Positions 1 to 64,000 of a stretch of DNA of 64,000 bases are shown in pieces. The notes under the pieces were generated by a model, which had not been told where the DNA came from, searched no databases, and saw only the letters and a list, made by a program, of their open reading frames with translations. Each line of letters begins with the position of its first letter. Position 1 is the first letter of the stretch. The stretch spans positions 806,001 to 870,000 of the forward strand of contig NZ_CP114588.1 of NCBI RefSeq assembly GCF_027286325.1, read 5' to 3'. This stretch comes from Salinivibrio kushneri. GTDB lineage: Bacteria; Pseudomonadota; Gammaproteobacteria; Enterobacterales; Vibrionaceae. The translations under genes were made by a program, and so were the position numbers.

Positions 1-64
1 GCGTGTGGTTTAGTGCTTATTATTTCGTCACTAACGCAAAGCATAGTGACACTGGAGCGCAATC

Positions 65-841
65 ATGAAAATCACACAAATTCGTAATGCAACACAAATA
101 ATTGAATATGCGGGTAAAAAATTCCTCATTGACCCGATGTTAGCCCCGAAGGGGGCGTACCCCGGCTTTGAAGGCACAGCCAATTCGCACCTATCGAACC
201 CCACCGTTGAATTACCTTTACCGATTGAAAGTATTATTGATGTGGACGCGGTGTTATTAACTCATACGCACCCAGATCACTGGGATGAGGCTGCCGTGAA
301 CATAATCCCCAAAGATAAAACGATTTTTGTGCAACATGAGGGGGATGAGGCCATTTTACGCTCTCAAGGGTTTACCAATGTGCAGATCTTTTCTGAAGAG
401 GTTGATTATCATGGTATTTCATTTATCCGCACGGTATGCCAACACGGCTCTGATGCTGCTTTTCAAAATGAACAAATGGCGGACAGACTAGGTGAAGTGA
501 CGGGGGTTATCTTCTCGCACGCGACGGAGGAAAAGCTGTATTTGGTTGGTGATACGATCTGGATCCCAAGTGTTGAACAAACCATGATAAAACAACAGCC
601 AGGTGTGGTTATTCTCAACACAGGTTGGGCACATGTCCTTGGTTTCGGCCCTATTATCATGGGTAAGGAAGATGTGCTCAAAACACATCAAGTGCTTCCT
701 GAAGCTAAAATTGTCGCCACACATATGGGAGCAGTGAATCATGCGTTGGTAACAACGCAAGAAATGCGCGCTTATGCAAAAGCAAACATGATCCATGAGT
801 GTGTGTTTGTGCCAGAAGATGGTGAGACAGTGACCCTTTAG
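65..841 (+). CDS. MBL-fold metal-dependent hydrolase
   Basis: Cytoplasmic metallo-beta-lactamase-fold hydrolase of the UlaG/YcbL-like kind, 258 aa, with no signal peptide. The metal-binding motif THTHPDHW is at residues 66-73 (His67, His69, Asp71, His72), and later ligands are plausible in VCQHGSD (about 125), LVGDTIW (about 160) and ATHMGAVNH (about 220). The ATG has a GGAG ribosome site 7 nt upstream. The substrate is not recognisable; family members include lactonases and other hydrolases. It precedes the GlxA-type regulator on the same strand by 94 bp, so the two may be functionally linked, but this is only inference from position. Confidence 0.85.
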   Translation: MKITQIRNATQIIEYAGKKFLIDPMLAPKGAYPGFEGTANSHLSNPTVELPLPIESIIDVDAVLLTHTHPDHWDEAAVNIIPKDKTIFVQHEGDEAILRSQGFTNVQIFSEEVDYHGISFIRTVCQHGSDAAFQNEQMADRLGEVTGVIFSHATEEKLYLVGDTIWIPSVEQTMIKQQPGVVILNTGWAHVLGFGPIIMGKEDVLKTHQVLPEAKIVATHMGAVNHALVTTQEMRAYAKANMIHECVFVPEDGETVTL

Positions 842-935
842 GGTGAGTCAATAAAGCATCATAAGATGCCGTGCTGGTGAGCAACACAGAGTAGTGCGTC
901 TTCATTACTCTGTGTTTTAACGATGGAAATGGCCT

Positions 936-1919
936 ATGTATCCCACAGACAGTAACAAACTCCCCTCGGTGGCTATTGTCGTTTTTAATCACTTTAGCCC
1001 ATTTCATATTTCAGTCCCGAGTATTGTGTTTGGGCCTAGCACGTTGAGTGAGGCTTTTTTTGACCTCAAGTTAGTCGCAGGAGAACCTGGTCCCATTCTT
1101 TCCGATATTGGTATGGAAATTCATACTGAGCATCAGCTGGATGCGCTAGCGCACAGCGACATCATCGTCATTCCCTATTGGCGAACCATTGATGAACGTC
1201 CCAATGAAGCACTGCTTGCTGCGCTTCAACGTGCTCATGCCCGAGGCGCATTCGTTGTTGGTTTATGTCTTGGCAGCTATGTGCTTGCCTATGCGGACTT
1301 GCTGGTAGGAAGGCGAGCGTCGACACATTGGGAACTAGAACAAGACTTTAGCCAACGGTTTCCGTGTGTTTTACTGGATACGAATGCCTTGTATGTTGAG
1401 GATAATCGCGTGATCACTTCAGCAGGTACGGCTGCCGGGATTGACTGTTGTCTCTATATTTTCCGCAAGCTCTACAGCAGTACCATTGCAAACCGAGTGG
1501 CAAGAAGAATGGTCGTGCCGCCATATCGTGATGGTGGACAAGCTCAGTTTATCGACCAACCCATACCGGTGACGTCATCCGATTCTCGTATCAATGCGTT
1601 AATGGAGAACATCAGACGTAACCTCAGTCAAAAGCACTCATTGGATGTGCTCGCTGAGTCTGTGATGATGACCCGCCGCACGTTTACCAGAAAATTTAGC
1701 CGGGCGACAGGAATGTCATTTGGAGAGTGGTTGACCACCGAGCGACTGAATGTCGCTCAAGATTTGCTTGAATCTACGGACTTATCTATCGAGCAGGTTG
1801 TCGAAAAAACAGGCTTTAGCTCGGTGCTTATGTTCAGAGAAAAGTTTAAAGCGCGCTATGAAGTGACGCCTAATCAGTGGAGAAAAGCGTTTTATCGTCA
1901 ACCCAATAATCAGACCTAA
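936..1919 (+). CDS. GlxA-family AraC-type transcriptional regulator
   Basis: DNA-binding regulator of 327 aa. The N-terminal half (about 10-190) is a DJ-1/PfpI (class I glutamine-amidotransferase-like) fold with the nucleophile elbow GLCLGS, and the C-terminal 100 residues form an AraC/XylS double helix-turn-helix (LAESVMMTRRTFTRKF and the second helix pair through VTPNQWRKAF). This architecture defines the GlxA/FtrA family, in which the amidotransferase-like part senses a small molecule. The hydrolase just upstream on the same strand is a candidate target or partner. Start is the ATG that follows a weak GGA-containing ribosome site. Confidence 0.85.
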   Translation: MYPTDSNKLPSVAIVVFNHFSPFHISVPSIVFGPSTLSEAFFDLKLVAGEPGPILSDIGMEIHTEHQLDALAHSDIIVIPYWRTIDERPNEALLAALQRAHARGAFVVGLCLGSYVLAYADLLVGRRASTHWELEQDFSQRFPCVLLDTNALYVEDNRVITSAGTAAGIDCCLYIFRKLYSSTIANRVARRMVVPPYRDGGQAQFIDQPIPVTSSDSRINALMENIRRNLSQKHSLDVLAESVMMTRRTFTRKFSRATGMSFGEWLTTERLNVAQDLLESTDLSIEQVVEKTGFSSVLMFREKFKARYEVTPNQWRKAFYRQPNNQT

Positions 1920-1945
1920 GTGTCAGTTGTGTTGTTCTCTGCATC

Positions 1946-1976
1946 AAAAAGCCCGCACTTTTCAGTGCGGGCTTAA
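1946..1976. terminator. Bidirectional terminator between glxA-type gene and metQ
   Basis: Perfect 9-bp stem GCCCGCACT / AGTGCGGGC around a 4-nt loop. The 5' side is preceded by five A's, so transcription on the minus strand (metQ) ends in a T run; on the plus strand the tail is only TTAAT. Confidence 0.85.
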
Positions 1977-2005
1977 TCATATTTCAATGTGTTGTGCTTA
2001 GCGGC

Positions 2006-2821
2006 TTACCAGCCTTTTACCACGGCGCCGTCAAAGATTTCCATCGCGGCGTTGTAAACCGCATCAGTTTGGTAGGCTTTAACAAAGGTTTTGACGTTTT
2101 CTGCGTCGACGTTGTCTTTGCGCGCCACAATCAGGTTCACGTAGGGTGACTCTTTGTCTTCAACAAAGATGCCGTCTTTGTTTGGCGTCAGGCCCACGCC
2201 GGCGGCAAAGGTGTTGTTGATGATAGCCAAGTCCACATCTTCCAATGAGCGAGGCAGTTGTGGGGTTTCTAGCTCGATGATTTCCACATTTTTCGGATTC
2301 TCAACGATATCCAGTTTGGTAGCGTTGATGCCTGCACCTTCTTTGAGCTTGATGATGCCTTGCTGCTCAAGCAATACCAGTGAACGGCCCAGGTTCGATG
2401 GGTTGTTTGGCACCGCAATTTTACCGCCTTCTGGTAGATCCTCGACGCTATCTAGCTTGTAAGAATACGCTGCAATCGGATACACAAAGGTGTTGCCGGC
2501 AATCGCGAACTCATAACCACGGTCTTTGATTTGTGCGTCCAAGTACGGTTTATGCTGGAAAGCGTTCACGTCGACCGAACCATCGTCCAGTGCCGCGTTT
2601 GGCGAGACGTAATCGGTAAAGGTCACTAGCTCTACATCAAGACCGAGCTTTTTCGCTTCTTTCACCGCATGTTCAGCCACTTGTGCCTCTTCGCCGGCCA
2701 TCACGCCCACGGTGATGCTGTTATTATCGGTTGCGGCTTGTTCTTTTTCGCCGCAGCCAGTCAGCACCAAAGTTGAGGCAAGGCCAAGGGTGGCGAGTAG
2801 CGTTTTAATAGTGGTTTTCAT
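2006..2821 (-). CDS. metQ: D-methionine-binding lipoprotein MetQ
   Basis: Periplasmic substrate-binding lipoprotein of the MetNIQ methionine importer (NlpA family, PF03180), 271 aa, the usual length. The start chosen gives MKTTIKTLLATLGLAS followed by lipobox LTGC with Cys23 as the lipidated residue; an in-frame extension of 28 codons upstream lacks signal character. NlpA-family motifs seen include VGVMAGEEAQVAEHA and the VDVNAFQHKPYLD segment. It is the last gene of metNIQ, 46 bp after metI, and ends before a strong terminator. Probably repressed by MetJ through the operator upstream of metN. Confidence 0.95.
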   Translation of the reverse strand: MKTTIKTLLATLGLASTLVLTGCGEKEQAATDNNSITVGVMAGEEAQVAEHAVKEAKKLGLDVELVTFTDYVSPNAALDDGSVDVNAFQHKPYLDAQIKDRGYEFAIAGNTFVYPIAAYSYKLDSVEDLPEGGKIAVPNNPSNLGRSLVLLEQQGIIKLKEGAGINATKLDIVENPKNVEIIELETPQLPRSLEDVDLAIINNTFAAGVGLTPNKDGIFVEDKESPYVNLIVARKDNVDAENVKTFVKAYQTDAVYNAAMEIFDGAVVKGW

Positions 2822-2867
2822 TGTCTGTCTCCCTGTTTGGAACATATTCGTCATTATTGTGTTTGAT

Positions 2868-3554
2868 TTAGCGGTGATCGGCGCGTCGCACCAAGTAATC
2901 ACCAAAAGATTGAATCGCTTGTACTAAGACCACCAGCATCACAACGGTGATCAGCATGACGGTGGTATCAAAGCGTTGATAGCCATAGCGGATGCCCACA
3001 TCCCCAAGGCCACCACCGCCGACGGCACCGGCCATGGCTGAGTAGCTCACCAAGGTGACCAAGGTAATGGTGGCGCCATTGATGATGCCCGGCAGTGCTT
3101 CCGGTATCAGCACTTTACAAATAATTTGGAGCGGGTTCGCGCCCATCGCTTTGGCCGCTTCTTCTAGCCCTGCCGGTAGTTCCAGTAACGCCCCCTCAAC
3201 CAAGCGGGCAATAAATGGAATCGCGCCGACGGTAAGTGGCACAATCGCCGCCGCGGTGCCGATTGAGGTGCCAACCACCATGCGGGTAAACGGAATAATC
3301 GCCACCAGCAAGATAATAAAGGGGATGGAGCGACCAATGTTCACGATTGCGCCAAGCACCTGGTTAACTTGTGGTTGACCCAGCAAACCACCGGGTTTGG
3401 TCACATGCAGTAGCACGCCTAGTGGGATACCAATCACAAACCCCATGATGCCGGAGGCAAATACCATATACAGGGTTTGGCCAGTGGCTTCGAGCAGCAA
3501 GTTGATAAGGGCGCTGTTTTCATTGACCCAGTGGGTGAATTGATCAATCAACAT
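2868..3554 (-). CDS. metI: Methionine ABC transporter permease MetI
   Basis: Inner-membrane permease of the methionine importer, 228 aa, with about five membrane segments and the ABC permease EAA loop ([21 protein letters not shown] at about 145-165) that docks on MetN. The start is the ATG giving [10 protein letters not shown], which overlaps the end of metN by 11 bp, a sign of translational coupling; the longer open frame upstream lies wholly inside metN and is not used here. Confidence 0.95.
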
Positions 3555-4581
3555 AGCCAAGTACCTCCGTGTTGACATGGTGCTTGTTGAGGTAAGTGAT
3601 GGCGTTTTCAACCGCCTCTTTTGGCCCCATGATTTCTGCAAGCAGTAGGCCGAATTTCACGCCGCCGGCGTAGTCGATATCTGAGCTTAAAATGCTGATG
3701 TCGATATCAAACAGACGCGAGATCTGGCTGATTAATGGGTCATCGACCGTTGCACCGGTAAATTCGAGGCGCACCAAGGGGTAGCTGCCTTTAAAGTATT
3801 CTTTTTGTAAGCGCTGGGCAAAATCATGCGGCACTGACAAGTCGAGGGTTGAGCGAATAAATTGTTTCGCCAAGTCGGATTTGGGGTGCGCAAAAATCTC
3901 GCCCACCGGGCCGGACTCGACCAGTTCGCCATCGCCAATAATAGCGACGTCGTCACAGATACGTTTGACCACGTCCATTTCGTGGGTGATCAGCAAAATG
4001 GTGAGGTTGAGCTTTTGGTTGATGGTTTGCAGCAGCGACAAAATCGATTGGGTGGTGGCCGGATCCAGTGCGCTGGTGGCTTCATCACAAAGTAGAACGT
4101 TGGGGCTTGGCGCCAATGCACGGGCAATGGCGACACGTTGTTTTTGTCCGCCACTGAGGCTGGCAGGATACACATCACGCTTATCGGCCAAGCCAACCAG
4201 ATCGAGCAGTTCGCTCACGCGGGTTTCAATCTCATCGCGGCTCGAGCCACTTAGCTCAAGCGGCAGGGCGATATTGTCGAACACGGTGCGTGACGAAAGC
4301 AGATTAAAGTGTTGGAAAATCATCCCGATTTTACGGCGCGCTTGGGTCAACTGGCGGTTGGGTAGCGCAGTGAGGTTAGTGCCACCCACTTTGACTGAGC
4401 CGCTGGTTGGGCGCTCGAGCAGGTTAACCATCCGGATTAGGGTACTTTTCCCTGCGCCGGAGGCACCGATCACACCAAATACTTTCCCCTTGGGAATAAA
4501 TAAGTTGATGTCATTAAGGGCATGAATTCGGCGTTCCCCGAGTTCGAATACCTTGTTGAGGTTGGTTATCTCAATCATCAC
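3544..4581 (-). CDS. metN: Methionine ABC transporter ATPase MetN
   Basis: ATP-binding subunit of the MetNIQ importer, 345 aa. Walker [10 protein letters not shown] (about 40-48), signature LSGGQKQR, Walker [12 protein letters not shown] and switch His in LLITHEMD are all intact. The last 75 residues form the NIL (ACT-like) domain that binds methionine and causes trans-inhibition of the transporter. First gene of the metNIQ operon; a tandem MetJ-box-like operator lies about 120 bp upstream. The double Met at the start leaves a one-codon ambiguity. Confidence 0.95.
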
Positions 4582-4698
4582 ATGTCCTTGGCGATTAATT
4601 TGATCACAGCAGACTCACTCAGCGGCTTGTGCCACATTCTTGCTGTCGCTCTGGTTATTGATGCTATGAGTTAGTCAAAATTAAGTCAATGGATATTT

Positions 4699-4722
4699 TT
4701 ACTTCTGGACGTCTAAATGGCA
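4699..4722. promoter_or_regulatory. Tandem MetJ-box-like operator upstream of metN
   Basis: Three abutting 8-mers: TTACTTCT, GGACGTCT, AAATGGCA. Against the enterobacterial/vibrio met-box consensus AGACGTCT they match 5/8, 7/8 and 4/8. MetJ binds such tandem 8-bp boxes cooperatively with S-adenosylmethionine. The site is in the metN/lysE-type divergent spacer, so it could act on metNIQ. Recognised by eye only. Confidence 0.6.
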
Positions 4723-4825
4723 ATAAGTCCAATCGCTTGGTTATAAACTCAACAGTCAGCTTGATCTCAAACGATAAAGGGCGTTTACTAGAAGCCCCTG
4801 TAGTACTTTGTTCTGATTACGCTTT

Positions 4826-5464
4826 ATGCCAACTGCTTTGATTGATACCACCATGCTTTCCTTGTTTATCCCGACCTTTTTCCTGGTGTCCGTGACCCCT
4901 GGGATGTGTATGACCCTCTCGATGACGTTGGGAATGACCATCGGGGTTAAGCGTAGCCTGCATATGATGTGGGGCGAGTTAATTGGTGTGGGGCTAGTAG
5001 CGATTGCCTCGGTGATTGGGGTGGCGGCCATGATGCTTAACTATCCGTCAATCTTTCAGGTGTTTAAATACGTCGGTGGTGCTTATCTGGCGTTTCTTGG
5101 GGTACAAATGTGGCGATCTCGCGGGAAAATGGCGATTCCCGCAGAGGATGATTCCAGCCCCAGTGAGGCATCAGCGTGGTCCTTGGCGACCCAAGGGTTT
5201 GTCACCGCGATTGCCAACCCCAAAGGCTGGGCGTTTATGATTTCTCTGTTGCCGCCATTTATTAATCCTAAATTGGCGCTGCCTAGCCAGTTAAGTGTGC
5301 TGGTGTTGATTATTTTGCTCACTGAGTTTAGCTGCTTGATGCTTTACGCCAGCGGTGGTCGCACGTTGCGTCGATTTTTGCAGCAACGCGGCAACGTGCA
5401 ACTGCTCAACCGTGTCGCCGGCACCTTGATGGTGGGCGTTGGCGTTTGGCTGGCGCTGGGATAG
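4826..5464 (+). CDS. LysE/RhtB-family amino-acid exporter
   Basis: Inner-membrane exporter of the LysE superfamily, 212 aa, with about six hydrophobic segments. The family signature near the N terminus is clear: PTFFLVSVTPGMCMTL, then the conserved GGAYLAFLGVQMWRS (about 88-102) and the NPKGWAFMISLLPPF motif. Substrate unknown (amino acids or related metabolites). Start is uncertain: the ATG used has no good ribosome site, and an ATG nine codons later (MLSLFIPTFF) matches many family members. Divergent from metNIQ, so export of a sulfur amino acid or homoserine-like compound is conceivable, but not shown. Confidence 0.85.
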   Translation: MPTALIDTTMLSLFIPTFFLVSVTPGMCMTLSMTLGMTIGVKRSLHMMWGELIGVGLVAIASVIGVAAMMLNYPSIFQVFKYVGGAYLAFLGVQMWRSRGKMAIPAEDDSSPSEASAWSLATQGFVTAIANPKGWAFMISLLPPFINPKLALPSQLSVLVLIILLTEFSCLMLYASGGRTLRRFLQQRGNVQLLNRVAGTLMVGVGVWLALG

Positions 5465-5471
5465 GACGTGA

Positions 5472-6611
5472 TTAATCCGTGCCACGCCCGTGATGCTCAG
5501 CGACCAAAGCGGTAAAGATCGCTTTGGCGGTGGGGAGAATCGCATCGGGAAAATCATAATCGGGGTTATGTAGCTGTGGATGATGCTCACCACTGCCAAT
5601 GCCAAATAACGCCCCTGGCCAGCGAGCAAGAAATTCGGCCACATCTTCCGACCAGCGCATGGGCTCGGTGAGCCTGTGAACCGCTAACCCTAACGACTGC
5701 GCGGCATTGACCACATGCTGCGTATGGTGTGTGCTGTTCTCGGCCGCGATAAAGGGTTCATGCCAGCTAACATTGACAGTTAATCCTGCCCGAGCCGCCA
5801 GCGTGTTCACTTTGTCGACTAAGTCGGCCTTCATGGCGTGAAAGCAGGCGTTGTCATCACTGCGCAAGGTAGCCATCACGGTCGCCTGGCCGGGCGCGAC
5901 GCCGTAGGCGGGCTCTCCTAACTGAGCGTGAACCAAGGTGACGAGGCTGTTGGCGTCTGGGTAGGCGTCGGGTAGTTGTGTCAGGGTATGCATCACGCCT
6001 GTCATCGCACTGGCGGGGCTGATCCCACGCTCTGGGTAGGCGGCATGAGAAGTTTTTCCGTACAGCTCAATAGCGACCCCGGTTGATGCGCAGGCAAAGG
6101 TGCCGGGGCGCACCACGATTTGATGCTGATTAAAGCTGGGGAGATTGTGAAAGGCGTAGACGTTATCAATCTGCACGTTGGCAATCTCGGGGGACTCGCA
6201 CATACGCGCTGCGCCTTCACCGGTTTCTTCGGCAGGCTGAAAGGCGAGCAGCACAGTGCCACGAGCGGGCGGAATGTGGCTAAGCTCGGCGGCGACGGCC
6301 AGCAACGCCGCGGTATGACCATCGTGGCCACAGGCATGCATCACGCCTAGGTGCTGGGAGCAGTATGCCTGTGATCCACGCTCTTCAATCGGCAGCGCAT
6401 CGAAGTCGGCACGTAGCAAGGTGGTGGGCCCTGGTGCCGCGCCTTGAATGGTAACCAGGAGCCCGTGACCGCCGATATCAGTGGCAGGGTGAAAGCCAAA
6501 TTGCCGCAATTGGGCGGCGATGGTGCGGGCGGTGAGGGCTTCGTGATTAGAAAGCTCAGGGGTTTGGTGCAGGGTATGCCGTAGTGTGACGGGATCGAAT
6601 TCGTTAGCCAT
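5472..6611 (-). CDS. M20-family amidohydrolase (hippurate hydrolase-like)
   Basis: Metal-dependent peptidase/amidohydrolase of the M20D group (AbgB/HipO/IAA-amino-acid hydrolase-like), 379 aa. Visible motifs: RADFDALPI, HACGHDGHTA (metal ligands), PAEETGEGA (catalytic Glu and ligand), YAFHNLPSF, and GIGSGEHHPQLHNPDYDFPD near the C terminus. The ATG with GGAG 6 nt upstream is chosen; a TTG four codons earlier is less likely. It converges with the LysE-type exporter with 7 bp between stop codons, so a hydrolase/exporter link is only positional. Probable action: release of an amino acid or acid from an N-acyl conjugate. Confidence 0.85.
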   Translation of the reverse strand: MANEFDPVTLRHTLHQTPELSNHEALTARTIAAQLRQFGFHPATDIGGHGLLVTIQGAAPGPTTLLRADFDALPIEERGSQAYCSQHLGVMHACGHDGHTAALLAVAAELSHIPPARGTVLLAFQPAEETGEGAARMCESPEIANVQIDNVYAFHNLPSFNQHQIVVRPGTFACASTGVAIELYGKTSHAAYPERGISPASAMTGVMHTLTQLPDAYPDANSLVTLVHAQLGEPAYGVAPGQATVMATLRSDDNACFHAMKADLVDKVNTLAARAGLTVNVSWHEPFIAAENSTHHTQHVVNAAQSLGLAVHRLTEPMRWSEDVAEFLARWPGALFGIGSGEHHPQLHNPDYDFPDAILPTAKAIFTALVAEHHGRGTD

Positions 6612-6682
6612 CTTCGACTCCAAAACCAGAATGGATACGCCATGCTAGATCGCGTTTGCATGTCACGTTGTGAACGCAAACG

Positions 6683-6712
6683 CAAAAAAGCCAGCAACAG
6701 GTGCTGGCTTTT
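6683..6712 (-). terminator. Terminator downstream of pta
   Basis: Stem GCCAGCA / TGCTGGC with a 5-nt loop; read on the minus strand it is followed by a run of T's, as expected for the end of the pta transcript. Confidence 0.8.
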
Positions 6713-6739
6713 GTTTTATCCGACAGGGCGTGGTGCAAA

Positions 6740-8902
6740 TTACACTTGGCCGTTGTCTTCAGCTTGTTTCGCTTGGATAGCTGTCAGGGCCACTGTGTAA
6801 ACAATGTCGTCTACCAGTGCGCCACGCGACAAGTCGTTCACTGGCTTGCGCATGCCTTGCAGCATTGGACCGATAGACACCAGCTCAGCAGAACGTTGTA
6901 CCGCTTTGTAGGTGGTGTTACCTGTGTTCAAGTCTGGGAAGACGAACACGGTCGCTTTACCGGCAACCGGTGAATCCGGTGCTTTCGACTTAGCCACGTT
7001 TTCCATGATGGCCGCGTCGTACTGCAGTGGGCCATCAATCACGAGATCAGGGCGCTTCTCTTTGGCAAGACGAGTCGCTTCGCGAACTTTATCCACGTCA
7101 GCCCCTTTGCCTGAGCTACCGGTCGAGTAAGAGATCATCGCCACGCGCGGCTCAATACCGAATGCTGCGGCAGAGTCGGCTGATTGAATTGCAATTTCAG
7201 CCAGTTGTTCCGCGTTTGGATCCGGGTTGATCGCACAGTCACCGTAAACTAGCACTTGCTCAGGCAGCAGCATGAAGAAGACCGACGACACCAAAGAGGC
7301 GTTCGGCGCTGTCTTGATGATCTGCAGCGGTGGGCGAATGGTGTTAGCCGTGGTGTGCACGGCACCAGAAACCAGACCGTCCACTTCGTTGGCTTCTAGC
7401 ATCATGGTACCCAGTACCACTGTGTCTTCCAGGTGCTCTTGCGCAATCACTTCGGTGATGCCTTTGCTCTTACGCAGCTCAACCAAGCGGGCGACATATT
7501 TGTCACGCGCTTTCACTGGATCGATGATTTCAACGCCTGCGCCCAGGGTTACGCCCTGTTGATCAGCAACACGTTTGATTTCTTCTGGGTTACCCAAAAG
7601 CACACACTCAGCAATTTTACGCTCCGCACAGATAGCGGCGGCCTTGATGGTGCGTGGCTCGTCACCTTCTGGCAGCACAATACGCTTGGCGGCTTTACGT
7701 GCAAACTCGGTGAGCTGATAACGGAAGGCCGGTGGGCTGAGGCGACGCTCACGGTTAGAGCCAGAGCTTAGTGACTCAATCCAGTTACCATCAATGTGGC
7801 TGGCTACGTGGTCGTTCACAAACTCAACACGCTCTTTGTCGTCAGCCGGGACTTCGAGGCTGAAGCTTTGCAGGTTGAGTGAGGTTTGCCAGGTGTTACC
7901 TGCGGTGGTGAACACTGGTAGGCCCGTTTCAAAGGCACGATCACACAGTGCTTTGAGCTGATCAGGGATCGAATAACCACCGGTTAGCAGCAGTGCACCG
8001 ATTTCCACGCCGTTCATTGCTGCCAAGCAGGCCGCGACAATCACGTCTGGACGGTCTGCCGAGGTCACCAGCAGTGAGCCAGGACGGAAGTGCTCAACCA
8101 TGTTAGGAATAGAGCGAGCGCAGAAAGTAATGCTCTTGATACGGCGTGAGTGAATTTCACCTTCGTTGATGATGGTGGCATTCAAGTGCTTGGCCATATC
8201 GCTGGCACGGGTGGCAATTAAGTCGATTTTCCACGGCACACAACCCAGTACACGGATTGGGCTCGAGTTGAAGATCTGCATCACTTCAACGTTAGTTGGA
8301 CGCGCGCCGTCTGCATCGTCAAAGATTTCTGACAGATCAGGGCGGGTGCGGCCAGCATCATCCACAGGCGCATTGAGCTTGTTGATGATCACGCCAGAGA
8401 TATTGCCGTTTTTGCTGCCACCAAAGTTGGTGCACGCAAACTCGATACGCTCTTTTAGCTGCGCAGGGTTGTCGGTACCTGGTGTGGTGACAAAGACAAT
8501 CTCTGCATCCAGCGTCTTAGCGATCTCGTAGTTGATTTGGTTGGCAAACGGATGGTTACGCGTGGTGACCAAGCCTTCAACCAGCGCCACTTCGGTGTTT
8601 TGGGTGGCGCGTGTGAAGCGTGCAAGCACTTCTTCAAGCAGCACGTCTTCTTGATCGGAGCGCAGCAGATCTTCGGCCTGGTTCATGGACATCGACTCGG
8701 CGACTTTCATGTCACTGTTGGCGTGAATGATTTCTGTCGTCAGGTCTGTCACATCGGTGTCGCTACCGTGATGTGGCTGGGCAATGGGTTTAAAAAATGA
8801 GACGCGAACGCCTTTACGCTCCATCGCTCGCATTACGCCGAGGCTGATACTGGTCAGACCGACGCCGGAGCCGATTGGAATTAGCATAATAGTACGGGAC
8901 AC
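6740..8902 (-). CDS. pta: Phosphate acetyltransferase
   Basis: Converts acetyl-CoA and phosphate to acetyl phosphate, the first step of the Pta-AckA acetate pathway; 720 aa, close to the 714 of E. coli Pta. Long three-domain form: N-terminal P-loop NTPase-like domain ([15 protein letters not shown] at about 8-22), central DRTGG-type domain (about 210-340), and C-terminal PTA_PTB catalytic domain (about 390-710, with [14 protein letters not shown] and [10 protein letters not shown]). The start is a GTG with GAGGAA placed 7 nt upstream; the product then begins [11 protein letters not shown] as in E. coli. Lies 90 bp after ackA with a hairpin between. Confidence 0.97.
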
Positions 8903-8953
8903 GTTGACTTCCTCTTACTATCTGATTGGCGTGCCGGACAGGCCGGCACAAAT

Positions 8954-8984
8954 ATAAAAACGGCTGAGTGGAATCAGCCGTTGG
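8954..8984 (-). terminator. Hairpin/terminator between ackA and pta
   Basis: Stem AACGGCTGA / TCAGCCGTT followed on the minus strand by TTTTTATATT. It would end part of the ackA transcript, so pta either is read through or has its own start in the short spacer. Confidence 0.7.
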
Positions 8985-8992
8985 GAATGGTC

Positions 8993-10189
8993 TTACAGGC
9001 CAGTTAGGCGCGCAGTATCTTGCGCAATGACCAACTCTTCGTTGGTTGAAATCACCATGGCTGGCACACGGCTTTGGTCTGTGGTGATCACGCCTTCGCC
9101 ACCAAAGCGCGCTTTCAGGTTGCGCTCTTTGTCGACATCAACACCCAGTAGCGACAAGCGCTCAAGCACGAGCTCGCGGATTGGACCTGAGTTCTCACCG
9201 ATACCGCCGGTGAAGACAATCGCATCAAGACGGCCGTCTAGGGTCGCGGTGTAGCTTGCTACGTATTTGGCAAGACGGTGACAGAACACGTTCATTGCAC
9301 GCGTGGCTTCTTCTTTCTCACCGTAGTTGTCTTCGACAAAGCGGCAGTCAGAGGTCACTTCGGTCAAGCCTTGCAGGCCAGACTCTTTGGTCAGCATGGT
9401 GTTGATTTGCTCAACGCTGTAACCCAGTGCATCGTGCAGGTGGAAGATAATTGCAGGATCTAAATCACCAGAGCGGGTGCCCATGACCAGACCTTCCAAT
9501 GGGGTCATACCCATTGAAGTGTCGACGGATTTACCGTTTTTAATCGCACAAACTGACGCGCCGTTACCGAGGTGGCAGTTAATGATGTTCACTTCTTCTA
9601 CTGGCTTGCCAAGCTGCTCTGCCGCGGCGTTAGCGATAAAGTAGTGTGACGTACCGTGCATGCCATAGCGACGGATGCCGTGCTCTTTATAAAGGTTATA
9701 AGGCAGTGCATATAGGTAGGCTTCTTCTGGCATCGTTTGATGGTATGCCGTATCGAATACCGCCACGTTTTTCAGCGCAGGGAAGGCTTTTTTCGCCGCT
9801 TCGATACCTACGATATGGGCAGGGTTGTGCAGCGGTGCAAAGCTGGCTGCATCGTGGATCCCTTTCAGTACATCGTCCGTAATTAATGCTGACTGGGTAA
9901 AGTGCTCACCACCGTGAACAACGCGGTGGCCAATGGCACCTAGGTTCTCGGCAAGCTCAGGCTTTGAGGCAAGAATGGTATCGACAATGAAATTAAGGGC
10001 TTCATTGTGTGCGGCACCTTCGCCGAGTTGGGCTTCATGCTTACCGTCCATCTTCCACTTGATGCGGGCTTCTGGAAGGTGAAGGCATTCGGCTAGACCG
10101 GTAAGATGCTCATCGCCTGATTGAGCGTCGACAATGGCGAACTTCAAAGAGGAGCTTCCGCAATTGAGTACGAGAACCAGCTTGGACAT
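8993..10189 (-). CDS. ackA: Acetate kinase
   Basis: Converts acetyl phosphate and ADP to acetate and ATP, 398 aa (E. coli 400). ASKHA-fold kinase with N-terminal [43 protein letters not shown] and the C-terminal [13 protein letters not shown]. First gene of ackA-pta; yfbV is divergent across a 356-bp spacer, the same order as in E. coli and vibrios. The ATG is preceded by AGGTAG at suitable distance. Confidence 0.98.
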
Positions 10190-10545
10190 GTATGACTACC
10201 TATGTTTCGTAAGACAGAGTGTATTGAACAAAAAGGATAGTGGACAAACAGAGACACTACCTTTTTAAAAAAAGAATTATCTCATGCGTTGTCGCGGGGA
10301 AAGAACCATCTTTATCCGTCCTGGATAAATGAACGCTCCGTCGAGTACAACCAGATTAGGTTGCGAGACAATCGAATCCGAGCAACAATGATAAAGTGCG
10401 CTAAGGATAGCGGGACTTGATACAGATAACAAAAATTTTTTGAGCAATACTGGTTAATTTTGAAAGTTTTTAAACAGTTTGTTTAATTTTTATTGTAAAA
10501 GTTGAGTGATAGCGAGTCGAGTCACACTGAGTAAGTGAGGTAGGT
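10190..10545. other. Divergent promoter region ackA / yfbV
   Basis: No open frame worth calling. The ackA-proximal part is mixed; the yfbV-proximal 150 bp is very AT-rich with runs such as CAAAAATTTTTTG and TTTTTAAACAG. A weak FNR-like half site TTGATACAGATAAC is present but its second arm is poor (3/5). Promoter elements cannot be pinned down by eye. Confidence 0.5.
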
Positions 10546-10995
10546 ATGACAACGAATAAGTCAATCTGGCGCTGCCTGCAAGATGGTCAGAAGTACATGC
10601 AGGAATGGCCAATGAGAAAGGAGTTGGCACCGGTCTTTCCCGAAAACCGGGTTATCACCATGACTCGTTTCGCGATTAAAGTCATGCCTGCAGTGGCGGC
10701 AATCAGTGTATTGCTGCAGATGTCGGCCAATAATGTGCAAGGGCTACCGCAAGCGGTCATTGTGGCCCTGTTCGCGTTGAGCTTGCCGGTGCAAGGATTG
10801 TGGTGGTTGGGTAAGCGTCGTGATACGCCTCTGCCGCCGGCGCTAGCAGGTTGGTATCGCGAGCTACATCAAAAAATTACCAGTGAAGGCCATGCGATGC
10901 AGCCGATTAAAAGCCAGCCAAAATACAAAGAGCTCGCGCATGCGTTAAGCCGCGCGTTTAAAGTTGATCGCGCCGCCTTGGAGCGCTGGTTCTAA
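10546..10995 (+). CDS. yfbV: YfbV/DUF412 inner-membrane protein
   Basis: Small inner-membrane protein of the UPF0208/YfbV family, 149 aa (E. coli 151). Two membrane segments (about 48-63 and 70-90: [19 protein letters not shown]) between cytoplasmic ends; N-terminal [24 protein letters not shown] is typical of the family. Divergently placed next to ackA as in many gammaproteobacteria; in E. coli YfbV has been tied to Ter macrodomain behaviour and membrane integrity, but its molecular function is unclear. Good AGGT ribosome site before the ATG. Confidence 0.93.
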
Positions 10996-11067
10996 CAGAC
11001 ACGCGGAGTCGTCGCTATCGCGCAGATATCGGCCATCGACTATCAAAGAGCTAACGAGAAGAAATGA

Positions 11068-11106
11068 TAACAAAAACGCCGACCGACTGGTCGGCGTTTT
11101 TGTATG
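11068..11106. terminator. Bidirectional terminator between yfbV and chaN-like gene
   Basis: Near-perfect palindrome: ACAAAAACGCCGACC, GACT loop, GGTCGGCGTTTTTGT. A-tract and T-tract on the two sides make it work in both directions for the converging genes. Confidence 0.9.
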
Positions 11107-11123
11107 TGAGAAAGCGTGAGCGC

Positions 11124-12095
11124 TTAGCTCTTTGTGGCGCGCTTGCACTGGGCGGCACCTTGCCCTTTCATTTGGCTCACCGCTTGACGCATTTCGTCCA
11201 TCGACAGCCAACGCTGAGGCATGGGCTGCACGTGTAAGCGCAAGTCGGGTGCGTTGTCGCTAAGCTGGGTATGGTCGCTCACCGCAGTGATCAGTGCGAG
11301 GCGCAGTTCAGGGTCGCGGGCGTGAATTTGCGCGGCGGTTCCCAAGCCTTCAGCGATATGAAAGCGTCCCGCGATATGCACAATTTGGCTGTCAGGGTGG
11401 GCAGCATGATACTCGACGATGCTTTCGGCCATCGTGGCATCCCACGCAAGCTGGGCGGCATATTGGGCCTCGGTTTGGCTGGCGCTGCCATGGTGCATAT
11501 TGGCCTTAAACTTGCGCTTATACGGTGAACCTTGGGTATCGATGGTGTCCGCAAACCAGCCACGCTGTTGCTCGGAAAGGCTGTCGAGGTACGACAACCC
11601 TTGTTTACCCATACAGCGCACCAGCCGCTTGGGGGCGTTGGCAGCAATCACCTCGATTTGGCGTTGCTTGGCTAGTTCAATCAAGGGGCGGTAACTGCCA
11701 TCATAGTTATCCCAGGCATTGGCTTGCCGCTTTAACGTGTCTTCGCCGATCTCGCCGGCAAGATATTGGTCAAGGACGGGTTGTGCATCGCGACTGAATT
11801 GCTCCATCGACAGGGCCACAGGGTGTTCTGAGGCGAGCTGACTGAGTAGCTCAGTTTGAAAGCGGTGCACGCCAGGATGGCCGTGCCACTCGCCAATCAG
11901 CACCACATCGGCATCCGCCACTTGAGCGGCCACTTGGGTTAGGCTTAATGACTCACCCTCTGCGCGGGTCACTTGATAGTCAAACAAGGTGGCAAGCGCA
12001 TCGGTTTTCGCATGGAGCGCCGAGCTGGTGAGTGCGATGCAGGCTGCGGCGAGCCAGGCAGTGACGATACGAACCGATACGCGACCTTGTTTCAT
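11124..12095 (-). CDS. ChaN-family haem-binding protein
   Basis: Envelope protein of the ChaN/HmuF family (PF04187, EreA-like fold), 323 aa. N-terminal signal segment VTAWLAAACIALTSSALHA with a signal-peptidase-like AxA end; no clear lipobox Cys at the cleavage site. Family motifs: DVVLIGEWHGHPGVH (about 61-75), VALSMEQFSRDAQPVLDQYL and ANAPKRLVR. Campylobacter ChaN is a haem-binding lipoprotein involved in iron uptake; here no TonB or haem operon is beside it. Start ATG has AAGGAG upstream. Followed toward rlmA by 15 bp between rlmA stop and this start, so rlmA is upstream in a possible rlmA-chaN transcript. Confidence 0.8.
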   Translation of the reverse strand: MKQGRVSVRIVTAWLAAACIALTSSALHAKTDALATLFDYQVTRAEGESLSLTQVAAQVADADVVLIGEWHGHPGVHRFQTELLSQLASEHPVALSMEQFSRDAQPVLDQYLAGEIGEDTLKRQANAWDNYDGSYRPLIELAKQRQIEVIAANAPKRLVRCMGKQGLSYLDSLSEQQRGWFADTIDTQGSPYKRKFKANMHHGSASQTEAQYAAQLAWDATMAESIVEYHAAHPDSQIVHIAGRFHIAEGLGTAAQIHARDPELRLALITAVSDHTQLSDNAPDLRLHVQPMPQRWLSMDEMRQAVSQMKGQGAAQCKRATKS

Positions 12096-12110
12096 GGGAT
12101 GTCTCCTTGG

Positions 12111-12938
12111 CTATGATTGCTCCGCAGTGTGATGGCGATACACGCGCAGGGTGAAGTCTGCTTCGCACTCAAAGGCCTCGCTGTTGGCTAAGGTGTTACG
12201 CCACTCATCTGAGGCACGCCAAGCAAAGGGCGTCATCTGCAGCAGCGTGAGGGCTTGCTCGCCTGCCAATGTCATCGGGTAATGCAGTGAGTGCTCACTT
12301 TCTATCTGAAAGCCTGGTAATGACTCCGGTGGCGTTTCGTGTAAGCGCACCTCTTGATAGATACCGGCTTTTAGCTGAAATAGATGACGTGGACCTGGCG
12401 TTACCGTCACCACCACGCCACCTGGCTTAATCACGCGATCTAACTCTTCACCATTACAGGGCGCATAAATGCGTACCACACCATCAAGGCTGTTATCGGC
12501 AAACGGCAGGCGTTGGGAAGAGGCGACCGAGAACTGACACTGTGGATACCATTTAGCCGCATAACGCACCGCCACTTTGGCAATATCTAATCCGTGTACA
12601 GACCATTGTTGCGCTGCGGTTTGATCGGCAATCGCGTGGGTGTAGTAACCTTCGCCACAGCCAACATCTAAGATGGTTTTGTGCTCGCCATCGAGCGCTT
12701 GGGTGAGGGCGTCAATCATCGCTTGGCGCATGGGGGCGTAATGGCCGGCATTTAAAAACGCCCGACGCGCTTGGGTCATGGCCTTGTTATCGCCCGGATC
12801 TTTAGAGCGCTTAAATTGTACCGGAAGCAGATTGAGGTAGCCTTCTTTGGCGCGGTCAAATTGGTGATTATTAGCGCAATAGGCGCCACGTGACCTGGCT
12901 TGTAGGGGCTGTTGGCACAGCGGGCATCGATAAATCAT
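12111..12938 (-). CDS. rlmA: 23S rRNA (guanine745-N1)-methyltransferase RlmA
   Basis: Methylates G745 of 23S rRNA with S-adenosylmethionine; 275 aa (E. coli RlmA 269). N-terminal four-Cys/His zinc ribbon (YRCPLCQQPL and YCANNHQFDRAKEGY at residues 3-32), conserved LLPVQFKRSKDPGDNKAM, and Rossmann SAM motif ILDVGCGEGYYTHA (about 88-101). The start giving MIYRCPLC is chosen; the open frame continues 51 codons upstream but that part is low-complexity Arg/Pro and not homologous in character. Sits between yfbU and the ChaN-like gene on the same strand. Confidence 0.95.
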   Translation of the reverse strand: MIYRCPLCQQPLQARSRGAYCANNHQFDRAKEGYLNLLPVQFKRSKDPGDNKAMTQARRAFLNAGHYAPMRQAMIDALTQALDGEHKTILDVGCGEGYYTHAIADQTAAQQWSVHGLDIAKVAVRYAAKWYPQCQFSVASSQRLPFADNSLDGVVRIYAPCNGEELDRVIKPGGVVVTVTPGPRHLFQLKAGIYQEVRLHETPPESLPGFQIESEHSLHYPMTLAGEQALTLLQMTPFAWRASDEWRNTLANSEAFECEADFTLRVYRHHTAEQS

Positions 12939-13016
12939 GGTTGTTCGGTGTGTTAGCGTGAATGGGCTTAAGGGTACGGGCTTGCGAGGCGTTCGACAAG
13001 CGCGGCGCGAGCAAAT

Positions 13017-13045
13017 TAAACAGCCGCCTCGTGGGCGGCTGGCAA
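13017..13045 (-). terminator. Hairpin downstream of yfbU
   Basis: Stem CAGCCGCC / GGCGGCTG with a short loop, followed on the minus strand by TTTAATTT. Likely ends the yfbU message ahead of rlmA. Confidence 0.65.
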
Positions 13046-13068
13046 TGGAGAGGGTCGCTTGCTTTGGT

Positions 13069-13569
13069 TTAGGCGGCGAGGATCTGCTCAATCTCGGTTA
13101 AGCTTAAGTGGAACTGGCGCGGGCACTCACGCCACACGTTCAGCATGCGACGGTACTTTTCCAGCATGGGCATTTGGCTGTTAAAGCGGTGCTCGCCTTG
13201 GTCGAATTGTGGATAAAGCCCCTCCGTATCAACAAGAAAGCGGACATAATGCACTAAGGCACCTTCAGTGGCGGCATCGAAGCCCCAGAATTGAACGCGG
13301 CGCGGTGATAAGGCGGCTTGGTTGGCATCGTCCAGGAGGTTGTAAGAGGCTTGCATGGCATGGTGCATTTCCATGATATCAATGATCTCACGGCATTGGG
13401 TTTCACATAATGCCTCGAACTGGCTGATCACTTCCGCCATTTGCAAGCCGTAACCGCGCTCAATAATGGTTTGTAAGCGGCGATACTTTTCGCTATTAGA
13501 GGGATCGAGGTGGCACATTAATTGGTATTGATTAGATAAAATTAGACGTTGTGCAGGGGTCATATCCAT
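13069..13569 (-). CDS. yfbU: YfbU family protein
   Basis: Cytoplasmic protein of the UPF0304/YfbU family (PF03887), 166 aa versus 164 in E. coli. The start chosen gives [18 protein letters not shown], the conserved family N terminus, with AAGAGG 9 nt upstream. Other conserved parts: [30 protein letters not shown] and RYRRMLNVW-type C-terminal half. Function is unknown; it lies in the same neighbourhood as yfbV-ackA-pta in E. coli, and that association is kept here. Confidence 0.93.
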
Positions 13570-13751
13570 CGCGGTTGGCCTCTTAACTCTCAAAGGTACA
13601 ATAGTCATTCATCAATTGATGAGGGAATAAATAGAGACTACCAGCTCTATGAGGGTGAAATCTTGATCTGAGCTATGTCCGTAGCACGTTTATCACCCGC
13701 TAGTGGTTGTGTCAGTCAGAGGTAGAAAAGGTCAGTGACTAGGGATTAAAT

Positions 13752-14417
13752 ATGTTTGAGTTCGCCGAAGTGAGTGGTTGGCAATGGGGCGGCTGGTTAT
13801 TGTGGGCAGCGGTGCTTTATCGGACCTATCCACCAGAGTTTTTCTCTAAGCTGCGCCAAGAAACCGGGTATCAGCATTTGGCGTTTTCCTCCGCGGTGGT
13901 GTTGTTTGCGTTGTGGGCGCTCCAGGCGGGGATTAAAGAAGGGCTGGATATCCACTTTTTAGGCGTGACCACTTTAGCCTTGTGCCACGGTTGGCGCATT
14001 GCTATTTGGATTGCCACTGTGCCACTGGCGTTGATGGCGGTGTTTGGTTTTGTTCCTGTTGCTGATGTGGGCATGACCGCATTGACCACGGCGGTGTTAC
14101 CTATCACTTTTAGTTATGGCATTTTCGCGCTCAGTTACCACTACTTAACCCGGCATTTGTTTATTTACATCTTTATCGCTGCATTTATCGGTGCGGCGCT
14201 CACCATGGTATTCCAGCTCTCCGTGACCTCGTTGTGGTATTGGCTGGCCGATAGGCACAGCTGGCAGGATATCGTGCATAACTACCTGCAAATTGCGCTA
14301 CTGATGTGGTTCCCTGAGGCGCTATTAAATGGCATGGCGGTGACGGTGATGGCGGTGTATCGCCCTCATTGGCTACGCACTTTTTACGATCGAGAGTATC
14401 TATCACCCGAGCGTTAG
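13752..14417 (+). CDS. CbiM-like energy-coupling-factor permease
   Basis: Integral membrane protein of 221 aa with about six to seven membrane segments. The arrangement (ALCHGWRIAIWIATVPLALMAV, TAVLPITFSYGIFALSYHYL, and the LQIALLMWFPEALLNGMAVTVMAVYRP end) resembles the CbiM S-component family of nickel/cobalt ECF transporters as found stand-alone in vibrios. No CbiN, CbiQ or CbiO gene is adjacent, and the N-terminal Met-His ATCUN-like motif of true CbiM (MHI at the start) is absent, so metal transport is unproven. Ribosome site AGGGA precedes the ATG. Confidence 0.6.
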   Translation: MFEFAEVSGWQWGGWLLWAAVLYRTYPPEFFSKLRQETGYQHLAFSSAVVLFALWALQAGIKEGLDIHFLGVTTLALCHGWRIAIWIATVPLALMAVFGFVPVADVGMTALTTAVLPITFSYGIFALSYHYLTRHLFIYIFIAAFIGAALTMVFQLSVTSLWYWLADRHSWQDIVHNYLQIALLMWFPEALLNGMAVTVMAVYRPHWLRTFYDREYLSPER

Positions 14418-14449
14418 TGTGCGTCAATGCAGCGGTGACGGTGAAATCT

Positions 14450-14485
14450 AGATGAAAAAATGCCGCCAGTATTGACCGGCGGCGT
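14450..14485 (-). terminator. Terminator downstream of the FNT-CBS gene
   Basis: Stem GCCGCC / GGCGGC, with TTTTTTC following on the minus strand. Confidence 0.75.
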
Positions 14486-14508
14486 TATCGATAATGGCCA
14501 TTCCTGTG

Positions 14509-15957
14509 TTAGGCGGTGACTAATCCTTCTTTGGCATCAGTGGGCAGGATGTCCATTGCGTTACCATAAAGTGGCGCGAGCGCTCGAACCACATTGGCGC
14601 GCGTGATCACACCCACCAATCGCTCGTCTTTCATCACCGGATAAATATAGGGGCGCGATAAGGTTTGTGTTTTGGCGCGCTCTAACGCTGATTGGGTGGT
14701 AAAGCGAGTGGCAATCCCCGCATCACTGACCGGGTAGAGCACTTGATTATCAATGCTCATGTACTGTGCCAGTTCAATCACCGATTGGTCTGCCTCAACC
14801 GTTTGTGCCTCGGTGCGCATCAGATCTTCAACTTTCGCATCCATATCTGGTTGATAGTCATTCCACCATAAATCCACCAAGACATCCTGCACCGAGAAAA
14901 AGCCAACCAGTTGATTCTGGCTGTCTACCACAGGGGCACCTTGAAGTTGATGGCGGTTAAGTTGCTCTATGGCGTCAGCCACAAACTGCTGAGCTTTTAA
15001 GGCACACTGAGCCGATTGCATATGGTTTTCAATGGTTAAGGTTTCTTGGGTCATAACAGGTCTCTCAGAATAAGGCACAGACGGTAGCGTCAATGAAGAA
15101 ATGTGCGCGGTTTTATTTTCTCTTTCTGGGTTGATAATTAGCCAATAGCCCATGCCGACAAGGCCGGCACCACCCACGATATTGCCAAGGGTGACGGGGA
15201 TTAAATTGGCGCTAATAAACTGGATGAGGTTGACATCACTAAAGGCTGCGGGGGAGCTACCTACTGCTTGCCAAAAGCTATCTGGTGCGAAGGTGGCGAT
15301 GCTCATGCCCAATGGCACCATGAACATATTGGCGACGCTGTGCTCAAAACCAGTGCTGACAAACATGGCAACAGGTAAAATCACCATCACGGCTTTGGTT
15401 AGTGGGTTTTGCGAGGTAAATGTCATCCAAATCGCTAAACAAACGAGCAAGTTACAGAGCACGCCTAGGGAGAACGCTTGCAGCCAGCTGTGATGCAGTT
15501 TGTGCTGCGCAACGTGTAGGGCGTTGAGCCCCCATTGCCCATCATCAAGCTGATACAGACCCGCTGCCATCACGATCAGTACTAACAAGAGTGCGCCACA
15601 TAAGTTGCCGATATACACCCTTGCCCAGGTATAAAGCAGGCTGCGCGTACTAATTTTACCGTTGGCGCGAGCGAGCATTGATAGCACTGTGCTGGTAAAT
15701 AGCTCGGCCCCGCCGAGCACCACGAGGATCAATCCCATGCTAAAGGCCAGTCCGCCCATCAGTCGGGTTAGCCCCCAGCCGGCATGACTGCCTGTGGTGA
15801 CCGTGAGGTAAAACACGAAAGCCAACCCGATAAACAGGCCTGCCATCATCGCCAGCCCGACGGCCATACGGGTCGATTTGCGCGACTTGCTCTCAGCGTA
15901 TTGTTCGGCTTGCACCAGCAGTGCAGCGGGGCCGTCAGTGTGAATGGGGGTTACCAT
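14509..15957 (-). CDS. Formate/nitrite channel (FNT/FocA family) fused to CBS-domain pair
   Basis: Inner-membrane pentameric channel for formate, 482 aa instead of the usual 270-290. Residues about 20-290 are a full FNT domain with six membrane helices, including GGAELFTSTVLSML, GNLCGALLLVLIV and the conserved His in STGFEHSVANMFMVPLG. After a linker, residues about 320-470 carry two CBS motifs (APVVDSQNQLVGFFSVQDVL and YPVMKDERLVGVITRANVVRAL), which usually bind adenosine nucleotides. One continuous frame, no frameshift. Start ATG has AGGAGG 6 nt upstream. A YeiE-like LysR gene is divergent. Likely partner of PflB; nucleotide gating of the channel is inference. Confidence 0.88.
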   Translation of the reverse strand: MVTPIHTDGPAALLVQAEQYAESKSRKSTRMAVGLAMMAGLFIGLAFVFYLTVTTGSHAGWGLTRLMGGLAFSMGLILVVLGGAELFTSTVLSMLARANGKISTRSLLYTWARVYIGNLCGALLLVLIVMAAGLYQLDDGQWGLNALHVAQHKLHHSWLQAFSLGVLCNLLVCLAIWMTFTSQNPLTKAVMVILPVAMFVSTGFEHSVANMFMVPLGMSIATFAPDSFWQAVGSSPAAFSDVNLIQFISANLIPVTLGNIVGGAGLVGMGYWLIINPERENKTAHISSLTLPSVPYSERPVMTQETLTIENHMQSAQCALKAQQFVADAIEQLNRHQLQGAPVVDSQNQLVGFFSVQDVLVDLWWNDYQPDMDAKVEDLMRTEAQTVEADQSVIELAQYMSIDNQVLYPVSDAGIATRFTTQSALERAKTQTLSRPYIYPVMKDERLVGVITRANVVRALAPLYGNAMDILPTDAKEGLVTA

Positions 15958-16117
15958 CGGCTGCCTCCTCTTTTGGCGATGCATGCCCGACCTTGAAGAC
16001 AAAAAAACATACTGGTTGTACTCCTTTTTAGACTGAATGTGAATAAATCCAGCCTATTCCTGTGGTTATCAGGAGTAAAATTGATATTTCTTAGGGTAAT
16101 AATCACAAAAATTGATA

Positions 16118-16140
16118 GTCTGATGTCATCAAAATCAGAC
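16118..16140. promoter_or_regulatory. Dyad operator-like site before the LysR gene
   Basis: Perfect inverted repeat GTCTGAT-N9-ATCAGAC ending 15 bp before the LysR ATG, in the divergent spacer with the FNT-CBS gene. Inside it is the palindrome TGATGTCATCA. It has the size of a LysR-type binding site; it could also form an mRNA hairpin near the ribosome site. Confidence 0.5.
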
Positions 16141-16155
16141 AGTGAAGGAGAGAGA

Positions 16156-17061
16156 ATGCGCTACTCACTTAAGCAGCTTGCCGTGTTTGAGGCGATTGCT
16201 GCGATGGGCAGTGTGAGCCGTGCTGCCGATCATTTAGCGTTAACTCAGTCGGCGACTAGCATGGCGCTTTCACAGCTCGAAAAGCTACTCGGTAGGCCTC
16301 TCTTTGAGCGCCAAGGCAAGCAAATGCAGTTAACCTATTGGGGAGCATGGCTGCGACCTAAAGCACGACAACTGCTGTTTGATGCGCAACAAATTGAAGC
16401 AGGGTTTGATGGACAGCACATTATTAGTGGTGATATTGCCTTAATTGCCAGTCAGACTGCGGCAGAGCACCTGATTCCAGACCTTATCAGTATTATTGAT
16501 AGTGACTTTCCTGAGCTGAGAATCGACTTTACGGTGAAAAATACCCAGAAGGTGATTGATAGTGTGCGCCGCTATCAGCACGACTTGGGGATCATTGAAG
16601 GGCGTTGTGACGATAGCCGATTGAAGCAACAAGTGTGGTGCCATGACCATTTGGTGGTGGTGGCGGCCAAGCATCATCCTTATGCAAAGCGCGATCAGGT
16701 AAGCCTTGCGCAGCTGGAGCAAGCCCAGTGGGTGCTGAGAGAGCCGGGAGCGGGGACACGGCACAGTTTTGATAGTGCCATTCATGGCGTTATCGAAGAT
16801 CTTGATGTGCGCCGTGAATATGAGCAGGTGCCGGTATTACGCACCTTGGTGGCTAACTCCAATTACCTCAGTTGCTTGCCGTATCTTGATGTAGAAAAGT
16901 GGTTAGCACGTGAAGAGTTGGTGGCGCTAAATGTGCCTGAGCTAAACATGCGACGCACATTGTCTTTTATTTGGCGAGCGGATGCGGCGGATAACCCGTT
17001 GCGCGACTGTATTATCCGTGAAGCAATCCGAATGACGAAGGCGAGGCGACGCGAGATGTAA
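16156..17061 (+). CDS. LysR-family regulator (YeiE-like)
   Basis: LysR-type transcriptional regulator, 301 aa. Winged HTH at residues 2-60 (LKQLAVFEAIAAMGSVSRAADHL, TQSATSMALSQLEKLLGRPLF), then a periplasmic-binding-protein-like effector domain. Overall resembles E. coli YeiE. The start with GGAG 6 nt upstream giving MRYSLKQLAVFE is chosen; a longer frame to 16039 exists but its extension contains the dyad site and is probably untranslated. Divergent from the FNT-CBS formate channel, its most likely target. Confidence 0.9.
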   Translation: MRYSLKQLAVFEAIAAMGSVSRAADHLALTQSATSMALSQLEKLLGRPLFERQGKQMQLTYWGAWLRPKARQLLFDAQQIEAGFDGQHIISGDIALIASQTAAEHLIPDLISIIDSDFPELRIDFTVKNTQKVIDSVRRYQHDLGIIEGRCDDSRLKQQVWCHDHLVVVAAKHHPYAKRDQVSLAQLEQAQWVLREPGAGTRHSFDSAIHGVIEDLDVRREYEQVPVLRTLVANSNYLSCLPYLDVEKWLAREELVALNVPELNMRRTLSFIWRADAADNPLRDCIIREAIRMTKARRREM

Positions 17062-17063
17062 GG

Positions 17064-17096
17064 CCAAAAAAGCCGGCTGTATGGCCGGCTTTATGG
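17064..17096. terminator. Bidirectional terminator between LysR gene and pflA
   Basis: Stem AGCCGGC / GCCGGCT, 6-nt loop, flanked by AAAAAA and TTTAT; converging genes on both sides. Confidence 0.8.
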
Positions 17097-17105
17097 GGTT
17101 AACGC

Positions 17106-17846
17106 TTAGTAAGTGACACTGTGACCGTAACTGGCAATGATCTCTTTGACTCTATCCATCACTTCTTTTGATGGGGGCGAGACGTCTTGCAGCTCGTAGT
17201 CATGACCCAACGCTTCCCATTTGTGCGCGCCGAGTTGGTGGTAGGGAAGTAACTCGACTTTTTCAATGTTATCCATGTCTTGAATAAATTGGCCGAGACG
17301 ATGGGCAGAGTCATCATCATCGGTGTAACCGGGGACAACCACGTAACGAATCCAGGTTTTTTGCCCAATTTTGTGCAGGTACTTAGCAAAGTCGAGGGTT
17401 CGTCGGTTCGATACGCCGACCAAGTCTTCGTGGACGTGATCGTTGAGTTGCTTAAGATCCAGCATCACTAAATCGGTGGCCTCAAGGACTTCATCAATCA
17501 CCGGGGTGTGTTTGCGAATATAGCCGTTGGTATCTAAACAGGTGTGGATCCCTTCCGCGTTAGCGGCTCGGAAAAAATCACGCACAAATTCGGGCTGCAA
17601 CATGGCCTCACCGCCAGATGCTGTCACCCCGCCACCAGAGGCGGTGATAAAATGGCGATAGGCGCGCACATCTTTCATTATCTCATCGACGGTCACTTCT
17701 TTGCCGCCGTGCGTGTCCCACGTATCACGGTTATGACAGTATTTGCACCGCATCAAACAGCCTTGCATAAAGACAATAAAGCGGATACCTGGGCCGTCTA
17801 CGGTGCCACAGGATTCAAACGAATGGATGCGACCAATTGTCGACAT
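17106..17846 (-). CDS. pflA: Pyruvate formate-lyase 1-activating enzyme
   Basis: Radical-SAM enzyme that installs the glycyl radical on PflB, 246 aa (E. coli PflA 246). The [4Fe-4S] motif is [11 protein letters not shown] (Cys-x3-Cys-x2-Cys at about 30-37), preceded by [17 protein letters not shown], with [11 protein letters not shown] and [10 protein letters not shown] further on. GGAG ribosome site 6 nt before the ATG. It is separated from pflB by an opposite-strand chemoreceptor gene, so unlike E. coli the two are not one transcript. Confidence 0.97.
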
Positions 17847-18177
17847 AACTGTCTCCAGACTGCGAATGGCTATGTCGTCATTTTATTACAAAAGCCGGTG
17901 TGAAGATAAGGGAATTCCCCGCTTTTTCGCACTTCTCACCTTCGTATTTCTTCTTTTTTGCATTCCTGTCATAGCTTGATCACAGTTCCAGTTTTCCATC
18001 GCTTAACGAATGAGACGTTAACCAGATAAATTCCATGCTGTTTTTGTGACTTTTCGTTTTTTTGTCCAAACTTACGTGCGACACGTCGCCAAAGCGATAC
18101 ATGCTTATGCCAGGTTGCATGCAAGCAAGGACATGCTTGGTGTCAGGCTAGGATCAAAGCAAATGCTAGGACTTATA
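17847..18177. other. Divergent promoter region pflA / chemoreceptor
   Basis: No gene seen. A CRP-like sequence TGTCATAGCTTGATCACA has half-sites 8 bp apart rather than 6, so it is not called. The open frame continues upstream of the chemoreceptor start, but it has weak coding character and no good ribosome site before 18178. Confidence 0.4.
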
Positions 18178-19800
18178 ATGAGAAGAATCAGTGATCTGAG
18201 AGTGAAAAATAAGCTTGTTGCACTAATGCTGGTTGCCGTTGTGTTGCTGGCAGGGATCAGCGCGTACACCATCAACAAAGAGCGGGAGCAATCCTATGCT
18301 GAACGGACGGCCTCGTTGCGCGCCAATATTGAGGTGGCGCAAAGCGTGGTCGCCTATTACCGACAGCAGGCACCACAAATTGGCGAAGAAGAAGCAAAGG
18401 CACAAGCGATCGCCCAACTTAATAAACTGCGTTATGACGGCAATAACTACTTTTGGGTGCTTAAACCTGATCTCACCATTGTTAACCACCCGATTAAGCC
18501 CAAGTTAAACGGTACAAGTGCGGACGGGCTAACCGATGGTGACGGCAAGCATCACTGGCGTGAGATGGTGCAGGTCAGTAAAGACGCGCAGGGCGGTGTG
18601 CTCGATTACACCTGGCGCTCACCTGAGGGCGAGATGAAGCCGAAAATTTCGTACGTAAAACGGGTTGATGGCTGGAATTGGATTATTGGCTCAGGCGTCC
18701 ATGTCAGTGATATCGAGGAGCGGGTGATACAATCTGCTTGGCAAATTGGTGGTTTAACTTTGTTATCTGGCGTTATTTTGCTGGTAGCGGGTGGGTTTGT
18801 CAGCCGCGATATCGTGGTGCCATTGGACGAGCTGGTGGAAAAATTTGATCGCATTGCTGGTGGCGATCTTCGGGTAGAGTGCGGTTATACCCGCCATGAT
18901 GAAATTGGCAAACTCGCTCGTCGAATGGATACCGCAATGAGCAGTGTCCGCGAGGCGCTGCGTGTTGCGCATGAGGAAGCCAAGCAATCATCGACCATGG
19001 CGTCCTCCATTGCATCGGCCAGTGAGGAGAGTGCACAAAGTATTCAATCTCAGCGCGCACAACTTGAGCAGCTCGCCACGGCGATGAACGAAATGACGGC
19101 TACCGTGGCCGATGTTGCTGATCACGCTGAGCAAACCGCGCAAGCGACCAACGATATTTCGTCGATGGCGGAAGACAGCAACCATAAGCTAGATAGCACG
19201 GTGGCCAGTATTCGTGAAGTGGCCGAGCGTATTGCCGCAGCGGATAAATTGGTGAATCAAGTGAAGCAAGGGGTGATGGAGATCAGTGATGTGGCGACGG
19301 TGATCCAAGGCATCTCTGAGCAAACTAACCTGCTGGCACTCAATGCGGCGATTGAAGCGGCGCGAGCGGGTGAGCAAGGCCGTGGCTTTGCGGTGGTGGC
19401 CGATGAAGTGCGCTCGCTTGCACAAGGCACGCAAAAATCGACCACCCAAATTCAAGGCACGATTGAATCACTCACTAACAACGCAATTGAGGCCGCTGAG
19501 GCGATGACATCAAGCCATCAGTCTAGTGAAGACAGTGTGAATACGGCATTGGAAACTCAAGAGCAATTGAAGGAAATGGTGAGTGCTTTGCACGACTCAA
19601 ATGATCGCGTGGTACAAATTGCCGCGGCGGCAGAAGAGCAGGGCACGGTGTCGGAAGAGATGAACCAAAATGTGAGTAATATTCACAACTCGGCTAATGA
19701 AGTGAGCGGCGCGGCGTCGCACCTTGCTGAGCAAAGCCAGTTACTTGCAGATTCAGCACGCGAGTTGGACAGTAAGTTGGATCGCTTTGAAGTGGGGTAA
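18178..19800 (+). CDS. Methyl-accepting chemotaxis protein, Cache sensor
   Basis: Membrane chemoreceptor, 540 aa. Order: first membrane helix (about 12-32), periplasmic single-Cache domain (about 40-185, with [19 protein letters not shown] and the [15 protein letters not shown] end), second membrane helix (about 192-212), HAMP, then the cytoplasmic signalling domain whose hairpin tip [19 protein letters not shown] and [15 protein letters not shown] is canonical. The ligand is not predictable; Cache domains of this type often bind small organic acids. Start chosen at ATG giving [13 protein letters not shown] with AGGA upstream. Placed between pflA and pflB, a location also seen in vibrios. Confidence 0.92.
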
Positions 19801-19906
19801 TTGCTGATTGCGCCTAGCTGGCAGGTTAAACAGCCGCTCGCTGGGCGTTGCCTCTTTGGCGTTGCACCTGGACAAAGCAAGACATCGTGCTGAAAAGCGA
19901 CAGACA

Positions 19907-19940
19907 AATAAAAACCGCCAGCATTGCCGGCGGTTTTTTC
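19907..19940. terminator. Bidirectional terminator between chemoreceptor and pflB
   Basis: Stem AAAACCGCC / GGCGGTTTT, loop about 9 nt, followed by TTTTTTC on the plus strand and by A/T-rich sequence on the minus strand. Confidence 0.8.
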
Positions 19941-19966
19941 TTTAGGCGTTAACCCTTATTTATCTC

Positions 19967-22243
<2,277 letters not shown>

Positions 22244-22376
22244 GTTGCACCTACCTGTACTCTTTTCAAAAAGATATGTATTGGGACCAGGTTCAGTCAT
22301 CGTATTTGTCAGTATGGCTGACGCCTGCGACCCATCGATTTATCCGGATACCCCGCCCGAAAGCGGGGCAATGTTC

Positions 22377-23888
22377 TTACAACAAAGATGGAATGCCGGG
22401 AATCATTCCGACTGCCAACATGGCAGCAATACAAATGATCACTGTGGCGGTTGGAATCACCAGACGGTCAACGGTAGAAAGCGTTGTAGGACGCTCTTTA
22501 TCACCGATAAGGCCGTTGTTGTCCAAGAGCATAGTGACTGCCCAACCAAAGACTGGGTTAACAGCCATGGAGGCGAAAATACAAATACCGGCTGCCTGGC
22601 TCGACTTGGCGTCTTTCACCATCTGCATGCCTGCTTCAAGCAAGGGCAGGAACACACCCGATAGTAGCGCAATGGTCATCACGGGTGGCCAAGTGGCGAC
22701 ATCCATAGGATAGCCAATCAAGGCAACGGCAATACATAGCAGACCCAGTACAATGGCACCGCCAGGGATGGGTCGACGCGCAATCGCCGCCGGAATCATG
22801 TAGGTTCCCCACGATGAGGTGATGTTACCGCCACCCACAGAGGCACCAACCATTTGACGGATAGAACAACCAGTCATGGTGTCATCCACGTCCATCAATA
22901 CTTTTTCGGCTTTCTTCGGATAATTTAGTTCCTGGAAAATACGGTGACCCAGAAAGTCTGGCGACCACATCGCCACAGCCAGCAATGCAAATGGCAAAGA
23001 GGCAAGGAAGTGCGACAGGTTTGGAAGTCCTAGCTGCCAACCTTGCTCGGTTGAGCCCCACCAGTAAACCGGATTAAGGTTAGGCACACCTGGTTGAGTA
23101 ACGAATTCCAGTGACGAGCCAGCACCTAGGGCTGTGGCAATTAATCCACCGGTGACCGCACAAACCGGAATCGCGAGCCAGCGTTTGCCGATGCGCGCCA
23201 AGAAGGCATAGATCACAATCGATACGGCGAGAATTAAAATGGAGATATAGCCCATATCAATCGCCGCGCCCCATGCGAGCAGGCTCTCAATTTGCCCTTT
23301 TGCGCCACCAAAGCCGAGGAAGATCAGCAAGCCGCCCGCGACCCCTTGGCTGGTCAAGTTGACTAGTTTGGAGCCCCCTTTTAGGTAGCTTAGTATCAGA
23401 CCAAAAGCACCAATCAGAATCCCCAGAGCCAGAGGGTGCGCCCCTGCTAACGCGATGGTGCCAACCAGTGGGATCATTGGTCCGTGGTTGCCAGCCAAGT
23501 TGGCGCGGGGGTTAATAAACCCGCACAACAGGACACAGAACAGAAGTGCAGGGATGAGCATTTCTACCCGCGCCACTTCAACGGCAAACGCTTTACCCAA
23601 GGTGATGTGATCCCAAGCAGCGGTTAAACCGTCCGCCCAAGACATCATCACTGCAGAGTACATGGCGATAATGCCAATGGTACCCGCTACAGCAGGGACA
23701 AGGTCTTCGATTTCAAAACGGAAGTCACGGCCAGGCAGGTTTAAGCCCCAACGGCGCGGACGCATAATTTGTAGTTCGTGATTCAGGTAGTCAGCGCGGG
23801 AGGCAAATGAAGAAGCCGGCTTGTGCTTCTTTTGGTATTCGCTCTTTTCTTCGTGACTCACACTGCGGTCTTGAGCATGTGTTGCCAT
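22377..23888 (-). CDS. DUF3360 family membrane transporter
   Basis: Inner-membrane protein of 503 aa with about 12 hydrophobic segments, matching the vibrio DUF3360 family, distantly like SulP/NCS2-type permeases. Recognisable stretches: LVPAVAGTIGIIAMYSAVMM, GFINPRANLAGNHGPMIPLV, ASVGGGNITSSWGTYMIPAA. Substrate unknown. GAGGAA ribosome site 3-5 nt before the ATG; 36 extra in-frame codons upstream are not used. It occupies the position that focA has before pflB in E. coli, and a FNR-like box lies about 135 bp upstream, so an organic-acid transport role in fermentation is a reasonable guess. Confidence 0.8.
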   Translation of the reverse strand: MATHAQDRSVSHEEKSEYQKKHKPASSFASRADYLNHELQIMRPRRWGLNLPGRDFRFEIEDLVPAVAGTIGIIAMYSAVMMSWADGLTAAWDHITLGKAFAVEVARVEMLIPALLFCVLLCGFINPRANLAGNHGPMIPLVGTIALAGAHPLALGILIGAFGLILSYLKGGSKLVNLTSQGVAGGLLIFLGFGGAKGQIESLLAWGAAIDMGYISILILAVSIVIYAFLARIGKRWLAIPVCAVTGGLIATALGAGSSLEFVTQPGVPNLNPVYWWGSTEQGWQLGLPNLSHFLASLPFALLAVAMWSPDFLGHRIFQELNYPKKAEKVLMDVDDTMTGCSIRQMVGASVGGGNITSSWGTYMIPAAIARRPIPGGAIVLGLLCIAVALIGYPMDVATWPPVMTIALLSGVFLPLLEAGMQMVKDAKSSQAAGICIFASMAVNPVFGWAVTMLLDNNGLIGDKERPTTLSTVDRLVIPTATVIICIAAMLAVGMIPGIPSLL

Positions 23889-23905
23889 AATTTCCTCGTC
23901 GTACA

Positions 23906-23921
23906 GAAAGCAAACGCTTTC
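23906..23921. promoter_or_regulatory. Inverted repeat in the DUF3360 leader
   Basis: Perfect 6-bp inverted repeat GAAAGC-AAAC-GCTTTC about 20 bp before the start codon. It could be a small operator or an mRNA hairpin. Confidence 0.35.
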
Positions 23922-24022
23922 GAAACAGTGGCTTAGCCAGTCTTTGTGTGTTGTTAACGCTGGCCTTATGGCCGTGTTCTGTTTCGTTATCAGCATGCTA
24001 ACAACAGGGTGGGCGTAGAATG

Positions 24023-24036
24023 TTGACTTAGATCAT
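24023..24036. promoter_or_regulatory. FNR-like binding site upstream of DUF3360-pflB
   Basis: TTGAC-TTAG-ATCAT: each arm matches 4 of 5 positions of the FNR consensus TTGAT-N4-ATCAA. It sits about 135 bp upstream of the DUF3360 start and would give anaerobic activation of that gene and possibly pflB. Confidence 0.55.
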
Positions 24037-24315
24037 TACCGTGTAATTTTTTTACGTGCTACGCCCACTTATGCCAAGGTTTTTACCGCTTTATTGGCCT
24101 TCTTTTGCCACCAAATCAGTCGTTGTGTAATTTAATTACTAATCGAGGCGCCAAATATGTGCCACAAAACAGCAAGATAAAGTCGCTACGTGTAAAGCAG
24201 GCTTGGTGACATCTTGAATCTGTGTCAACAAATAAAGACAGCCACCTTGTGCTCACTGTAGTGAATAAAAAAGATAGGTTATAGTCGATATATTGTCCTC
24301 TAAAAATGGATCCTC

Positions 24316-25545
24316 ATGGTGCGCCGATTGTTCCGTCCTTTTGTGTGTCATCCAACGCCTTTGTGTGCTTTCCGTGGCTTGGTTTTAAGCTTGGTATTCT
24401 CCACTCCATTAGTGGCGGCACCGGCCGCGGATATAGGCACGGTGAGCGCTGCTATTCAAAACGGTGACTATCAGCAAGCCTTGTCGCAGACTGAAGGCGC
24501 CTTGGCACAATCGGAAGAGCGGGCGTTTACACCGTCTGAACGTGCTGAGCTGCACCGTTTGCGGGCCATTGCCTACTTGTATCTTGATCGGCGCGCTGAA
24601 GCGTATCGCGCGTATCGTCAGGCATTGACACAAAACGGACTGAGTAAAGAGAGTGAAGCGGACGCCTTGACGGCGGTGATTAGTTTGGCGTTTCGTGTTG
24701 AGCAGTATGAGGAGGTCCTCAGCTATGCTCGCCAACTCCGCGAGAAGCACACACTGCAGCCGACCTCTGCTCGCTTCGCGATGCAAGCTGCTTATGCGCT
24801 ATCTCGTTTTGATGTGGCGATTGACTATGCACGTCAGCTGCAAAAACTCGGTGCTGAGGATGCCTTTATTCTGCAAACTAAAGGGCTCAGTGAAGTGGCG
24901 CTGTCACGCTTTGACGCGGCAGCGGCGACATTCGATAAGTTGGTTAATCAACCCGATGTGGCTCCTCGTTGGTTAGAACAGGCCGCACGCGCCCACGCCA
25001 AAGCCGGGTCGCACCAAACGGCACGCCAGTATTTAGCGCGTGCCAACACCGACATTGCCCTTTACCGCACTCTATCGACCTCGTTGTTAGAACAAGATGC
25101 TGCGCAGCAGGCGTTGCTGTATTGGCAGCAAGGTTTACAACAGTTAACCCGGCTACCTACCCGTGATGAGCAGTTATTTTTGGTGCAGTGTTTGATAAAA
25201 ACAGGCCAGCGCGTGGCGGCGTTAAATCGGATCAGTGAAGTGAATTTGAGCGAGCCAGATAAGCAAACGCTCAAACTACAGGTGATGTTAGCGTATCAGC
25301 TTAATCATTGGCAGGAAGTGATTGATACCGCGCAAGTGGCGCTCTCTTATGGTCTGAAAGATGATCGTATGCTGTGGCAGTGGTTATCCATCAGTGCAAT
25401 TAAAGCCGGGGACTATGCACTGGCGGACTATGCGCTAGAACAGTGGGAGGCGCGCGATCCCACTGGCCTTGCCGAGCGCTGGCGTGACACCTTAGAGCTG
25501 CTTAAAGCCAAGCGAGCGAAACGTCGCGACGCGCGGCTGTCATAA
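24316..25545 (+). CDS. Exported TPR-repeat protein
   Basis: 409-aa protein with an N-terminal hydrophobic signal-like segment (LVLSLVFSTPLVAAPAAD, cleavage plausible after AxA at about 36), then almost wholly alpha-helical with several degenerate tetratricopeptide repeats (for example ADIGTVSAAIQNGDYQQALS, RLRAIAYLYLDRRAEAYRAY, HWQEVIDTAQVALSYGLKDD). TPRs mediate protein-protein contacts; the partner is unknown. No TonB or ExbBD genes lie beside it, so it is not the TonB2-linked TPR protein by context. Highly basic C-terminal tail (KAKRAKRRDARLS). Start codon has only a weak GGA-type site. Confidence 0.75.
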   Translation: MVRRLFRPFVCHPTPLCAFRGLVLSLVFSTPLVAAPAADIGTVSAAIQNGDYQQALSQTEGALAQSEERAFTPSERAELHRLRAIAYLYLDRRAEAYRAYRQALTQNGLSKESEADALTAVISLAFRVEQYEEVLSYARQLREKHTLQPTSARFAMQAAYALSRFDVAIDYARQLQKLGAEDAFILQTKGLSEVALSRFDAAAATFDKLVNQPDVAPRWLEQAARAHAKAGSHQTARQYLARANTDIALYRTLSTSLLEQDAAQQALLYWQQGLQQLTRLPTRDEQLFLVQCLIKTGQRVAALNRISEVNLSEPDKQTLKLQVMLAYQLNHWQEVIDTAQVALSYGLKDDRMLWQWLSISAIKAGDYALADYALEQWEARDPTGLAERWRDTLELLKAKRAKRRDARLS

Positions 25546-25556
25546 GGTTAGAAGCT

Positions 25557-25593
25557 GCCTACTTTAAAAACAGTACTGTCTTTTTTAGTAGGC
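25557..25593. terminator. Long imperfect hairpin after the TPR gene
   Basis: Arms GCCTACT / AGTAGGC extend inward through an A-rich/T-rich stretch (AAAAACAG / CTGTCTTTTTT) to a stem of about 17 bp with one or two mismatches. The T run lies inside the 3' arm, so it may still act as a terminator for the TPR gene. Confidence 0.5.
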
Positions 25594-25678
25594 GTTTAAC
25601 TATGGTGTTCACAGTTTTGTTACGCACCGCTGATCGCATTGAAATGAAATAAATTGCACGTCTATCCCCTCCAACGCT

Positions 25679-25707
25679 AATTTTTATCAGCTTTCACGAT
25701 AAAAATT
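25679..25707. promoter_or_regulatory. Perfect 10-bp inverted repeat upstream of artP-type operon
   Basis: AATTTTTATC, 9-nt loop, GATAAAAATT. About 110 bp upstream of the -35/-10 region of the ABC operon. Could be an operator; no known consensus recognised. Confidence 0.4.
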
Positions 25708-25815
25708 ACCAGCTTTCTTCAAGTTAACTTCTATACTTACCTCGGTTAAAGCCGGTTTAGTGCGGCTAATGGCTGACAAAGCAATTGTTGGTTTTTTCAG
25801 CAGTAAATTTTACGA

Positions 25816-25847
25816 TTGACTTTTTATGCAGTAATAGTGACTATAAT
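25816..25847 (+). promoter_or_regulatory. ARG-box-like site with promoter of artPIQM-type operon
   Basis: TGACT-TTTT-ATGCA matches the ArgR box TGAAT-WWWW-ATTCA in 8 of 10 arm positions plus the W4 centre. It overlaps a TTGACT -35-like hexamer; a perfect TATAAT follows after 20 bp, long for sigma-70. Such an arrangement would let ArgR with arginine repress the importer. Confidence 0.5.
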
Positions 25848-25977
25848 GAATGCACTTTAAAGGTTAACAAAATGTTGCTCATTGTGTTGAGGGGTGATAT
25901 TTTCGATCCATACTCAGTGCATTTGGTGCGCTTTAACCACAAACACAACAGATTTCACGGATGACAGGAGTTAGCGC

Positions 25978-26748
25978 ATGACGGATGCTGTGGCGCTACA
26001 GGTAAAATCACTTAAAAAAAGCTTTGGGCAGCATCAAGTGCTCAAAGGTATTTCCCTCGACGCCCACCGCGGCGACGTGATTTCCATTATCGGCTCTTCC
26101 GGTTCCGGCAAGAGCACCTTTCTTCGCTGTATCAATCTGCTGGAAACCCCCACGGGCGGTGAAATTTGGGTCAATGGTGAGTTGATCAAAATGAAAAACA
26201 ACCGTGCTGGTGACCCCGTCCCCGTCAGTGACAAGCAAGTGCAACGCATTCGTTCGCGTCTGGCGATGGTGTTTCAAGGATTCAATCTTTGGTCGCATAT
26301 GACGGTGCTGCAAAATGTTATCGAAGCGCCCGTGCATGTGCTAGGGGTGCCTAAGGCACAAGCGATTGAAGAAGCAGAAGCGTTATTACATCGCGTTGGG
26401 CTATATGAGCGCCGCGACTACTACCCAGGCCATTTATCCGGTGGTCAGCAACAGCGTGCCGCGATTGCGCGTGCACTCGCCGTCGAGCCAGAAGTTTTGC
26501 TGTTTGATGAGCCAACCTCCGCGCTGGACCCTGAATTAGTAGGAGAAGTGCTGGGGGTGATGCGCTCATTGGCCGAAGAAGGGCGCACCATGCTGGTGGT
26601 TACCCACGAAATGAGTTTCGCGCGTGATGTCTCTAACCATGTGATGTTCTTGCACCAAGGATTGGTGGAAGAGCAAGGTAATCCGAAAGAGCTGTTTGAT
26701 TCGCCAGAATCAGAGCGCTTGCAGCAATTTATCTCATCGATTTACTGA
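25978..26748 (+). CDS. artP: Basic amino-acid ABC transporter, ATPase (ArtP/HisP type)
   Basis: Cytoplasmic ATPase of a polar amino-acid importer, 256 aa. Walker A GSSGSGKST (about 36-44), signature LSGGQQQR, Walker B LLFDEPTSALD, switch His in VVTHEMSF. The insertion NGELIKMKNNRAGDPVPVSDKQ is typical of HisP-type ATPases for arginine/histidine/octopine systems. First gene of a four-gene operon (ATPase, binding protein, two permeases), the order seen for arginine transporters in vibrios. GGAG ribosome site 7 nt upstream. The symbol is by family and order; histidine or lysine as substrate is possible. Confidence 0.85.
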   Translation: MTDAVALQVKSLKKSFGQHQVLKGISLDAHRGDVISIIGSSGSGKSTFLRCINLLETPTGGEIWVNGELIKMKNNRAGDPVPVSDKQVQRIRSRLAMVFQGFNLWSHMTVLQNVIEAPVHVLGVPKAQAIEEAEALLHRVGLYERRDYYPGHLSGGQQQRAAIARALAVEPEVLLFDEPTSALDPELVGEVLGVMRSLAEEGRTMLVVTHEMSFARDVSNHVMFLHQGLVEEQGNPKELFDSPESERLQQFISSIY

Positions 26749-26832
26749 TTTATTTATTAAAAATATCAATAGCATAACCATGCAATAGGGCGCAGCCCTG
26801 ACAACATCGTAAAAACGACAGGAGACAGGAAG

Positions 26833-27609
26833 ATGAAAAAATGGCTAGTTGCCGCCGCTGTGATGGCCGCGGTTGGGTCAACCTCCGTAGCAGCCAAGGA
26901 ATGGAAGGTCGTACGTTTTGGTATCGAAGGGGCGTATCCTCCATTTAGCTGGACTACTAATGAAGGCGAACTGAAAGGCTTTGATGTGGATATGGCCAAT
27001 GCACTCTGCGAAGAGATGCAGGCAAAGTGTAAGATTGTGGCGCAGGATTGGGATGGCATTATTCCATCGCTGCTGGCACGTAAATACGATGCCATTATCG
27101 CCGCGATGTCCATTACCGAAGAGCGGAAGCGAAAAGTTGACTTCACCAACAAATACGCGCTGATCCCCAATAAATTTGTGGCCGAAAAAGGCACGGATTT
27201 GACCTTTACCAAAGAGGGGTTAGATGGCGTTAAAATCGGTGTTCAGCGCGCGACCACCCATGATAAATACCTAACTGACAACTATGGCGACTCGGTGGAT
27301 ATCGTCCGTTACGGCACCTTTGACGAAGCCTACCTTGATTTAAAAGCAGGCCGTATTGAGTCAATCCTTGGCGATGCGTCGGCACTCCAACAAGGGCTGC
27401 TCGACAAAGAGGGGGGTGACGAGTTTGAGTTCATTGGCCCGTCACTCACTGACCCTGAGTGGTTTGGTGAAGGCTTTGGTATAGCGACACGTAAGCAAGA
27501 CAAAGACCTGACCAAGAAGCTTAACCAAGCGATCGATTCGTTGCGTGAAAAAGGCGTGTATGACGAGATTGCTGCCAAGTACTTTGACTACGACGTTTAC
27601 GGCGAGTAA
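26833..27609 (+). CDS. artI: Basic amino-acid ABC transporter, periplasmic binding protein
   Basis: Periplasmic solute-binding protein (SBP_bac_3 family), 258 aa, with cleavable signal MKKWLVAAAVMAAVGSTSVAA. Family motifs: RFGIEGAYPPFSWTTNEGEL, GFDVDMANALCEEM, DGIIPSLLARKYDAIIAAMS, and the conserved basic-amino-acid-binding surroundings ERKRKVDFTNKY. Resembles LAO/arginine-binding proteins. A 9-bp GC-rich hairpin follows its stop codon, which probably stabilises this part of the message and keeps the binding protein in excess over the permeases. Confidence 0.88.
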   Translation: MKKWLVAAAVMAAVGSTSVAAKEWKVVRFGIEGAYPPFSWTTNEGELKGFDVDMANALCEEMQAKCKIVAQDWDGIIPSLLARKYDAIIAAMSITEERKRKVDFTNKYALIPNKFVAEKGTDLTFTKEGLDGVKIGVQRATTHDKYLTDNYGDSVDIVRYGTFDEAYLDLKAGRIESILGDASALQQGLLDKEGGDEFEFIGPSLTDPEWFGEGFGIATRKQDKDLTKKLNQAIDSLREKGVYDEIAAKYFDYDVYGE

Positions 27610-27617
27610 TAGGCAGG

Positions 27618-27641
27618 CGGGCAGCATGAAAGTGCTGCCCG
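27618..27641 (+). promoter_or_regulatory. Intra-operon hairpin after the binding-protein gene
   Basis: Perfect stem CGGGCAGCA / TGCTGCCCG with loop TGAAAG, ending 6 nt before the next ATG. No T run follows, so it is more a 3'-end stabiliser/translation modulator than a terminator; it also covers the place where a ribosome site for the first permease would be. Confidence 0.6.
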
Positions 27642-27647
27642 GTTCAT

Positions 27648-28388
27648 ATGATTGATTTGAAAGGTTACGAGTGGTCCCTGCTCGAAGGCGCATGGGTGAC
27701 CCTTCAGGTTGCGCTGCTCTCGTTAGGTCTTGCCATGCTACTGGGTATGCTGGGCGCACTGGCGAAACTCTCCAAATTTGGCTGGCTGCGTGGGATAGCG
27801 ACGGTCTATACCACGGTGATACGTGGGATCCCTGATCTGGTGCTGATGATGCTGATTTTTTACGGCGGTCAAATGCTGCTGAACAACAGCTTGTATGGCA
27901 TCAATGAATGGTTAAACGAGTACATGGCCGGCCAAGACCCCAATCATGATTGGACGTCCTATTTACCTGACTATATTGATGTGAGCCCATTTATTGCTGG
28001 GATCCTAACCATCGGGTTTATCTTTGGTGCTTATATGGCGGAAACCTTCCGTGGCGCTATCATGGCGGTGGACGCTGGGGAAATGGAAGCCGCACGTGCT
28101 TATGGAATGAGCAGCAGTTTGGCATTCCGCCGTATTTTGCTGCCGCAGATGATCCGTCACGCGTTACCCGGCTTCGGTAACAATTGGCTGGTGCTGCTCA
28201 AAACCACCGCGCTGGTGTCAATCATTGGCCTTGATGACATGGTGCGAAAAGGCGCGTTGGCGGCCGGCTCAACTCAAATGCCATTTACTTTTTACTTTAC
28301 CGTTGCACTGATTTTCTTGCTCTTTACCAGTATCTCGACCACGGGATTGCGCTGGATGGAGCGCCGTTTTAGCATTCATACGCGGTAG
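27648..28388 (+). CDS. artQ: Basic amino-acid ABC transporter, permease 1
   Basis: Inner-membrane permease of the HisQ/ArtQ type, 246 aa, about five helices. Contains RGIPDLVLMMLIFYGGQ and the EAA loop GEMEAARAYGMSSSLAFRRILLP that contacts the ATPase. No convincing ribosome site: the sequence just before ATG is the arm of a strong hairpin, suggesting coupled or controlled translation. Cytoplasmic tail ends RWMERRFSIHTR. Followed directly by the second permease. Confidence 0.87.
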   Translation: MIDLKGYEWSLLEGAWVTLQVALLSLGLAMLLGMLGALAKLSKFGWLRGIATVYTTVIRGIPDLVLMMLIFYGGQMLLNNSLYGINEWLNEYMAGQDPNHDWTSYLPDYIDVSPFIAGILTIGFIFGAYMAETFRGAIMAVDAGEMEAARAYGMSSSLAFRRILLPQMIRHALPGFGNNWLVLLKTTALVSIIGLDDMVRKGALAAGSTQMPFTFYFTVALIFLLFTSISTTGLRWMERRFSIHTR

Positions 28389-28394
28389 GTGACC

Positions 28395-29072
28395 ATGGAT
28401 TTTTCTCTTGTACTCGAAACCTGGCCGATATACTTAGACGGCCTTTGGACCACCGTATGGTTGGTCGCCTCTGCATTGGTGATTGGCTTAGTGGTCGCGG
28501 TGCCAGTCGCGGTCGCGCGCAATGCACAATTCCCTTTATGGCGTTACCCTGCATGGGCGTTCATTTATTTTTTCCGGGGTACACCGCTGTTGATTCAACT
28601 GTATTTGATTTACTACGGCTTAAGTCAGATAGTGAATGTTGAAAATACCTTGTGGCAGCATGCCTGGTTCTGCGCCTTGGTGGCCTTTGTGCTCAACACC
28701 GCCGCTTATACAGCCGAAATCATTCGTGGCGCGATTAACGGCCTTCCTAAAGGGGAAGTCGAGGCGGCGATCGCTTATGGCATGAGCCCTTATAAAGCCT
28801 TTTCGCGCATTGTATTGCCGAGCGCGATGCGTCGTGCGTTACCCGCGTACAGTAACGAAGTGGTGTTTATGCTGCACGGCTCAGCGGTGGCTGGGATTAT
28901 CACCATTGTTGATTTAACCGGTGCCGCTCGGATTGTGAACTCGCGTTATTATGCGCCGTTCGAGTCGTTTTTGACTGCGGGGGCGTTCTATATGGCGCTG
29001 ACATTCAGCATCCTTTGGATGTTCCGCCTAGCAGAGCGCCGCTTCCTACGCCATTTAAGGCCGCTTAGCTAA
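28395..29072 (+). CDS. artM: Basic amino-acid ABC transporter, permease 2
   Basis: Second permease subunit (HisM/ArtM type), 225 aa (E. coli ArtM 222). Contains FFRGTPLLIQLYLIYYGLSQ and EAA loop GEVEAAIAYGMSPYKAFSRIVLPS. The ATG with GGTAGGTG just upstream is chosen; a GTG two codons earlier also fits. Starts 6 bp after the artQ stop, last gene of the operon, followed by a strong terminator. Confidence 0.87.
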   Translation: MDFSLVLETWPIYLDGLWTTVWLVASALVIGLVVAVPVAVARNAQFPLWRYPAWAFIYFFRGTPLLIQLYLIYYGLSQIVNVENTLWQHAWFCALVAFVLNTAAYTAEIIRGAINGLPKGEVEAAIAYGMSPYKAFSRIVLPSAMRRALPAYSNEVVFMLHGSAVAGIITIVDLTGAARIVNSRYYAPFESFLTAGAFYMALTFSILWMFRLAERRFLRHLRPLS

Positions 29073-29087
29073 TCGGCTCAATCTCAA

Positions 29088-29133
29088 ATAAAAAACGCCG
29101 CAGTGATCACCTGATCATCTGCGGCGTTTTTTA
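29088..29133. terminator. Bidirectional terminator between artM and xthA
   Basis: Very strong stem AAAAAACGCCGCAG / CTGCGGCGTTTTTT enclosing a second TGATCA repeat; works for both converging genes. Confidence 0.92.
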
Positions 29134-29155
29134 TCCAAAGCGTATAACGTGGGGC

Positions 29156-29959
29156 TTACTTAAAGGTCGCCCAAATCGGTGCGTGATCTGATGGCTTTTC
29201 AATCGCTCGGAGCTCGTAGTCAATGCCAGCATCGATGCATTGGCTCGCCAGATCTGGGGTGGCCAGAATCACGTCAATACGCAGGCCGCGGTTATCGTCA
29301 AAGCCACGGGAGCGGTAGTCAAACCACGAGAACTGATCGTTCACGCTAGGATGCAGAGTTCGGAAGGTGTCAACAAACCCCCAATCCATCAGGGTGCCCA
29401 GCCACTCGCGCTCTTCGGGCAAGAATGAGCACTTGCCGGTGCGTAGCCAGCGTTTGGCGTTTTGCTCACCAATGCCGATGTCATCGTCTTTCGGGCTGAT
29501 ATTGATATCGCCCATCACCACCAACTGCTCACTGGGATCACGGCCAGCCAAATAAGTCATTAGGTCTTGATAAAACTTACGCTTGGCGGGGAATTTGGTT
29601 TCATGGCTGCGGTTTTCTCCTTGTGGGAAGTAACCGTTGAGCACAGTAATTGGCTTGCCGTTTTCGTCTTCAAAGGTCGCCATGATCATGCGGCGTTGGG
29701 CGTCTTCGTCATCAGTGGGAAAGCCTTTTTGCACGCTGATAGGGGACTTTTTACATAGCATTGCCACGCCATAATGGGCTTTTTGGCCATGAAAGTGCAC
29801 TTCATAACCCATCGCTTCGACATCCGCGAGCGGGAAGGCGTCATCATGGACTTTGGTTTCTTGTAACCCGATCACGTCAGGTTGATGCTTTTCAATTAAG
29901 GCTTGCAATTGATGCAAACGAGCACGAATACCATTGATATTGAATGAAATGATTTTCAC
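29156..29959 (-). CDS. xthA: Exodeoxyribonuclease III
   Basis: AP endonuclease and 3'-5' exonuclease of base excision repair, 267 aa (E. coli 268). All catalytic motifs of the EEP fold are visible: FNINGIRAR at the N terminus, [10 protein letters not shown] (metal Glu), [13 protein letters not shown] (Asp/Asn pair), and PSDHAPIWA with the catalytic His at the C terminus. Start MKIISFN is conserved. Convergent with the amino-acid ABC operon. Confidence 0.97.
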
Positions 29960-30077
29960 GTGTGAGGCTGCCTTTGTTGTCTTGTTAATAGCAAGACACT
30001 TTACCAGCTTCGTTCAATGAACGGAAAGGCGGCCTCTATCTCTATAGGTTATGGAAACGCGCGATATTGTCTAAGCG

Positions 30078-30278
30078 TTAGTGCGCAAGAGAGAATTCAC
30101 CCAAGCATTCGCCTTGGCTAAAAATAGTGCCAAGCTCGGTGCTGGGATCAAATTGTAGCGTCGGTTGGGGTAATGTCGGTAGGCGATGGAGCAAGTGCTT
30201 GAGGATAATATCCCCATTAAATTGATGAATCGCGACCTGCCAGTTGGCAAGGTTAGGTAGTGAAAAGTTAACTATCAA
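30078..30278 (-). CDS. Small protein of unknown function (66 aa)
   Basis: Not recognised. A 66-aa open frame starting at TTG with AGGA 6-7 nt upstream; no hydrophobic segment long enough for a membrane helix, contents such as GDIILKHLLHRLPTLPQPTL and the acidic end QGECLGEFSLAH. It lies alone between xthA and a gene-free stretch on the same strand as xthA. The good ribosome site favours a real gene, but the TTG start and lack of known relatives leave doubt. Confidence 0.45.
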   Translation of the reverse strand: MIVNFSLPNLANWQVAIHQFNGDIILKHLLHRLPTLPQPTLQFDPSTELGTIFSQGECLGEFSLAH

Positions 30279-30818
30279 TGGCGTTCCTTACTGTTTTATT
30301 TGTGTTGTTAGCTGTTTTCGTTTGTGTTTGCGCACGGCGTAAATGATACCAGTGACGCAGTCTGCCGTTAGTGGCGGCCATATTTTATCTCCAGGAGTTA
30401 AATGATTATTGCTCTGCCCCCTCAGTGGCTATTCATCATGAGCCGCGCAAATGCGCCGGTCCCTTTGGAATGAGCGATCACCATTAATACAGTGATACCC
30501 ACCAATGAGAGATAGCAAAAGGGTTGTTAACGGGTTATCAATCTAGGAAAAAAGCGAAAGTGGATTGCTGCAGAGAGTCTATGCGGGAAATAGCGTGGTC
30601 TGTCTCGACTTTGACTTGATGTCTTTTGATGCTCCGTATCTAGAGCTTCAGCCACACTACAGCATTTTATGCGGATGTAAAGGGCTTATAGCGCTATCGG
30701 CTGATTCTCTAATATGAAGCTTTTGTGAATTCTTGTTTGTCAGGGTTGCGTGCATGCTTAGGCTTTATAATATACGCATATCCATATGTGCATTTAATGA
30801 AGTGTAGTGAGAGAGCCT
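30279..30818. other. Gene-poor spacer upstream of the ars operon
   Basis: 540 bp. On the minus strand at 30422-30505 a short frame reads as a hydrophobic stretch (VGITVLMVIAH) and a basic tail ending in a stop, with an in-frame stop just upstream and no ribosome site; it looks like the decayed end of a membrane protein or chance. The last 60 bp carry the arsR promoter and operator-like dyad. Otherwise nothing recognised. Confidence 0.4.
30766..30793 (+). promoter_or_regulatory. arsR promoter -10 and ArsR operator-like dyad
   Basis: A TATAAT -10 hexamer is directly followed by the imperfect dyad ATACGCATAT-CC-ATATGTGCAT (8 of 10 arm positions pair). It resembles ArsR-family sites with ATAT-rich half-sites. 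Binding here would block transcription start, matching autorepression relieved by As(III). No -35 at good spacing was found. Confidence 0.55.
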
Positions 30819-31160
30819 ATGTTGCCTCACCAGTTTTTCAAATTATTGGCCGATGAAACACGCGTGCGGTGTTTGCTGCTCATTGCTCGTGAAGGGCAGT
30901 TGTGTGTGTGCGAGCTCACCGAAGCGCTGGACACCTCGCAGCCGAAGATCTCACGTCATTTGGCGCAGCTGCGGGCCAGTGGTGTGTTGGTTGATATGCG
31001 CCAAGGGCAATGGGTGTTTTATCGCTTGGCCGCTGATTTACCCGGCTGGATGCGCAAACAAATTCAGGGTTTAGTTGATTCCAACTGCCTAAAAGACACT
31101 TATCAAGAAGATATCACGCGGCTTGCCAAGATGGCGTCTCGCCCTACCTGCTGTGTGTAA
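30819..31160 (+). CDS. arsR: Arsenic-responsive repressor ArsR
   Basis: Winged-helix repressor of the ArsR/SmtB family, 113 aa. The As(III)-binding Cys-x-Cys of the E. coli-type sensor lies in [20 protein letters not shown] (about residues 28-30) at the start of the recognition helix region. A further Cys-Cys pair ends the protein (PTCCV). The ATG with GAGAG upstream is chosen over a GTG four codons earlier. First gene of arsR-gapdh-arsJ, 11 bp before the next gene, so autoregulated operon control is expected. Confidence 0.9.
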
Positions 31161-31171
31161 AGGAGAAAGCA

Positions 31172-32179
31172 ATGACAATTAAAGTCGGGATCAATGGGTT
31201 TGGCCGTATCGGTCGTTTGGCATTACGGGCAGCATTTGATTGGCCAGAGCTCGAGTTTGTGCATATCAACGATGTGGCGGGAGATACCGAAACACTGGCG
31301 CATTTGCTGGAGTTTGATTCGGTACAAGGGCGTTGGCATCACGCGGTGAGTGCAGAAGGCAACCGCGTGCAGATTAACGGCCAAACACTGACGACAAGCC
31401 AAGAAAAAGCGATTGATGCCGTCGACTGGTCAGGTTGCGATGTGGTGATTGAAGCAACGGGAAAACACCGTGACGCGGATTTGCTGCAACATTACTTGGA
31501 CCAAGGCGTAAAGCGCGTGGTGGTCTCTGCGCCGGTCAAAGATGAGCGTGTGGCGAATATCGTGGTGGGAGTGAATGACGCGATATTTGATCCCAGCAAA
31601 CATCGGATCGTTACCGCAGCATCGTGTACCACGAACTGCTTGGCACCGATTGTGAAAGTGATCCATGAAAAGCTGGGGATTGCGCAGTCGACCTTCACCA
31701 CCATTCATGATTTAACCAATACCCAAACGATTTTGGATGCGCCGCATAAAGACTTACGTCGCGCTCGCGCCTGTGGCATGAGCTTGATCCCGACTACCAC
31801 GGGGTCGGCGACCGCCATCGTAGAAATTTTCCCGGATCTAAAAGGCAAGATTAATGGCCATGCGGTGCGTGTCCCCCTCGCTAATGCGTCGCTGACGGAT
31901 GTGATCTTTGACGTGGAAACCGATACCACCACCGACGAGGTGAACGCATTGTTGCAAGAAGCCGCGGACGGCGAGCTCAACGGCATTCTTGGCTTTGAGG
32001 CGCGTCCTTTAGTCTCGATTGATTACCGTGGTGATCAGCGCTCCACGATTGTCGATGGTTTATCCACCATGGTGGTGGGTAAGCGTATGGTCAAAATCTA
32101 TGCGTGGTATGACAACGAAATGGGGTATGCCACGCGCACTGCTGAGCTGGTGCGCAACGTCGGCGGCGTTGATCAGTAA
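31172..32179 (+). CDS. ArsJ-associated glyceraldehyde-3-phosphate dehydrogenase
   Basis: GAPDH-family enzyme of 335 aa that in ars operons uses arsenate in place of phosphate to form 1-arseno-3-phosphoglycerate. NAD motif [15 protein letters not shown] at residues 5-19 and catalytic Cys in [11 protein letters not shown] (about 150-160); catalytic His in FTTIHDLTN. Sequence differs from housekeeping GAPDH (for example [11 protein letters not shown] with HDLTNTQ instead of HAYTA), as in the ars-linked type. Followed by arsJ after 64 bp. AAAGGAG ribosome site before ATG. Confidence 0.92.
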
Positions 32180-32243
32180 TCGCTTTTTTATCGGGTAGCG
32201 ATGTGTGCCCAGTGCCGCATCGCCCTTTTTTGTATGTGAATCG

Positions 32244-33476
32244 ATGACCACTATGTTTGCTCAATTAAGCCAATCTGTGCGCCAGTATATGCTGGTCACC
32301 TTTAACTATTGGAATTTCACCATCACCGACGGTGCACTGCGGATGCTGGTGGTGCTGTATTTTTATGAGTTGGGCTACGGCACGTTAGAAATCGCCTCGC
32401 TGTTTTTGTTTTACGAATTTTTCGGGGTGGTCACCAACCTTATCGGTGGATGGCTCGGTGCGCGTTTAGGCCTTAATCGCACCATGAATATTGGTCTTGG
32501 CATGCAAATTATCGCGCTTGCCATGTTAGCCGTGCCAGCCGGTTGGCTCACCATTCCTTGGGTGATGGCGGCTCAAGCCTTGTCTGGAATTGCGAAAGAT
32601 CTGAACAAGATGAGCGCTAAAAGCGCGATTAAAACCTTAGTGCCTGACAACGCACAGGGAGCACTGTTTAAGTGGATAGCGATCTTAACGGGCTCGAAGA
32701 ATGCACTCAAAGGCGTAGGCTTTTTTGTCGGTGGTGCATTGCTCTCTCTGATTGGCTTTCAGTATGCGGTGGCGGCGATGGCTGGCGTGTTGAGTTTGGT
32801 GTTTATCGGCAGTGTGGTATCGCTCAATGCGGAGTTGGGGAAAGCGAAAAATAAGCCTAAGTTTTCGGAAATCTTTTCCAAGTCTCGCAGCGTGAATATC
32901 CTCTCGGCAGCACGTTTATTTCTTTTCGGCGCTCGAGACGTTTGGTTTGTGGTGGCCTTGCCAATTTATCTTGGCACCACATTTGGTTGGAGCCACAGTG
33001 CGGTGGGCGGCTTTCTTGCGCTATGGGTGATCGCTTACGGCGTGGTGCAAGGGGTTGCGCCGAAAATTACCGGGCGCCAAGCTGGCCATTCGCCGGGCGG
33101 TCAAGCGGCGTTAGGTTGGGCAGGTTTATTGGCGGTGGTGACGGGTATTATTGCTTACGCGATTGGCGAACAGTGGTATCCGCAAGGGGTGATTATTGTT
33201 GGACTCATGGTATTTGGGGCGATATTTGCGATTAACTCGTCACTGCATTCCTACTTGATTGTCAGCTACGCCAAAGGCGACGGTGTGTCGCTGGATGTAG
33301 GATTTTATTATATGGCGAACGCCATGGGACGCTTAATTGGCACTGTGTTATCCGGTTGGGTTTTCCAAGTATGGGGACTGGCGGCATGCCTTTGGGTGTC
33401 GTTTGGGTTTCTCACTGTCACCACGGTCATTTCGCTGGGGCTACCCAAAACGATAGCCTCAACAGATCACGCTTAA
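32244..33476 (+). CDS. arsJ: Organoarsenical efflux MFS transporter ArsJ
   Basis: Inner-membrane major-facilitator permease, 410 aa with about 11-12 helices, that exports 1-arseno-3-phosphoglycerate made by the upstream GAPDH. ArsJ hallmarks: FNYWNFTITDGALRMLVVLYF at the N terminus, SGIAKDLNKMSAKSAIKT and AKGDGVSLDVGFYYMANAMGR. The start is uncertain between two ATGs three codons apart and a GTG further upstream; none has a strong ribosome site. Last gene of the operon, followed by a terminator. No arsC or arsB is present nearby. Confidence 0.92.
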   Translation: MTTMFAQLSQSVRQYMLVTFNYWNFTITDGALRMLVVLYFYELGYGTLEIASLFLFYEFFGVVTNLIGGWLGARLGLNRTMNIGLGMQIIALAMLAVPAGWLTIPWVMAAQALSGIAKDLNKMSAKSAIKTLVPDNAQGALFKWIAILTGSKNALKGVGFFVGGALLSLIGFQYAVAAMAGVLSLVFIGSVVSLNAELGKAKNKPKFSEIFSKSRSVNILSAARLFLFGARDVWFVVALPIYLGTTFGWSHSAVGGFLALWVIAYGVVQGVAPKITGRQAGHSPGGQAALGWAGLLAVVTGIIAYAIGEQWYPQGVIIVGLMVFGAIFAINSSLHSYLIVSYAKGDGVSLDVGFYYMANAMGRLIGTVLSGWVFQVWGLAACLWVSFGFLTVTTVISLGLPKTIASTDHA

Positions 33477-33481
33477 ATAAA

Positions 33482-33518
33482 GAGGGGAAAGCATGCATAT
33501 GCTTGCCCCCTTTTTAAG
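33482..33518 (+). terminator. Terminator after arsJ
   Basis: Stem GGGG-A-AAGCAT / ATGCTT-G-CCCC, followed by CTTTTT. Confidence 0.8.
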
Positions 33519-33525
33519 ACTACGG

Positions 33526-33879
33526 CTACTCATTGAGCATATTGCTGATTTTCTTCTGCAGCTCTTTATCTTCACGCGCTTGACGAAAAACAGCGTTATA
33601 TTCCTCGACAGACAGCCCTGCTGCTTCAATCGCTTGCGCCATTTCTTTTTGCGTCTCGGCCATTAGCGCTTTCGCCTTTTCTTCACTACGGATGCTCTCA
33701 AGCTTGCTTTTGTAGTCTTTTGATATTGAGACCACCTGCTCAGCGGCCTCTGCGTAGCTGCTGACTACTTGTTCGGTCGGCTGATCCGCTGACATATTAT
33801 TTGTTTCGTTGGCAGCGAAACTTGGCAGACTGGCTGCAACAACAAACGCAAAAGATAGGGTCGCTAATAAACGTTTCAT
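33526..33879 (-). CDS. DUF4168 exported protein
   Basis: Small secreted or periplasmic protein, 117 aa, with signal MKRLLATLSFAFVVAASLPSFA. The remaining 95 residues are helical and charged (YAEAAEQVVSISKDYKSKLE, AQAIEAAGLSVEEYNAVFRQ) and fit the DUF4168 family, whose function is unknown. GGAG ribosome site 6-7 nt upstream of the chosen ATG; ten extra in-frame codons upstream are not used. Stands alone between arsJ and the glutathione-type reductase. Confidence 0.8.
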   Translation of the reverse strand: MKRLLATLSFAFVVAASLPSFAANETNNMSADQPTEQVVSSYAEAAEQVVSISKDYKSKLESIRSEEKAKALMAETQKEMAQAIEAAGLSVEEYNAVFRQAREDKELQKKISNMLNE

Positions 33880-34090
33880 CAATACTCTCCTTTTATTCAT
33901 CATGGCCACCCTAAAAGAGGTGAAGAGTGACGGTCAAACGTGAAAAAGCAATCAGACAAATTCTCACAAGACCATGACATTCTTGATACTGTATGAATTG
34001 CTCAGTTTTTTCGAATAACTCCAACAAGTTGCTCTGCCGACTTTCCCTAGCGCACTCCTTATACTGTATTGCGTAGAAAAAGGAGGACGT

Positions 34091-35068
34091 ATGGGAAAAC
34101 TGATAGACGGTATTTGGCATGATGTGTGGTACGACACCAAGTCGTCGGGTGGTCGATTTGTCCGTGAAGACGCGGGCTTTCGTCACTGGGTGACCGCTGA
34201 TGGCCAAGCTGGACCAAGTGGCGATGCGGGCTTTAACGCTGAATCAGGCCGCTATCATCTGTATGTTTCTCTTGCTTGTCCTTGGGCGCATCGCACTCTG
34301 ATCATGCGCCATTTAAAAGGGCTTGAACCTCATATAGCCGTCACTGTCGTCGCGCCTGAAATGCTAGAACATGGCTGGACTTTTTCGGAGCCAGAGCCAT
34401 TGTATGGGTACGATTATGCTCATCAGCTCTATACCCACGCTAAGCCTAATTACACGGGGCGAGTCACCGTGCCGATTTTATGGGATAAGCAAACCGAGAC
34501 CATTGTCAGTAATGAATCGGCCGATATCATTCGGATGTTTAATTCAGCGTTTAATGACATCACGGGTAATCATGACGATTATTACCCAGACAGCCTGCGT
34601 GCAGCGGTTGATCAGTGGAACGAGTTTGTTTACCCCAATGTAAATAATGGCGTGTATAAATGTGGCTTTGCCACCGAACAAGAGGCTTATGAAGAAGCCT
34701 TTGATCAGTTATTCACTGCATTGACGGTGTTAGATGATCATTTAAGTCGCAATCGTTATCTTGCCGGCAATCAGATCACAGAAGCCGATTGGCGTTTGTT
34801 CACCACCCTGATTCGTTTTGATCCTGTCTACGTGGGCCACTTTAAATGTAATAAGCAACGTATTGCCGATTACTGCAACTTGTTCTGCTACATGAAAGAG
34901 TTGTTCCAAGTACCAAGCGTAGCAGATACGGTCGATATGCATCATATCAAAACCCATTATTATTACAGCCACGGCAACATAAACCCGACGCGCATTGTAC
35001 CGAAAGGACCAGAGCAAGACTTGTGGTCGCCGCATGGGCGTGCCTCAGTTAGCGCTCGCAGTAACTGA
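34091..35068 (+). CDS. Glutathionyl-hydroquinone reductase (YqjG/ECM4 family)
   Basis: Cytosolic omega/xi-class glutathione transferase of 325 aa (E. coli YqjG 328) that reduces glutathionyl-hydroquinones. N-terminal thioredoxin fold with catalytic Cys in SLACPWAHRTLIMR (about 58-71), VPILWDKQTETIVSNESADI for glutathione binding, and helical C-terminal domain with the FTTLIRFDPVYVGHFKCN motif characteristic of this class. Strong GGAGG ribosome site 4 nt before the ATG. Stand-alone gene. Confidence 0.92.
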   Translation: MGKLIDGIWHDVWYDTKSSGGRFVREDAGFRHWVTADGQAGPSGDAGFNAESGRYHLYVSLACPWAHRTLIMRHLKGLEPHIAVTVVAPEMLEHGWTFSEPEPLYGYDYAHQLYTHAKPNYTGRVTVPILWDKQTETIVSNESADIIRMFNSAFNDITGNHDDYYPDSLRAAVDQWNEFVYPNVNNGVYKCGFATEQEAYEEAFDQLFTALTVLDDHLSRNRYLAGNQITEADWRLFTTLIRFDPVYVGHFKCNKQRIADYCNLFCYMKELFQVPSVADTVDMHHIKTHYYYSHGNINPTRIVPKGPEQDLWSPHGRASVSARSN

Positions 35069-35092
35069 TTGAGCAGTTGACGAAAAAACAAC

Positions 35093-35121
35093 GAAAAAGG
35101 GCCAGCAGATGCTGGCCCTTA
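35093..35121 (-). terminator. Terminator of the tRNA-Tyr array
   Basis: Stem GGGCCAGC-AGAT-GCTGGCCC; on the minus strand it is followed by TTTTTCGTTG, just after the last tRNA gene. Confidence 0.85.
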
Positions 35122-35125
35122 AAGA

Positions 35126-35210
35126 TGGTGGTGGAGGAAGGATTCGAACCTTCGAAGGCTGAGCCGTCAGATTTACAGTCTGATCCCTTTGACCGCTCGG
35201 GAACTCCACC
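35126..35210 (-). tRNA. tRNA-Tyr (GTA), copy 4 in transcript order
   Basis: 85 nt with encoded CCA. Acceptor stem GGTGGAG/CTCCACC, discriminator A, anticodon GTA in CTGTAAA, long type II variable arm, T arm GGTTCGAATCC. Last of four tandem copies read on the minus strand. Confidence 0.96.
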
Positions 35211-35232
35211 ATGGAGTCTTGCTTTGTAAAAG

Positions 35233-35317
35233 TGGTGGTGGAGGAAGGATTCGAACCTTCGAAGGCTGAGCCGTCAGATTTACAGTCTGATCCCTTTGAC
35301 CGCTCGGGAACTCCACC
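35233..35317 (-). tRNA. tRNA-Tyr (GTA), copy 3 in transcript order
   Basis: Same 85-nt sequence as its neighbours in acceptor stem, anticodon GTA, long variable arm, T arm and encoded CCA. Separated from the next copy by a 22-nt spacer of the GGAGTCTTGCTTTGTAAAA type. Confidence 0.96.
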
Positions 35318-35338
35318 ACGGAGTCTTGCTTTATAAAA

Positions 35339-35423
35339 TGGTGGTGGAGGAAGGATTCGAACCTTCGAAGGCTGAGCCGTCAGATTTACAGTCTGATCCC
35401 TTTGACCGCTCGGGAACTCCACC
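35339..35423 (-). tRNA. tRNA-Tyr (GTA), copy 2 in transcript order
   Basis: 85 nt, encoded CCA, anticodon GTA, type II variable arm; spacer to the following copy is 21 nt and near-identical to the other spacers, pointing to amplification of a roughly 106-nt unit. Confidence 0.96.
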
Positions 35424-35445
35424 ACGGAGTTTTGCTTTGTAAAAT

Positions 35446-35530
35446 TGGTGGTGGAGGAAGGATTCGAACCTTCGAAGGCTGAGCCGTCAGATTTACAGTC
35501 TGATCCCTTTGACCGCTCGGGAACTCCACC
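35446..35530 (-). tRNA. tRNA-Tyr (GTA), copy 1 in transcript order
   Basis: First copy after the promoter. 85 nt, GGTGGAG acceptor stem, anticodon GTA, long variable arm, encoded CCA. Confidence 0.96.
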
Positions 35531-35545
35531 ACGGGAACGAGGCGA

Positions 35546-35573
35546 ATCTTACCAAACCGACTGGAGCTGTAAA
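35546..35573 (-). promoter_or_regulatory. Promoter of the tRNA-Tyr array
   Basis: On the minus strand TTTACA (-35), 16 bp, TAAGAT (-10), then a GC-rich discriminator TCGCCTC typical of stable-RNA promoters; expected start about 9 nt before the first tRNA. Confidence 0.55.
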
Positions 35574-35816
35574 GGGTTTTCTCTGTCCCGGTTAGTAGTT
35601 GGTGCTTTTTTCAGCGTCTTGCGTGCGAAAAACGGTATAAGTGGGCTTTTTTGATGTTTTTTGAAACCTGGCCGCGCTTACACAGTCTTACCCCTGTCTC
35701 GCTTTATCGCACAATCCTATGTAATAACGATAAAAAACAGTGTCTTTACAATTCTTTAAGGACAAAAAAATGCAGATCAGTACACTGGTGCTATCCAATC
35801 TATAAGGTACATGGTA

Positions 35817-36938
35817 ATGAAGAAGTGGATGCTATTAGGCGTCGTGGTGTTGGCGGGCGTCGCGTTCTGGCAGTGGGGCGATACACAGCCCTCGAACGAG
35901 GAGGCCTCTGCGCCACCACCGGGGGCACGATCCGTGGATGTGATGACGGCACAGGTGGAAACCAAACCGATTGCGCCGTCGTTATCCTTGGTGGGCAATG
36001 TCAAAGCCCATCAGCAGATAGATATTGAGTCGGAAGTCTCGGCGCGCATTGAAACTGTGCACGTCAAGCCGGGAGAGACGGTTGAAAAAGGGGCGCCTTT
36101 GGTGACCTTTAATCGCGCCAAAGCCCAAGCCGCGGTGCTGGAAGCATCGGCTTACCTCAATGATGAGCAGCGCAAGCTAAAAGAGTATACCAAGCTGGCG
36201 CAGCGTGGTGCGTTAACGCAAACCGAGTTGGATGCACAGCAAGCGAGTGTCAATATTGCCAAGGCGCGTTTGCAGTCGGCGCAATCTGATTTAGATGATC
36301 ACCGTTTAATCGCGCCTTTTTCCGGCCGCATTGGTTTGTTTGATTTAAGTGTCGGCCAGCGTGTGGATGTGGGCGAAACCCTCTTTAGCCTCGATAACCT
36401 GTCACGCATGAACCTCGATATTCAGGTGCCAGAGCAATACGTCGGACTGCTTTATCCCAATATGCCAGTGGCGGTCACGTCGCAAGCGTATCCCGATGAT
36501 GCCTTTACCGGCACGGTGAGTGTGGTGGACTCTCGGGTGGATAAAGAAGCGCTATCAGTCAGTGTCCGTGTGGCGCTGGATAACCCTGAACGCCAACTGC
36601 AGCCCGGCATGCTGATGGAGGCGAAACTGACCTTGCCCGAGCAACAAGCGGTGATTGTGCCTGTGCAAGCTTTGCAATATTCCGGTACGCGTCGCTACGT
36701 CTTCCGCATTGATGACGAAGGCATTGCCCATCGTACTGAAATTACCCTTGGCGCGCGGATTGATAACCAAGTGGTGGTGAGTAAAGGACTTGAACCCGGT
36801 CAGCACATTGTGGTGCAAGGTTTGGTGAATATGCGCGATGGTGCGCAAGTGTCTGTATTAAATGCGGAAGCACCGAAAAATCAAGAAGATGACCAAAGCC
36901 GTGTGAATGAGACCGTTTCTGAGACGGAGGCCAGCTAA
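35817..36938 (+). CDS. RND efflux periplasmic adaptor subunit
   Basis: Membrane-fusion protein of an RND pump, 373 aa, anchored by an N-terminal hydrophobic segment (MLLGVVVLAGVAFWQWG) without a lipobox Cys. Domains: lipoyl-like hairpin (SLVGNVKAHQQIDIESEVSARIE and APFSGRIGLFDLSVGQRVDVGE), alpha-hairpin (about 100-165), beta-barrel (PEQYVGLLYPNMPVAVTSQ) and membrane-proximal domain. The second ATG is chosen because AAGG lies 9 nt upstream; one two codons earlier has too short a spacing. Its TAA overlaps the ATG of the permease (TAATG). No outer-membrane factor gene is in the operon, so a TolC-like partner elsewhere is expected. Confidence 0.9.
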   Translation: MKKWMLLGVVVLAGVAFWQWGDTQPSNEEASAPPPGARSVDVMTAQVETKPIAPSLSLVGNVKAHQQIDIESEVSARIETVHVKPGETVEKGAPLVTFNRAKAQAAVLEASAYLNDEQRKLKEYTKLAQRGALTQTELDAQQASVNIAKARLQSAQSDLDDHRLIAPFSGRIGLFDLSVGQRVDVGETLFSLDNLSRMNLDIQVPEQYVGLLYPNMPVAVTSQAYPDDAFTGTVSVVDSRVDKEALSVSVRVALDNPERQLQPGMLMEAKLTLPEQQAVIVPVQALQYSGTRRYVFRIDDEGIAHRTEITLGARIDNQVVVSKGLEPGQHIVVQGLVNMRDGAQVSVLNAEAPKNQEDDQSRVNETVSETEAS

Positions 36939-39900
36939 TGTGGTTGTCTGATGTCTCAGTGAAACGGCCAGTGATGGCGATCGTATTGAGCTTGCTGTTA
37001 TGTGTCTTTGGCGCGGTTTCTTTCTCGACCTTGTCCGTGCGTGAGATGCCTGATATCGATAGCCCGGTAGTGAGTATCTACACCGGCTATTCTGGCGCCT
37101 CGGCCAGCATTATGGAAAGCCAAGTCACGCAATTGATTGAAGATGAGCTCTCCGGCATTAGCGGCATTGAAGAGATCACCTCGGTCAGTCGCAATGGCTC
37201 ATCACGGATCACGGTGGAGTTTAAGCTCGATCATCCGCTGACCGAAGGGGTGAGTGATGTGCGTGATGCCGTGGCACGCGCACAAGGAGGACTGCCCGAT
37301 GATGCCAATGATCCGATTGTCTACAAAGACAACGGCACTGGTGAAGCGGCGGTCTACATCAACTTGGCCTCGTCAGAAATGGATCGCAACCAACTGACGG
37401 AATACGCCCAACGTACGCTGGAAGATAGATTCAGCTTGATCTCTGGGGTGAGCTCGGTCGATTTATACGGCGCGCTGTATAAAGTGATGTATGTGAAGCT
37501 GGATCCCACCCAAATGGCGGGGCACGGTGTCACCACCCAAGATATTCTTGATGCATTGCGAGATGAAAACTTAGAGAGTCCGGGCGGGGAAATCCGCAAT
37601 GACGTGATGACCATGCCAGTGCGTAGCGATCGTCTATATCGTGACGCAGAGGACTTTAAACAACTGGTGGTACGCACCACGGCGAACGGCACTGCGATTT
37701 ATTTGTCGGATGTGGCGGAGGTAGCAATTGGCTCACGGAACGAAGATGCCACCTATAAAAACAATGGTATCAATAATTTAAGTTTGGCGCTGATCCCACA
37801 ATCCGATGCCAATCCGCTCGATATTTCTGACCGCGCTCATAAGCTTGTCGATGAGATGCAGGCCTTCCTACCCGAAGGTACGCGTCTTTGGGTGGATTAC
37901 GATACTACGGTATTTATTGAGCGCTCGATTGAGGAAGTGTATAGCACCCTATTTATTACTGGGGCGCTGGTGGTATTAGTGCTATATATCTTTATCGGCC
38001 AAGCGCGCGCTACCTTGATCCCAGCAGTAACTGTGCCGGTGTCCTTGATATCTGCATTTATCGTTGCCTCGGCGATGGGCTTTTCTATCAACCTGCTGAC
38101 CTTAATGGCGCTCATTCTCGCGATAGGTCTGGTGGTGGATGATGCCATTGTGGTGGTCGAAAATATCTTCCACCACTTACAACAAGGCGATAAACCCTTG
38201 GTGGCCGCTTACCGTGGCGCACGGGAGGTGGGCTTTGCGGTGATCGCCACCACGGCGGTGTTGGTGATGGTGTTCCTTCCTATTACCTACATGGATGGCA
38301 TGATTGGTAAGTTGTTCACCGAGTTTGCCGTGATGCTCGCCGTCACCGTGCTCTGTTCGTCTCTCATAGCGTTAACGCTCACGCCGGTGCTTGGCAGTAA
38401 ATTGCTACGCTTAAATGTAACATCCAGTCCTGTGAACCGCGTGATCACCCGTGGGTTTGATGTGCTTGAAAGTTACTATCGCCGAGTGCTGGCACATGTC
38501 CTGCGTTGGCGTTGGATGGCACCTGTGGTTATCTTGCTCTGTATTGGCGGCAGTGGCGTGCTGATGCAGCACTTACCGTCGCAATTAGTGCCACAAGAAG
38601 ATCGTGGGGTGTTGCTGGCGTTTGTCCGTGGTGCGGAAGGCACGGCGTACAACCGTATGGTGGGCAACATTGAGCAAATTGAGCAGCGCTTAATGCCCTT
38701 GGTCGAGGCGGGCACCTTGAGCTCAGTTAGTTTACAAACGCCAGCGTTTGGTGGTCGGGCCGGCGATCAAACGGGCTTTGTGATCATGCTATTGCCGGAT
38801 TGGGATGAGCGTGATCGCTCTGCACAAGATATCTTAGCGGAAGTCCGTCAGGTGCTAAATGGCGTGCCAGACGTGCAAGTGTTCCCGTTTGCGCCTGGCT
38901 TTGGTGGGGGGAGTTCAGAGCCCGTGCAGTTTGTGTTAAGCGGCCCAGACTATCCTGAGCTTCATCGTTGGGCGGAAAAATTGGGCGAAATGGGCCGCGA
39001 GGCGAGCTTGATTGATAGCCCGGATTACGACTACAACCAAAACACCCCTGAGCTGGTAGTGAAAGTAGACCGTCGTCGCGCCGCTGAACTTGGCATTTCG
39101 GTGCGGGATGTGTCCGATACGTTAGAGGTGATGCTTGGTGGTCGTGCCCAGACCAGCTATGTGGATCGCGGCGAGGAATACGATGTGTATGTGCGCGGCG
39201 ATGAGCAGGCCTTTAGCAGCAAAGGCGATCTCACTCGTATTTATATGCGCAGCCGCAGCGGCAAGTTGGTTTCTCTCGATGCGGTAACTACGGTGGAAGA
39301 AACCGCGTCCGCGCAGCGGTTAAGCCATACCAACAAGCAAAAATCGATCACCTTATCGGCGCATTTAGGCGAGGGGGTGACGCTCGGACAAGCACTCGAT
39401 TATCTGGATAAGGTTGCGGCTGAGAACCTGCCGGCTGATATCTCGGTGGGCTATTCAGGGGAGTCGAAAGATTTTCGTGACAACCAAACCAGTGTGCTGG
39501 TGGTGTTTGGTTTAGCGCTCTTGGTGTCTTACTTGGTGTTAGCGGCACAATTTGAAAGCTTTATTAACCCTTTGGTGGTGATGTTGACGGTGCCCATGGG
39601 GATGCTGGGCGGCTTTTTAGGCCTGTGGTTGACTAACCAAGGGATCAATATCTACAGCCAAATTGGTTTGATCATGCTGATTGGGATGGTGACCAAAAAC
39701 GGTATCTTAATCGTGGAGTTTGCCAACCAATTGCGTGACCGTGGTATTGCATTTGATAAAGCGATTATCGATGCGTCAGTCCGTCGCTTGCGACCGATTT
39801 TGATGACGGCGTTTACCACCTTGGCAGGGATGATCCCATTGATCCTCTCCACTGGCGCGGGAGCGGAAAGTCGTATCGCGGTTGGGACGGTGATCTTCAC

Positions 39901-40087
39901 CGGCATGGCCTTTGCGACCTTTGTCACCTTGCTGGTGATCCCGGCGATGTATCGTTTGCTCTCCGTTCATACTCACTCGCCGGAGTATGTGGCGCAGCAG
40001 TTGGATAAAGCGCTCGCGGTGGAAACCGTGCATCGGGCCAGTCATGGTGAGTTTGATACCCATCCGCATGATGAACCGCATAAATAA
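36938..40087 (+). CDS. RND multidrug efflux permease (HAE1 type)
   Basis: Proton-driven inner-membrane efflux pump of 1049 aa, full length for the AcrB/MexF superfamily with 12 helices and two large periplasmic loops. Proton-relay Asp pair in GLVVDDAIVVVENIFHHL (about 405), second repeat GMVTKNGILIVEFANQLRDRG with its Lys (about 938). N terminus SVKRPVMAIVLSLLLCVFGAVS is typical. Substrates not predictable. Translationally coupled to the adaptor gene; ends before a strong terminator. Confidence 0.93.
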   Translation: MWLSDVSVKRPVMAIVLSLLLCVFGAVSFSTLSVREMPDIDSPVVSIYTGYSGASASIMESQVTQLIEDELSGISGIEEITSVSRNGSSRITVEFKLDHPLTEGVSDVRDAVARAQGGLPDDANDPIVYKDNGTGEAAVYINLASSEMDRNQLTEYAQRTLEDRFSLISGVSSVDLYGALYKVMYVKLDPTQMAGHGVTTQDILDALRDENLESPGGEIRNDVMTMPVRSDRLYRDAEDFKQLVVRTTANGTAIYLSDVAEVAIGSRNEDATYKNNGINNLSLALIPQSDANPLDISDRAHKLVDEMQAFLPEGTRLWVDYDTTVFIERSIEEVYSTLFITGALVVLVLYIFIGQARATLIPAVTVPVSLISAFIVASAMGFSINLLTLMALILAIGLVVDDAIVVVENIFHHLQQGDKPLVAAYRGAREVGFAVIATTAVLVMVFLPITYMDGMIGKLFTEFAVMLAVTVLCSSLIALTLTPVLGSKLLRLNVTSSPVNRVITRGFDVLESYYRRVLAHVLRWRWMAPVVILLCIGGSGVLMQHLPSQLVPQEDRGVLLAFVRGAEGTAYNRMVGNIEQIEQRLMPLVEAGTLSSVSLQTPAFGGRAGDQTGFVIMLLPDWDERDRSAQDILAEVRQVLNGVPDVQVFPFAPGFGGGSSEPVQFVLSGPDYPELHRWAEKLGEMGREASLIDSPDYDYNQNTPELVVKVDRRRAAELGISVRDVSDTLEVMLGGRAQTSYVDRGEEYDVYVRGDEQAFSSKGDLTRIYMRSRSGKLVSLDAVTTVEETASAQRLSHTNKQKSITLSAHLGEGVTLGQALDYLDKVAAENLPADISVGYSGESKDFRDNQTSVLVVFGLALLVSYLVLAAQFESFINPLVVMLTVPMGMLGGFLGLWLTNQGINIYSQIGLIMLIGMVTKNGILIVEFANQLRDRGIAFDKAIIDASVRRLRPILMTAFTTLAGMIPLILSTGAGAESRIAVGTVIFTGMAFATFVTLLVIPAMYRLLSVHTHSPEYVAQQLDKALAVETVHRASHGEFDTHPHDEPHK

Positions 40088-40105
40088 CCGCTGTTGTATT
40101 CTCGA

Positions 40106-40146
40106 CACAAAAACCGCCTCTTCACAGTGAGGCGGTTTTTTTATTT
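40106..40146. terminator. Bidirectional terminator between RND operon and queC
   Basis: Stem AAAACCGCCTC / GAGGCGGTTTT with TTTTTTTATTT following on the plus strand. Confidence 0.88.
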
Positions 40147-40173
40147 CTTGTCGCTGCCAGTAGATGCGCGCAG

Positions 40174-40869
40174 TTACGCGTTTACCGCTTGTTTTTGCTG
40201 CAGTGCCGCTTGCACGTCCGCTTGGTTGGCGAGGTAGTCATCTAAGCCACGCTGACGCAAGTGACAGGCTGGACACTCACCACAGCCAGTACCTTTAATA
40301 CCGTTATAACAGGTTAGGGTGTGGTCGCGTACAAAATCGAGGGTGTGATACTGGTCGGCCAGTGCCCAGGTCTCAGCTTTATTCAGCCACATCAGTGGTG
40401 TGACTAGCGCGAGTTTTCTGTCCATGCCGCGCTCAAGGGCTTGCTGCATTGATTGAATAAAATCGTTACGACAATCTGGGTAGCCAGAAAAGTCGGTTTC
40501 GCAGACACCGGTGATTACCGCCTCAGCGCCAATTTGATAGGCGTAGATACCCGCTAAAGTCAAAAACAAGATATTACGTCCCGGCACAAAGGAATTGGGC
40601 AGGCCGTTTTCGTTCAGTGCATTGGAAACAGGAATGTTGTCGCGTGTGAGCGAGCTAATCGCCAATTCATTGAGCAAGCCAACATCCAATACCTTATGCG
40701 CACTGACTTTGCGGTTTGCAGCAATCTCACGGGCAACATCAATTTCTTGCTTGTGGCGCTGGTTATAGTCGAAAGTGAGGCAATGCACTTCGTCATACTC
40801 TGCCTGCGCTTGAATCAAACAGGTGGTTGAATCCTGTCCTCCGCTAAATACCACAACGGCTTTTTTCAT
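40174..40869 (-). CDS. queC: 7-cyano-7-deazaguanine synthase QueC
   Basis: ATP-dependent enzyme converting 7-carboxy-7-deazaguanine to preQ0 in queuosine biosynthesis, 231 aa (E. coli 231). PP-loop motif [13 protein letters not shown] at residues 5-17, [29 protein letters not shown] and the C-terminal zinc site [20 protein letters not shown] with four cysteines. Other que genes are not in the window. The spacer upstream contains a short hairpin (CAGGG-ATGGTA-CCCCTG) but no recognisable preQ1 riboswitch. Confidence 0.96.
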
Positions 40870-41050
40870 TGGTTTGTCCTTTGGCGGTGCTACTTACCCA
40901 GTGTTACACAGAGCAGGGATGGTACCCCTGTGTGGTATCGACAGCAAGCCAGATGCGATGATGCAATCCGTTAGTCAGCACGCAATTTGTCCCCTTTTTG
41001 TTTGCTAAGCTACGCCTTGATGGTTGATTTATAAAGGACATTCACAAGTC

Positions 41051-41578
41051 ATGGACGGACTTGAACCGCAAGCTATCCCCAGCCTGTGCCGCACGCCTAT
41101 CTCGGGTATTTTTGTCAGAGTATGTCACCCTGAGCACATCGACGCTGTCTTGATGCGAGAAAGTAAAGACAGACCGAACGGTCGGTATAATCGTCAGGGT
41201 GAAAGCGCGCTGTATTTAACCGAGAGTGCAGAGAGTGCGCGCGTAGCCATGCAAAAGTACGCCAGCCAGATCACAACGCCACGCGTGCTTGTGCGGTATC
41301 AGGTTGAGCCCTGTGAGCTGGTAGATTTGCGTCATCCTGAACTCCAGCAATACAAAACCTTATCCAGCGTTGATTGGCAAGCGGCCTTGGCAAAAGGCGA
41401 ATCTCCATCCAGTTGGTGGGTGGCCGATAAACTGAGAAGTGGTAATGAAATTGGCTTGATTGACCCGTCGCGAAAAGATCCCAGCACTTGGCATATCACC
41501 TTGTTTCGCTGGAACGCCCCAGGCGCGCCGTCTGTGACCAGAGTGGGCGAGCCTGAAGAGATTAGTCTATCAAGTTAG
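41051..41578 (+). CDS. RES-domain protein (putative NAD-degrading toxin family), orphan
   Basis: 175-aa cytoplasmic protein with the RES fold: Arg in FVRVCHPEH (about 20-28), the GRYNRQGESALYLTES block (about 44-59) and the SSWWVADKLRSGNEIGLIDPSRKDPSTWHI end block. RES proteins such as MbcT/ParT are ADP-ribosyltransferase-like enzymes that destroy or transfer NAD and are normally kept in check by an Xre-MbcA antitoxin encoded next door. No such antitoxin gene is seen on either side: queC is upstream and a lipoprotein downstream. AGGA lies 12 nt before the ATG; the TTG nine codons upstream has no site. May be a standalone RES enzyme or a toxin with a distant partner. Confidence 0.7.
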   Translation: MDGLEPQAIPSLCRTPISGIFVRVCHPEHIDAVLMRESKDRPNGRYNRQGESALYLTESAESARVAMQKYASQITTPRVLVRYQVEPCELVDLRHPELQQYKTLSSVDWQAALAKGESPSSWWVADKLRSGNEIGLIDPSRKDPSTWHITLFRWNAPGAPSVTRVGEPEEISLSS

Positions 41579-41775
41579 ATTAAGATAAGTTACTATATGC
41601 GTGTAAGTTAATGTTGATTATTCATTGCAATGAAAGATACGTAGTTATCTCATCACCTATAACCATTTAGATAAAGAATACTCCTATAAGCATCCTTTGT
41701 TTTTGTGACTCAGCTCTCTTCTTTTTGGTTTAAATAAAATTTAACCTTAAACTATTTAACATAGTGGTTATTAAG
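41579..41775. other. AT-rich spacer before the lipoprotein
   Basis: About 200 bp, markedly richer in A/T than the neighbouring core genes; no gene or clear promoter recognised. Marks the left edge of the accessory patch. Confidence 0.4.
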
Positions 41776-42561
41776 ATGATAAAAAGAATACCTATCCTCA
41801 TCATGTCGCTGATGATTTCTGCATGCCAGTCAACTAATGTCAATATTAATGAAGAGCTTGACGGTGTCTTTAGAGATATAGCGACATACAACGTGGACTT
41901 GGGATCTTCAGCACTCGTTTTAGCTTCTGGTGATTATTTAGATTCATATGAAAAAAAAGATGGAGTAGAAAAGTATCGTGTATTTGTCTTTAAAGATAAA
42001 CGCTCTTACATAAATGAAGTGATGAGTGGGTATTGTGAGTCCCATGATGGTGTGATACATAAATATGATAGTCATCGTATTGGGAGAGACAATATTAATA
42101 AACATGTCTGTGAGCTGAAAGAAAACAGAGATATTGCGGTTTTCTCTTATTATTTTGATTATGAAGAATTAGTGAAAAAAGACTGGCCAAGCTGGGTTCT
42201 CACTTTTTTTAAACCCGTAGGAAATAGTCAGCTTTCACAGAGTGTCTTCCCCAACTTTTCTAGCAGAAAAGAGGCAGACAAAGAGTACGAGTTGTGGGAA
42301 AAAGAAAGAGAGCTGAAACGGAAAGAGCGTTTAGAAGAGAGAAAAAGAAGAAAGGAAGAAAAGCTTACAAAATTGAAAGAGAGAAGCTTAGATACTCGAG
42401 AGAAGGTACTGACTAAGGGAACAAAAATATGCTTTGTTTCCATAGAGGATAAAGTAGTAGGCTATACTGAGGATGCTACTGAGGAAAAAATAAAAGTGAT
42501 GATAAACTCAGAGTATATTTGGGATTGGCCGGATAATTGGTATGCATGTGACCGTTATTGA
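41776..42561 (+). CDS. Putative lipoprotein with charged coiled coil, unknown function
   Basis: Not recognised. 261 aa; N terminus MIKRIPILIMSLMISAC is a lipoprotein signal with Cys17 as the likely lipidated residue. The middle (VDLGSSALVLASGDYLDSYE, FVFKDKRSYINEVMSGYCES) is compact-looking, then residues about 165-215 are an almost pure Glu/Lys/Arg coiled coil (EKERELKRKERLEERKRRKE), followed by a small C-terminal part with Cys residues (ICFVSIEDKVVGYTED, WPDNWYACDRY) that could be an SH3-like fold. Codon use is AT-rich (many AAA, GAA, ATA), unlike flanking core genes, suggesting transfer. Ribosome site weak. It lies between the RES gene and insertion sequences. Confidence 0.65.
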   Translation: MIKRIPILIMSLMISACQSTNVNINEELDGVFRDIATYNVDLGSSALVLASGDYLDSYEKKDGVEKYRVFVFKDKRSYINEVMSGYCESHDGVIHKYDSHRIGRDNINKHVCELKENRDIAVFSYYFDYEELVKKDWPSWVLTFFKPVGNSQLSQSVFPNFSSRKEADKEYELWEKERELKRKERLEERKRRKEEKLTKLKERSLDTREKVLTKGTKICFVSIEDKVVGYTEDATEEKIKVMINSEYIWDWPDNWYACDRY

Positions 42562-42570
42562 GAATGTCTT

Positions 42571-42595
42571 TGTCCCGTCCTAATCTAGCTTGACA
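42571..42595 (+). repeat. Solitary IS3-type terminal repeat
   Basis: 25 bp matching the left end of the adjacent IS3-family element in 20 of 25 positions: identical TGTCCCGTCCT at the outer end and TTGACA at the inner end. No matching right end or transposase belongs to it, so it is either the remnant of a related element or an end-like target that attracted the intact copy. Confidence 0.65.
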
Positions 42596-42603
42596 GTTTT
42601 TGG

Positions 42604-42636
42604 AAAAGAGCCTCCAAAAAAAGGGGGCTCTTTTTA
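42604..42636. terminator. Strong hairpin/terminator before the IS3 element
   Basis: Stem AAAAGAGCCTCC / GGGGGCTCTTTT around a loop of seven A's, then TTTTATT. Would end transcription from the lipoprotein gene. Confidence 0.8.
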
Positions 42637-42683
42637 TTAGTATGTCCCGTCCTGAAATACGTTGACATAAAGAGGACTTCTTT

Positions 42684-43085
42684 ATGACAACATCAAGTAA
42701 CTCAAGCCGTAAGCGTACGCAACGTGATTACACCTTAGCCTTTAAATTAGGCGTTGTTGAGCGTGTTGAAAAAGGTGAAATGACCTACAAACAAGCGCAA
42801 GCCCGTTTTGGTATTCAGGGCCGCTCAACGGTGCTCGTCTGGCTCAGAAAACATGGTAGACTCGATTGGTCGAAACCATTTCAGCATCCCCTTATGCCAC
42901 ATTCAAAAGAAACCCCAGCCGAAACTATCAAGCGCCTTGAGCGTGAGTTAGCCGAAGAGAAACTGCGTAACCAAATCCTCAACGGTATGGTCGATATCAT
43001 GGACAATGAGTACGGAGCCGGCCTCAGAAAAAAGTACTTATCCGGTACATCTGGCAAGCCAAAGCCAAAAGCAAAATCAAGTTAG
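42684..43085 (+). CDS. IS3-family transposase OrfA
   Basis: 133 aa. N-terminal helix-turn-helix (YTLAFKLGVVERVEKGEMTY, QAQARFGIQGRSTVLVWLRKHG) that binds the IS ends, then a leucine-zipper-like helix (ETIKRLERELAEEKLRNQIL) for multimerisation. The zero-frame slippery heptamer A-AAA-AAG lies at 43028-43034 inside CTC AGA AAA AAG, where a -1 shift makes OrfAB. Confidence 0.9.
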   Translation: MTTSSNSSRKRTQRDYTLAFKLGVVERVEKGEMTYKQAQARFGIQGRSTVLVWLRKHGRLDWSKPFQHPLMPHSKETPAETIKRLERELAEEKLRNQILNGMVDIMDNEYGAGLRKKYLSGTSGKPKPKAKSS

Positions 43086-43912
43086 CGTCGGCATGTCGTG
43101 CCGCAGGCGTTTCTCGACAAGGTGTCTACCAAGCCGTTGCTCGAATGGAAAGCCGAAGAGCTGAACTATCAATCATCAAAGACTGGGTCCAATACTGGCG
43201 TAAATATATGCCGAGGTTAGGGGCGCGTAAGCTCTACGCGTTGGTAAAGCCCAAGCTAGTTGAACATGGCATTAAACTAGGGCGAGACGGGTTTTTTAGC
43301 TATCTGAAAAGTGAAGGTTTACTGGTTAGACCCAAGAAAAGCTACACAAAAACAACGTGTAGTAAGCACTGGATGAAGAAACATCCTAACCTGCTAAAAG
43401 AAGACGGACTACATGATGCTGCGCATGTACTGGTTAGCGACATAACTTATGTTGAATCAGACCAAGGTGTGCATTACCTGTCACTGGTGACCGATGCCAG
43501 TTCACGCAAGATAGTGGGTTATCACGTGAGCGAAGATATGAAAGTAGACAATGTAGTGAAAGCGCTGAAAATGGCCGTCAAAGATAAGCGCTATATCGGC
43601 AATGCGGTACATCACTCAGACCGAGGTTCGCAATACTGCTCAGCCGTTTATCAGAATGCGTTACAGGAGAGTCAAATCCAGTCGTCGATGACGGATGGTT
43701 ATGATTGCTACCAAAACGCGTTAGCGGAAAGAATCAATGGCATACTGAAGCAGGAGTTTTTACTGTACCGGTGTAAGACACTGGCAGAGCTGAAAGTACT
43801 GGTAAAAGAATCGATAGCGATATACAACGAAATGAGACCGCACCTGAGTTTAAGTATGACAACCCCCAATCAGGTGCATAATAGAAAAGGCCAGCTACTG
43901 GAGCTGGCCTAA
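43034..43912 (+). CDS. IS3-family transposase OrfB (made as OrfAB by -1 frameshift)
   Basis: Catalytic part, read in the -1 frame after the A6G site; the continuation begins VLIRYIWQAKAKSKIKLASA, and the first in-frame ATG is only at 43145. rve integrase core with DDE triad: Asp in VLVSDITYV, Asp in VHHSDRGSQY, Glu in NALAERINGILKQEF. An HTH_21-type segment (YMPRLGARKLYALVKP) precedes it. Ends 5 bp before the right inverted repeat. No premature stop. Confidence 0.92.
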   Translation, partial: VLIRYIWQAKAKSKIKLASACRAAGVSRQGVYQAVARMESRRAELSIIKDWVQYWRKYMPRLGARKLYALVKPKLVEHGIKLGRDGFFSYLKSEGLLVRPKKSYTKTTCSKHWMKKHPNLLKEDGLHDAAHVLVSDITYVESDQGVHYLSLVTDASSRKIVGYHVSEDMKVDNVVKALKMAVKDKRYIGNAVHHSDRGSQYCSAVYQNALQESQIQSSMTDGYDCYQNALAERINGILKQEFLLYRCKTLAELKVLVKESIAIYNEMRPHLSLSMTTPNQVHNRKGQLLELA

Positions 43913-43959
43913 AAACTGTCAACCTATTTTAGGACGAGACAGTAGGTATACCGCAGAAA

Positions 43960-45012
43960 GGCGTTGTTGATCAAATCATTCACCTAAAGCACTGATCCCA
44001 ATGGAATTGCTCCCATCAATCAACTCGATAACTAACAGGCATACCAAGTCTTATGACTTTGTTTATTGCTTTCACGTTGGCCAATGCTTCGCCAACTTGG
44101 GCATCATAGTTACGTAGGGTCAGCTCAGGGCTGATTAACGTTTTGTATCGGGACATGCCTGTTTCTGACAGAGAGCGTTGGTGATAACCCTCTTCTTGTT
44201 TCCAGTCTTCTAAGTTACCCGATTTCAAGGCGCTGACGGCTGCATTGCGAGGGTGGCCGTCCTCCCAGTAACCCGCATTGCTGCGCGGTGGAATGGTCGG
44301 TTTGATGCCTTTTTTCTTGAGCACCTGATGACAGGCTTTCGTATCGTAAGCGCCGTCAGCACTGACTTGGGCGATTTTTCGGCGTAACGGGTTGAGTAGT
44401 GTCGGTAGGGCTTCATTGTCGCCGACAGACGCTAAGCTCACGACGGCAGAAATCACTTCATGTGTACTGTCGTCAATCGCGAGATGCAGCTTGCGCCAAA
44501 CACGGCGTTTTCCTTGCCATGTTTGCGCATTTTCCACTCTCCCTCGCCGAACACTTTTAAACCGGTGGCATCAATGACGACGTGAGCAACGGGCCCACGA
44601 CTGGGTAATCGGTAGTTAACCTCAACCGTCTTCGCCCGTTTACTGATACAACTGTATGACGGCGATTTTAGCGGTACGTCCATCAGACCAAATATCGAGT
44701 CGAGAAAGCCTTGCAGGGCGCGAAGAGGGAGCTTGAAAATGCCTTTTTTATCATTAGGGCCGTTTCAATGGCACCATCAGTAAACGTAAAGCCTCTGCCT
44801 CGTTTGCCATGATGCTCTTTGCAGTGCCAAGTCTGGATAGCGGCGTCATCAACCCAAAAGGTAATCGAACCACGGTTAATCAATGCTTGATTGTATTGCT
44901 TCCAATTGCTGATTTTGTACTTGGCTTTGCTCATCATCTGAGACCGGTTTTGAGGCGTTGATGATCTGATCGCGGCTCGGATGATAAGTTCAATGATTTA
45001 GGAAACAACGCC
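43960..45012 (-). mobile_element. IS903-group (IS5-family) insertion sequence, defective transposase
   Basis: 1053 bp. The ends begin GGCGTTGTTGATCAAATC and, inverted, GGCGTTGTTTCCTAAATC, close to the 18-bp IS903 repeat. A perfect 9-bp target duplication CCGCAGAAA flanks it, the size made by IS903-group elements, so this copy arrived recently. It landed 18 bp to the right of the IS3 element, and downstream of the thioesterase gene. Confidence 0.93.
44016..44937 (-). pseudogene. IS903-group DDE transposase, two frame breaks
   Basis: The three reading-frame pieces join into one transposase: SKAKYKISNWKQYNQALINR at the N terminus, FGLMDVPLKSPSYSCISKRA in the middle, and KRRVWRKLHLAIDDSTHEVI to MPVSYRVD at the end. 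First break is in an A6G run (ATG ATA AAA AAG) where a -1 shift restores the frame; second is at GGAAAACGCC, where one more A would restore KEKRRVW. DDE-region motifs HVVIDATGLKV, SADGAYDT are still visible. The second break has no good slippery motif, so this copy is most likely inactive. Confidence 0.85.
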
Positions 45013-45035
45013 CCGCAGAAACCAGAGTTTAAAAG

Positions 45036-45470
45036 TTATTCTTTCGCCACAAAAGCTTTTAACCCTTCGAGCGTTTCAGCTGGGATAGGGCAGCTTTTAC
45101 CGGTTTTAAAATCGCAATAGACAATCAAAGCCTCGCCCTCGGCCACACAGCGCTCTTGATTGTGGCTGTAGATTTCATACTTCATCGCATAGCGCTTTTC
45201 TTGAATATCCTCGACCCAAGCGACGGTGGTGATGGTATCTGGATACACCAAAGGGGCGCGATAATCGCAGCGGGTTGAGGCGACCACGGGGCCAACATGC
45301 AGTCGTTTGGCTAGCTCGAACACTTCCAATTTTTCAAGCATCACCACGCGTACATCTTCAAAATAGCGAAAGTACACGGTGTTATTGATGTGTTGCAGGG
45401 CATCCATGTCATTCCAGACAATCGCCTGCGTATGAGAGAGCGGGTAGTTTTCTACTGGGATATTAGCCAC
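45036..45470 (-). CDS. 4HBT-family acyl-CoA thioesterase (YbgC/FadM-like)
   Basis: Single-hotdog thioesterase of 144 aa. Active-site motif WNDMDALQHINNTVYFRYFED (Asp at about residue 18), with VGPVVASTRCDYRAPLVYPD and a C-terminal VAEGEALIVYCD. Hydrolyses short or medium acyl-CoA; the exact substrate is unknown. The start is taken as GTG because AGGAGG sits 8 nt upstream; an in-frame codon 12 positions earlier would be within or before that site. The IS903-group element lies 24 bp beyond its stop. Confidence 0.85.
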   Translation of the reverse strand: MANIPVENYPLSHTQAIVWNDMDALQHINNTVYFRYFEDVRVVMLEKLEVFELAKRLHVGPVVASTRCDYRAPLVYPDTITTVAWVEDIQEKRYAMKYEIYSHNQERCVAEGEALIVYCDFKTGKSCPIPAETLEGLKAFVAKE

Positions 45471-45709
45471 AAGACAATCCTCCTTAATTGTGTGCCTTGA
45501 TTGCACACCAAGCCCAATGACAAGACAAGTCGAGCAGGTATAAATACGGAGCTTTGTCTAACAATGACGTAACAAAATACATGACTCGACAAAGCGGTTC
45601 TCAACGCGGGTGGCGCTAATCGCTTAATGTGGCAGCAATCAGACTCTGGTATGATACGCCCCCTTTTTGGCCGCGCTTGGCCTGGTTTACTTTTGCTGTG
45701 GATACGACT

Positions 45710-47092
45710 TTGACTGATACCGCTTTTTCCTCGCTTGCGTTACCCGCTGATTTACTCGATAACTTAGCAACCTTGGGTTATACGCACATGACGCCCATTC
45801 AGGCGCAGAGCTTACCGTCTGTGCTCAGTGGGAAAGATATTATTGCCCAAGCAAAAACCGGCTCGGGGAAAACGGCGGCGTTTAGCCTGGGCGTGTTAGC
45901 CAAACTGAACGTAAAACGCTTTCGCGTGCAATCTTTGGTGCTGTGTCCAACCCGTGAGCTGGCCGAGCAAGTGGCGGTTGAGATGCGTAAGTTGGCGCGT
46001 GGTCGTCATAATGTCAAAGTACTGACGCTGTGCGGTGGAGTATCGATTGGCCCACAAATTGGATCACTGGAGCATGGTGCACACATTATTGTCGGCACTC
46101 CGGGGCGTGTGGATGACCATTTACGTAAGGGCACCTTGCGTCTCGATGACGTTGAGACGTTGGTGTTGGATGAAGCCGACCAGATGCTGGATATGGGCTT
46201 CCAAGATACCTTGGATGCTATCATTGCGCGTGTTCCTGCTCATCGCCAAACCTTGTTATTCAGCGCTACCTTCCCGCGCTCGATCAATGCGATTGCCCAG
46301 CGAGTGCTTAGCCACCCTGTCTCCGTTAAAGTGGATGAGGTGCAAACGCAAAGTACAATCACGCAACACGTTTATAAAGTCGATGACAACAAGCAGCGTT
46401 ATCAAGCGTTAAAGTTACTTTTATTGCACTTTCAGCCGCAAAGCTGCGTGGTGTTTTGTACAACCAAAGCTCAAACCCAACAAGTTTGCGATAACCTAGA
46501 AGACGATGGTTTTAGCGCTGTTGCCTTGCATGGTGATATTGAACAGCGTGGCCGTGAGCGCACTTTGGTAAAATTTGCCAACAAAAGTGCGTCCGTGCTG
46601 GTGGCCACTGATGTGGCCGCGCGAGGCTTAGACATTGATGACATGGATATGGTGATCAACTATCAACTCGCCCACGATCCGCAAACTCATGTACACCGCG
46701 TCGGCCGTACCGGTCGCGCTGGCAAAAAAGGGGTGGCGTGTTCGCTATATAACGATGCCGAGCACTATAAGCTGGCGATGATTGGCGATCAGTATGACCG
46801 CGATTTTCTCCCTGAAGCCCTGCCGTCGCAAGATTTGCTCGACACCGTACCCTATCAGCCTGAGATGGTAACCTTGATGGTTGACTCAGGTAAAAAACAA
46901 AAAGTACGCGCGGGTGATATTTTGGGCGCGCTGACGGGCCAAGCGGGCATTGACGGTAAGCAGGTGGGTAAAATCAATGTGCTCGACAATGTGGCGTTTA
47001 TTGCTGTGTCCCAATCCTGCGTTAAAGCCGCGTTGCGTAAGCTCAATGATGGAAAAGTGAAAGGACGCACTATTCGTGCCCGCCGGATTTAG
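45710..47092 (+). CDS. dbpA: ATP-dependent RNA helicase DbpA
   Basis: DEAD-box helicase acting on 23S rRNA hairpin 92 during 50S assembly; about 460 aa (E. coli DbpA 457). Q motif MTPIQAQSLP, motif I AKTGSGKT, Ia PTRELAEQ, Ib TPGR, II VLDEADQML, III SAT, and C-terminal motifs VATDVAARGLDI and HRVGRTGRAG; the last 75 residues (VTLMVDSGKKQKVRAGDILGALTG, GKINVLDNVAFIAV) form the DbpA RNA-binding domain. The start is unsettled: TTG here (GGA 8 nt upstream, product begins MTDTAFSSL) fits homologues; a GTG four codons earlier is possible. Confidence 0.93.
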   Translation: MTDTAFSSLALPADLLDNLATLGYTHMTPIQAQSLPSVLSGKDIIAQAKTGSGKTAAFSLGVLAKLNVKRFRVQSLVLCPTRELAEQVAVEMRKLARGRHNVKVLTLCGGVSIGPQIGSLEHGAHIIVGTPGRVDDHLRKGTLRLDDVETLVLDEADQMLDMGFQDTLDAIIARVPAHRQTLLFSATFPRSINAIAQRVLSHPVSVKVDEVQTQSTITQHVYKVDDNKQRYQALKLLLLHFQPQSCVVFCTTKAQTQQVCDNLEDDGFSAVALHGDIEQRGRERTLVKFANKSASVLVATDVAARGLDIDDMDMVINYQLAHDPQTHVHRVGRTGRAGKKGVACSLYNDAEHYKLAMIGDQYDRDFLPEALPSQDLLDTVPYQPEMVTLMVDSGKKQKVRAGDILGALTGQAGIDGKQVGKINVLDNVAFIAVSQSCVKAALRKLNDGKVKGRTIRARRI

Positions 47093-47131
47093 TTTGTAAG
47101 AACGCATCAAAGACATAACCAAGGAATAAGC

Positions 47132-47956
47132 ATGACGAACAAGGATGTTGTTCTCGTCTTAAAAAACCTAGCTCAAATGGGTGAGGCGTCGGTCTATCGT
47201 TCAATGTATCAAGGTCGGGCTTGTATCACCAAAACTCATGCAACGTCAGTTGAGCGGGACTTTTACCTATCCGTTGCGCCTTATATCAACGAAGTCGGTG
47301 TGAACACACCTGCCTTGTTCGAGGTGAGTGAGAAGATTCTCTGTATGGAATGCATTCCCCATGCGGTTTCGATAGAAGAACTTGCGCAAGATACAAATAC
47401 GTTTGAGCAATTAGCTCGCTTACATGGTATCGAGCTACCTATCCAGCCACACTTCAAACACCACCAATGGTCTTTACCGCAAACTCAATCCGCGCTTGAA
47501 CAGCTCAGCCTAACACCCGAGCTTGAAAGTATGCTGTATCAGTTACAACAGCGCAGCGATGTATTGTTCACGCCCCGTTGTGTACTCTCTGGTGATACTA
47601 ATCCGGGCAATTGGGGAAGACGTGAAGACGGTACATTAGTGCTGTTTGATTGGGAGCGCTTTGGGCAAGGTTCACCAGCGATTGATTTAGCTCCTTTGGT
47701 CACGGGAATGGGAGATAAATCAGCCTATCAAGCGATTATCGCTCGTTACAAAGCAGCAAATCCGAGTGTGGATAGTCATTCACTGTTTGTTGAGCTTGTC
47801 TTGGCAAAAGCATGGATAGTTATAGAGGTCGTGAACCTATTGACCCAGCGTGGCACACCCAATCGAGACCGCTATTTGAATTGGTATAAATCAGTCTTAC
47901 CGCAGTGGTTGCCTCACGCTTTCAGATGGGCATCACTTGCGGAGTCCCTAAGTTAA
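47132..47956 (+). CDS. APH/choline-kinase-like phosphotransferase
   Basis: Protein-kinase-fold small-molecule kinase, 274 aa. Catalytic loop CVLSGDTNPGNWGRREDGTL (Brenner-type motif with Asp and Asn, here Ser-Gly-Asp instead of His-x-Asp), then the metal Asp in VLFDWERFGQGSPAIDLAPL. N-terminal lysine-containing strand RACITKTHATSVERD. Family members phosphorylate aminoglycosides, choline or thiamine; which one applies is not visible, and no thiamine or choline genes are adjacent. AAGGAATA ribosome site before ATG; 39 bp after dbpA. Confidence 0.75.
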   Translation: MTNKDVVLVLKNLAQMGEASVYRSMYQGRACITKTHATSVERDFYLSVAPYINEVGVNTPALFEVSEKILCMECIPHAVSIEELAQDTNTFEQLARLHGIELPIQPHFKHHQWSLPQTQSALEQLSLTPELESMLYQLQQRSDVLFTPRCVLSGDTNPGNWGRREDGTLVLFDWERFGQGSPAIDLAPLVTGMGDKSAYQAIIARYKAANPSVDSHSLFVELVLAKAWIVIEVVNLLTQRGTPNRDRYLNWYKSVLPQWLPHAFRWASLAESLS

Positions 47957-48035
47957 TCTACTCTATTTCAATCGCTTAATGATAAGCGCTGCATCATACC
48001 CCGTTGGTATTGTGCGTGTTGGCATGGAGTCATAG

Positions 48036-48530
48036 ATGAAAAAATATTTTGAGAACTTAGCCAAAGCCTTGCTGGGTCAACCGTTTGGTAGCCTTAGCTC
48101 GGGAGAAAAGAAAGTTATTGAAAGTATTGCTAACAACACGTCTGTCTCTGAGAACGTCAACAAGTCCTTCCACGAAAGCCTGACCACTGGGCAAATGGTG
48201 GCGGACAAAATTGCCTCATTTGGTGGCTCTTGGTCATTTATCGGACTTTTCTTCGCATTCATCATTGGTTGGATTGCCGTGAATACGGTTTGGTTAGTGG
48301 GAGACGCGTCATTCGATCCCTATCCCTTTATTTTGCTGAACCTTGGGTTATCCAGTCTGGCGGCTTTCCAAGCGCCGATCATCATGATGTCGCAAAACCG
48401 CCAAGCGGCAAAAGATAGGATGGAGCAAAAAGCCACCTACGAAATCAATCTAAAACTCGAGCTTGAACTAATGCGCCTGCACGACAAATTTGATGCCCTG
48501 CAGGCGCGGGTAGATAAAGATACGAACTAG
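48036..48530 (+). CDS. DUF1003 membrane protein
   Basis: 164-aa inner-membrane protein of the DUF1003 family. Two membrane segments (about 69-90, FIGLFFAFIIGWIAVNTVWLV, and 97-118, PFILLNLGLSSLAAFQAPIIM) preceded by the family motif DKIASFGGSWSFI and followed by MMSQNRQAAKDRMEQKATYEINLKLELEL, a cytoplasmic coiled helix. Function unknown. GGAG ribosome site upstream; stand-alone gene. Confidence 0.85.
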   Translation: MKKYFENLAKALLGQPFGSLSSGEKKVIESIANNTSVSENVNKSFHESLTTGQMVADKIASFGGSWSFIGLFFAFIIGWIAVNTVWLVGDASFDPYPFILLNLGLSSLAAFQAPIIMMSQNRQAAKDRMEQKATYEINLKLELELMRLHDKFDALQARVDKDTN

Positions 48531-48557
48531 TGTATTGATACTCTTTTGTGCGTTTGA

Positions 48558-50102
48558 TCAATCTGTTGCGTGCTCGGTCGCTTGCGTTGTACTGCTTTTC
48601 TTACCTCGTTTCTTATCCCAGACGGCGATAAAGACAGGCAGTAACAAAGCGAGTAGTGCTAACAGCATGATGGTAAGTGTTAGTGGCCTTTCCCATAGGA
48701 AAGCATAGCTACCATCGGTCAGTGTCAGTGTACGGCTAAGATTTTTCTCCAATATATCGCCTAGGATAAACCCTAAAAGCATGGGAGCCATTGGAAAGTC
48801 TAGCAGTTTCAAAAAAGTGGCGATGATAGTGATGACGACCATCATTTGGATATCGAAGGCGTTAAAACTGACTAGGTAAACGCCCGTAATGGAGAAAAAC
48901 AATATCAATGGGATTAAAATGGGGCGCGGGATCACCAACAGACGGGAGATGTAAGGGATCAGCGGTAGGTTGAGAATTAACAAAACCAGATTACCGAAGT
49001 ACATCGAGATAATCACGGACCAGAACACATCAGGATTGTCGATAAAAAGACGTGGCCCTGGCTGAATGCCATAAGCGATTAGTGCCCCGAGCATAATGGC
49101 GGTTGTGCCGGATCCAGGAATACCAAGCGTCAGTAAAGGAACAAATGATCCTGTCGATGCGGCATTGTTAGCAGACTCTGGGGCGGCAAGCCCACGCAAT
49201 GCTCCGCGTCCAAATTTTTCTTTAATTGCTTTAGGCGCAAAGTTCCGTTCCATACCATAACTTAAAAAGGCGGCAATCGTTGCGCCTGCGCCGGGTAATA
49301 CGCCAACAAGAAAGCCAAAAAAGGATGAACGCCCGACGGTCGGGGCGACGTGTTTTATTTCTTCTTTGCTTAGCTTCATGCTGCCGAGGGAAGTCATATC
49401 GATCTGCGCGTCTTTTTCTTTGTGCTCGCCTCGCAGTACCGTCATCACAACTTCCGTTAATGCAAAGGTTGCCATTGCCAGTAATAAGAAGCTGATACCA
49501 TCGATTAAATCGACATTTCCAAAGGTAAATCGTGGGCTGCCTGACATCACATCAATGCCAACCGTCGCGATCATCAGGCCAAAGACAGTCATCATCATGG
49601 CTTTAAGCACACGCCCTTTACCGGAAAATGCAGCCACAGCAGTGAGCCCCAGGACCATAAGTGCAAAGTAGTCACTGGATTGAAAACTCAAAGAAACTTT
49701 TGCTAGCGCAGGCGCGGCAAAAAGTAAGATGATGGCGCCGATCGTGCCACCGGTAAAAGAGGAATAGGCGGCAAGCGCCAAAGCTTTTCCAGCTTGTTTT
49801 TGTTGCGCCAATGGATAACCGTCAAACGCAGTTACAACGGTACTGGCACATCCCGGAGCATTGATAAGAATGGAAGACGTGGAACCACCAAACACGGCCC
49901 CGTAGTAAACGCCAGCCATCAGAATTATACCGGATGATGGGTCGAGCCCATAAGTGATCGGGATCATTAGAGCAATCGCTGAAATGGGGCCGAGTCCGGG
50001 TAACATCCCTATAAAGGTGCCGGCAAAGCAGCCAACAATGACCATGAGTAGGTTGAAGGGCATGATAGCAGTACCAAGCCCAGACAAAATTCCATCAAAC
50101 AT
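48558..50102 (-). CDS. tctA: Tripartite tricarboxylate transporter large permease TctA
   Basis: Large inner-membrane subunit of a TTT-family transporter, 514 aa with about 11-12 helices. Hallmarks: GMLPGLGPISAIALMIPITYGL (about 33-54), GGSTSSILINAPGCASTVVTAFDGYPLAQQ, and the second GVLPGAGATIAAFLSYGMER repeat, plus APESANNAASTGSFVPLLTLGIPG. Imports citrate or related di/tricarboxylates with the TctC binding protein. Starts 3 bp after tctB with AGGAGG upstream. Last gene of tctCBA. Confidence 0.93.
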   Translation of the reverse strand: MFDGILSGLGTAIMPFNLLMVIVGCFAGTFIGMLPGLGPISAIALMIPITYGLDPSSGIILMAGVYYGAVFGGSTSSILINAPGCASTVVTAFDGYPLAQQKQAGKALALAAYSSFTGGTIGAIILLFAAPALAKVSLSFQSSDYFALMVLGLTAVAAFSGKGRVLKAMMMTVFGLMIATVGIDVMSGSPRFTFGNVDLIDGISFLLLAMATFALTEVVMTVLRGEHKEKDAQIDMTSLGSMKLSKEEIKHVAPTVGRSSFFGFLVGVLPGAGATIAAFLSYGMERNFAPKAIKEKFGRGALRGLAAPESANNAASTGSFVPLLTLGIPGSGTTAIMLGALIAYGIQPGPRLFIDNPDVFWSVIISMYFGNLVLLILNLPLIPYISRLLVIPRPILIPLILFFSITGVYLVSFNAFDIQMMVVITIIATFLKLLDFPMAPMLLGFILGDILEKNLSRTLTLTDGSYAFLWERPLTLTIMLLALLALLLPVFIAVWDKKRGKKSSTTQATEHATD

Positions 50103-50105
50103 CGC

Positions 50106-50579
50106 TTACCCTCCTTGTGCTAGGCGAAAAAGTTGACCGGGTGCTAGATAGATATCGAGCGTTTGGGTCAATAAAAACCAGAAGCTGATGGCAAAAGGGA
50201 CGGAGGCCAAGAGAATGACTTTGGGGCGCCGCTCGCCAAGCAACCAATAACCGCCAGCAAGAAACAGCGCGGTAGATACCAAAAAGCCGACCCATTTCAG
50301 CGCTAGAGAAAACGCGACCATCAATAATAAAAGTTTGCCCATGAGCCAAAAATCGTAGCCGGCTAATGAAAGCCTTGAGTGTCGACTTTTTGTGGCGGTG
50401 AGCAACTGCAGTAGCGCGAGCACACCCCCTAATACGGCAAGAAAGTTGGGGAGGGTACGGGCATGAAAGGGCTGAAACTCATCGCCAGGAATAAGTGCGA
50501 TTTGATTAGCGTAATAACCGTAAGCAAGCGAAAAGCTCAGAAATATCAGGCCGCCGATATGGTCTTTGGTTATCGTCAT
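50106..50579 (-). CDS. tctB: Tripartite tricarboxylate transporter small subunit TctB
   Basis: Small membrane subunit, 157 aa, four hydrophobic segments as usual for TctB (GGLIFLSFSLAYGYYANQIAL, LLLLMVAFSLALKWVGFLVSTALFLAGGYWLLG, and a C-terminal one). Conserved GDEFQPFHARTLPNFLAV near the N terminus. ATG with GAGGGA upstream chosen; the longer frame adds 19 poorly conserved residues. Between tctC and tctA. Confidence 0.88.
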   Translation of the reverse strand: MTITKDHIGGLIFLSFSLAYGYYANQIALIPGDEFQPFHARTLPNFLAVLGGVLALLQLLTATKSRHSRLSLAGYDFWLMGKLLLLMVAFSLALKWVGFLVSTALFLAGGYWLLGERRPKVILLASVPFAISFWFLLTQTLDIYLAPGQLFRLAQGG

Positions 50580-50657
50580 TGGAGTTCCCTCTCTAGATGA
50601 ACCAATAAAATGGAGAAGCAGCGCGCCAAGAAGCATGGCGACGCTGCGGTAAGGCGA

Positions 50658-51635
50658 TTACATGAAACCAAGTTCAGTCATCAAGGCGCCGATTTCTTTT
50701 TCTTGTTGTTCAAGAAAGTGCATGAATTCGTCGCCAGGCTTATAGATTTCGGTCCAGCCGTAGCGATCGCGCACGGATTTCCATTCAGGTGTGTCATACA
50801 TCTCACCCAGTACTTGTGCATACTCTTCCGCACGTGCTTGACTGATTTCTGGGGAGCCAAAAAAGCCACGCCAATTTACAAACGTCGCGTCGTAGCCAAG
50901 CTCTTTGAGGGTGGGAACATCGGATGCAACGGGAGAGCGCTCTTCTCCTGTCATCGCCAGGATGCGAACTTCGCCTGCTTCTGCAAGGGTCAACGCTTCA
51001 CTCAAACCGGTTGATAGCACCTGTGTTTCGCCTGATAGCAACCCTGCCATGGCTTTTCCTCCGGCATCGTAAGCGAGGTATTTTACTTGTCGTGGGTCGC
51101 CGCCACCTGCTTTAAATGCGAGCGCTGCTACTAAGTGATCCATACTGCCGCGCGCTGATCCACCGGCAACAGAAACGGAACGAGGATCTTTATTGTATTG
51201 TTCCACAAGATCGGTAAAGCTTTGGTATTTCGAGTTTTTTGGTACAACGAACGCTGCATAATCACCAATAGTGGCTGCTACTGGGGTTAAATCACGAAAC
51301 GATTGGGGAAAAACTTTGGCAAGAGAGCGGATCACAATCGGTGTGGAGTTAACCATTAACGTGTCGGTAGATTGCTCAGCGGTTTGGATCAGGTACGCAA
51401 TGGCCTTACCTCCGCCACCGCCGGACATGTTTTCGTACGAAACCTGCTCGACAAGCTCAGATTTAGAAAGAACTTCCCCGACCCCGCGTGCTGTGCTGTC
51501 CCAACCACCACCAGCGCCGCCTGGTACCAGAAAATGAATGTTGTCGACGCTCGCTTGGACGTTAATGCTTAGCGCGGCTGCTATCACACCTGCGACAATG
51601 GCTGTTGATTTACCTTTTCGATATTGCTTGAACAT
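50658..51635 (-). CDS. tctC: Tripartite tricarboxylate transporter binding protein TctC
   Basis: Periplasmic Bug-family receptor, 325 aa, with signal TAIVAGVIAAALSINVQA. Typical positions: IHFLVPGGAGGGWDSTARGV (ligand carboxylate loop), VSYENMSGGGGGKAIAYL, SVAGGSARGSMDHLVAA, and LAYDAGGKAMAGLLSGETQV. Delivers the tricarboxylate to TctAB. GAGGAA ribosome site before the ATG. First gene of tctCBA and divergent from the sensor kinase that probably controls it. Confidence 0.92.
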   Translation of the reverse strand: MFKQYRKGKSTAIVAGVIAAALSINVQASVDNIHFLVPGGAGGGWDSTARGVGEVLSKSELVEQVSYENMSGGGGGKAIAYLIQTAEQSTDTLMVNSTPIVIRSLAKVFPQSFRDLTPVAATIGDYAAFVVPKNSKYQSFTDLVEQYNKDPRSVSVAGGSARGSMDHLVAALAFKAGGGDPRQVKYLAYDAGGKAMAGLLSGETQVLSTGLSEALTLAEAGEVRILAMTGEERSPVASDVPTLKELGYDATFVNWRGFFGSPEISQARAEEYAQVLGEMYDTPEWKSVRDRYGWTEIYKPGDEFMHFLEQQEKEIGALMTELGFM

Positions 51636-51829
51636 TGTGCTTCCTCATGTATTGATTGCTTCCTCATGAGGACTCTAATGCTGTTTTTGAGTGTTTTATA
51701 TATTGTAAAAATAATGTGAATAAAAAATATTTTGGTGGTTTTGTTCATAATGTTCACTGCAATAAAAGCATAACGCAGATAAACTAACTGAACGTGAGAA
51801 TGCTTGGGTGAAAGGAGCTCGCCACCACA
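51636..51829. promoter_or_regulatory. Divergent control region tctCBA / citA-type kinase
   Basis: AT-rich 194-bp spacer. It contains the direct repeat TGTTCA-TAA-TGTTCA (51742-51756) and, about 25 bp to the left, an inverted half TGTGAA (51715-51720). Repeats with 9-bp period are what a CitB/DcuR-type response regulator dimer could bind; no consensus is established for this protein. Confidence 0.5.
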
Positions 51830-53503
51830 ATGCGTCAGTTTCTCTCATTGCGTCGCTTAAAGCTAAAGCAACGCATGATATTGATTTTAGGTGTTATTGC
51901 CATTCTGCAAACAGGGACGCTCGGCTATTTTGCTATCAATTACCTCGATAGAGTGCTCAATGAGCAAATTGGTCAGCAAGCGATGCGGGTCGCGATGACG
52001 ATCGCGGCGATGCCTGATGTGGTTGAGGCCGTATCAGAAGAGAACTCAACATTTCTGCAACCTTTGAGTGTTTCTCTCGCGCGTTCTGCACAAGCACGGT
52101 TTGTCGTGTTTGGCAATGAAGCGGGGATTCGGCTCGCTCATCCTTTACCTGACCGTCTAGGGAAATCGATGGCCGATGATGACGGAGATACCAATGCCCC
52201 TGCGCTGATTCATGGTCAAGCGTACATTGCACAAGCCGAGGGCAGTGTGGGTTGGTCTGTACGTGGAAAAGCGCCTATTTTCAGTCCTGACGGAACATCG
52301 ATTGTCGGCATTGTCTCTGTAGGATACTTACTAGATACTGTTGATGCGATCGTCATACATCATACCAGTACGATGTTCTTTGCCATCCTCGCGGCCTTTA
52401 TATTTAGTGTCATTACCGCGATCTTATTCGCTAATCATTTTCGTCGAGCGATTTTCAATCTTGAGCCTGAGCAAATCGCGCGTCTGTTTCAGGAGCGTAA
52501 TGTAACACTAGAAACTGTTCGCGAGGGAATTGTTGCGATTAACCAATCTGGGTATATCACGACATTCAACCGTGCAGCCATAAAGACACTGGCGTTACCA
52601 GAAGACCAACCCTACATTGGTCGTCATATTACAGATGTATTACCCGACACCGGAATGGAGACTGTACTGGCGGAGGGAGAGCCTGATTTTGATCAAGAGA
52701 TTTGGCTTCATCATCACAATCTTATTGTTAACCGGATTCCACTGCGGCAAAACGGCATCATCACGGGGGTCGTGTCTAGCTTTCGGTTGAAAGACGAAGT
52801 GGATTTGGTGAGTCGCAAGCTGACGCGAATCAAACAGTATGCTGAATCCTTGCGCAGCCAAGCACATGAGTACAACAACAAATTACATACTCTTGCTGGA
52901 CTGATTCACATGGGAGCGACAAATGAGGCGCTGCGAATGATCGGTCAGGAAACCTCTGGCCACCAGTCTTTTATCCAGCGAGTGATGCAGGTTACTTCAG
53001 ATAGCATTTTGGCAGGATGTCTATTAGGTAAATACAATCGAGCGAAAGAATTAGGTTTACGGTTAACCGTTGATAAAGAGAGTCATATGCAAGACTTGCC
53101 AGTGGCTTTGCCGCGTGAGCAGCTGGTCAGTATTTTAGGTAACCTCGTTGATAACGCTCTAGAAGCAACGCTGGATCATTATGGACCCGGTGGCCAAGTG
53201 ACATTGAGCTTTTCTGACTACGGTAAAGAGCTTATTTTCGAAGTGAATGATCAGGGGGCAGGCCTATCTCATCAACAAGCGGAGACGATATTCACGCGTG
53301 GTTACACAACAAAAGAGACCGATGGTCATGGTATTGGCTTGGATTTAGTTCAGCGTCAAGTTGTACACCTAGGTGGTATAGTGACGGTTGAGCCGAATAT
53401 GCGTGATAAGCAAGGTACATTATCAGGAAGCCGCTTTACGGTTTATATACCTAAAGCTAAGTGGCAAGGGCTCGATCAACACCTATATCAGGACAACACA
53501 TGA
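51830..53503 (+). CDS. CitA/DcuS-family sensor histidine kinase
   Basis: Membrane sensor kinase, 557 aa. First helix (about 16-36), periplasmic Cache/PDC domain (about 40-175, with ARFVVFGNEAGIRLAHPLPDRLGKSM typical of citrate/dicarboxylate sensors), second helix (about 183-203), cytoplasmic PAS (about 225-320), SPOB_a-type dimer domain with phosphoacceptor His in QAHEYNNKLHTLAGLIHMG, and HATPase (NLVDNALEA, DQGAGLSH, TKETDGHGIGLDLV). Overlaps the regulator gene by ATGA. Expected to sense extracellular tricarboxylate and switch on tctCBA across the shared spacer. Confidence 0.92.
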   Translation: MRQFLSLRRLKLKQRMILILGVIAILQTGTLGYFAINYLDRVLNEQIGQQAMRVAMTIAAMPDVVEAVSEENSTFLQPLSVSLARSAQARFVVFGNEAGIRLAHPLPDRLGKSMADDDGDTNAPALIHGQAYIAQAEGSVGWSVRGKAPIFSPDGTSIVGIVSVGYLLDTVDAIVIHHTSTMFFAILAAFIFSVITAILFANHFRRAIFNLEPEQIARLFQERNVTLETVREGIVAINQSGYITTFNRAAIKTLALPEDQPYIGRHITDVLPDTGMETVLAEGEPDFDQEIWLHHHNLIVNRIPLRQNGIITGVVSSFRLKDEVDLVSRKLTRIKQYAESLRSQAHEYNNKLHTLAGLIHMGATNEALRMIGQETSGHQSFIQRVMQVTSDSILAGCLLGKYNRAKELGLRLTVDKESHMQDLPVALPREQLVSILGNLVDNALEATLDHYGPGGQVTLSFSDYGKELIFEVNDQGAGLSHQQAETIFTRGYTTKETDGHGIGLDLVQRQVVHLGGIVTVEPNMRDKQGTLSGSRFTVYIPKAKWQGLDQHLYQDNT

Positions 53504-54189
53504 CAGCATTAATCAGTATTGTCATAGCAGAAGACGATCCGAAAATTGCAGAGATTCAACGTCGCTTTATCGATAAAATCGAAGGGTTCGATGTAGTGGG
53601 GATTGCTCATGATTTGGATGATGCAAGAGACTTGCTTGATGTATTTCATCCTCAATTACTGCTTCTCGACAATCAGTTCCCCAAGGGCACAGGGCTAGAG
53701 TTACTGAGGGAGCTGCGTGCCAAGAGTGCCCATACAGATGTGATATTGGTGACGGCAGCTAAGGAAGTAGAGACCCTTCGCACCGCCATGCACAACGGTA
53801 TATTTGATTATATTTTAAAGCCTGTTGTTTTCGAGCGATTAAAAACGTCGTTAAACCAATACTCTACGCATGTTCAAAAGCTTGCTAATATGGATTCACT
53901 CATTCAAAGCCAAGTTGATGGGCTACTGGCGTCCGGTGTAAAGGGGAAGAGCGAACCTCATTCTCCGCGACTACCAAAAGGCATAGACGCGATTACATTA
54001 AATAAAATTCGTGAGGTATTAAGTGCTCCCACGATATCGCTCAATGCTGAGCAGGTTGGGCAGCAAATTGGCGCAAGCCGAACAACGGCGCGTCGCTACT
54101 TGGAATATATGGTCGGAAGGGATGAGCTTTGCGCTGAAGTGGCTTATGGTAGCGTTGGTCGCCCGGAACGACGCTACCACAAACCATAA
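53500..54189 (+). CDS. CitB/DcuR-family response regulator
   Basis: 229-aa two-component regulator. Receiver domain (about 5-120): acidic pair AEDDPK, phosphoacceptor Asp in LLLLDNQFPKGTG (about 55), Thr in LVTAAKEV, Lys in YILKPVVFERL. C-terminal helix-turn-helix of the CitB type (LSAPTISLNAEQVGQQIGASRTTARRYLEYMV). The ATG overlapping the kinase TGA, with AGGA 6 nt upstream, is chosen over an upstream in-frame start. Likely binds the tctC promoter region. Confidence 0.92.
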   Translation: MTALISIVIAEDDPKIAEIQRRFIDKIEGFDVVGIAHDLDDARDLLDVFHPQLLLLDNQFPKGTGLELLRELRAKSAHTDVILVTAAKEVETLRTAMHNGIFDYILKPVVFERLKTSLNQYSTHVQKLANMDSLIQSQVDGLLASGVKGKSEPHSPRLPKGIDAITLNKIREVLSAPTISLNAEQVGQQIGASRTTARRYLEYMVGRDELCAEVAYGSVGRPERRYHKP

Positions 54190-54203
54190 TGCTGTTATGC
54201 CTA

Positions 54204-55268
54204 TTACCCCAACAAGGTCTGCAAATCATGGGTTGCTTGGTCGAGATCCCCAATGTGCTCGCGTACCCAATCAGGGTTGTAATAGGTGTCTAGGTAGCGC
54301 TCGCCGCTGTCACACAGCAAGGTGACAATAGATCCTTTCTCGCCGTTGGCGCGCATTTCATTGGCCAGCATCAAAACGCCGTATAGGTTGGTACCGGTGG
54401 ACGCGCCGGCTTTGCGGCCAAGCTGGCTTTCTAGCCAATGAATGGTGGCGATACTGTGGGTATCCGGCACTGTGGTCATTCTATCAATCACGCCGGGAAT
54501 AAAGCTGGGCTCGACACGTGGTCGTCCAATCCCTTCAATGCGGCTGCTTTTATCGGTGGTCAGTGCACTGTCGCCGGTGAGGTAATAATCGTGAAACACC
54601 GAGTGCTCAGCATCTGCCACCATCAGCTGAGTCGGTTGGCAACGATAACGAATGTAGCGGCCAATGGTTGCTGAGGTGCCACCGGTGCCCGGACTCATCA
54701 CAATCCAGCGAGGGGTAGGGAAGCGCTCGTACTGCATTTGATCAAAAATGCGGTTGGCAATGTTGTTATTGCTCCGCCAGTCGGTCGCTCGCTCGGCATA
54801 GGTAAATTGGTCCATGTAATGGCCATTGAGCTCTTTAGCAAGGCGGCGAGACTCGGCATAGATCTGATCTGACCGCTCGACAAAGTGCGCTTCGCCGCCA
54901 TAGAAACGGATTTGCTCAATCTTCTTACACGCGGTGTTTTTGGGCACCACGGCAATAAAGCGCAAGCCAAGCAGACGGGCAAAATACGCTTCGGAAATAG
55001 CAGTACTGCCTGATGAGCTTTCAATAATGGTGGTGTGTTCATCAATCCAGCCATTACATAAGCCGTACAAAAACAAAGAACGCGCCAAGCGGTGCTTCAA
55101 GCTACCGGTTGGATGGGTGCTTTCGTCTTTGAGATAGATATCAATGTCCGTAAAGCTAGGGAGATCGAGTTTAATTAAATGGGTATCTGCAGAGCGTTTA
55201 AAGTCGGCTTCAATCAGGCGAATCGCATTACCGACCCAAGTATGGCAAGGATGTGAGGTTGTCATCAT
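54204..55268 (-). CDS. PLP-dependent L-cysteine desulfhydrase (Cds1-like)
   Basis: Fold-type II PLP enzyme of the cysteine synthase superfamily, 354 aa. PLP-lysine in [18 protein letters not shown] (about 52-69), [17 protein letters not shown] phosphate/substrate loop, [16 protein letters not shown], and a C-terminal [19 protein letters not shown]. The length and end match Mycobacterium Cds1-type proteins that degrade cysteine to pyruvate, ammonia and sulfide rather than making it. The divergent DecR-like regulator, known in E. coli to turn on cysteine detoxification, supports this. Cysteine synthase activity cannot be excluded. GGAG ribosome site before ATG. Confidence 0.85.
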
Positions 55269-55398
55269 GCATCTCCGAATACGTAATTAGCACCAGTTTA
55301 CGTAAAGAGTGGGATAAAAACCTTGCTATTTTTGCTCTATAATGACGCCAAAAGAGAAAAATAAACTCCTATATAACACTTAATGGAAATAGATTTTC
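55269..55398. promoter_or_regulatory. Divergent promoter region cds1-like / decR
   Basis: 130 bp with TATAAT at 55338-55343 (plus strand) and A-rich tracts GGATAAAAACC and GAGAAAAATAAAC that resemble the A-rich motif reported for DecR/CyuR. Exact sites not assigned. Confidence 0.4.
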
Positions 55399-55866
55399 AT
55401 GACTGTCACTTTAGATGAGATAGATCGCACTTTACTCGCGGCGCTGCAGGAAGATGCCAACTGGTCTGTGTCCGCGCTGGCAGAACGGGTGAATCTAACC
55501 ACAACCCCCTGTTGGAAGCGGCTGAAACGGCTGGAATCACAAGGCGTGATCCGCGGGCGGGTGGCATTGCTTGACCCCGAAACCGTTGGCCTCGCATTTA
55601 CCGCCTTCGTCCATATCAAAACCAATGACCATAGTGAGCAGTGGTACAAGACCTTTACTGAGGTGGTAACCGAGTTCCCTGAGGTGATGGAATTCTACCG
55701 CATGGCAGGCGAGTATGATTACATGATGAAGGTGCAGGTAGCTGATATGACTCGATTTGATCATTTTTATAAAAAGCTGGTCAATTCTGTGCCAAGTCTG
55801 AATAATGTGACATCAACATTCGCCATGGAAGCGCTTAAGTACACCACCGCCTTACCGATCCGATAG
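55399..55866 (+). CDS. decR: Lrp/AsnC-family cysteine-responsive regulator DecR (CyuR)
   Basis: 155 aa. N-terminal HTH ([40 protein letters not shown]) and C-terminal AsnC/RAM ligand domain ([21 protein letters not shown]-type segment, [20 protein letters not shown]). Very similar in layout to E. coli YbaO/DecR, including [14 protein letters not shown] and YTT-LPI end. In E. coli DecR with cysteine activates a cysteine-degrading operon; here its divergent neighbour is the desulfhydrase. mdlA follows 42 bp downstream on the same strand, as in E. coli. Confidence 0.93.
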
Positions 55867-55908
55867 GTCGTTCTGATGATAAAAAGGCGGGGATAAAAAG
55901 GAGACCTC

Positions 55909-57669
55909 ATGAAGGTGTTTTGGCAGTTAGGCTGGTTTTTTAAACGTGAATGGCGTCGTTATGTCGGCGCCATGATTATTTTGGTATTTGTCTCTGTCTT
56001 CGAGCTCATTCCACCGATGGCTGTGGGCCATGTGGTTGATGGCGTGGTCGCGGGAGAGATTTCGACTGAGCTACTGATGTGGCTACTCGCGGGTATGCTG
56101 GCCATTTGGGTGGTGGTGTATGTGCTACGCATTGTGTGGCGAGTCTGGCTATTTGGTGCCGCGGCCGAGCTGGGTACTGTGCTGCGCAACCGGCTTTATG
56201 ATCATTTTACTCGCCAATCCCCGCATTTTTTCCGTCGCTACCCGAGTGGCGATATCATGGCGCGCTCTACCAATGATGTGAAAGCGGTGGTAATGACCGC
56301 CGGTGAAGGGGTTCTGACCGCGGGGGATTCTATTATCACAGGCGTTGCGGTGCTCATTGTGATGGTGAGCCAAATCAGTTGGCAGCTCACACTCTTAGCG
56401 CTGCTACCGATGCCGGTGATGGCGGTGCTGGTTAATCGCTTTGGCCGTCGTTTGCACCATACCTTCACCGAATCACAAGCGGCATTTTCTGAGTTGTCAG
56501 AGGTGAGTCAGTCCTCACTGTCAGCAGTGCGTATGGTGCGTGCATTTGGCTTAGAGCAGCACCAAATGAATCAGTTTGATCAAGTCGCCGATCGTACTGG
56601 GGAGAAAAACCTCGCGGTGGCGCGGGTTGATGCGCTGTTTTCGCCGGTGATCCAAGGCACCATTGGCGCCTCGTTTTTCCTAACCGTGTCTGGCGGTGGC
56701 TACTTGGTCGCTAACGGTGAGATTTCGCTTGGGGATCTTACCGCATTCACCTTGTATCAAGGCTTGATGATTTGGCCGATGCTCGCAGTGGCGTGGCTGT
56801 TTAATATTATTGAGCGTGGGCGTGCCGCTTGGACGCGGATTGATGCGTTGCTGCAAGAGCAGCCAGACATTGTTGGCGGTGACACGCCGCTGCCTGACAC
56901 CATGCAGCCGTTGACGCTGGCCATTGAGCAGTTTAAGTGGCAACCGGACGACAGTTTTGCCCTTAAAGATATCCATGTGACGCTTCCGCCTGGAGCCATG
57001 TTGGGGATTGCCGGCCCAGTCGGCAGTGGCAAATCAACCTTATTGCAATTGCTACTTCATCTGACCCAGCTTGAAAAGGGCGATATTCGCTATGGTGATG
57101 TGTCGATAGCGGAAGCTGATTTGTCGTCATGGCGACAACGTTTCGCGGTAGTGACGCAAACGCCGTTTTTGTTTTCTCGCTCGATTGCGGAAAACATCGC
57201 CCTTGGTCGTCCGGATGCAACCCAAGCGGAAATCGAGCTGGCGGCGACACTTGCCTGCATTGATGAAGACATCCGTCAGCTGCCGCACGGGTATGAAACT
57301 GCGGTGGGTGAAAAAGGGATCACCCTATCTGGCGGTCAAAAGCAGCGTATTTCGATTGCCCGCGCCTTGCTGGTGGAAGCGGAGTGTTTGATTTTGGATG
57401 ATGCCTTGTCGGCGGTTGATGGTGACACCGAGCACCGCATTTTGCAGAACCTGCAACAGCATCAGCATACCCGTACCACGATAGTGATTGCCCACCGCTT
57501 ATCGGCGCTCGAAAATGCCGATGAAATTGTGGTGCTCAGTCATGGGCAAATCCGCGAACGTGGCCAGCATCGCCAATTGATTCAACAGCCAGGATGGTAT
57601 CAAGAAATGCACCAATATCAGCAGCTGGAAGCGGCATTGGAAGCCGATGAGGAGCCGCGCCATGACTAA
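55909..57669 (+). CDS. mdlA: Heterodimeric ABC exporter subunit MdlA
   Basis: Half-transporter of 586 aa: six-helix membrane domain (about 15-310) then ATPase. Walker A GPVGSGKST (about 370), signature LSGGQKQR, Walker B LILDDALSAVD, where the catalytic Glu is replaced by Asp, marking the degenerate nucleotide site usual for one half of heterodimeric exporters. Partner is MdlB, whose gene overlaps. Substrate unknown. AAAGGAG ribosome site; follows decR. Confidence 0.93.
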   Translation: MKVFWQLGWFFKREWRRYVGAMIILVFVSVFELIPPMAVGHVVDGVVAGEISTELLMWLLAGMLAIWVVVYVLRIVWRVWLFGAAAELGTVLRNRLYDHFTRQSPHFFRRYPSGDIMARSTNDVKAVVMTAGEGVLTAGDSIITGVAVLIVMVSQISWQLTLLALLPMPVMAVLVNRFGRRLHHTFTESQAAFSELSEVSQSSLSAVRMVRAFGLEQHQMNQFDQVADRTGEKNLAVARVDALFSPVIQGTIGASFFLTVSGGGYLVANGEISLGDLTAFTLYQGLMIWPMLAVAWLFNIIERGRAAWTRIDALLQEQPDIVGGDTPLPDTMQPLTLAIEQFKWQPDDSFALKDIHVTLPPGAMLGIAGPVGSGKSTLLQLLLHLTQLEKGDIRYGDVSIAEADLSSWRQRFAVVTQTPFLFSRSIAENIALGRPDATQAEIELAATLACIDEDIRQLPHGYETAVGEKGITLSGGQKQRISIARALLVEAECLILDDALSAVDGDTEHRILQNLQQHQHTRTTIVIAHRLSALENADEIVVLSHGQIRERGQHRQLIQQPGWYQEMHQYQQLEAALEADEEPRHD

Positions 57670-59422
57670 GCGAGAGATCTTATTTCGATTGCTCGGCTAC
57701 ATGCGTCGCGACAGGCGTCAATTTGTGATTGCCACGATTTTCTTGCTAGTCGCGGCGGTGGCAGAGGTGACGGGCCCTTACTTGGTGCAAATCTTTCTCG
57801 ATAACTATGTCGCCAAAGACCATTATCCGGCGGTGATCATGTGGGCGCTGGCGGTGGGTTATATCGTATCGACCATTGTCTCCGCGGGCTTTCAGTATCA
57901 GTACGAGCTGCGTTTTAACACCATGGCGGTGGCCATCATTCAACGTATTCGTAAAGCGGTGTTCGCCAACGTGATTAAACAGCCTCTGTCAGCCTTTGAC
58001 TATGTGCCAATGGGGCGGATTGTATCGCGTTTGACCAATGACACCGAGTCGTTGAAAGAGCTGTATGTGTCGGTGCTTTCAACCTTTTTACGCAACATCG
58101 CGCTGATTGGGGTGATGTTGGTGGCGATGCTGATGCTCAGTGTGCAACTGACAATGGTGGTGTTGGTGCTACTGCCGTGTGTGGTGTTGGTGATGGCGCG
58201 CTATCAAAAACGCTCAGCGCCTGCGTATCGTCGAGCGCGAGATCGACTAGCAGACATCAACGGGGTGATGAATGAATCTGTGCTTGGCATGAATTTGATC
58301 CAGCTAATGCAGCAAGAGCGGGCGTTCTCCTCGCGATTCAGTGATATGACCGCGGATCACTTGGATGCCATGGTCACCATTCAACGCCTCAACGGGATCT
58401 ATCTCCGCCCTTTGATTGATTTATTGGCGGGAGCCGCGTTGCTGTCTTTGGTGGCTATCTTCGGTTTTAGCGGCACGGCAGTGATTGGGGTTGGGGTGCT
58501 GTATGCCTTTTTAAGCTATTTGGGGCGGATCACCGAGCCACTGATTGAAATGATGCAGCAACTGTCACTGCTTCAGCAGGCTATCTCGGCCGGTGAGCGG
58601 CTTTTCGAAATGATGGATACGCCGCCTGAGCAATATGGCCATGACACCACGCCGATCCCTGATGGCGCCATTGCACTGCAGAATGTATCGTTTTCCTATG
58701 ATGGTGAAACACCGGTATTGTCAGACGTGAATGTAGACGTCCCTGCCGGCGGTTTTCTGGCGTTGGTGGGACATACGGGCAGTGGTAAATCAACCTTGGC
58801 GTCGTTACTGATGGGGTTTTATCGCGCAGGCGAGGGGACGCTGACACTGGGGGGGTTACCGATCGAAAGCTTGAGTCATCAAAGCTTGCGTGAAGGCGTT
58901 GCCATGGTGCAACAAGATCCGCACATGTTGACAGGGAGCTTGCGAGAAAACATCGCGCTGGGACAGACACTGGACGATGAAAAAATTTGGCATGCCCTCG
59001 AGCAAGTGGCGTTGGCAGATTACGTGAAAGGATTGCCAGCGGGGCTGGATACCTTACTTGGCGAGGGCGGAATGACCTTTTCTGCCGGTCAGCGCCAGTT
59101 GTTGGCTCTGGCGCGGGTGTTAGTGCGTCAGCCTAAAATTCTGATCCTCGATGAAGCCACCGCCAATATCGACTCCGGCACCGAAGAGCTTGTGCAACAG
59201 GCGCTGAATCGGTTACGCCAACAGATGACAGTGGTGGTGATTGCGCACCGCTTATCGACCATTGCCGAGGCCGATAACATCCTCGTTTTGCATCGTGGCC
59301 GCGTGATTGAGCAAGGGCGTCATCAAAGCCTGCTGCGTCAGCAAGGCCGCTACTGGCAGATGTACCAACTTCAGCAAGCCAGCGCGCATTTAGCCGCATT
59401 AGAGGAAGAGGCGCAGGTGTAG
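57662..59422 (+). CDS. mdlB: Heterodimeric ABC exporter subunit MdlB
   Basis: 586-aa half-transporter, membrane domain then ATPase. Walker A GHTGSGKST, Walker B LILDEATANID with the catalytic Glu, and an altered signature FSAGQRQL in place of LSGGQ, complementary to MdlA. The ATG giving MTKREILFRLLGYMRRD overlaps mdlA by 8 bp, so translation is coupled. Ends before a terminator; in E. coli glnK-amtB would follow, but here tesB is next. Confidence 0.93.
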   Translation: MTKREILFRLLGYMRRDRRQFVIATIFLLVAAVAEVTGPYLVQIFLDNYVAKDHYPAVIMWALAVGYIVSTIVSAGFQYQYELRFNTMAVAIIQRIRKAVFANVIKQPLSAFDYVPMGRIVSRLTNDTESLKELYVSVLSTFLRNIALIGVMLVAMLMLSVQLTMVVLVLLPCVVLVMARYQKRSAPAYRRARDRLADINGVMNESVLGMNLIQLMQQERAFSSRFSDMTADHLDAMVTIQRLNGIYLRPLIDLLAGAALLSLVAIFGFSGTAVIGVGVLYAFLSYLGRITEPLIEMMQQLSLLQQAISAGERLFEMMDTPPEQYGHDTTPIPDGAIALQNVSFSYDGETPVLSDVNVDVPAGGFLALVGHTGSGKSTLASLLMGFYRAGEGTLTLGGLPIESLSHQSLREGVAMVQQDPHMLTGSLRENIALGQTLDDEKIWHALEQVALADYVKGLPAGLDTLLGEGGMTFSAGQRQLLALARVLVRQPKILILDEATANIDSGTEELVQQALNRLRQQMTVVVIAHRLSTIAEADNILVLHRGRVIEQGRHQSLLRQQGRYWQMYQLQQASAHLAALEEEAQV

Positions 59423-59446
59423 CGGTTCAGTCATGGGTGAAACAGA

Positions 59447-59474
59447 TAAAAAGGGGCGCAATGCCCCTTTTTTG
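59447..59474. terminator. Terminator between mdlB and tesB
   Basis: Stem AAAGGGGC / GCCCCTTT with a 5-nt loop, followed by TTTTTTG on the plus strand. Confidence 0.8.
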
Positions 59475-59511
59475 TGTCGCTCAGATTCGCACACGCTTGA
59501 GACGCTGATGG

Positions 59512-60375
59512 TTAGGAGAGCTTACGCATCAAGCCTTCTTGGGTGGCTGAGGCGATAAGATCGCCTTGCTGATTGAAAAGTTCGCCGCGTACAAAGCCAC
59601 GCGCGCCACTGGCGGAGGGGCTTTCAATCGCAAACAACAGCCACTCATCCATTCTAAACGGACGGTGGAACCACATGGAGTGATCAATGGTGGCTACTTT
59701 CATGCCCGGCGTAAGCAGCGTCACTGCGTGAGGCTGCAAGGCCGTGACCAAAAAGCCCCAATCGGCGGCATAGCCAAGTAAATACTGGTGGACATGGAAA
59801 TCGTCTCCCACTTCACCATTGGCGCGGATCCATAAATATTGCTTAGCCGGCGCGGCATGGGGCTTCAGTGGGTTGATCACCGTGGCAGGTCGCACTTCAA
59901 TCGGCTTGTCGCCCCCAAAGGCTTTGACCACATTAGGCGGTAGTTTGTGGGCGATATCATTGACAAGTGACTGCTCAGAGCGCAAGGTCTCGGGCGCTGG
60001 CACGTCTGCTGGCATTGTGTTTTGATGCTCAAAGCTTTCTTCCTCCTCTTGATAAGAGGCGGTGAGATAAAAAATCGGTTTTCCGTACTGCACGGCTTTT
60101 ATTCGCCGTGTGCTGAAACTTTTTCCGTCTCTGAGTATCTCAACATCATAGATGATCGGCTGCTCAGGGTCGCCTGGGCGCAGAAAATAACTATGGAATG
60201 AATGCAAAAAGCGATCAGGGTCAACTGAGGTTTTAGAGGCCGACAAGGCCTGTCCAATCACTTGCCCACCATACACTTGGGGCAGTCCAAGGTTCTCACT
60301 TTGACCGCGGAAAAGGCCAGTGTCTAGTCGCTCAAGCTCTAGCAGCTGTAAGAGTTCTTTTAGTGGTTGGCTCAT
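59512..60375 (-). CDS. tesB: Acyl-CoA thioesterase II
   Basis: Double-hotdog thioesterase hydrolysing medium and long acyl-CoA, 287 aa (E. coli TesB 286). Conserved [73 protein letters not shown] and [10 protein letters not shown] including the catalytic Asp of the second hotdog. Start MSQPLKELL matches E. coli and has AAGGA upstream; five extra codons upstream are not used. Divergent from ybaY, the same pairing as in E. coli. Confidence 0.96.
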
Positions 60376-60474
60376 AAGTCCTTGATTCATGCTATGCTTC
60401 CATTGTTATTGTTCAAGCTATCATAACCTTAGCGTTTTTGTCGCATTTGAACGCGCTTCAGTGAGGATTCTTTA

Positions 60475-60894
60475 ATGAAGAAACTAACGTTTCTATTGTT
60501 CGCCTTATTCACTGCTTTGGTGTTTACTGCTTGTTCTGGAAATACCCAACCTAATGATTTAGCCAATGTTTCTGGTAGTTTGGTGTATCGTGAACGCCTT
60601 GCGTTACCTGAAAATGCCAGCGTGACCGTGCGGCTAGTAGAAATCAAAAATATGGATGCCCCAGGGAAGGTAATCAGTCGCCAGTCCTTCGTGACTGAAG
60701 GGCAACAAACACCTCTGCACTTTTCACTCAATTATGATCCGGGGCAAATCACGACCACACATGATTATGTGATCACCGCTCAAATCGATGTCAGTGATCG
60801 GCCTCTGTTTATTACTAATACCGTCAATAAAGTGATCACGGATACGAATCATACCTATGATCCGACGCTAACACTGGTACGCGCGGGGCATTGA
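60475..60894 (+). CDS. ybaY: YbaY-family lipoprotein
   Basis: 139-aa lipoprotein; signal MKKLTFLLFALFTALVFTAC with Cys20 as the lipidation site, then a YbaY/META-like beta-rich domain (VSGSLVYRERLALPENASVT, DYVITAQIDVSDRPLFITNT). Function unclear; glycoprotein/polysaccharide metabolism has been proposed for E. coli YbaY. GAGGA ribosome site region upstream. Divergent from tesB. Confidence 0.88.
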   Translation: MKKLTFLLFALFTALVFTACSGNTQPNDLANVSGSLVYRERLALPENASVTVRLVEIKNMDAPGKVISRQSFVTEGQQTPLHFSLNYDPGQITTTHDYVITAQIDVSDRPLFITNTVNKVITDTNHTYDPTLTLVRAGH

Positions 60895-60933
60895 TCGCTA
60901 CACTGGTAAGAGATATCCGCACAAGGAGTGTGC

Positions 60934-61665
60934 ATGCGAATCTCACTGTTTCTCTGGCCGGTATTGGTGCTGACGGTTATCGCTGTCGCGGGAATTAGCG
61001 CCACGTTTTCCCTGAATAGTCTAGCGATTGGCGCGTCTGCTTTATTCTTTTTCTATCCAGATAAATTAGCGAGTTGGTGCTTAGCACTCGCGATGGCGAT
61101 TTTTGCCTTTACCTTGCCACAGTTACCTGCGCTGTTAGCTGCTAGCACGCTATTGCTTTTGCCGGCTTTGTCTCTCTGGTTCAATCCCGACAGACATCCA
61201 CACGTCAAGCTATTACTCGGTGCGGTGATGGTTGCCATGTTCGCGGGGATGATGGCTTTGCAATCCGAAGCTAAATTGGGTGGATCACCGAGTACCCTCG
61301 CGCTTCAAACACTAGCACTCGTGGGGTTATGGCTTGCGATCAGGTATTGGCCAGGTTACCAGCCGCCTCATCGCGGTGCCTGGTTATTACTGCCCGTATT
61401 AGTGGCGTTGAGTGGTTGGTCTGCTGCGCTATGGACGGCGACAATGGTGATGATTATTTGGTTGTTACAGTGGGTGGGGTTCACACCACAATTTGCTCGC
61501 TCACGTCACCTTGCCTTGCATCTTATCCCGAGTATTCCGTTTTTGGTGATTACGTGGATTACCCCTGGACAACTCACGCTGTCGCTATTGGTCGCGTGGG
61601 CTACCATGCTTGCGGCGATTTGGGTCGGTGAGTATTTGCTATTAGAAGAGCCGGACGATCAGTAG
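60934..61665 (+). CDS. Polytopic membrane protein of unknown function
   Basis: Not recognised. 243 aa and nearly all hydrophobic, with about eight predicted membrane segments (LFLWPVLVLTVIAVAGISAT, LLGAVMVAMFAGMMALQSEA, WLLLPVLVALSGWSAALWTA, SLLVAWATMLAAIWVGEYLL). Short acidic C terminus EEPDDQ. AAGGAG 5 nt before the chosen ATG; a GTG two codons earlier is less likely. Lies between ybaY and the 4.5S RNA gene, 39 bp after ybaY, so cotranscription with ybaY is possible. Confidence 0.7.
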   Translation: MRISLFLWPVLVLTVIAVAGISATFSLNSLAIGASALFFFYPDKLASWCLALAMAIFAFTLPQLPALLAASTLLLLPALSLWFNPDRHPHVKLLLGAVMVAMFAGMMALQSEAKLGGSPSTLALQTLALVGLWLAIRYWPGYQPPHRGAWLLLPVLVALSGWSAALWTATMVMIIWLLQWVGFTPQFARSRHLALHLIPSIPFLVITWITPGQLTLSLLVAWATMLAAIWVGEYLLLEEPDDQ

Positions 61666-61715
61666 GAAAATTGTCTAGAAGATAAACAGTTAGCGAATGA
61701 GGCCATGAATCCTCC

Positions 61716-61744
61716 TTGCATTGCATCCAGCCATGCCACATAAT
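61716..61744 (+). promoter_or_regulatory. Promoter of ffs (4.5S RNA)
   Basis: TTGCAT, 17 bp, CATAAT, then a GC-rich discriminator GCCCCGC as in stringently controlled stable-RNA promoters. The predicted start leaves a leader of about 28 nt, to be removed by RNase P. Confidence 0.65.
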
Positions 61745-61779
61745 GCCCCGCAGTTAAGCAAGCTTAACGACATATCGAT

Positions 61780-61892
61780 GGAGGCCTCCTTGGTTCTCCC
61801 GCAACACTATCTTGTGTACTGGGTCAGGTCCGGAAGGAAGCAGCCCGCGCTTGGGACGTGTGTGCCGGGATGCAGCTGGGGAGGTCTCCGCC
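61780..61892 (+). ncRNA. ffs: 4.5S RNA (bacterial signal recognition particle RNA)
   Basis: About 113 nt, as in E. coli (114). Contains the universally conserved SRP domain IV: GGTCAGGTCCGGAAGGAAGC, then the apical partner GTGTGCCGGGATGCAGCTGG, and closing arms GGAGGCCTCC / GGGGAGGTCTCC. Binds Ffh to target membrane proteins. Ends are set by the outer stem and may be off by a few nt. Confidence 0.95.
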
Positions 61893-62054
61893 CTTTCTGC
61901 GCCATGAAAACCGCATTATTTATCAACCACCGATACCTCTCTTGTTCGTACGACCATATAGCGTCTTGGCCTCCTGACAATGTTGACACTCGGGTGACAC
62001 AGCCTCTCACCGCTTAGCTATGATTTAATCATTAGCGCTGGTAGCGTAAGTGTG

Positions 62055-63473
62055 ATGGTCCATAAGGGTGGCAAAGTGGTGTTTCGAGCGTTAGCAGCGT
62101 TATTGTTGGCTTTACTCAGCAGCCAAACGGTGGCCAGTGAGCTGCACACGCAACTGAAAGGATTTTATGATAAGGCCTGGCAAACGGGCACCTTGATGGT
62201 TGCACAGCCGGCACTAAATGCCTATCCGCAGTCTTTATTGGTTAGCCAGTCGCAGTATCCTGATTTCGAGGATGTTGATTGGCAGGACTTAAACGCGCTA
62301 CACCAAGTGGTGCAAACGTGCCAGCCGACCCCCAGTATCGTGTCCCCCTTTTTGTTAGCCGCCCAGCGCTTTGAATTGGCTTTGTGCCGTGATGAGCCTT
62401 TATCCATTGAGTGGTTTGAGCAAAATCCGCTGCTCCATCCTGCCGGTGGAAGTTATGCAGAGCGCTATGTGTCAGCACGTGGTATCGCCACGCCGTCACC
62501 TGAACTGATACAACGTTTTACCTTAGCCAATGAAAAACATCCCCTACATGCCGCACTGAATGCTCTCAGTCAGGCTGGCCGCGACGCGTTACTTAGTGGT
62601 TACCGTGCGTATTTAGATGGCGGGCGCCTGTGGCTTAACGGCGAAGAAGGGTGGAAGGCGCTGTCTCATGAACAATGGGCACCAATTGCTGAACAATATC
62701 GTTTGAGTTTATCGACGGATACCACGGGATGTGATTACCGTTATGGCAATATTTGTAATCAACTCCACCCGGCCTATCGTGGCGTGATGATTGCGGTGTT
62801 GGTAGCGGTTTTTTGTGCGCTGATAGTTGGTTTAGCGCGTAGCCTATACGATCGATACCAGCAGCGCCGTGAGCGTCAGTTTATCCTGCAGTTACTGACC
62901 CATGAGCTTAGAACGCCGATTGCAAGTTTAGGCATGACGGTGGAAATGTTGCGCAGCCAGTTCGACTTGCTTGAGCCCAGCACGCAAGATGTGCTTTGGC
63001 GATTACTGGCGGACCATCAACGTTTAAGTCAGCTGACAGAGACCAGTAAGGGCTATTTAAGTACCGATAAACGAGAGCAATTTAAGTTACAAACTGCGTC
63101 CTTATCGGAGTGGCTAGATAATATTTGCGATTGCCTAGAGGTTGACTACACCCTTGAGCAAGATAAAACACTGACGTTGCCTTTCTACTGGTTATCCATC
63201 TGCTTGAAAAATCTGATTCAAAATGCACATCATCATGGCGGTGATCAAATTTGGATTCGTGTATGCGAGGACAAGCACGTGCGTGTTTGTGTGTATGATA
63301 ACGGTGTTTTTCCATCCTGGTGGCAAAGGCTGTGGCGGCGATATAAGTCGTCACCGTCAGAAAGAAACATGGGGATTGGATTGTTTTTGGTGGCGCGTTT
63401 AATGCGTCAAATGGGGGGTAAGCTAGTGATCAAGCGCCACCCAACCTGCTGTATTCTGGAGTTGCCGCAATGA
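62055..63473 (+). CDS. vxrA: Sensor histidine kinase VxrA (DUF3404)
   Basis: Membrane kinase of 472 aa. Signal-like helix (VFRALAALLLALLSSQTVAS), periplasmic DUF3404 domain (about 30-240) with four Cys, one membrane helix (MIAVLVAVFCALIVGLARSLY at about 245-265), HisKA with phosphoacceptor in LLTHELRTPIASLGM, and a short HATPase (SICLKNLIQNAHHHG, MGIGLFLVARLMRQMGG). In V. cholerae VxrAB (WigKR) responds to cell-wall damage and controls type VI secretion and biofilm genes. Start is GTG or the ATG directly after it. ATGA overlap with vxrB. Confidence 0.9.
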   Translation: MVHKGGKVVFRALAALLLALLSSQTVASELHTQLKGFYDKAWQTGTLMVAQPALNAYPQSLLVSQSQYPDFEDVDWQDLNALHQVVQTCQPTPSIVSPFLLAAQRFELALCRDEPLSIEWFEQNPLLHPAGGSYAERYVSARGIATPSPELIQRFTLANEKHPLHAALNALSQAGRDALLSGYRAYLDGGRLWLNGEEGWKALSHEQWAPIAEQYRLSLSTDTTGCDYRYGNICNQLHPAYRGVMIAVLVAVFCALIVGLARSLYDRYQQRRERQFILQLLTHELRTPIASLGMTVEMLRSQFDLLEPSTQDVLWRLLADHQRLSQLTETSKGYLSTDKREQFKLQTASLSEWLDNICDCLEVDYTLEQDKTLTLPFYWLSICLKNLIQNAHHHGGDQIWIRVCEDKHVRVCVYDNGVFPSWWQRLWRRYKSSPSERNMGIGLFLVARLMRQMGGKLVIKRHPTCCILELPQ

Positions 63474-64000
63474 GCCACCTATTGTTGATTGAAGATGACA
63501 CCTTATTAGGGGAAGGCTTACGCCAGTTTTTGGTACAGCAGGGGTTTGAATGCACCTGGCTGGCCGAGAGTAATAAGGTGGATAAGCATTGGTTTCATGC
63601 CGATTTGGTGATTTTAGATCGCCAGCTCGCCGATGGCGATAGTTTAGCGCATCTGCCTCATTGGCTGTCTTTAAAAGCAGTGCCAGTGATCGTATTGACA
63701 GCCAAAATTGAGGTTGAGCAACGGGTTGAGGGCTTAATGGCCGGCGCCAAAGATTATGTGGTTAAACCCTTTTCACATCAGGAGCTCTTGGCGCGCATCT
63801 ATGCCCAGTTGCGGCCCTTAGGAGAAAGCCAACTCGTATACGGGCAGATCACGGTTGAACCTGGATCCCGCAATGTGTATTGGCAAGATCAAGACGTGAC
63901 GCTCAAGCCTAAAGAGTTTGATTTATTGCTATTGCTGTTACAAAACCAAGGGCGGGTTTTTCATCGCGAAGAGCTGCTCAATAAAATATGGGGATATCAG
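63470..64000 (+). CDS. vxrB: Response regulator VxrB (partial, runs off the window)
   Basis: First 177 codons of an OmpR-family regulator. Receiver domain with IEDDTLLGEG, phosphoacceptor Asp in LVILDRQLADGD (about 54), VIVLTAK and KDYVVKPF; then the start of the winged-helix DNA-binding domain (VTLKPKEFDLLLLLLQNQGR, REELLNKIWGYQ). Partner of VxrA, translationally coupled by a 4-bp overlap. The end lies beyond the window. Confidence 0.92.
   Translation, partial: MSHLLLIEDDTLLGEGLRQFLVQQGFECTWLAESNKVDKHWFHADLVILDRQLADGDSLAHLPHWLSLKAVPVIVLTAKIEVEQRVEGLMAGAKDYVVKPFSHQELLARIYAQLRPLGESQLVYGQITVEPGSRNVYWQDQDVTLKPKEFDLLLLLLQNQGRVFHREELLNKIWGYQ

Follow-up and report, generated by a model that had tools for sequence, protein, structure and literature searches.

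A FocA-type formate channel with a fused CBS pair in Salinivibrio kushneri, its divergent LysR partner, and a probable internal start for a free CBS subunit among its relatives

The window analysed here is a 64,000-nt stretch of the Salinivibrio kushneri genome, and at its focA-CBS gene (14509..15957, minus strand) a formate channel continues into a pair of CBS domains. The start ATG lies at 15957, with AGAGGAGG upstream, and on translation the gene is a single uninterrupted frame of 482 aa with no internal stop. Pfam searches place PF01226, the FNT channel domain, at residues 16-273 (15139..15912, minus strand; E 7e-73) and PF00571 in two stretches of the same protein (E 2.2e-14), both over cut-off; the resulting CBS pair, or Bateman module, covers residues 305-470 (14548..15045, minus strand) on the combined evidence of Pfam, an AlphaFold model of the tail and fold matches. 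A sequence-only reading of the window had called a complete FNT domain with an in-frame CBS pair in 482 aa, and had made this a cytoplasmic CBS pair on a formate channel. The first call is borne out by translation and Pfam, and the domains and the FocA score given below show the second to be right. Frameshift, chimera or single-genome artefact was rejected, since the full-length fusion occurs in all eight Salinivibrio genomes searched (the window's own included, at 87-100% identity) and in 80 of 80 named loci (the best 80 of 134 confirmed relatives), each of which also encodes an adjacent LysR.

In the window the divergent partner of the channel gene is a LysR-type regulator of 301 aa (16156..17061, plus strand), assigned by domain search and locus comparison. 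Beyond it are pflA, for the pyruvate formate-lyase activating enzyme (17106..17846, minus strand), and pflB, for pyruvate formate-lyase itself (19967..22300, minus strand), both named by NCBIfam. On the other side of focA-CBS lies a CbiM/ECF-like membrane protein (13752-14417, plus strand), a neighbour kept in 6 of 21 compared loci, the window among them.

The channel part scores 358.5 bits against the NCBIfam model TIGR04060 FocA (cut-off 290.1), which puts it within that equivalog. Against the enterobacterial FocA model PRK10805 (NF008069) it reaches 317.7 bits, below the cut-off of 440, and the window channel therefore falls outside that narrower group. Its best solved-structure matches are 3kly, 3q7k and 3kcu, listed in a taxonomic FNT survey as the FocA proteins of V. 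cholerae, Salmonella and E. coli, respectively (PMC5525234). It is the sole FNT gene found in its own genome (two contigs, 3.46 Mb). Nine pore positions were checked, numbered as in E. coli FocA (window number plus 3, from the alignment range to 3kcu): F75, L79, L89, T91, K156, V175, F202, H209 and N262. All are kept in the window protein and unchanged in 32 of 32 aligned fusions; F75 and F202 are residues that we take to be pore positions. Passages of the survey describe L79, L89 and V175 as such (PMC5525234), and a second source gives K156, N262, T91 and H209 (PMC9380403).

The window protein shares with E. coli FocA, encoded by focA-pflB, the channel family over the whole FNT domain, the pore residues, the N-terminal helix (residues 10-25 by structure prediction) and a PflB in the genome. 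It differs in its extra CBS pair and in its C-terminus after TM6, where it lacks the Y-L-R/K motif (it reads YWLIINPE); the Vibrio rows shown among the aligned fusions have IYRR. For E. coli FocA this C-terminal Y-L-R motif is reported to be indispensable for translocation in both directions (PMC5572259). The gene differs too, having a LysR partner and lying beside pflA rather than before pflB. In the window the position of E. coli focA is occupied by a DUF3360 protein directly upstream of pflB (22377..23996, minus strand; Pfam and locus comparison).

We examined which neighbours are constant. A LysR orthologue stands divergent next to the fusion in 21 of 21 compared loci, no other gene cluster is found in more than 8 of the 21, and the neighbourhoods beyond LysR vary. 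Membership of a pfl operon was rejected as the defining context, with pflB lying within the fetched stretch in 5 of the 21 loci and LysR as the constant neighbour. Among distinct fusions 147 of 149 have a divergent LysR within 700 bp, a partly biased count in that 63 fusion rows (before duplicate merging) fall in loci L112-L201, nearly all fetched via LysR. Where loci were fetched by fusion or tail alone, LysR is adjacent in 19 of 20, 17 of 18 and 80 of 80; the miss in the first set (L036) comes from an ORF filter that kept an antisense frame, and locus comparison places LysR next to the fusion there. The fusions without adjacent LysR are L078, a real miss, together with L093 and L094, which are outside the 149-fusion set. 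Taken from the side of the regulator, the 139 distinct LysR proteins scoring over 430 bits to the profile face FNT-CBS (130), free CBS (3), FNT (2, including the "FNT only" locus L148, whose contig ends inside the gene) or neither (4). Of the 19 weaker ones (at or below 430 bits), three face FNT-CBS and 16 neither an FNT nor a CBS gene, among the latter the ten of L182-L191 and the four of L178-L181 (see below). A scan of the class for this LysR returned one of 274 genomes, the window's own. Among solved structures the window LysR best matches the LysR entry 8sbf, a Rubisco-operon regulator and YeiE. Identity as YeiE or as a sulfite regulator is not supported: YeiE is its best NCBIfam match, but at 214 bits against an equivalog cut-off of 480 it is outside the YeiE equivalog.

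Between the two genes, ATCAATTTTTGTGAT and ATCAATTTTAC (16075..16117, minus strand) form a pair of ATCAA-type boxes with a spacing of 31 bp; they are candidate LysR binding sites. From 81 intergenic regions three were dropped for lying outside 60-420 bp. Of the remaining 78, 76 carry an ATCAA-N5-TTGAT-like box whose start is exactly 31 bp ahead of ATCAATTTTAC (mismatches 0-3, exact in 70 of 78), a count that overstates independence owing to the shared descent of the sequences. Single-base shuffles hardly ever yield either, and by eye the sequence outside the boxes differs widely between genera. Allowing up to three mismatches, the composite occurs once in the window's own genome, at focA-CBS/LysR. 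Boxes and divergent gene together are what one would look for if a LysR regulator serves a single main target, and the regulator would bind there. Several ATCAATTTTAC matches in the distant loci examined fall within genes, so we do not claim the boxes for those loci. FNR and CRP sites between LysR and the channel gene were considered and rejected (exact palindromes in 0 of 81 regions for each, relaxed forms in 1 of 81 for each).

The spread of the FNT-CBS fusion, a check proposed with the sequence-only reading, turns out to be wide. The tail was detected in 232 of 329 Vibrionaceae genomes and 8 of 13 genera (E<=1e-24), and fused frames of about 440-640 codons occur, besides family f1, in families f2, f6, f10, f12, f13 and f21 of the same order. 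The named loci (best 80 of 134 confirmed) come from Salinivibrio, Photobacterium, Thaumasiovibrio, Vibrio, Neiella, Zooshikella ganghwensis and Pseudovibrio exalbescens; within the same 80, the nearest relatives are Salinivibrio species, with tail identity up to 97%. Outside the order an intact LysR/FocA-CBS pair is present in the alphaproteobacterium P. exalbescens (L218) and in Z. ganghwensis (L219), which suggests transfer as a two-gene unit, these loci being taken as assembled, with contamination possible.

The channel and its CBS module can come apart. In three loci (L149, with LysR; L195; L196) FNT and CBS are encoded by two adjacent genes. At L196 (2300-3805, minus strand) the two lie in the same frame with one stop codon between them, so it would seem a small step from the split to the fused form and back. 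In L067, L070 and L081, and likewise by coordinates in G686, LysR has beside it a free CBS frame of about 170-195 codons; in genome G671, the source of L070, LysR and CBS are kept and our search found no FNT gene. Two genomes of the Vibrio group (L088, L092) keep the channel and LysR but lack CBS altogether, which makes the module dispensable there. In a tree of FNT domains (rows over 90% alike merged, 206 to 75) these two share a fork (92/90, not starred) whose other members are fusions from the Vibrio group and Zooshikella, and six free-standing FocA proteins of the classical kind group in a single clade with support (100/99). The fusion label needs five changes on this tree, at least two of them forced by supported branches.

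In one sense focA-CBS is ordinary, a widespread gene whose channel part is called FocA by current models. Open-licence literature searched for FocA/FNT with CBS, with LysR, or for FocA-PflB gating gave no paper on an FNT-CBS protein among the matches listed. The term "CBS" is absent from the main text of the taxonomic FNT survey (PMC5525234), as far as its sections were available, and from the available sections of a 2025 FocA review (PMC11841067). The LysR/focA-CBS two-gene unit, its modularity and its predicted second product appear unreported in the open-licence literature searched.

The isolated tail is predicted as a CBS pair (AlphaFold, mean pLDDT 74.8); both structure models in this study are monomers, with mean pLDDT about 74-75. 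Its fold matches are MJ0922, AcuB with AMP/ADP, CBSX2 with AMP, and DarB with AMP or c-di-AMP, at Z 12.3-13.7, where rows within 1 Z unit count as tied; further neighbours are AcuB with Ap4A and MJ0100 with MTA/SAM. In CBS1, residues G352, S355 and D358 are invariant in 32 of 32 aligned fusions and form G-x-x-S-x-x-D, an instance of G-h-x-S/T-x-x-D, which we take to be the usual CBS adenosine motif. The CBS2 counterpart is degenerate in the same alignment, with G449 invariant and T452 and N455 variable; of the usual pair of sites no more than one, that of CBS1, therefore looks intact. A more divergent alignment of 25 tails keeps the CBS1 S in 23 and the D in 22, with G48, W60, P132, V137 and R149 (tail numbering) invariant throughout. 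CBS2 also departs from the canonical form by a conserved insertion of about 30 residues (404-436, YPVSxxGIAT...ERA...RP; 14650..14748, minus strand), much of it at low model confidence, and R427, P436, P440 and R453 are invariant in the 32 aligned fusions.

These observations bear on the suggestion of the sequence-only reading that the pair may sense nucleotides and hence the energy state of the cell. Nucleotide sensing is plausible from the CBS1 motif and the AMP- and ADP-bound fold neighbours, and on the same grounds AMP, ADP and ATP are the likeliest CBS1 ligands; the CBS2 motif is degenerate, and gating of the channel by energy state is a step that we infer. AcuB of Bacilli, which carries an ACT domain, is a close fold match to the tail (Z 12.3-13.2 over the AcuB rows); it differs in being soluble, in acting on the acetylation system and in not being attached to a channel. 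AcuB has been reported as a sensor of the cell's energy charge in connection with acetyl-CoA synthesis (PMC13121692). The fold neighbours holding c-di-AMP, Ap4A or MTA/SAM, together with the degenerate CBS2 motif, the conserved insertion and the four invariant residues in and after it, would also suit a pair that binds some other ligand (Ap4A, SAM, a cyclic dinucleotide or a further metabolite); it would then be this signal, rather than energy charge, that gates the channel. We consider this somewhat unlikely, given the ordinary adenosine motif that CBS1 retains in every aligned fusion.

An in-frame ATG (Met302; 15052..15054, minus strand) lies at the start of the CBS module and is the predicted start of a free CBS subunit of 181 aa. 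In the window it is preceded by GAGAGA (15061..15066, minus strand), a weak Shine-Dalgarno-like stretch at -2.9 kcal/mol. The free CBS proteins of relatives start where the fused proteins have a Met just ahead of the module. Among 139 fusion genes (those left after removal of exact duplicate tails) 137 have an in-frame ATG within a 14-codon stretch at this place, against a background of 2179 in 4830 equal-sized stretches along the fusion genes, and a strong Shine-Dalgarno precedes 118 of the 137, compared with 24 of the 2622 in-frame ATGs found elsewhere in those genes. Merging of genes over 80% alike reduced 151 fusions to 68, of which 66 keep the internal ATG (the exceptions are L067 and L172); the median anti-Shine-Dalgarno energy in the non-redundant set is -6.0 kcal/mol, versus -1.5 at 1076 other ATGs. 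With the ATG picked blind to the upstream sequence, 91% of 65 non-redundant genes are at or below -5 kcal/mol, whereas 300 synonymous-codon shuffles, which preserve the protein, bring a mean of 32% and a maximum of 46% to that level. Codon choice in the Shine-Dalgarno stretch is biased accordingly: Lys is AAG in 33 of 39 cases (331 of 1238 elsewhere) and Gly is GGA in 18 of 19 (361 of 2329 elsewhere). An excess beyond synonymous shuffling, combined with this codon bias, points to selection on the nucleotide sequence at the internal site in the clade. Among the 60 genes whose Shine-Dalgarno core is recognisable, the commonest gap to the ATG is 8 nt (37 genes), and ATG and Shine-Dalgarno occur together in fusions of seven families (the six named above and f1), with differing linker residues.

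The simplest reason for such a conserved site would be a working start codon, and at clade level the gene probably makes both the channel and a free CBS subunit. We are less sure of this for Salinivibrio than for the clade. All seven Salinivibrio copies examined keep the internal ATG, with Shine-Dalgarno energies of -2.9 to -3.1 kcal/mol, and a quarter of other in-frame ATGs are at -2.8 or lower; the window and six others make up the 7 of 66 ATG-bearing non-redundant fusions that lie above -5 kcal/mol. L067, which has no internal ATG, has a separate CBS gene next door. G400 and G263 have a separate CBS as well as the internal start, so there is no clean trade-off between the two. The site might instead be a relic of two separate genes, or a ribosome-pausing site that aids membrane insertion, with no free CBS made. 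The separate FNT and CBS genes of L149, L195 and L196 and the weak Shine-Dalgarno of the window's own gene would fit such an origin, but a relic is expected to decay, while ATG and Shine-Dalgarno persist across the seven families despite their different linkers, with the Lys and Gly codon bias given above; pausing needs no ATG at start-codon spacing. We regard this explanation as unlikely, and a free subunit from a working internal start remains our preferred reading for the clade.

All 37 module-bearing genomes tested for PflB have it; in hand-picked genomes it is found in 7 of 7 with the LysR and also in 23 of 33 without it, so the link is suggestive only. In E. coli FocA, PflB interacts with the N-terminal helix, the presumed gating route, and FocA gating is still under study, PflB and this helix being the handles described in the sections of the 2025 review available (PMC11841067). 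The statement of the sequence-only reading that the channel is gated "unlike E. coli FocA" was too strong, as the helix is kept and PflB accompanies the module; control through the N-terminus and PflB may act here as well, and CBS control may add to it without necessarily replacing it. Formate assimilation was rejected as a general role, a full-length formate-THF ligase being found in just 16 of the 37 module-bearing genomes; a gene named by eye as this ligase, with PF01268 matches at those places, adjoins the fusion in L034 and L037 and lies close by in L035, and the window's own genome has one elsewhere.

The protein ends in Ala (codon at 14512..14514, minus strand), as do 79 of the 80 named fusions, themselves the best 80 among 134 confirmed relatives (TA 46, SA 17, IA 10), and the sequence just before it is variable; a degron or docking motif is possible. 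The module as a whole might accordingly be a docking element (for PflB, LysR or a free CBS protein), or a turnover element acting through the terminal Ala, with no ligand sensing. The persistence of that Ala behind a variable stretch, the retention of CBS with LysR in L070 and the constant presence of PflB could all be read this way, yet such a role would not call for invariant ligand-motif residues in CBS1, and LysR is the one cluster that passes 8 of 21 loci as a neighbour; we think it decidedly improbable. That the gene is an ordinary FocA with an inert extra tail we take to be very improbable indeed: the channel part does score as FocA and L088 and L092 do without the tail, but the tail is retained across most Vibrionaceae genomes with its motif residues invariant.

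We propose, with middling confidence, that the gene encodes a FocA-type formate/formic-acid channel in which a cytoplasmic CBS pair on each protomer would modulate formate passage, and that the divergent LysR would control its expression through the paired ATCAA boxes. Across the whole clade, translation of this mRNA from the internal start codon would additionally give a free CBS subunit. CBS pairs usually act as dimers and FNT channels are pentamers, which cannot pair five modules among themselves; for this reason we suppose that free CBS subunits may pair with the tethered ones. Occupancy of the CBS1 site, likeliest by an adenine nucleotide, would then change the ring, and this change would favour or restrict formate release while PflB makes acetyl-CoA and formate. 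A more specific form of the proposal is offered tentatively, as a minority possibility: one gene would give a pentameric channel with tethered CBS plus free CBS, arranged as a five-plus-five cytoplasmic ring that gates formate by adenine nucleotide, with LysR setting the amount of the assembly.

Other membrane transporters bear a CBS pair, namely MgtE, CNNM/CorC, OpuA/OpuC and CLC, and CBS-domain structures of MgtE, CorB/CorC and OpuCA are among the structure matches of the tail. These transporters act as dimers, so their CBS pairs can match up, whereas the FNT channel is a pentamer. A closer likeness is MthK, in which a separately made soluble RCK, starting at M107, has been proposed to pair with the tethered RCK into a gating ring (PMC2573919). 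The isolated RCK from M107 resembles the predicted free CBS from the internal Met; MthK differs in its unrelated pore, its tetrameric state, its RCK in place of CBS and its Ca2+ ligand. If the five-plus-five ring is true, it would be the FNT counterpart of MthK's ring and would resolve the mismatch in symmetry between dimer-forming CBS pairs and a pentamer. More generally, the CBS fusion suggests an unexpected gating mode for a formate channel. A large natural group with a ligand-sensor-like domain, and with split, free and lost relatives, makes allosteric control of formate flux directly testable; the free subunit, if it exists, would show how a dimeric sensor can serve a pentamer, and the LysR/box pair could serve as a reporter for the signal that switches the system on.

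We finally note some further features of these loci: (i) A second LysR clade (L182-L191, 357-404 bits) lies beside a protein of 720-780 aa, AsmA-like by eye, and apparently has a different function. (ii) A chemoreceptor with an sCache_2 sensor (18046-19800, plus strand; Pfam) stands between pflA and pflB in the window, as also in L032 and L036, and formate- or pyruvate-related taxis is possible. (iii) For the DUF3360 protein no solved-structure relative was found by sequence search and no paper by literature search; by eye it is a putative membrane transporter and thus a candidate second formate transporter. The order DUF3360-pflB recurs in L032, L034, L036 and L037. In L155, L158 and L159 a DUF3360 protein 70-71% identical to that of the window lies beside LysR, with pflB next by coordinates, and in L178-L181 it adjoins a weaker LysR; over L155, L158, L159 and L178-L181 together its identity to the window protein is 70-73%.
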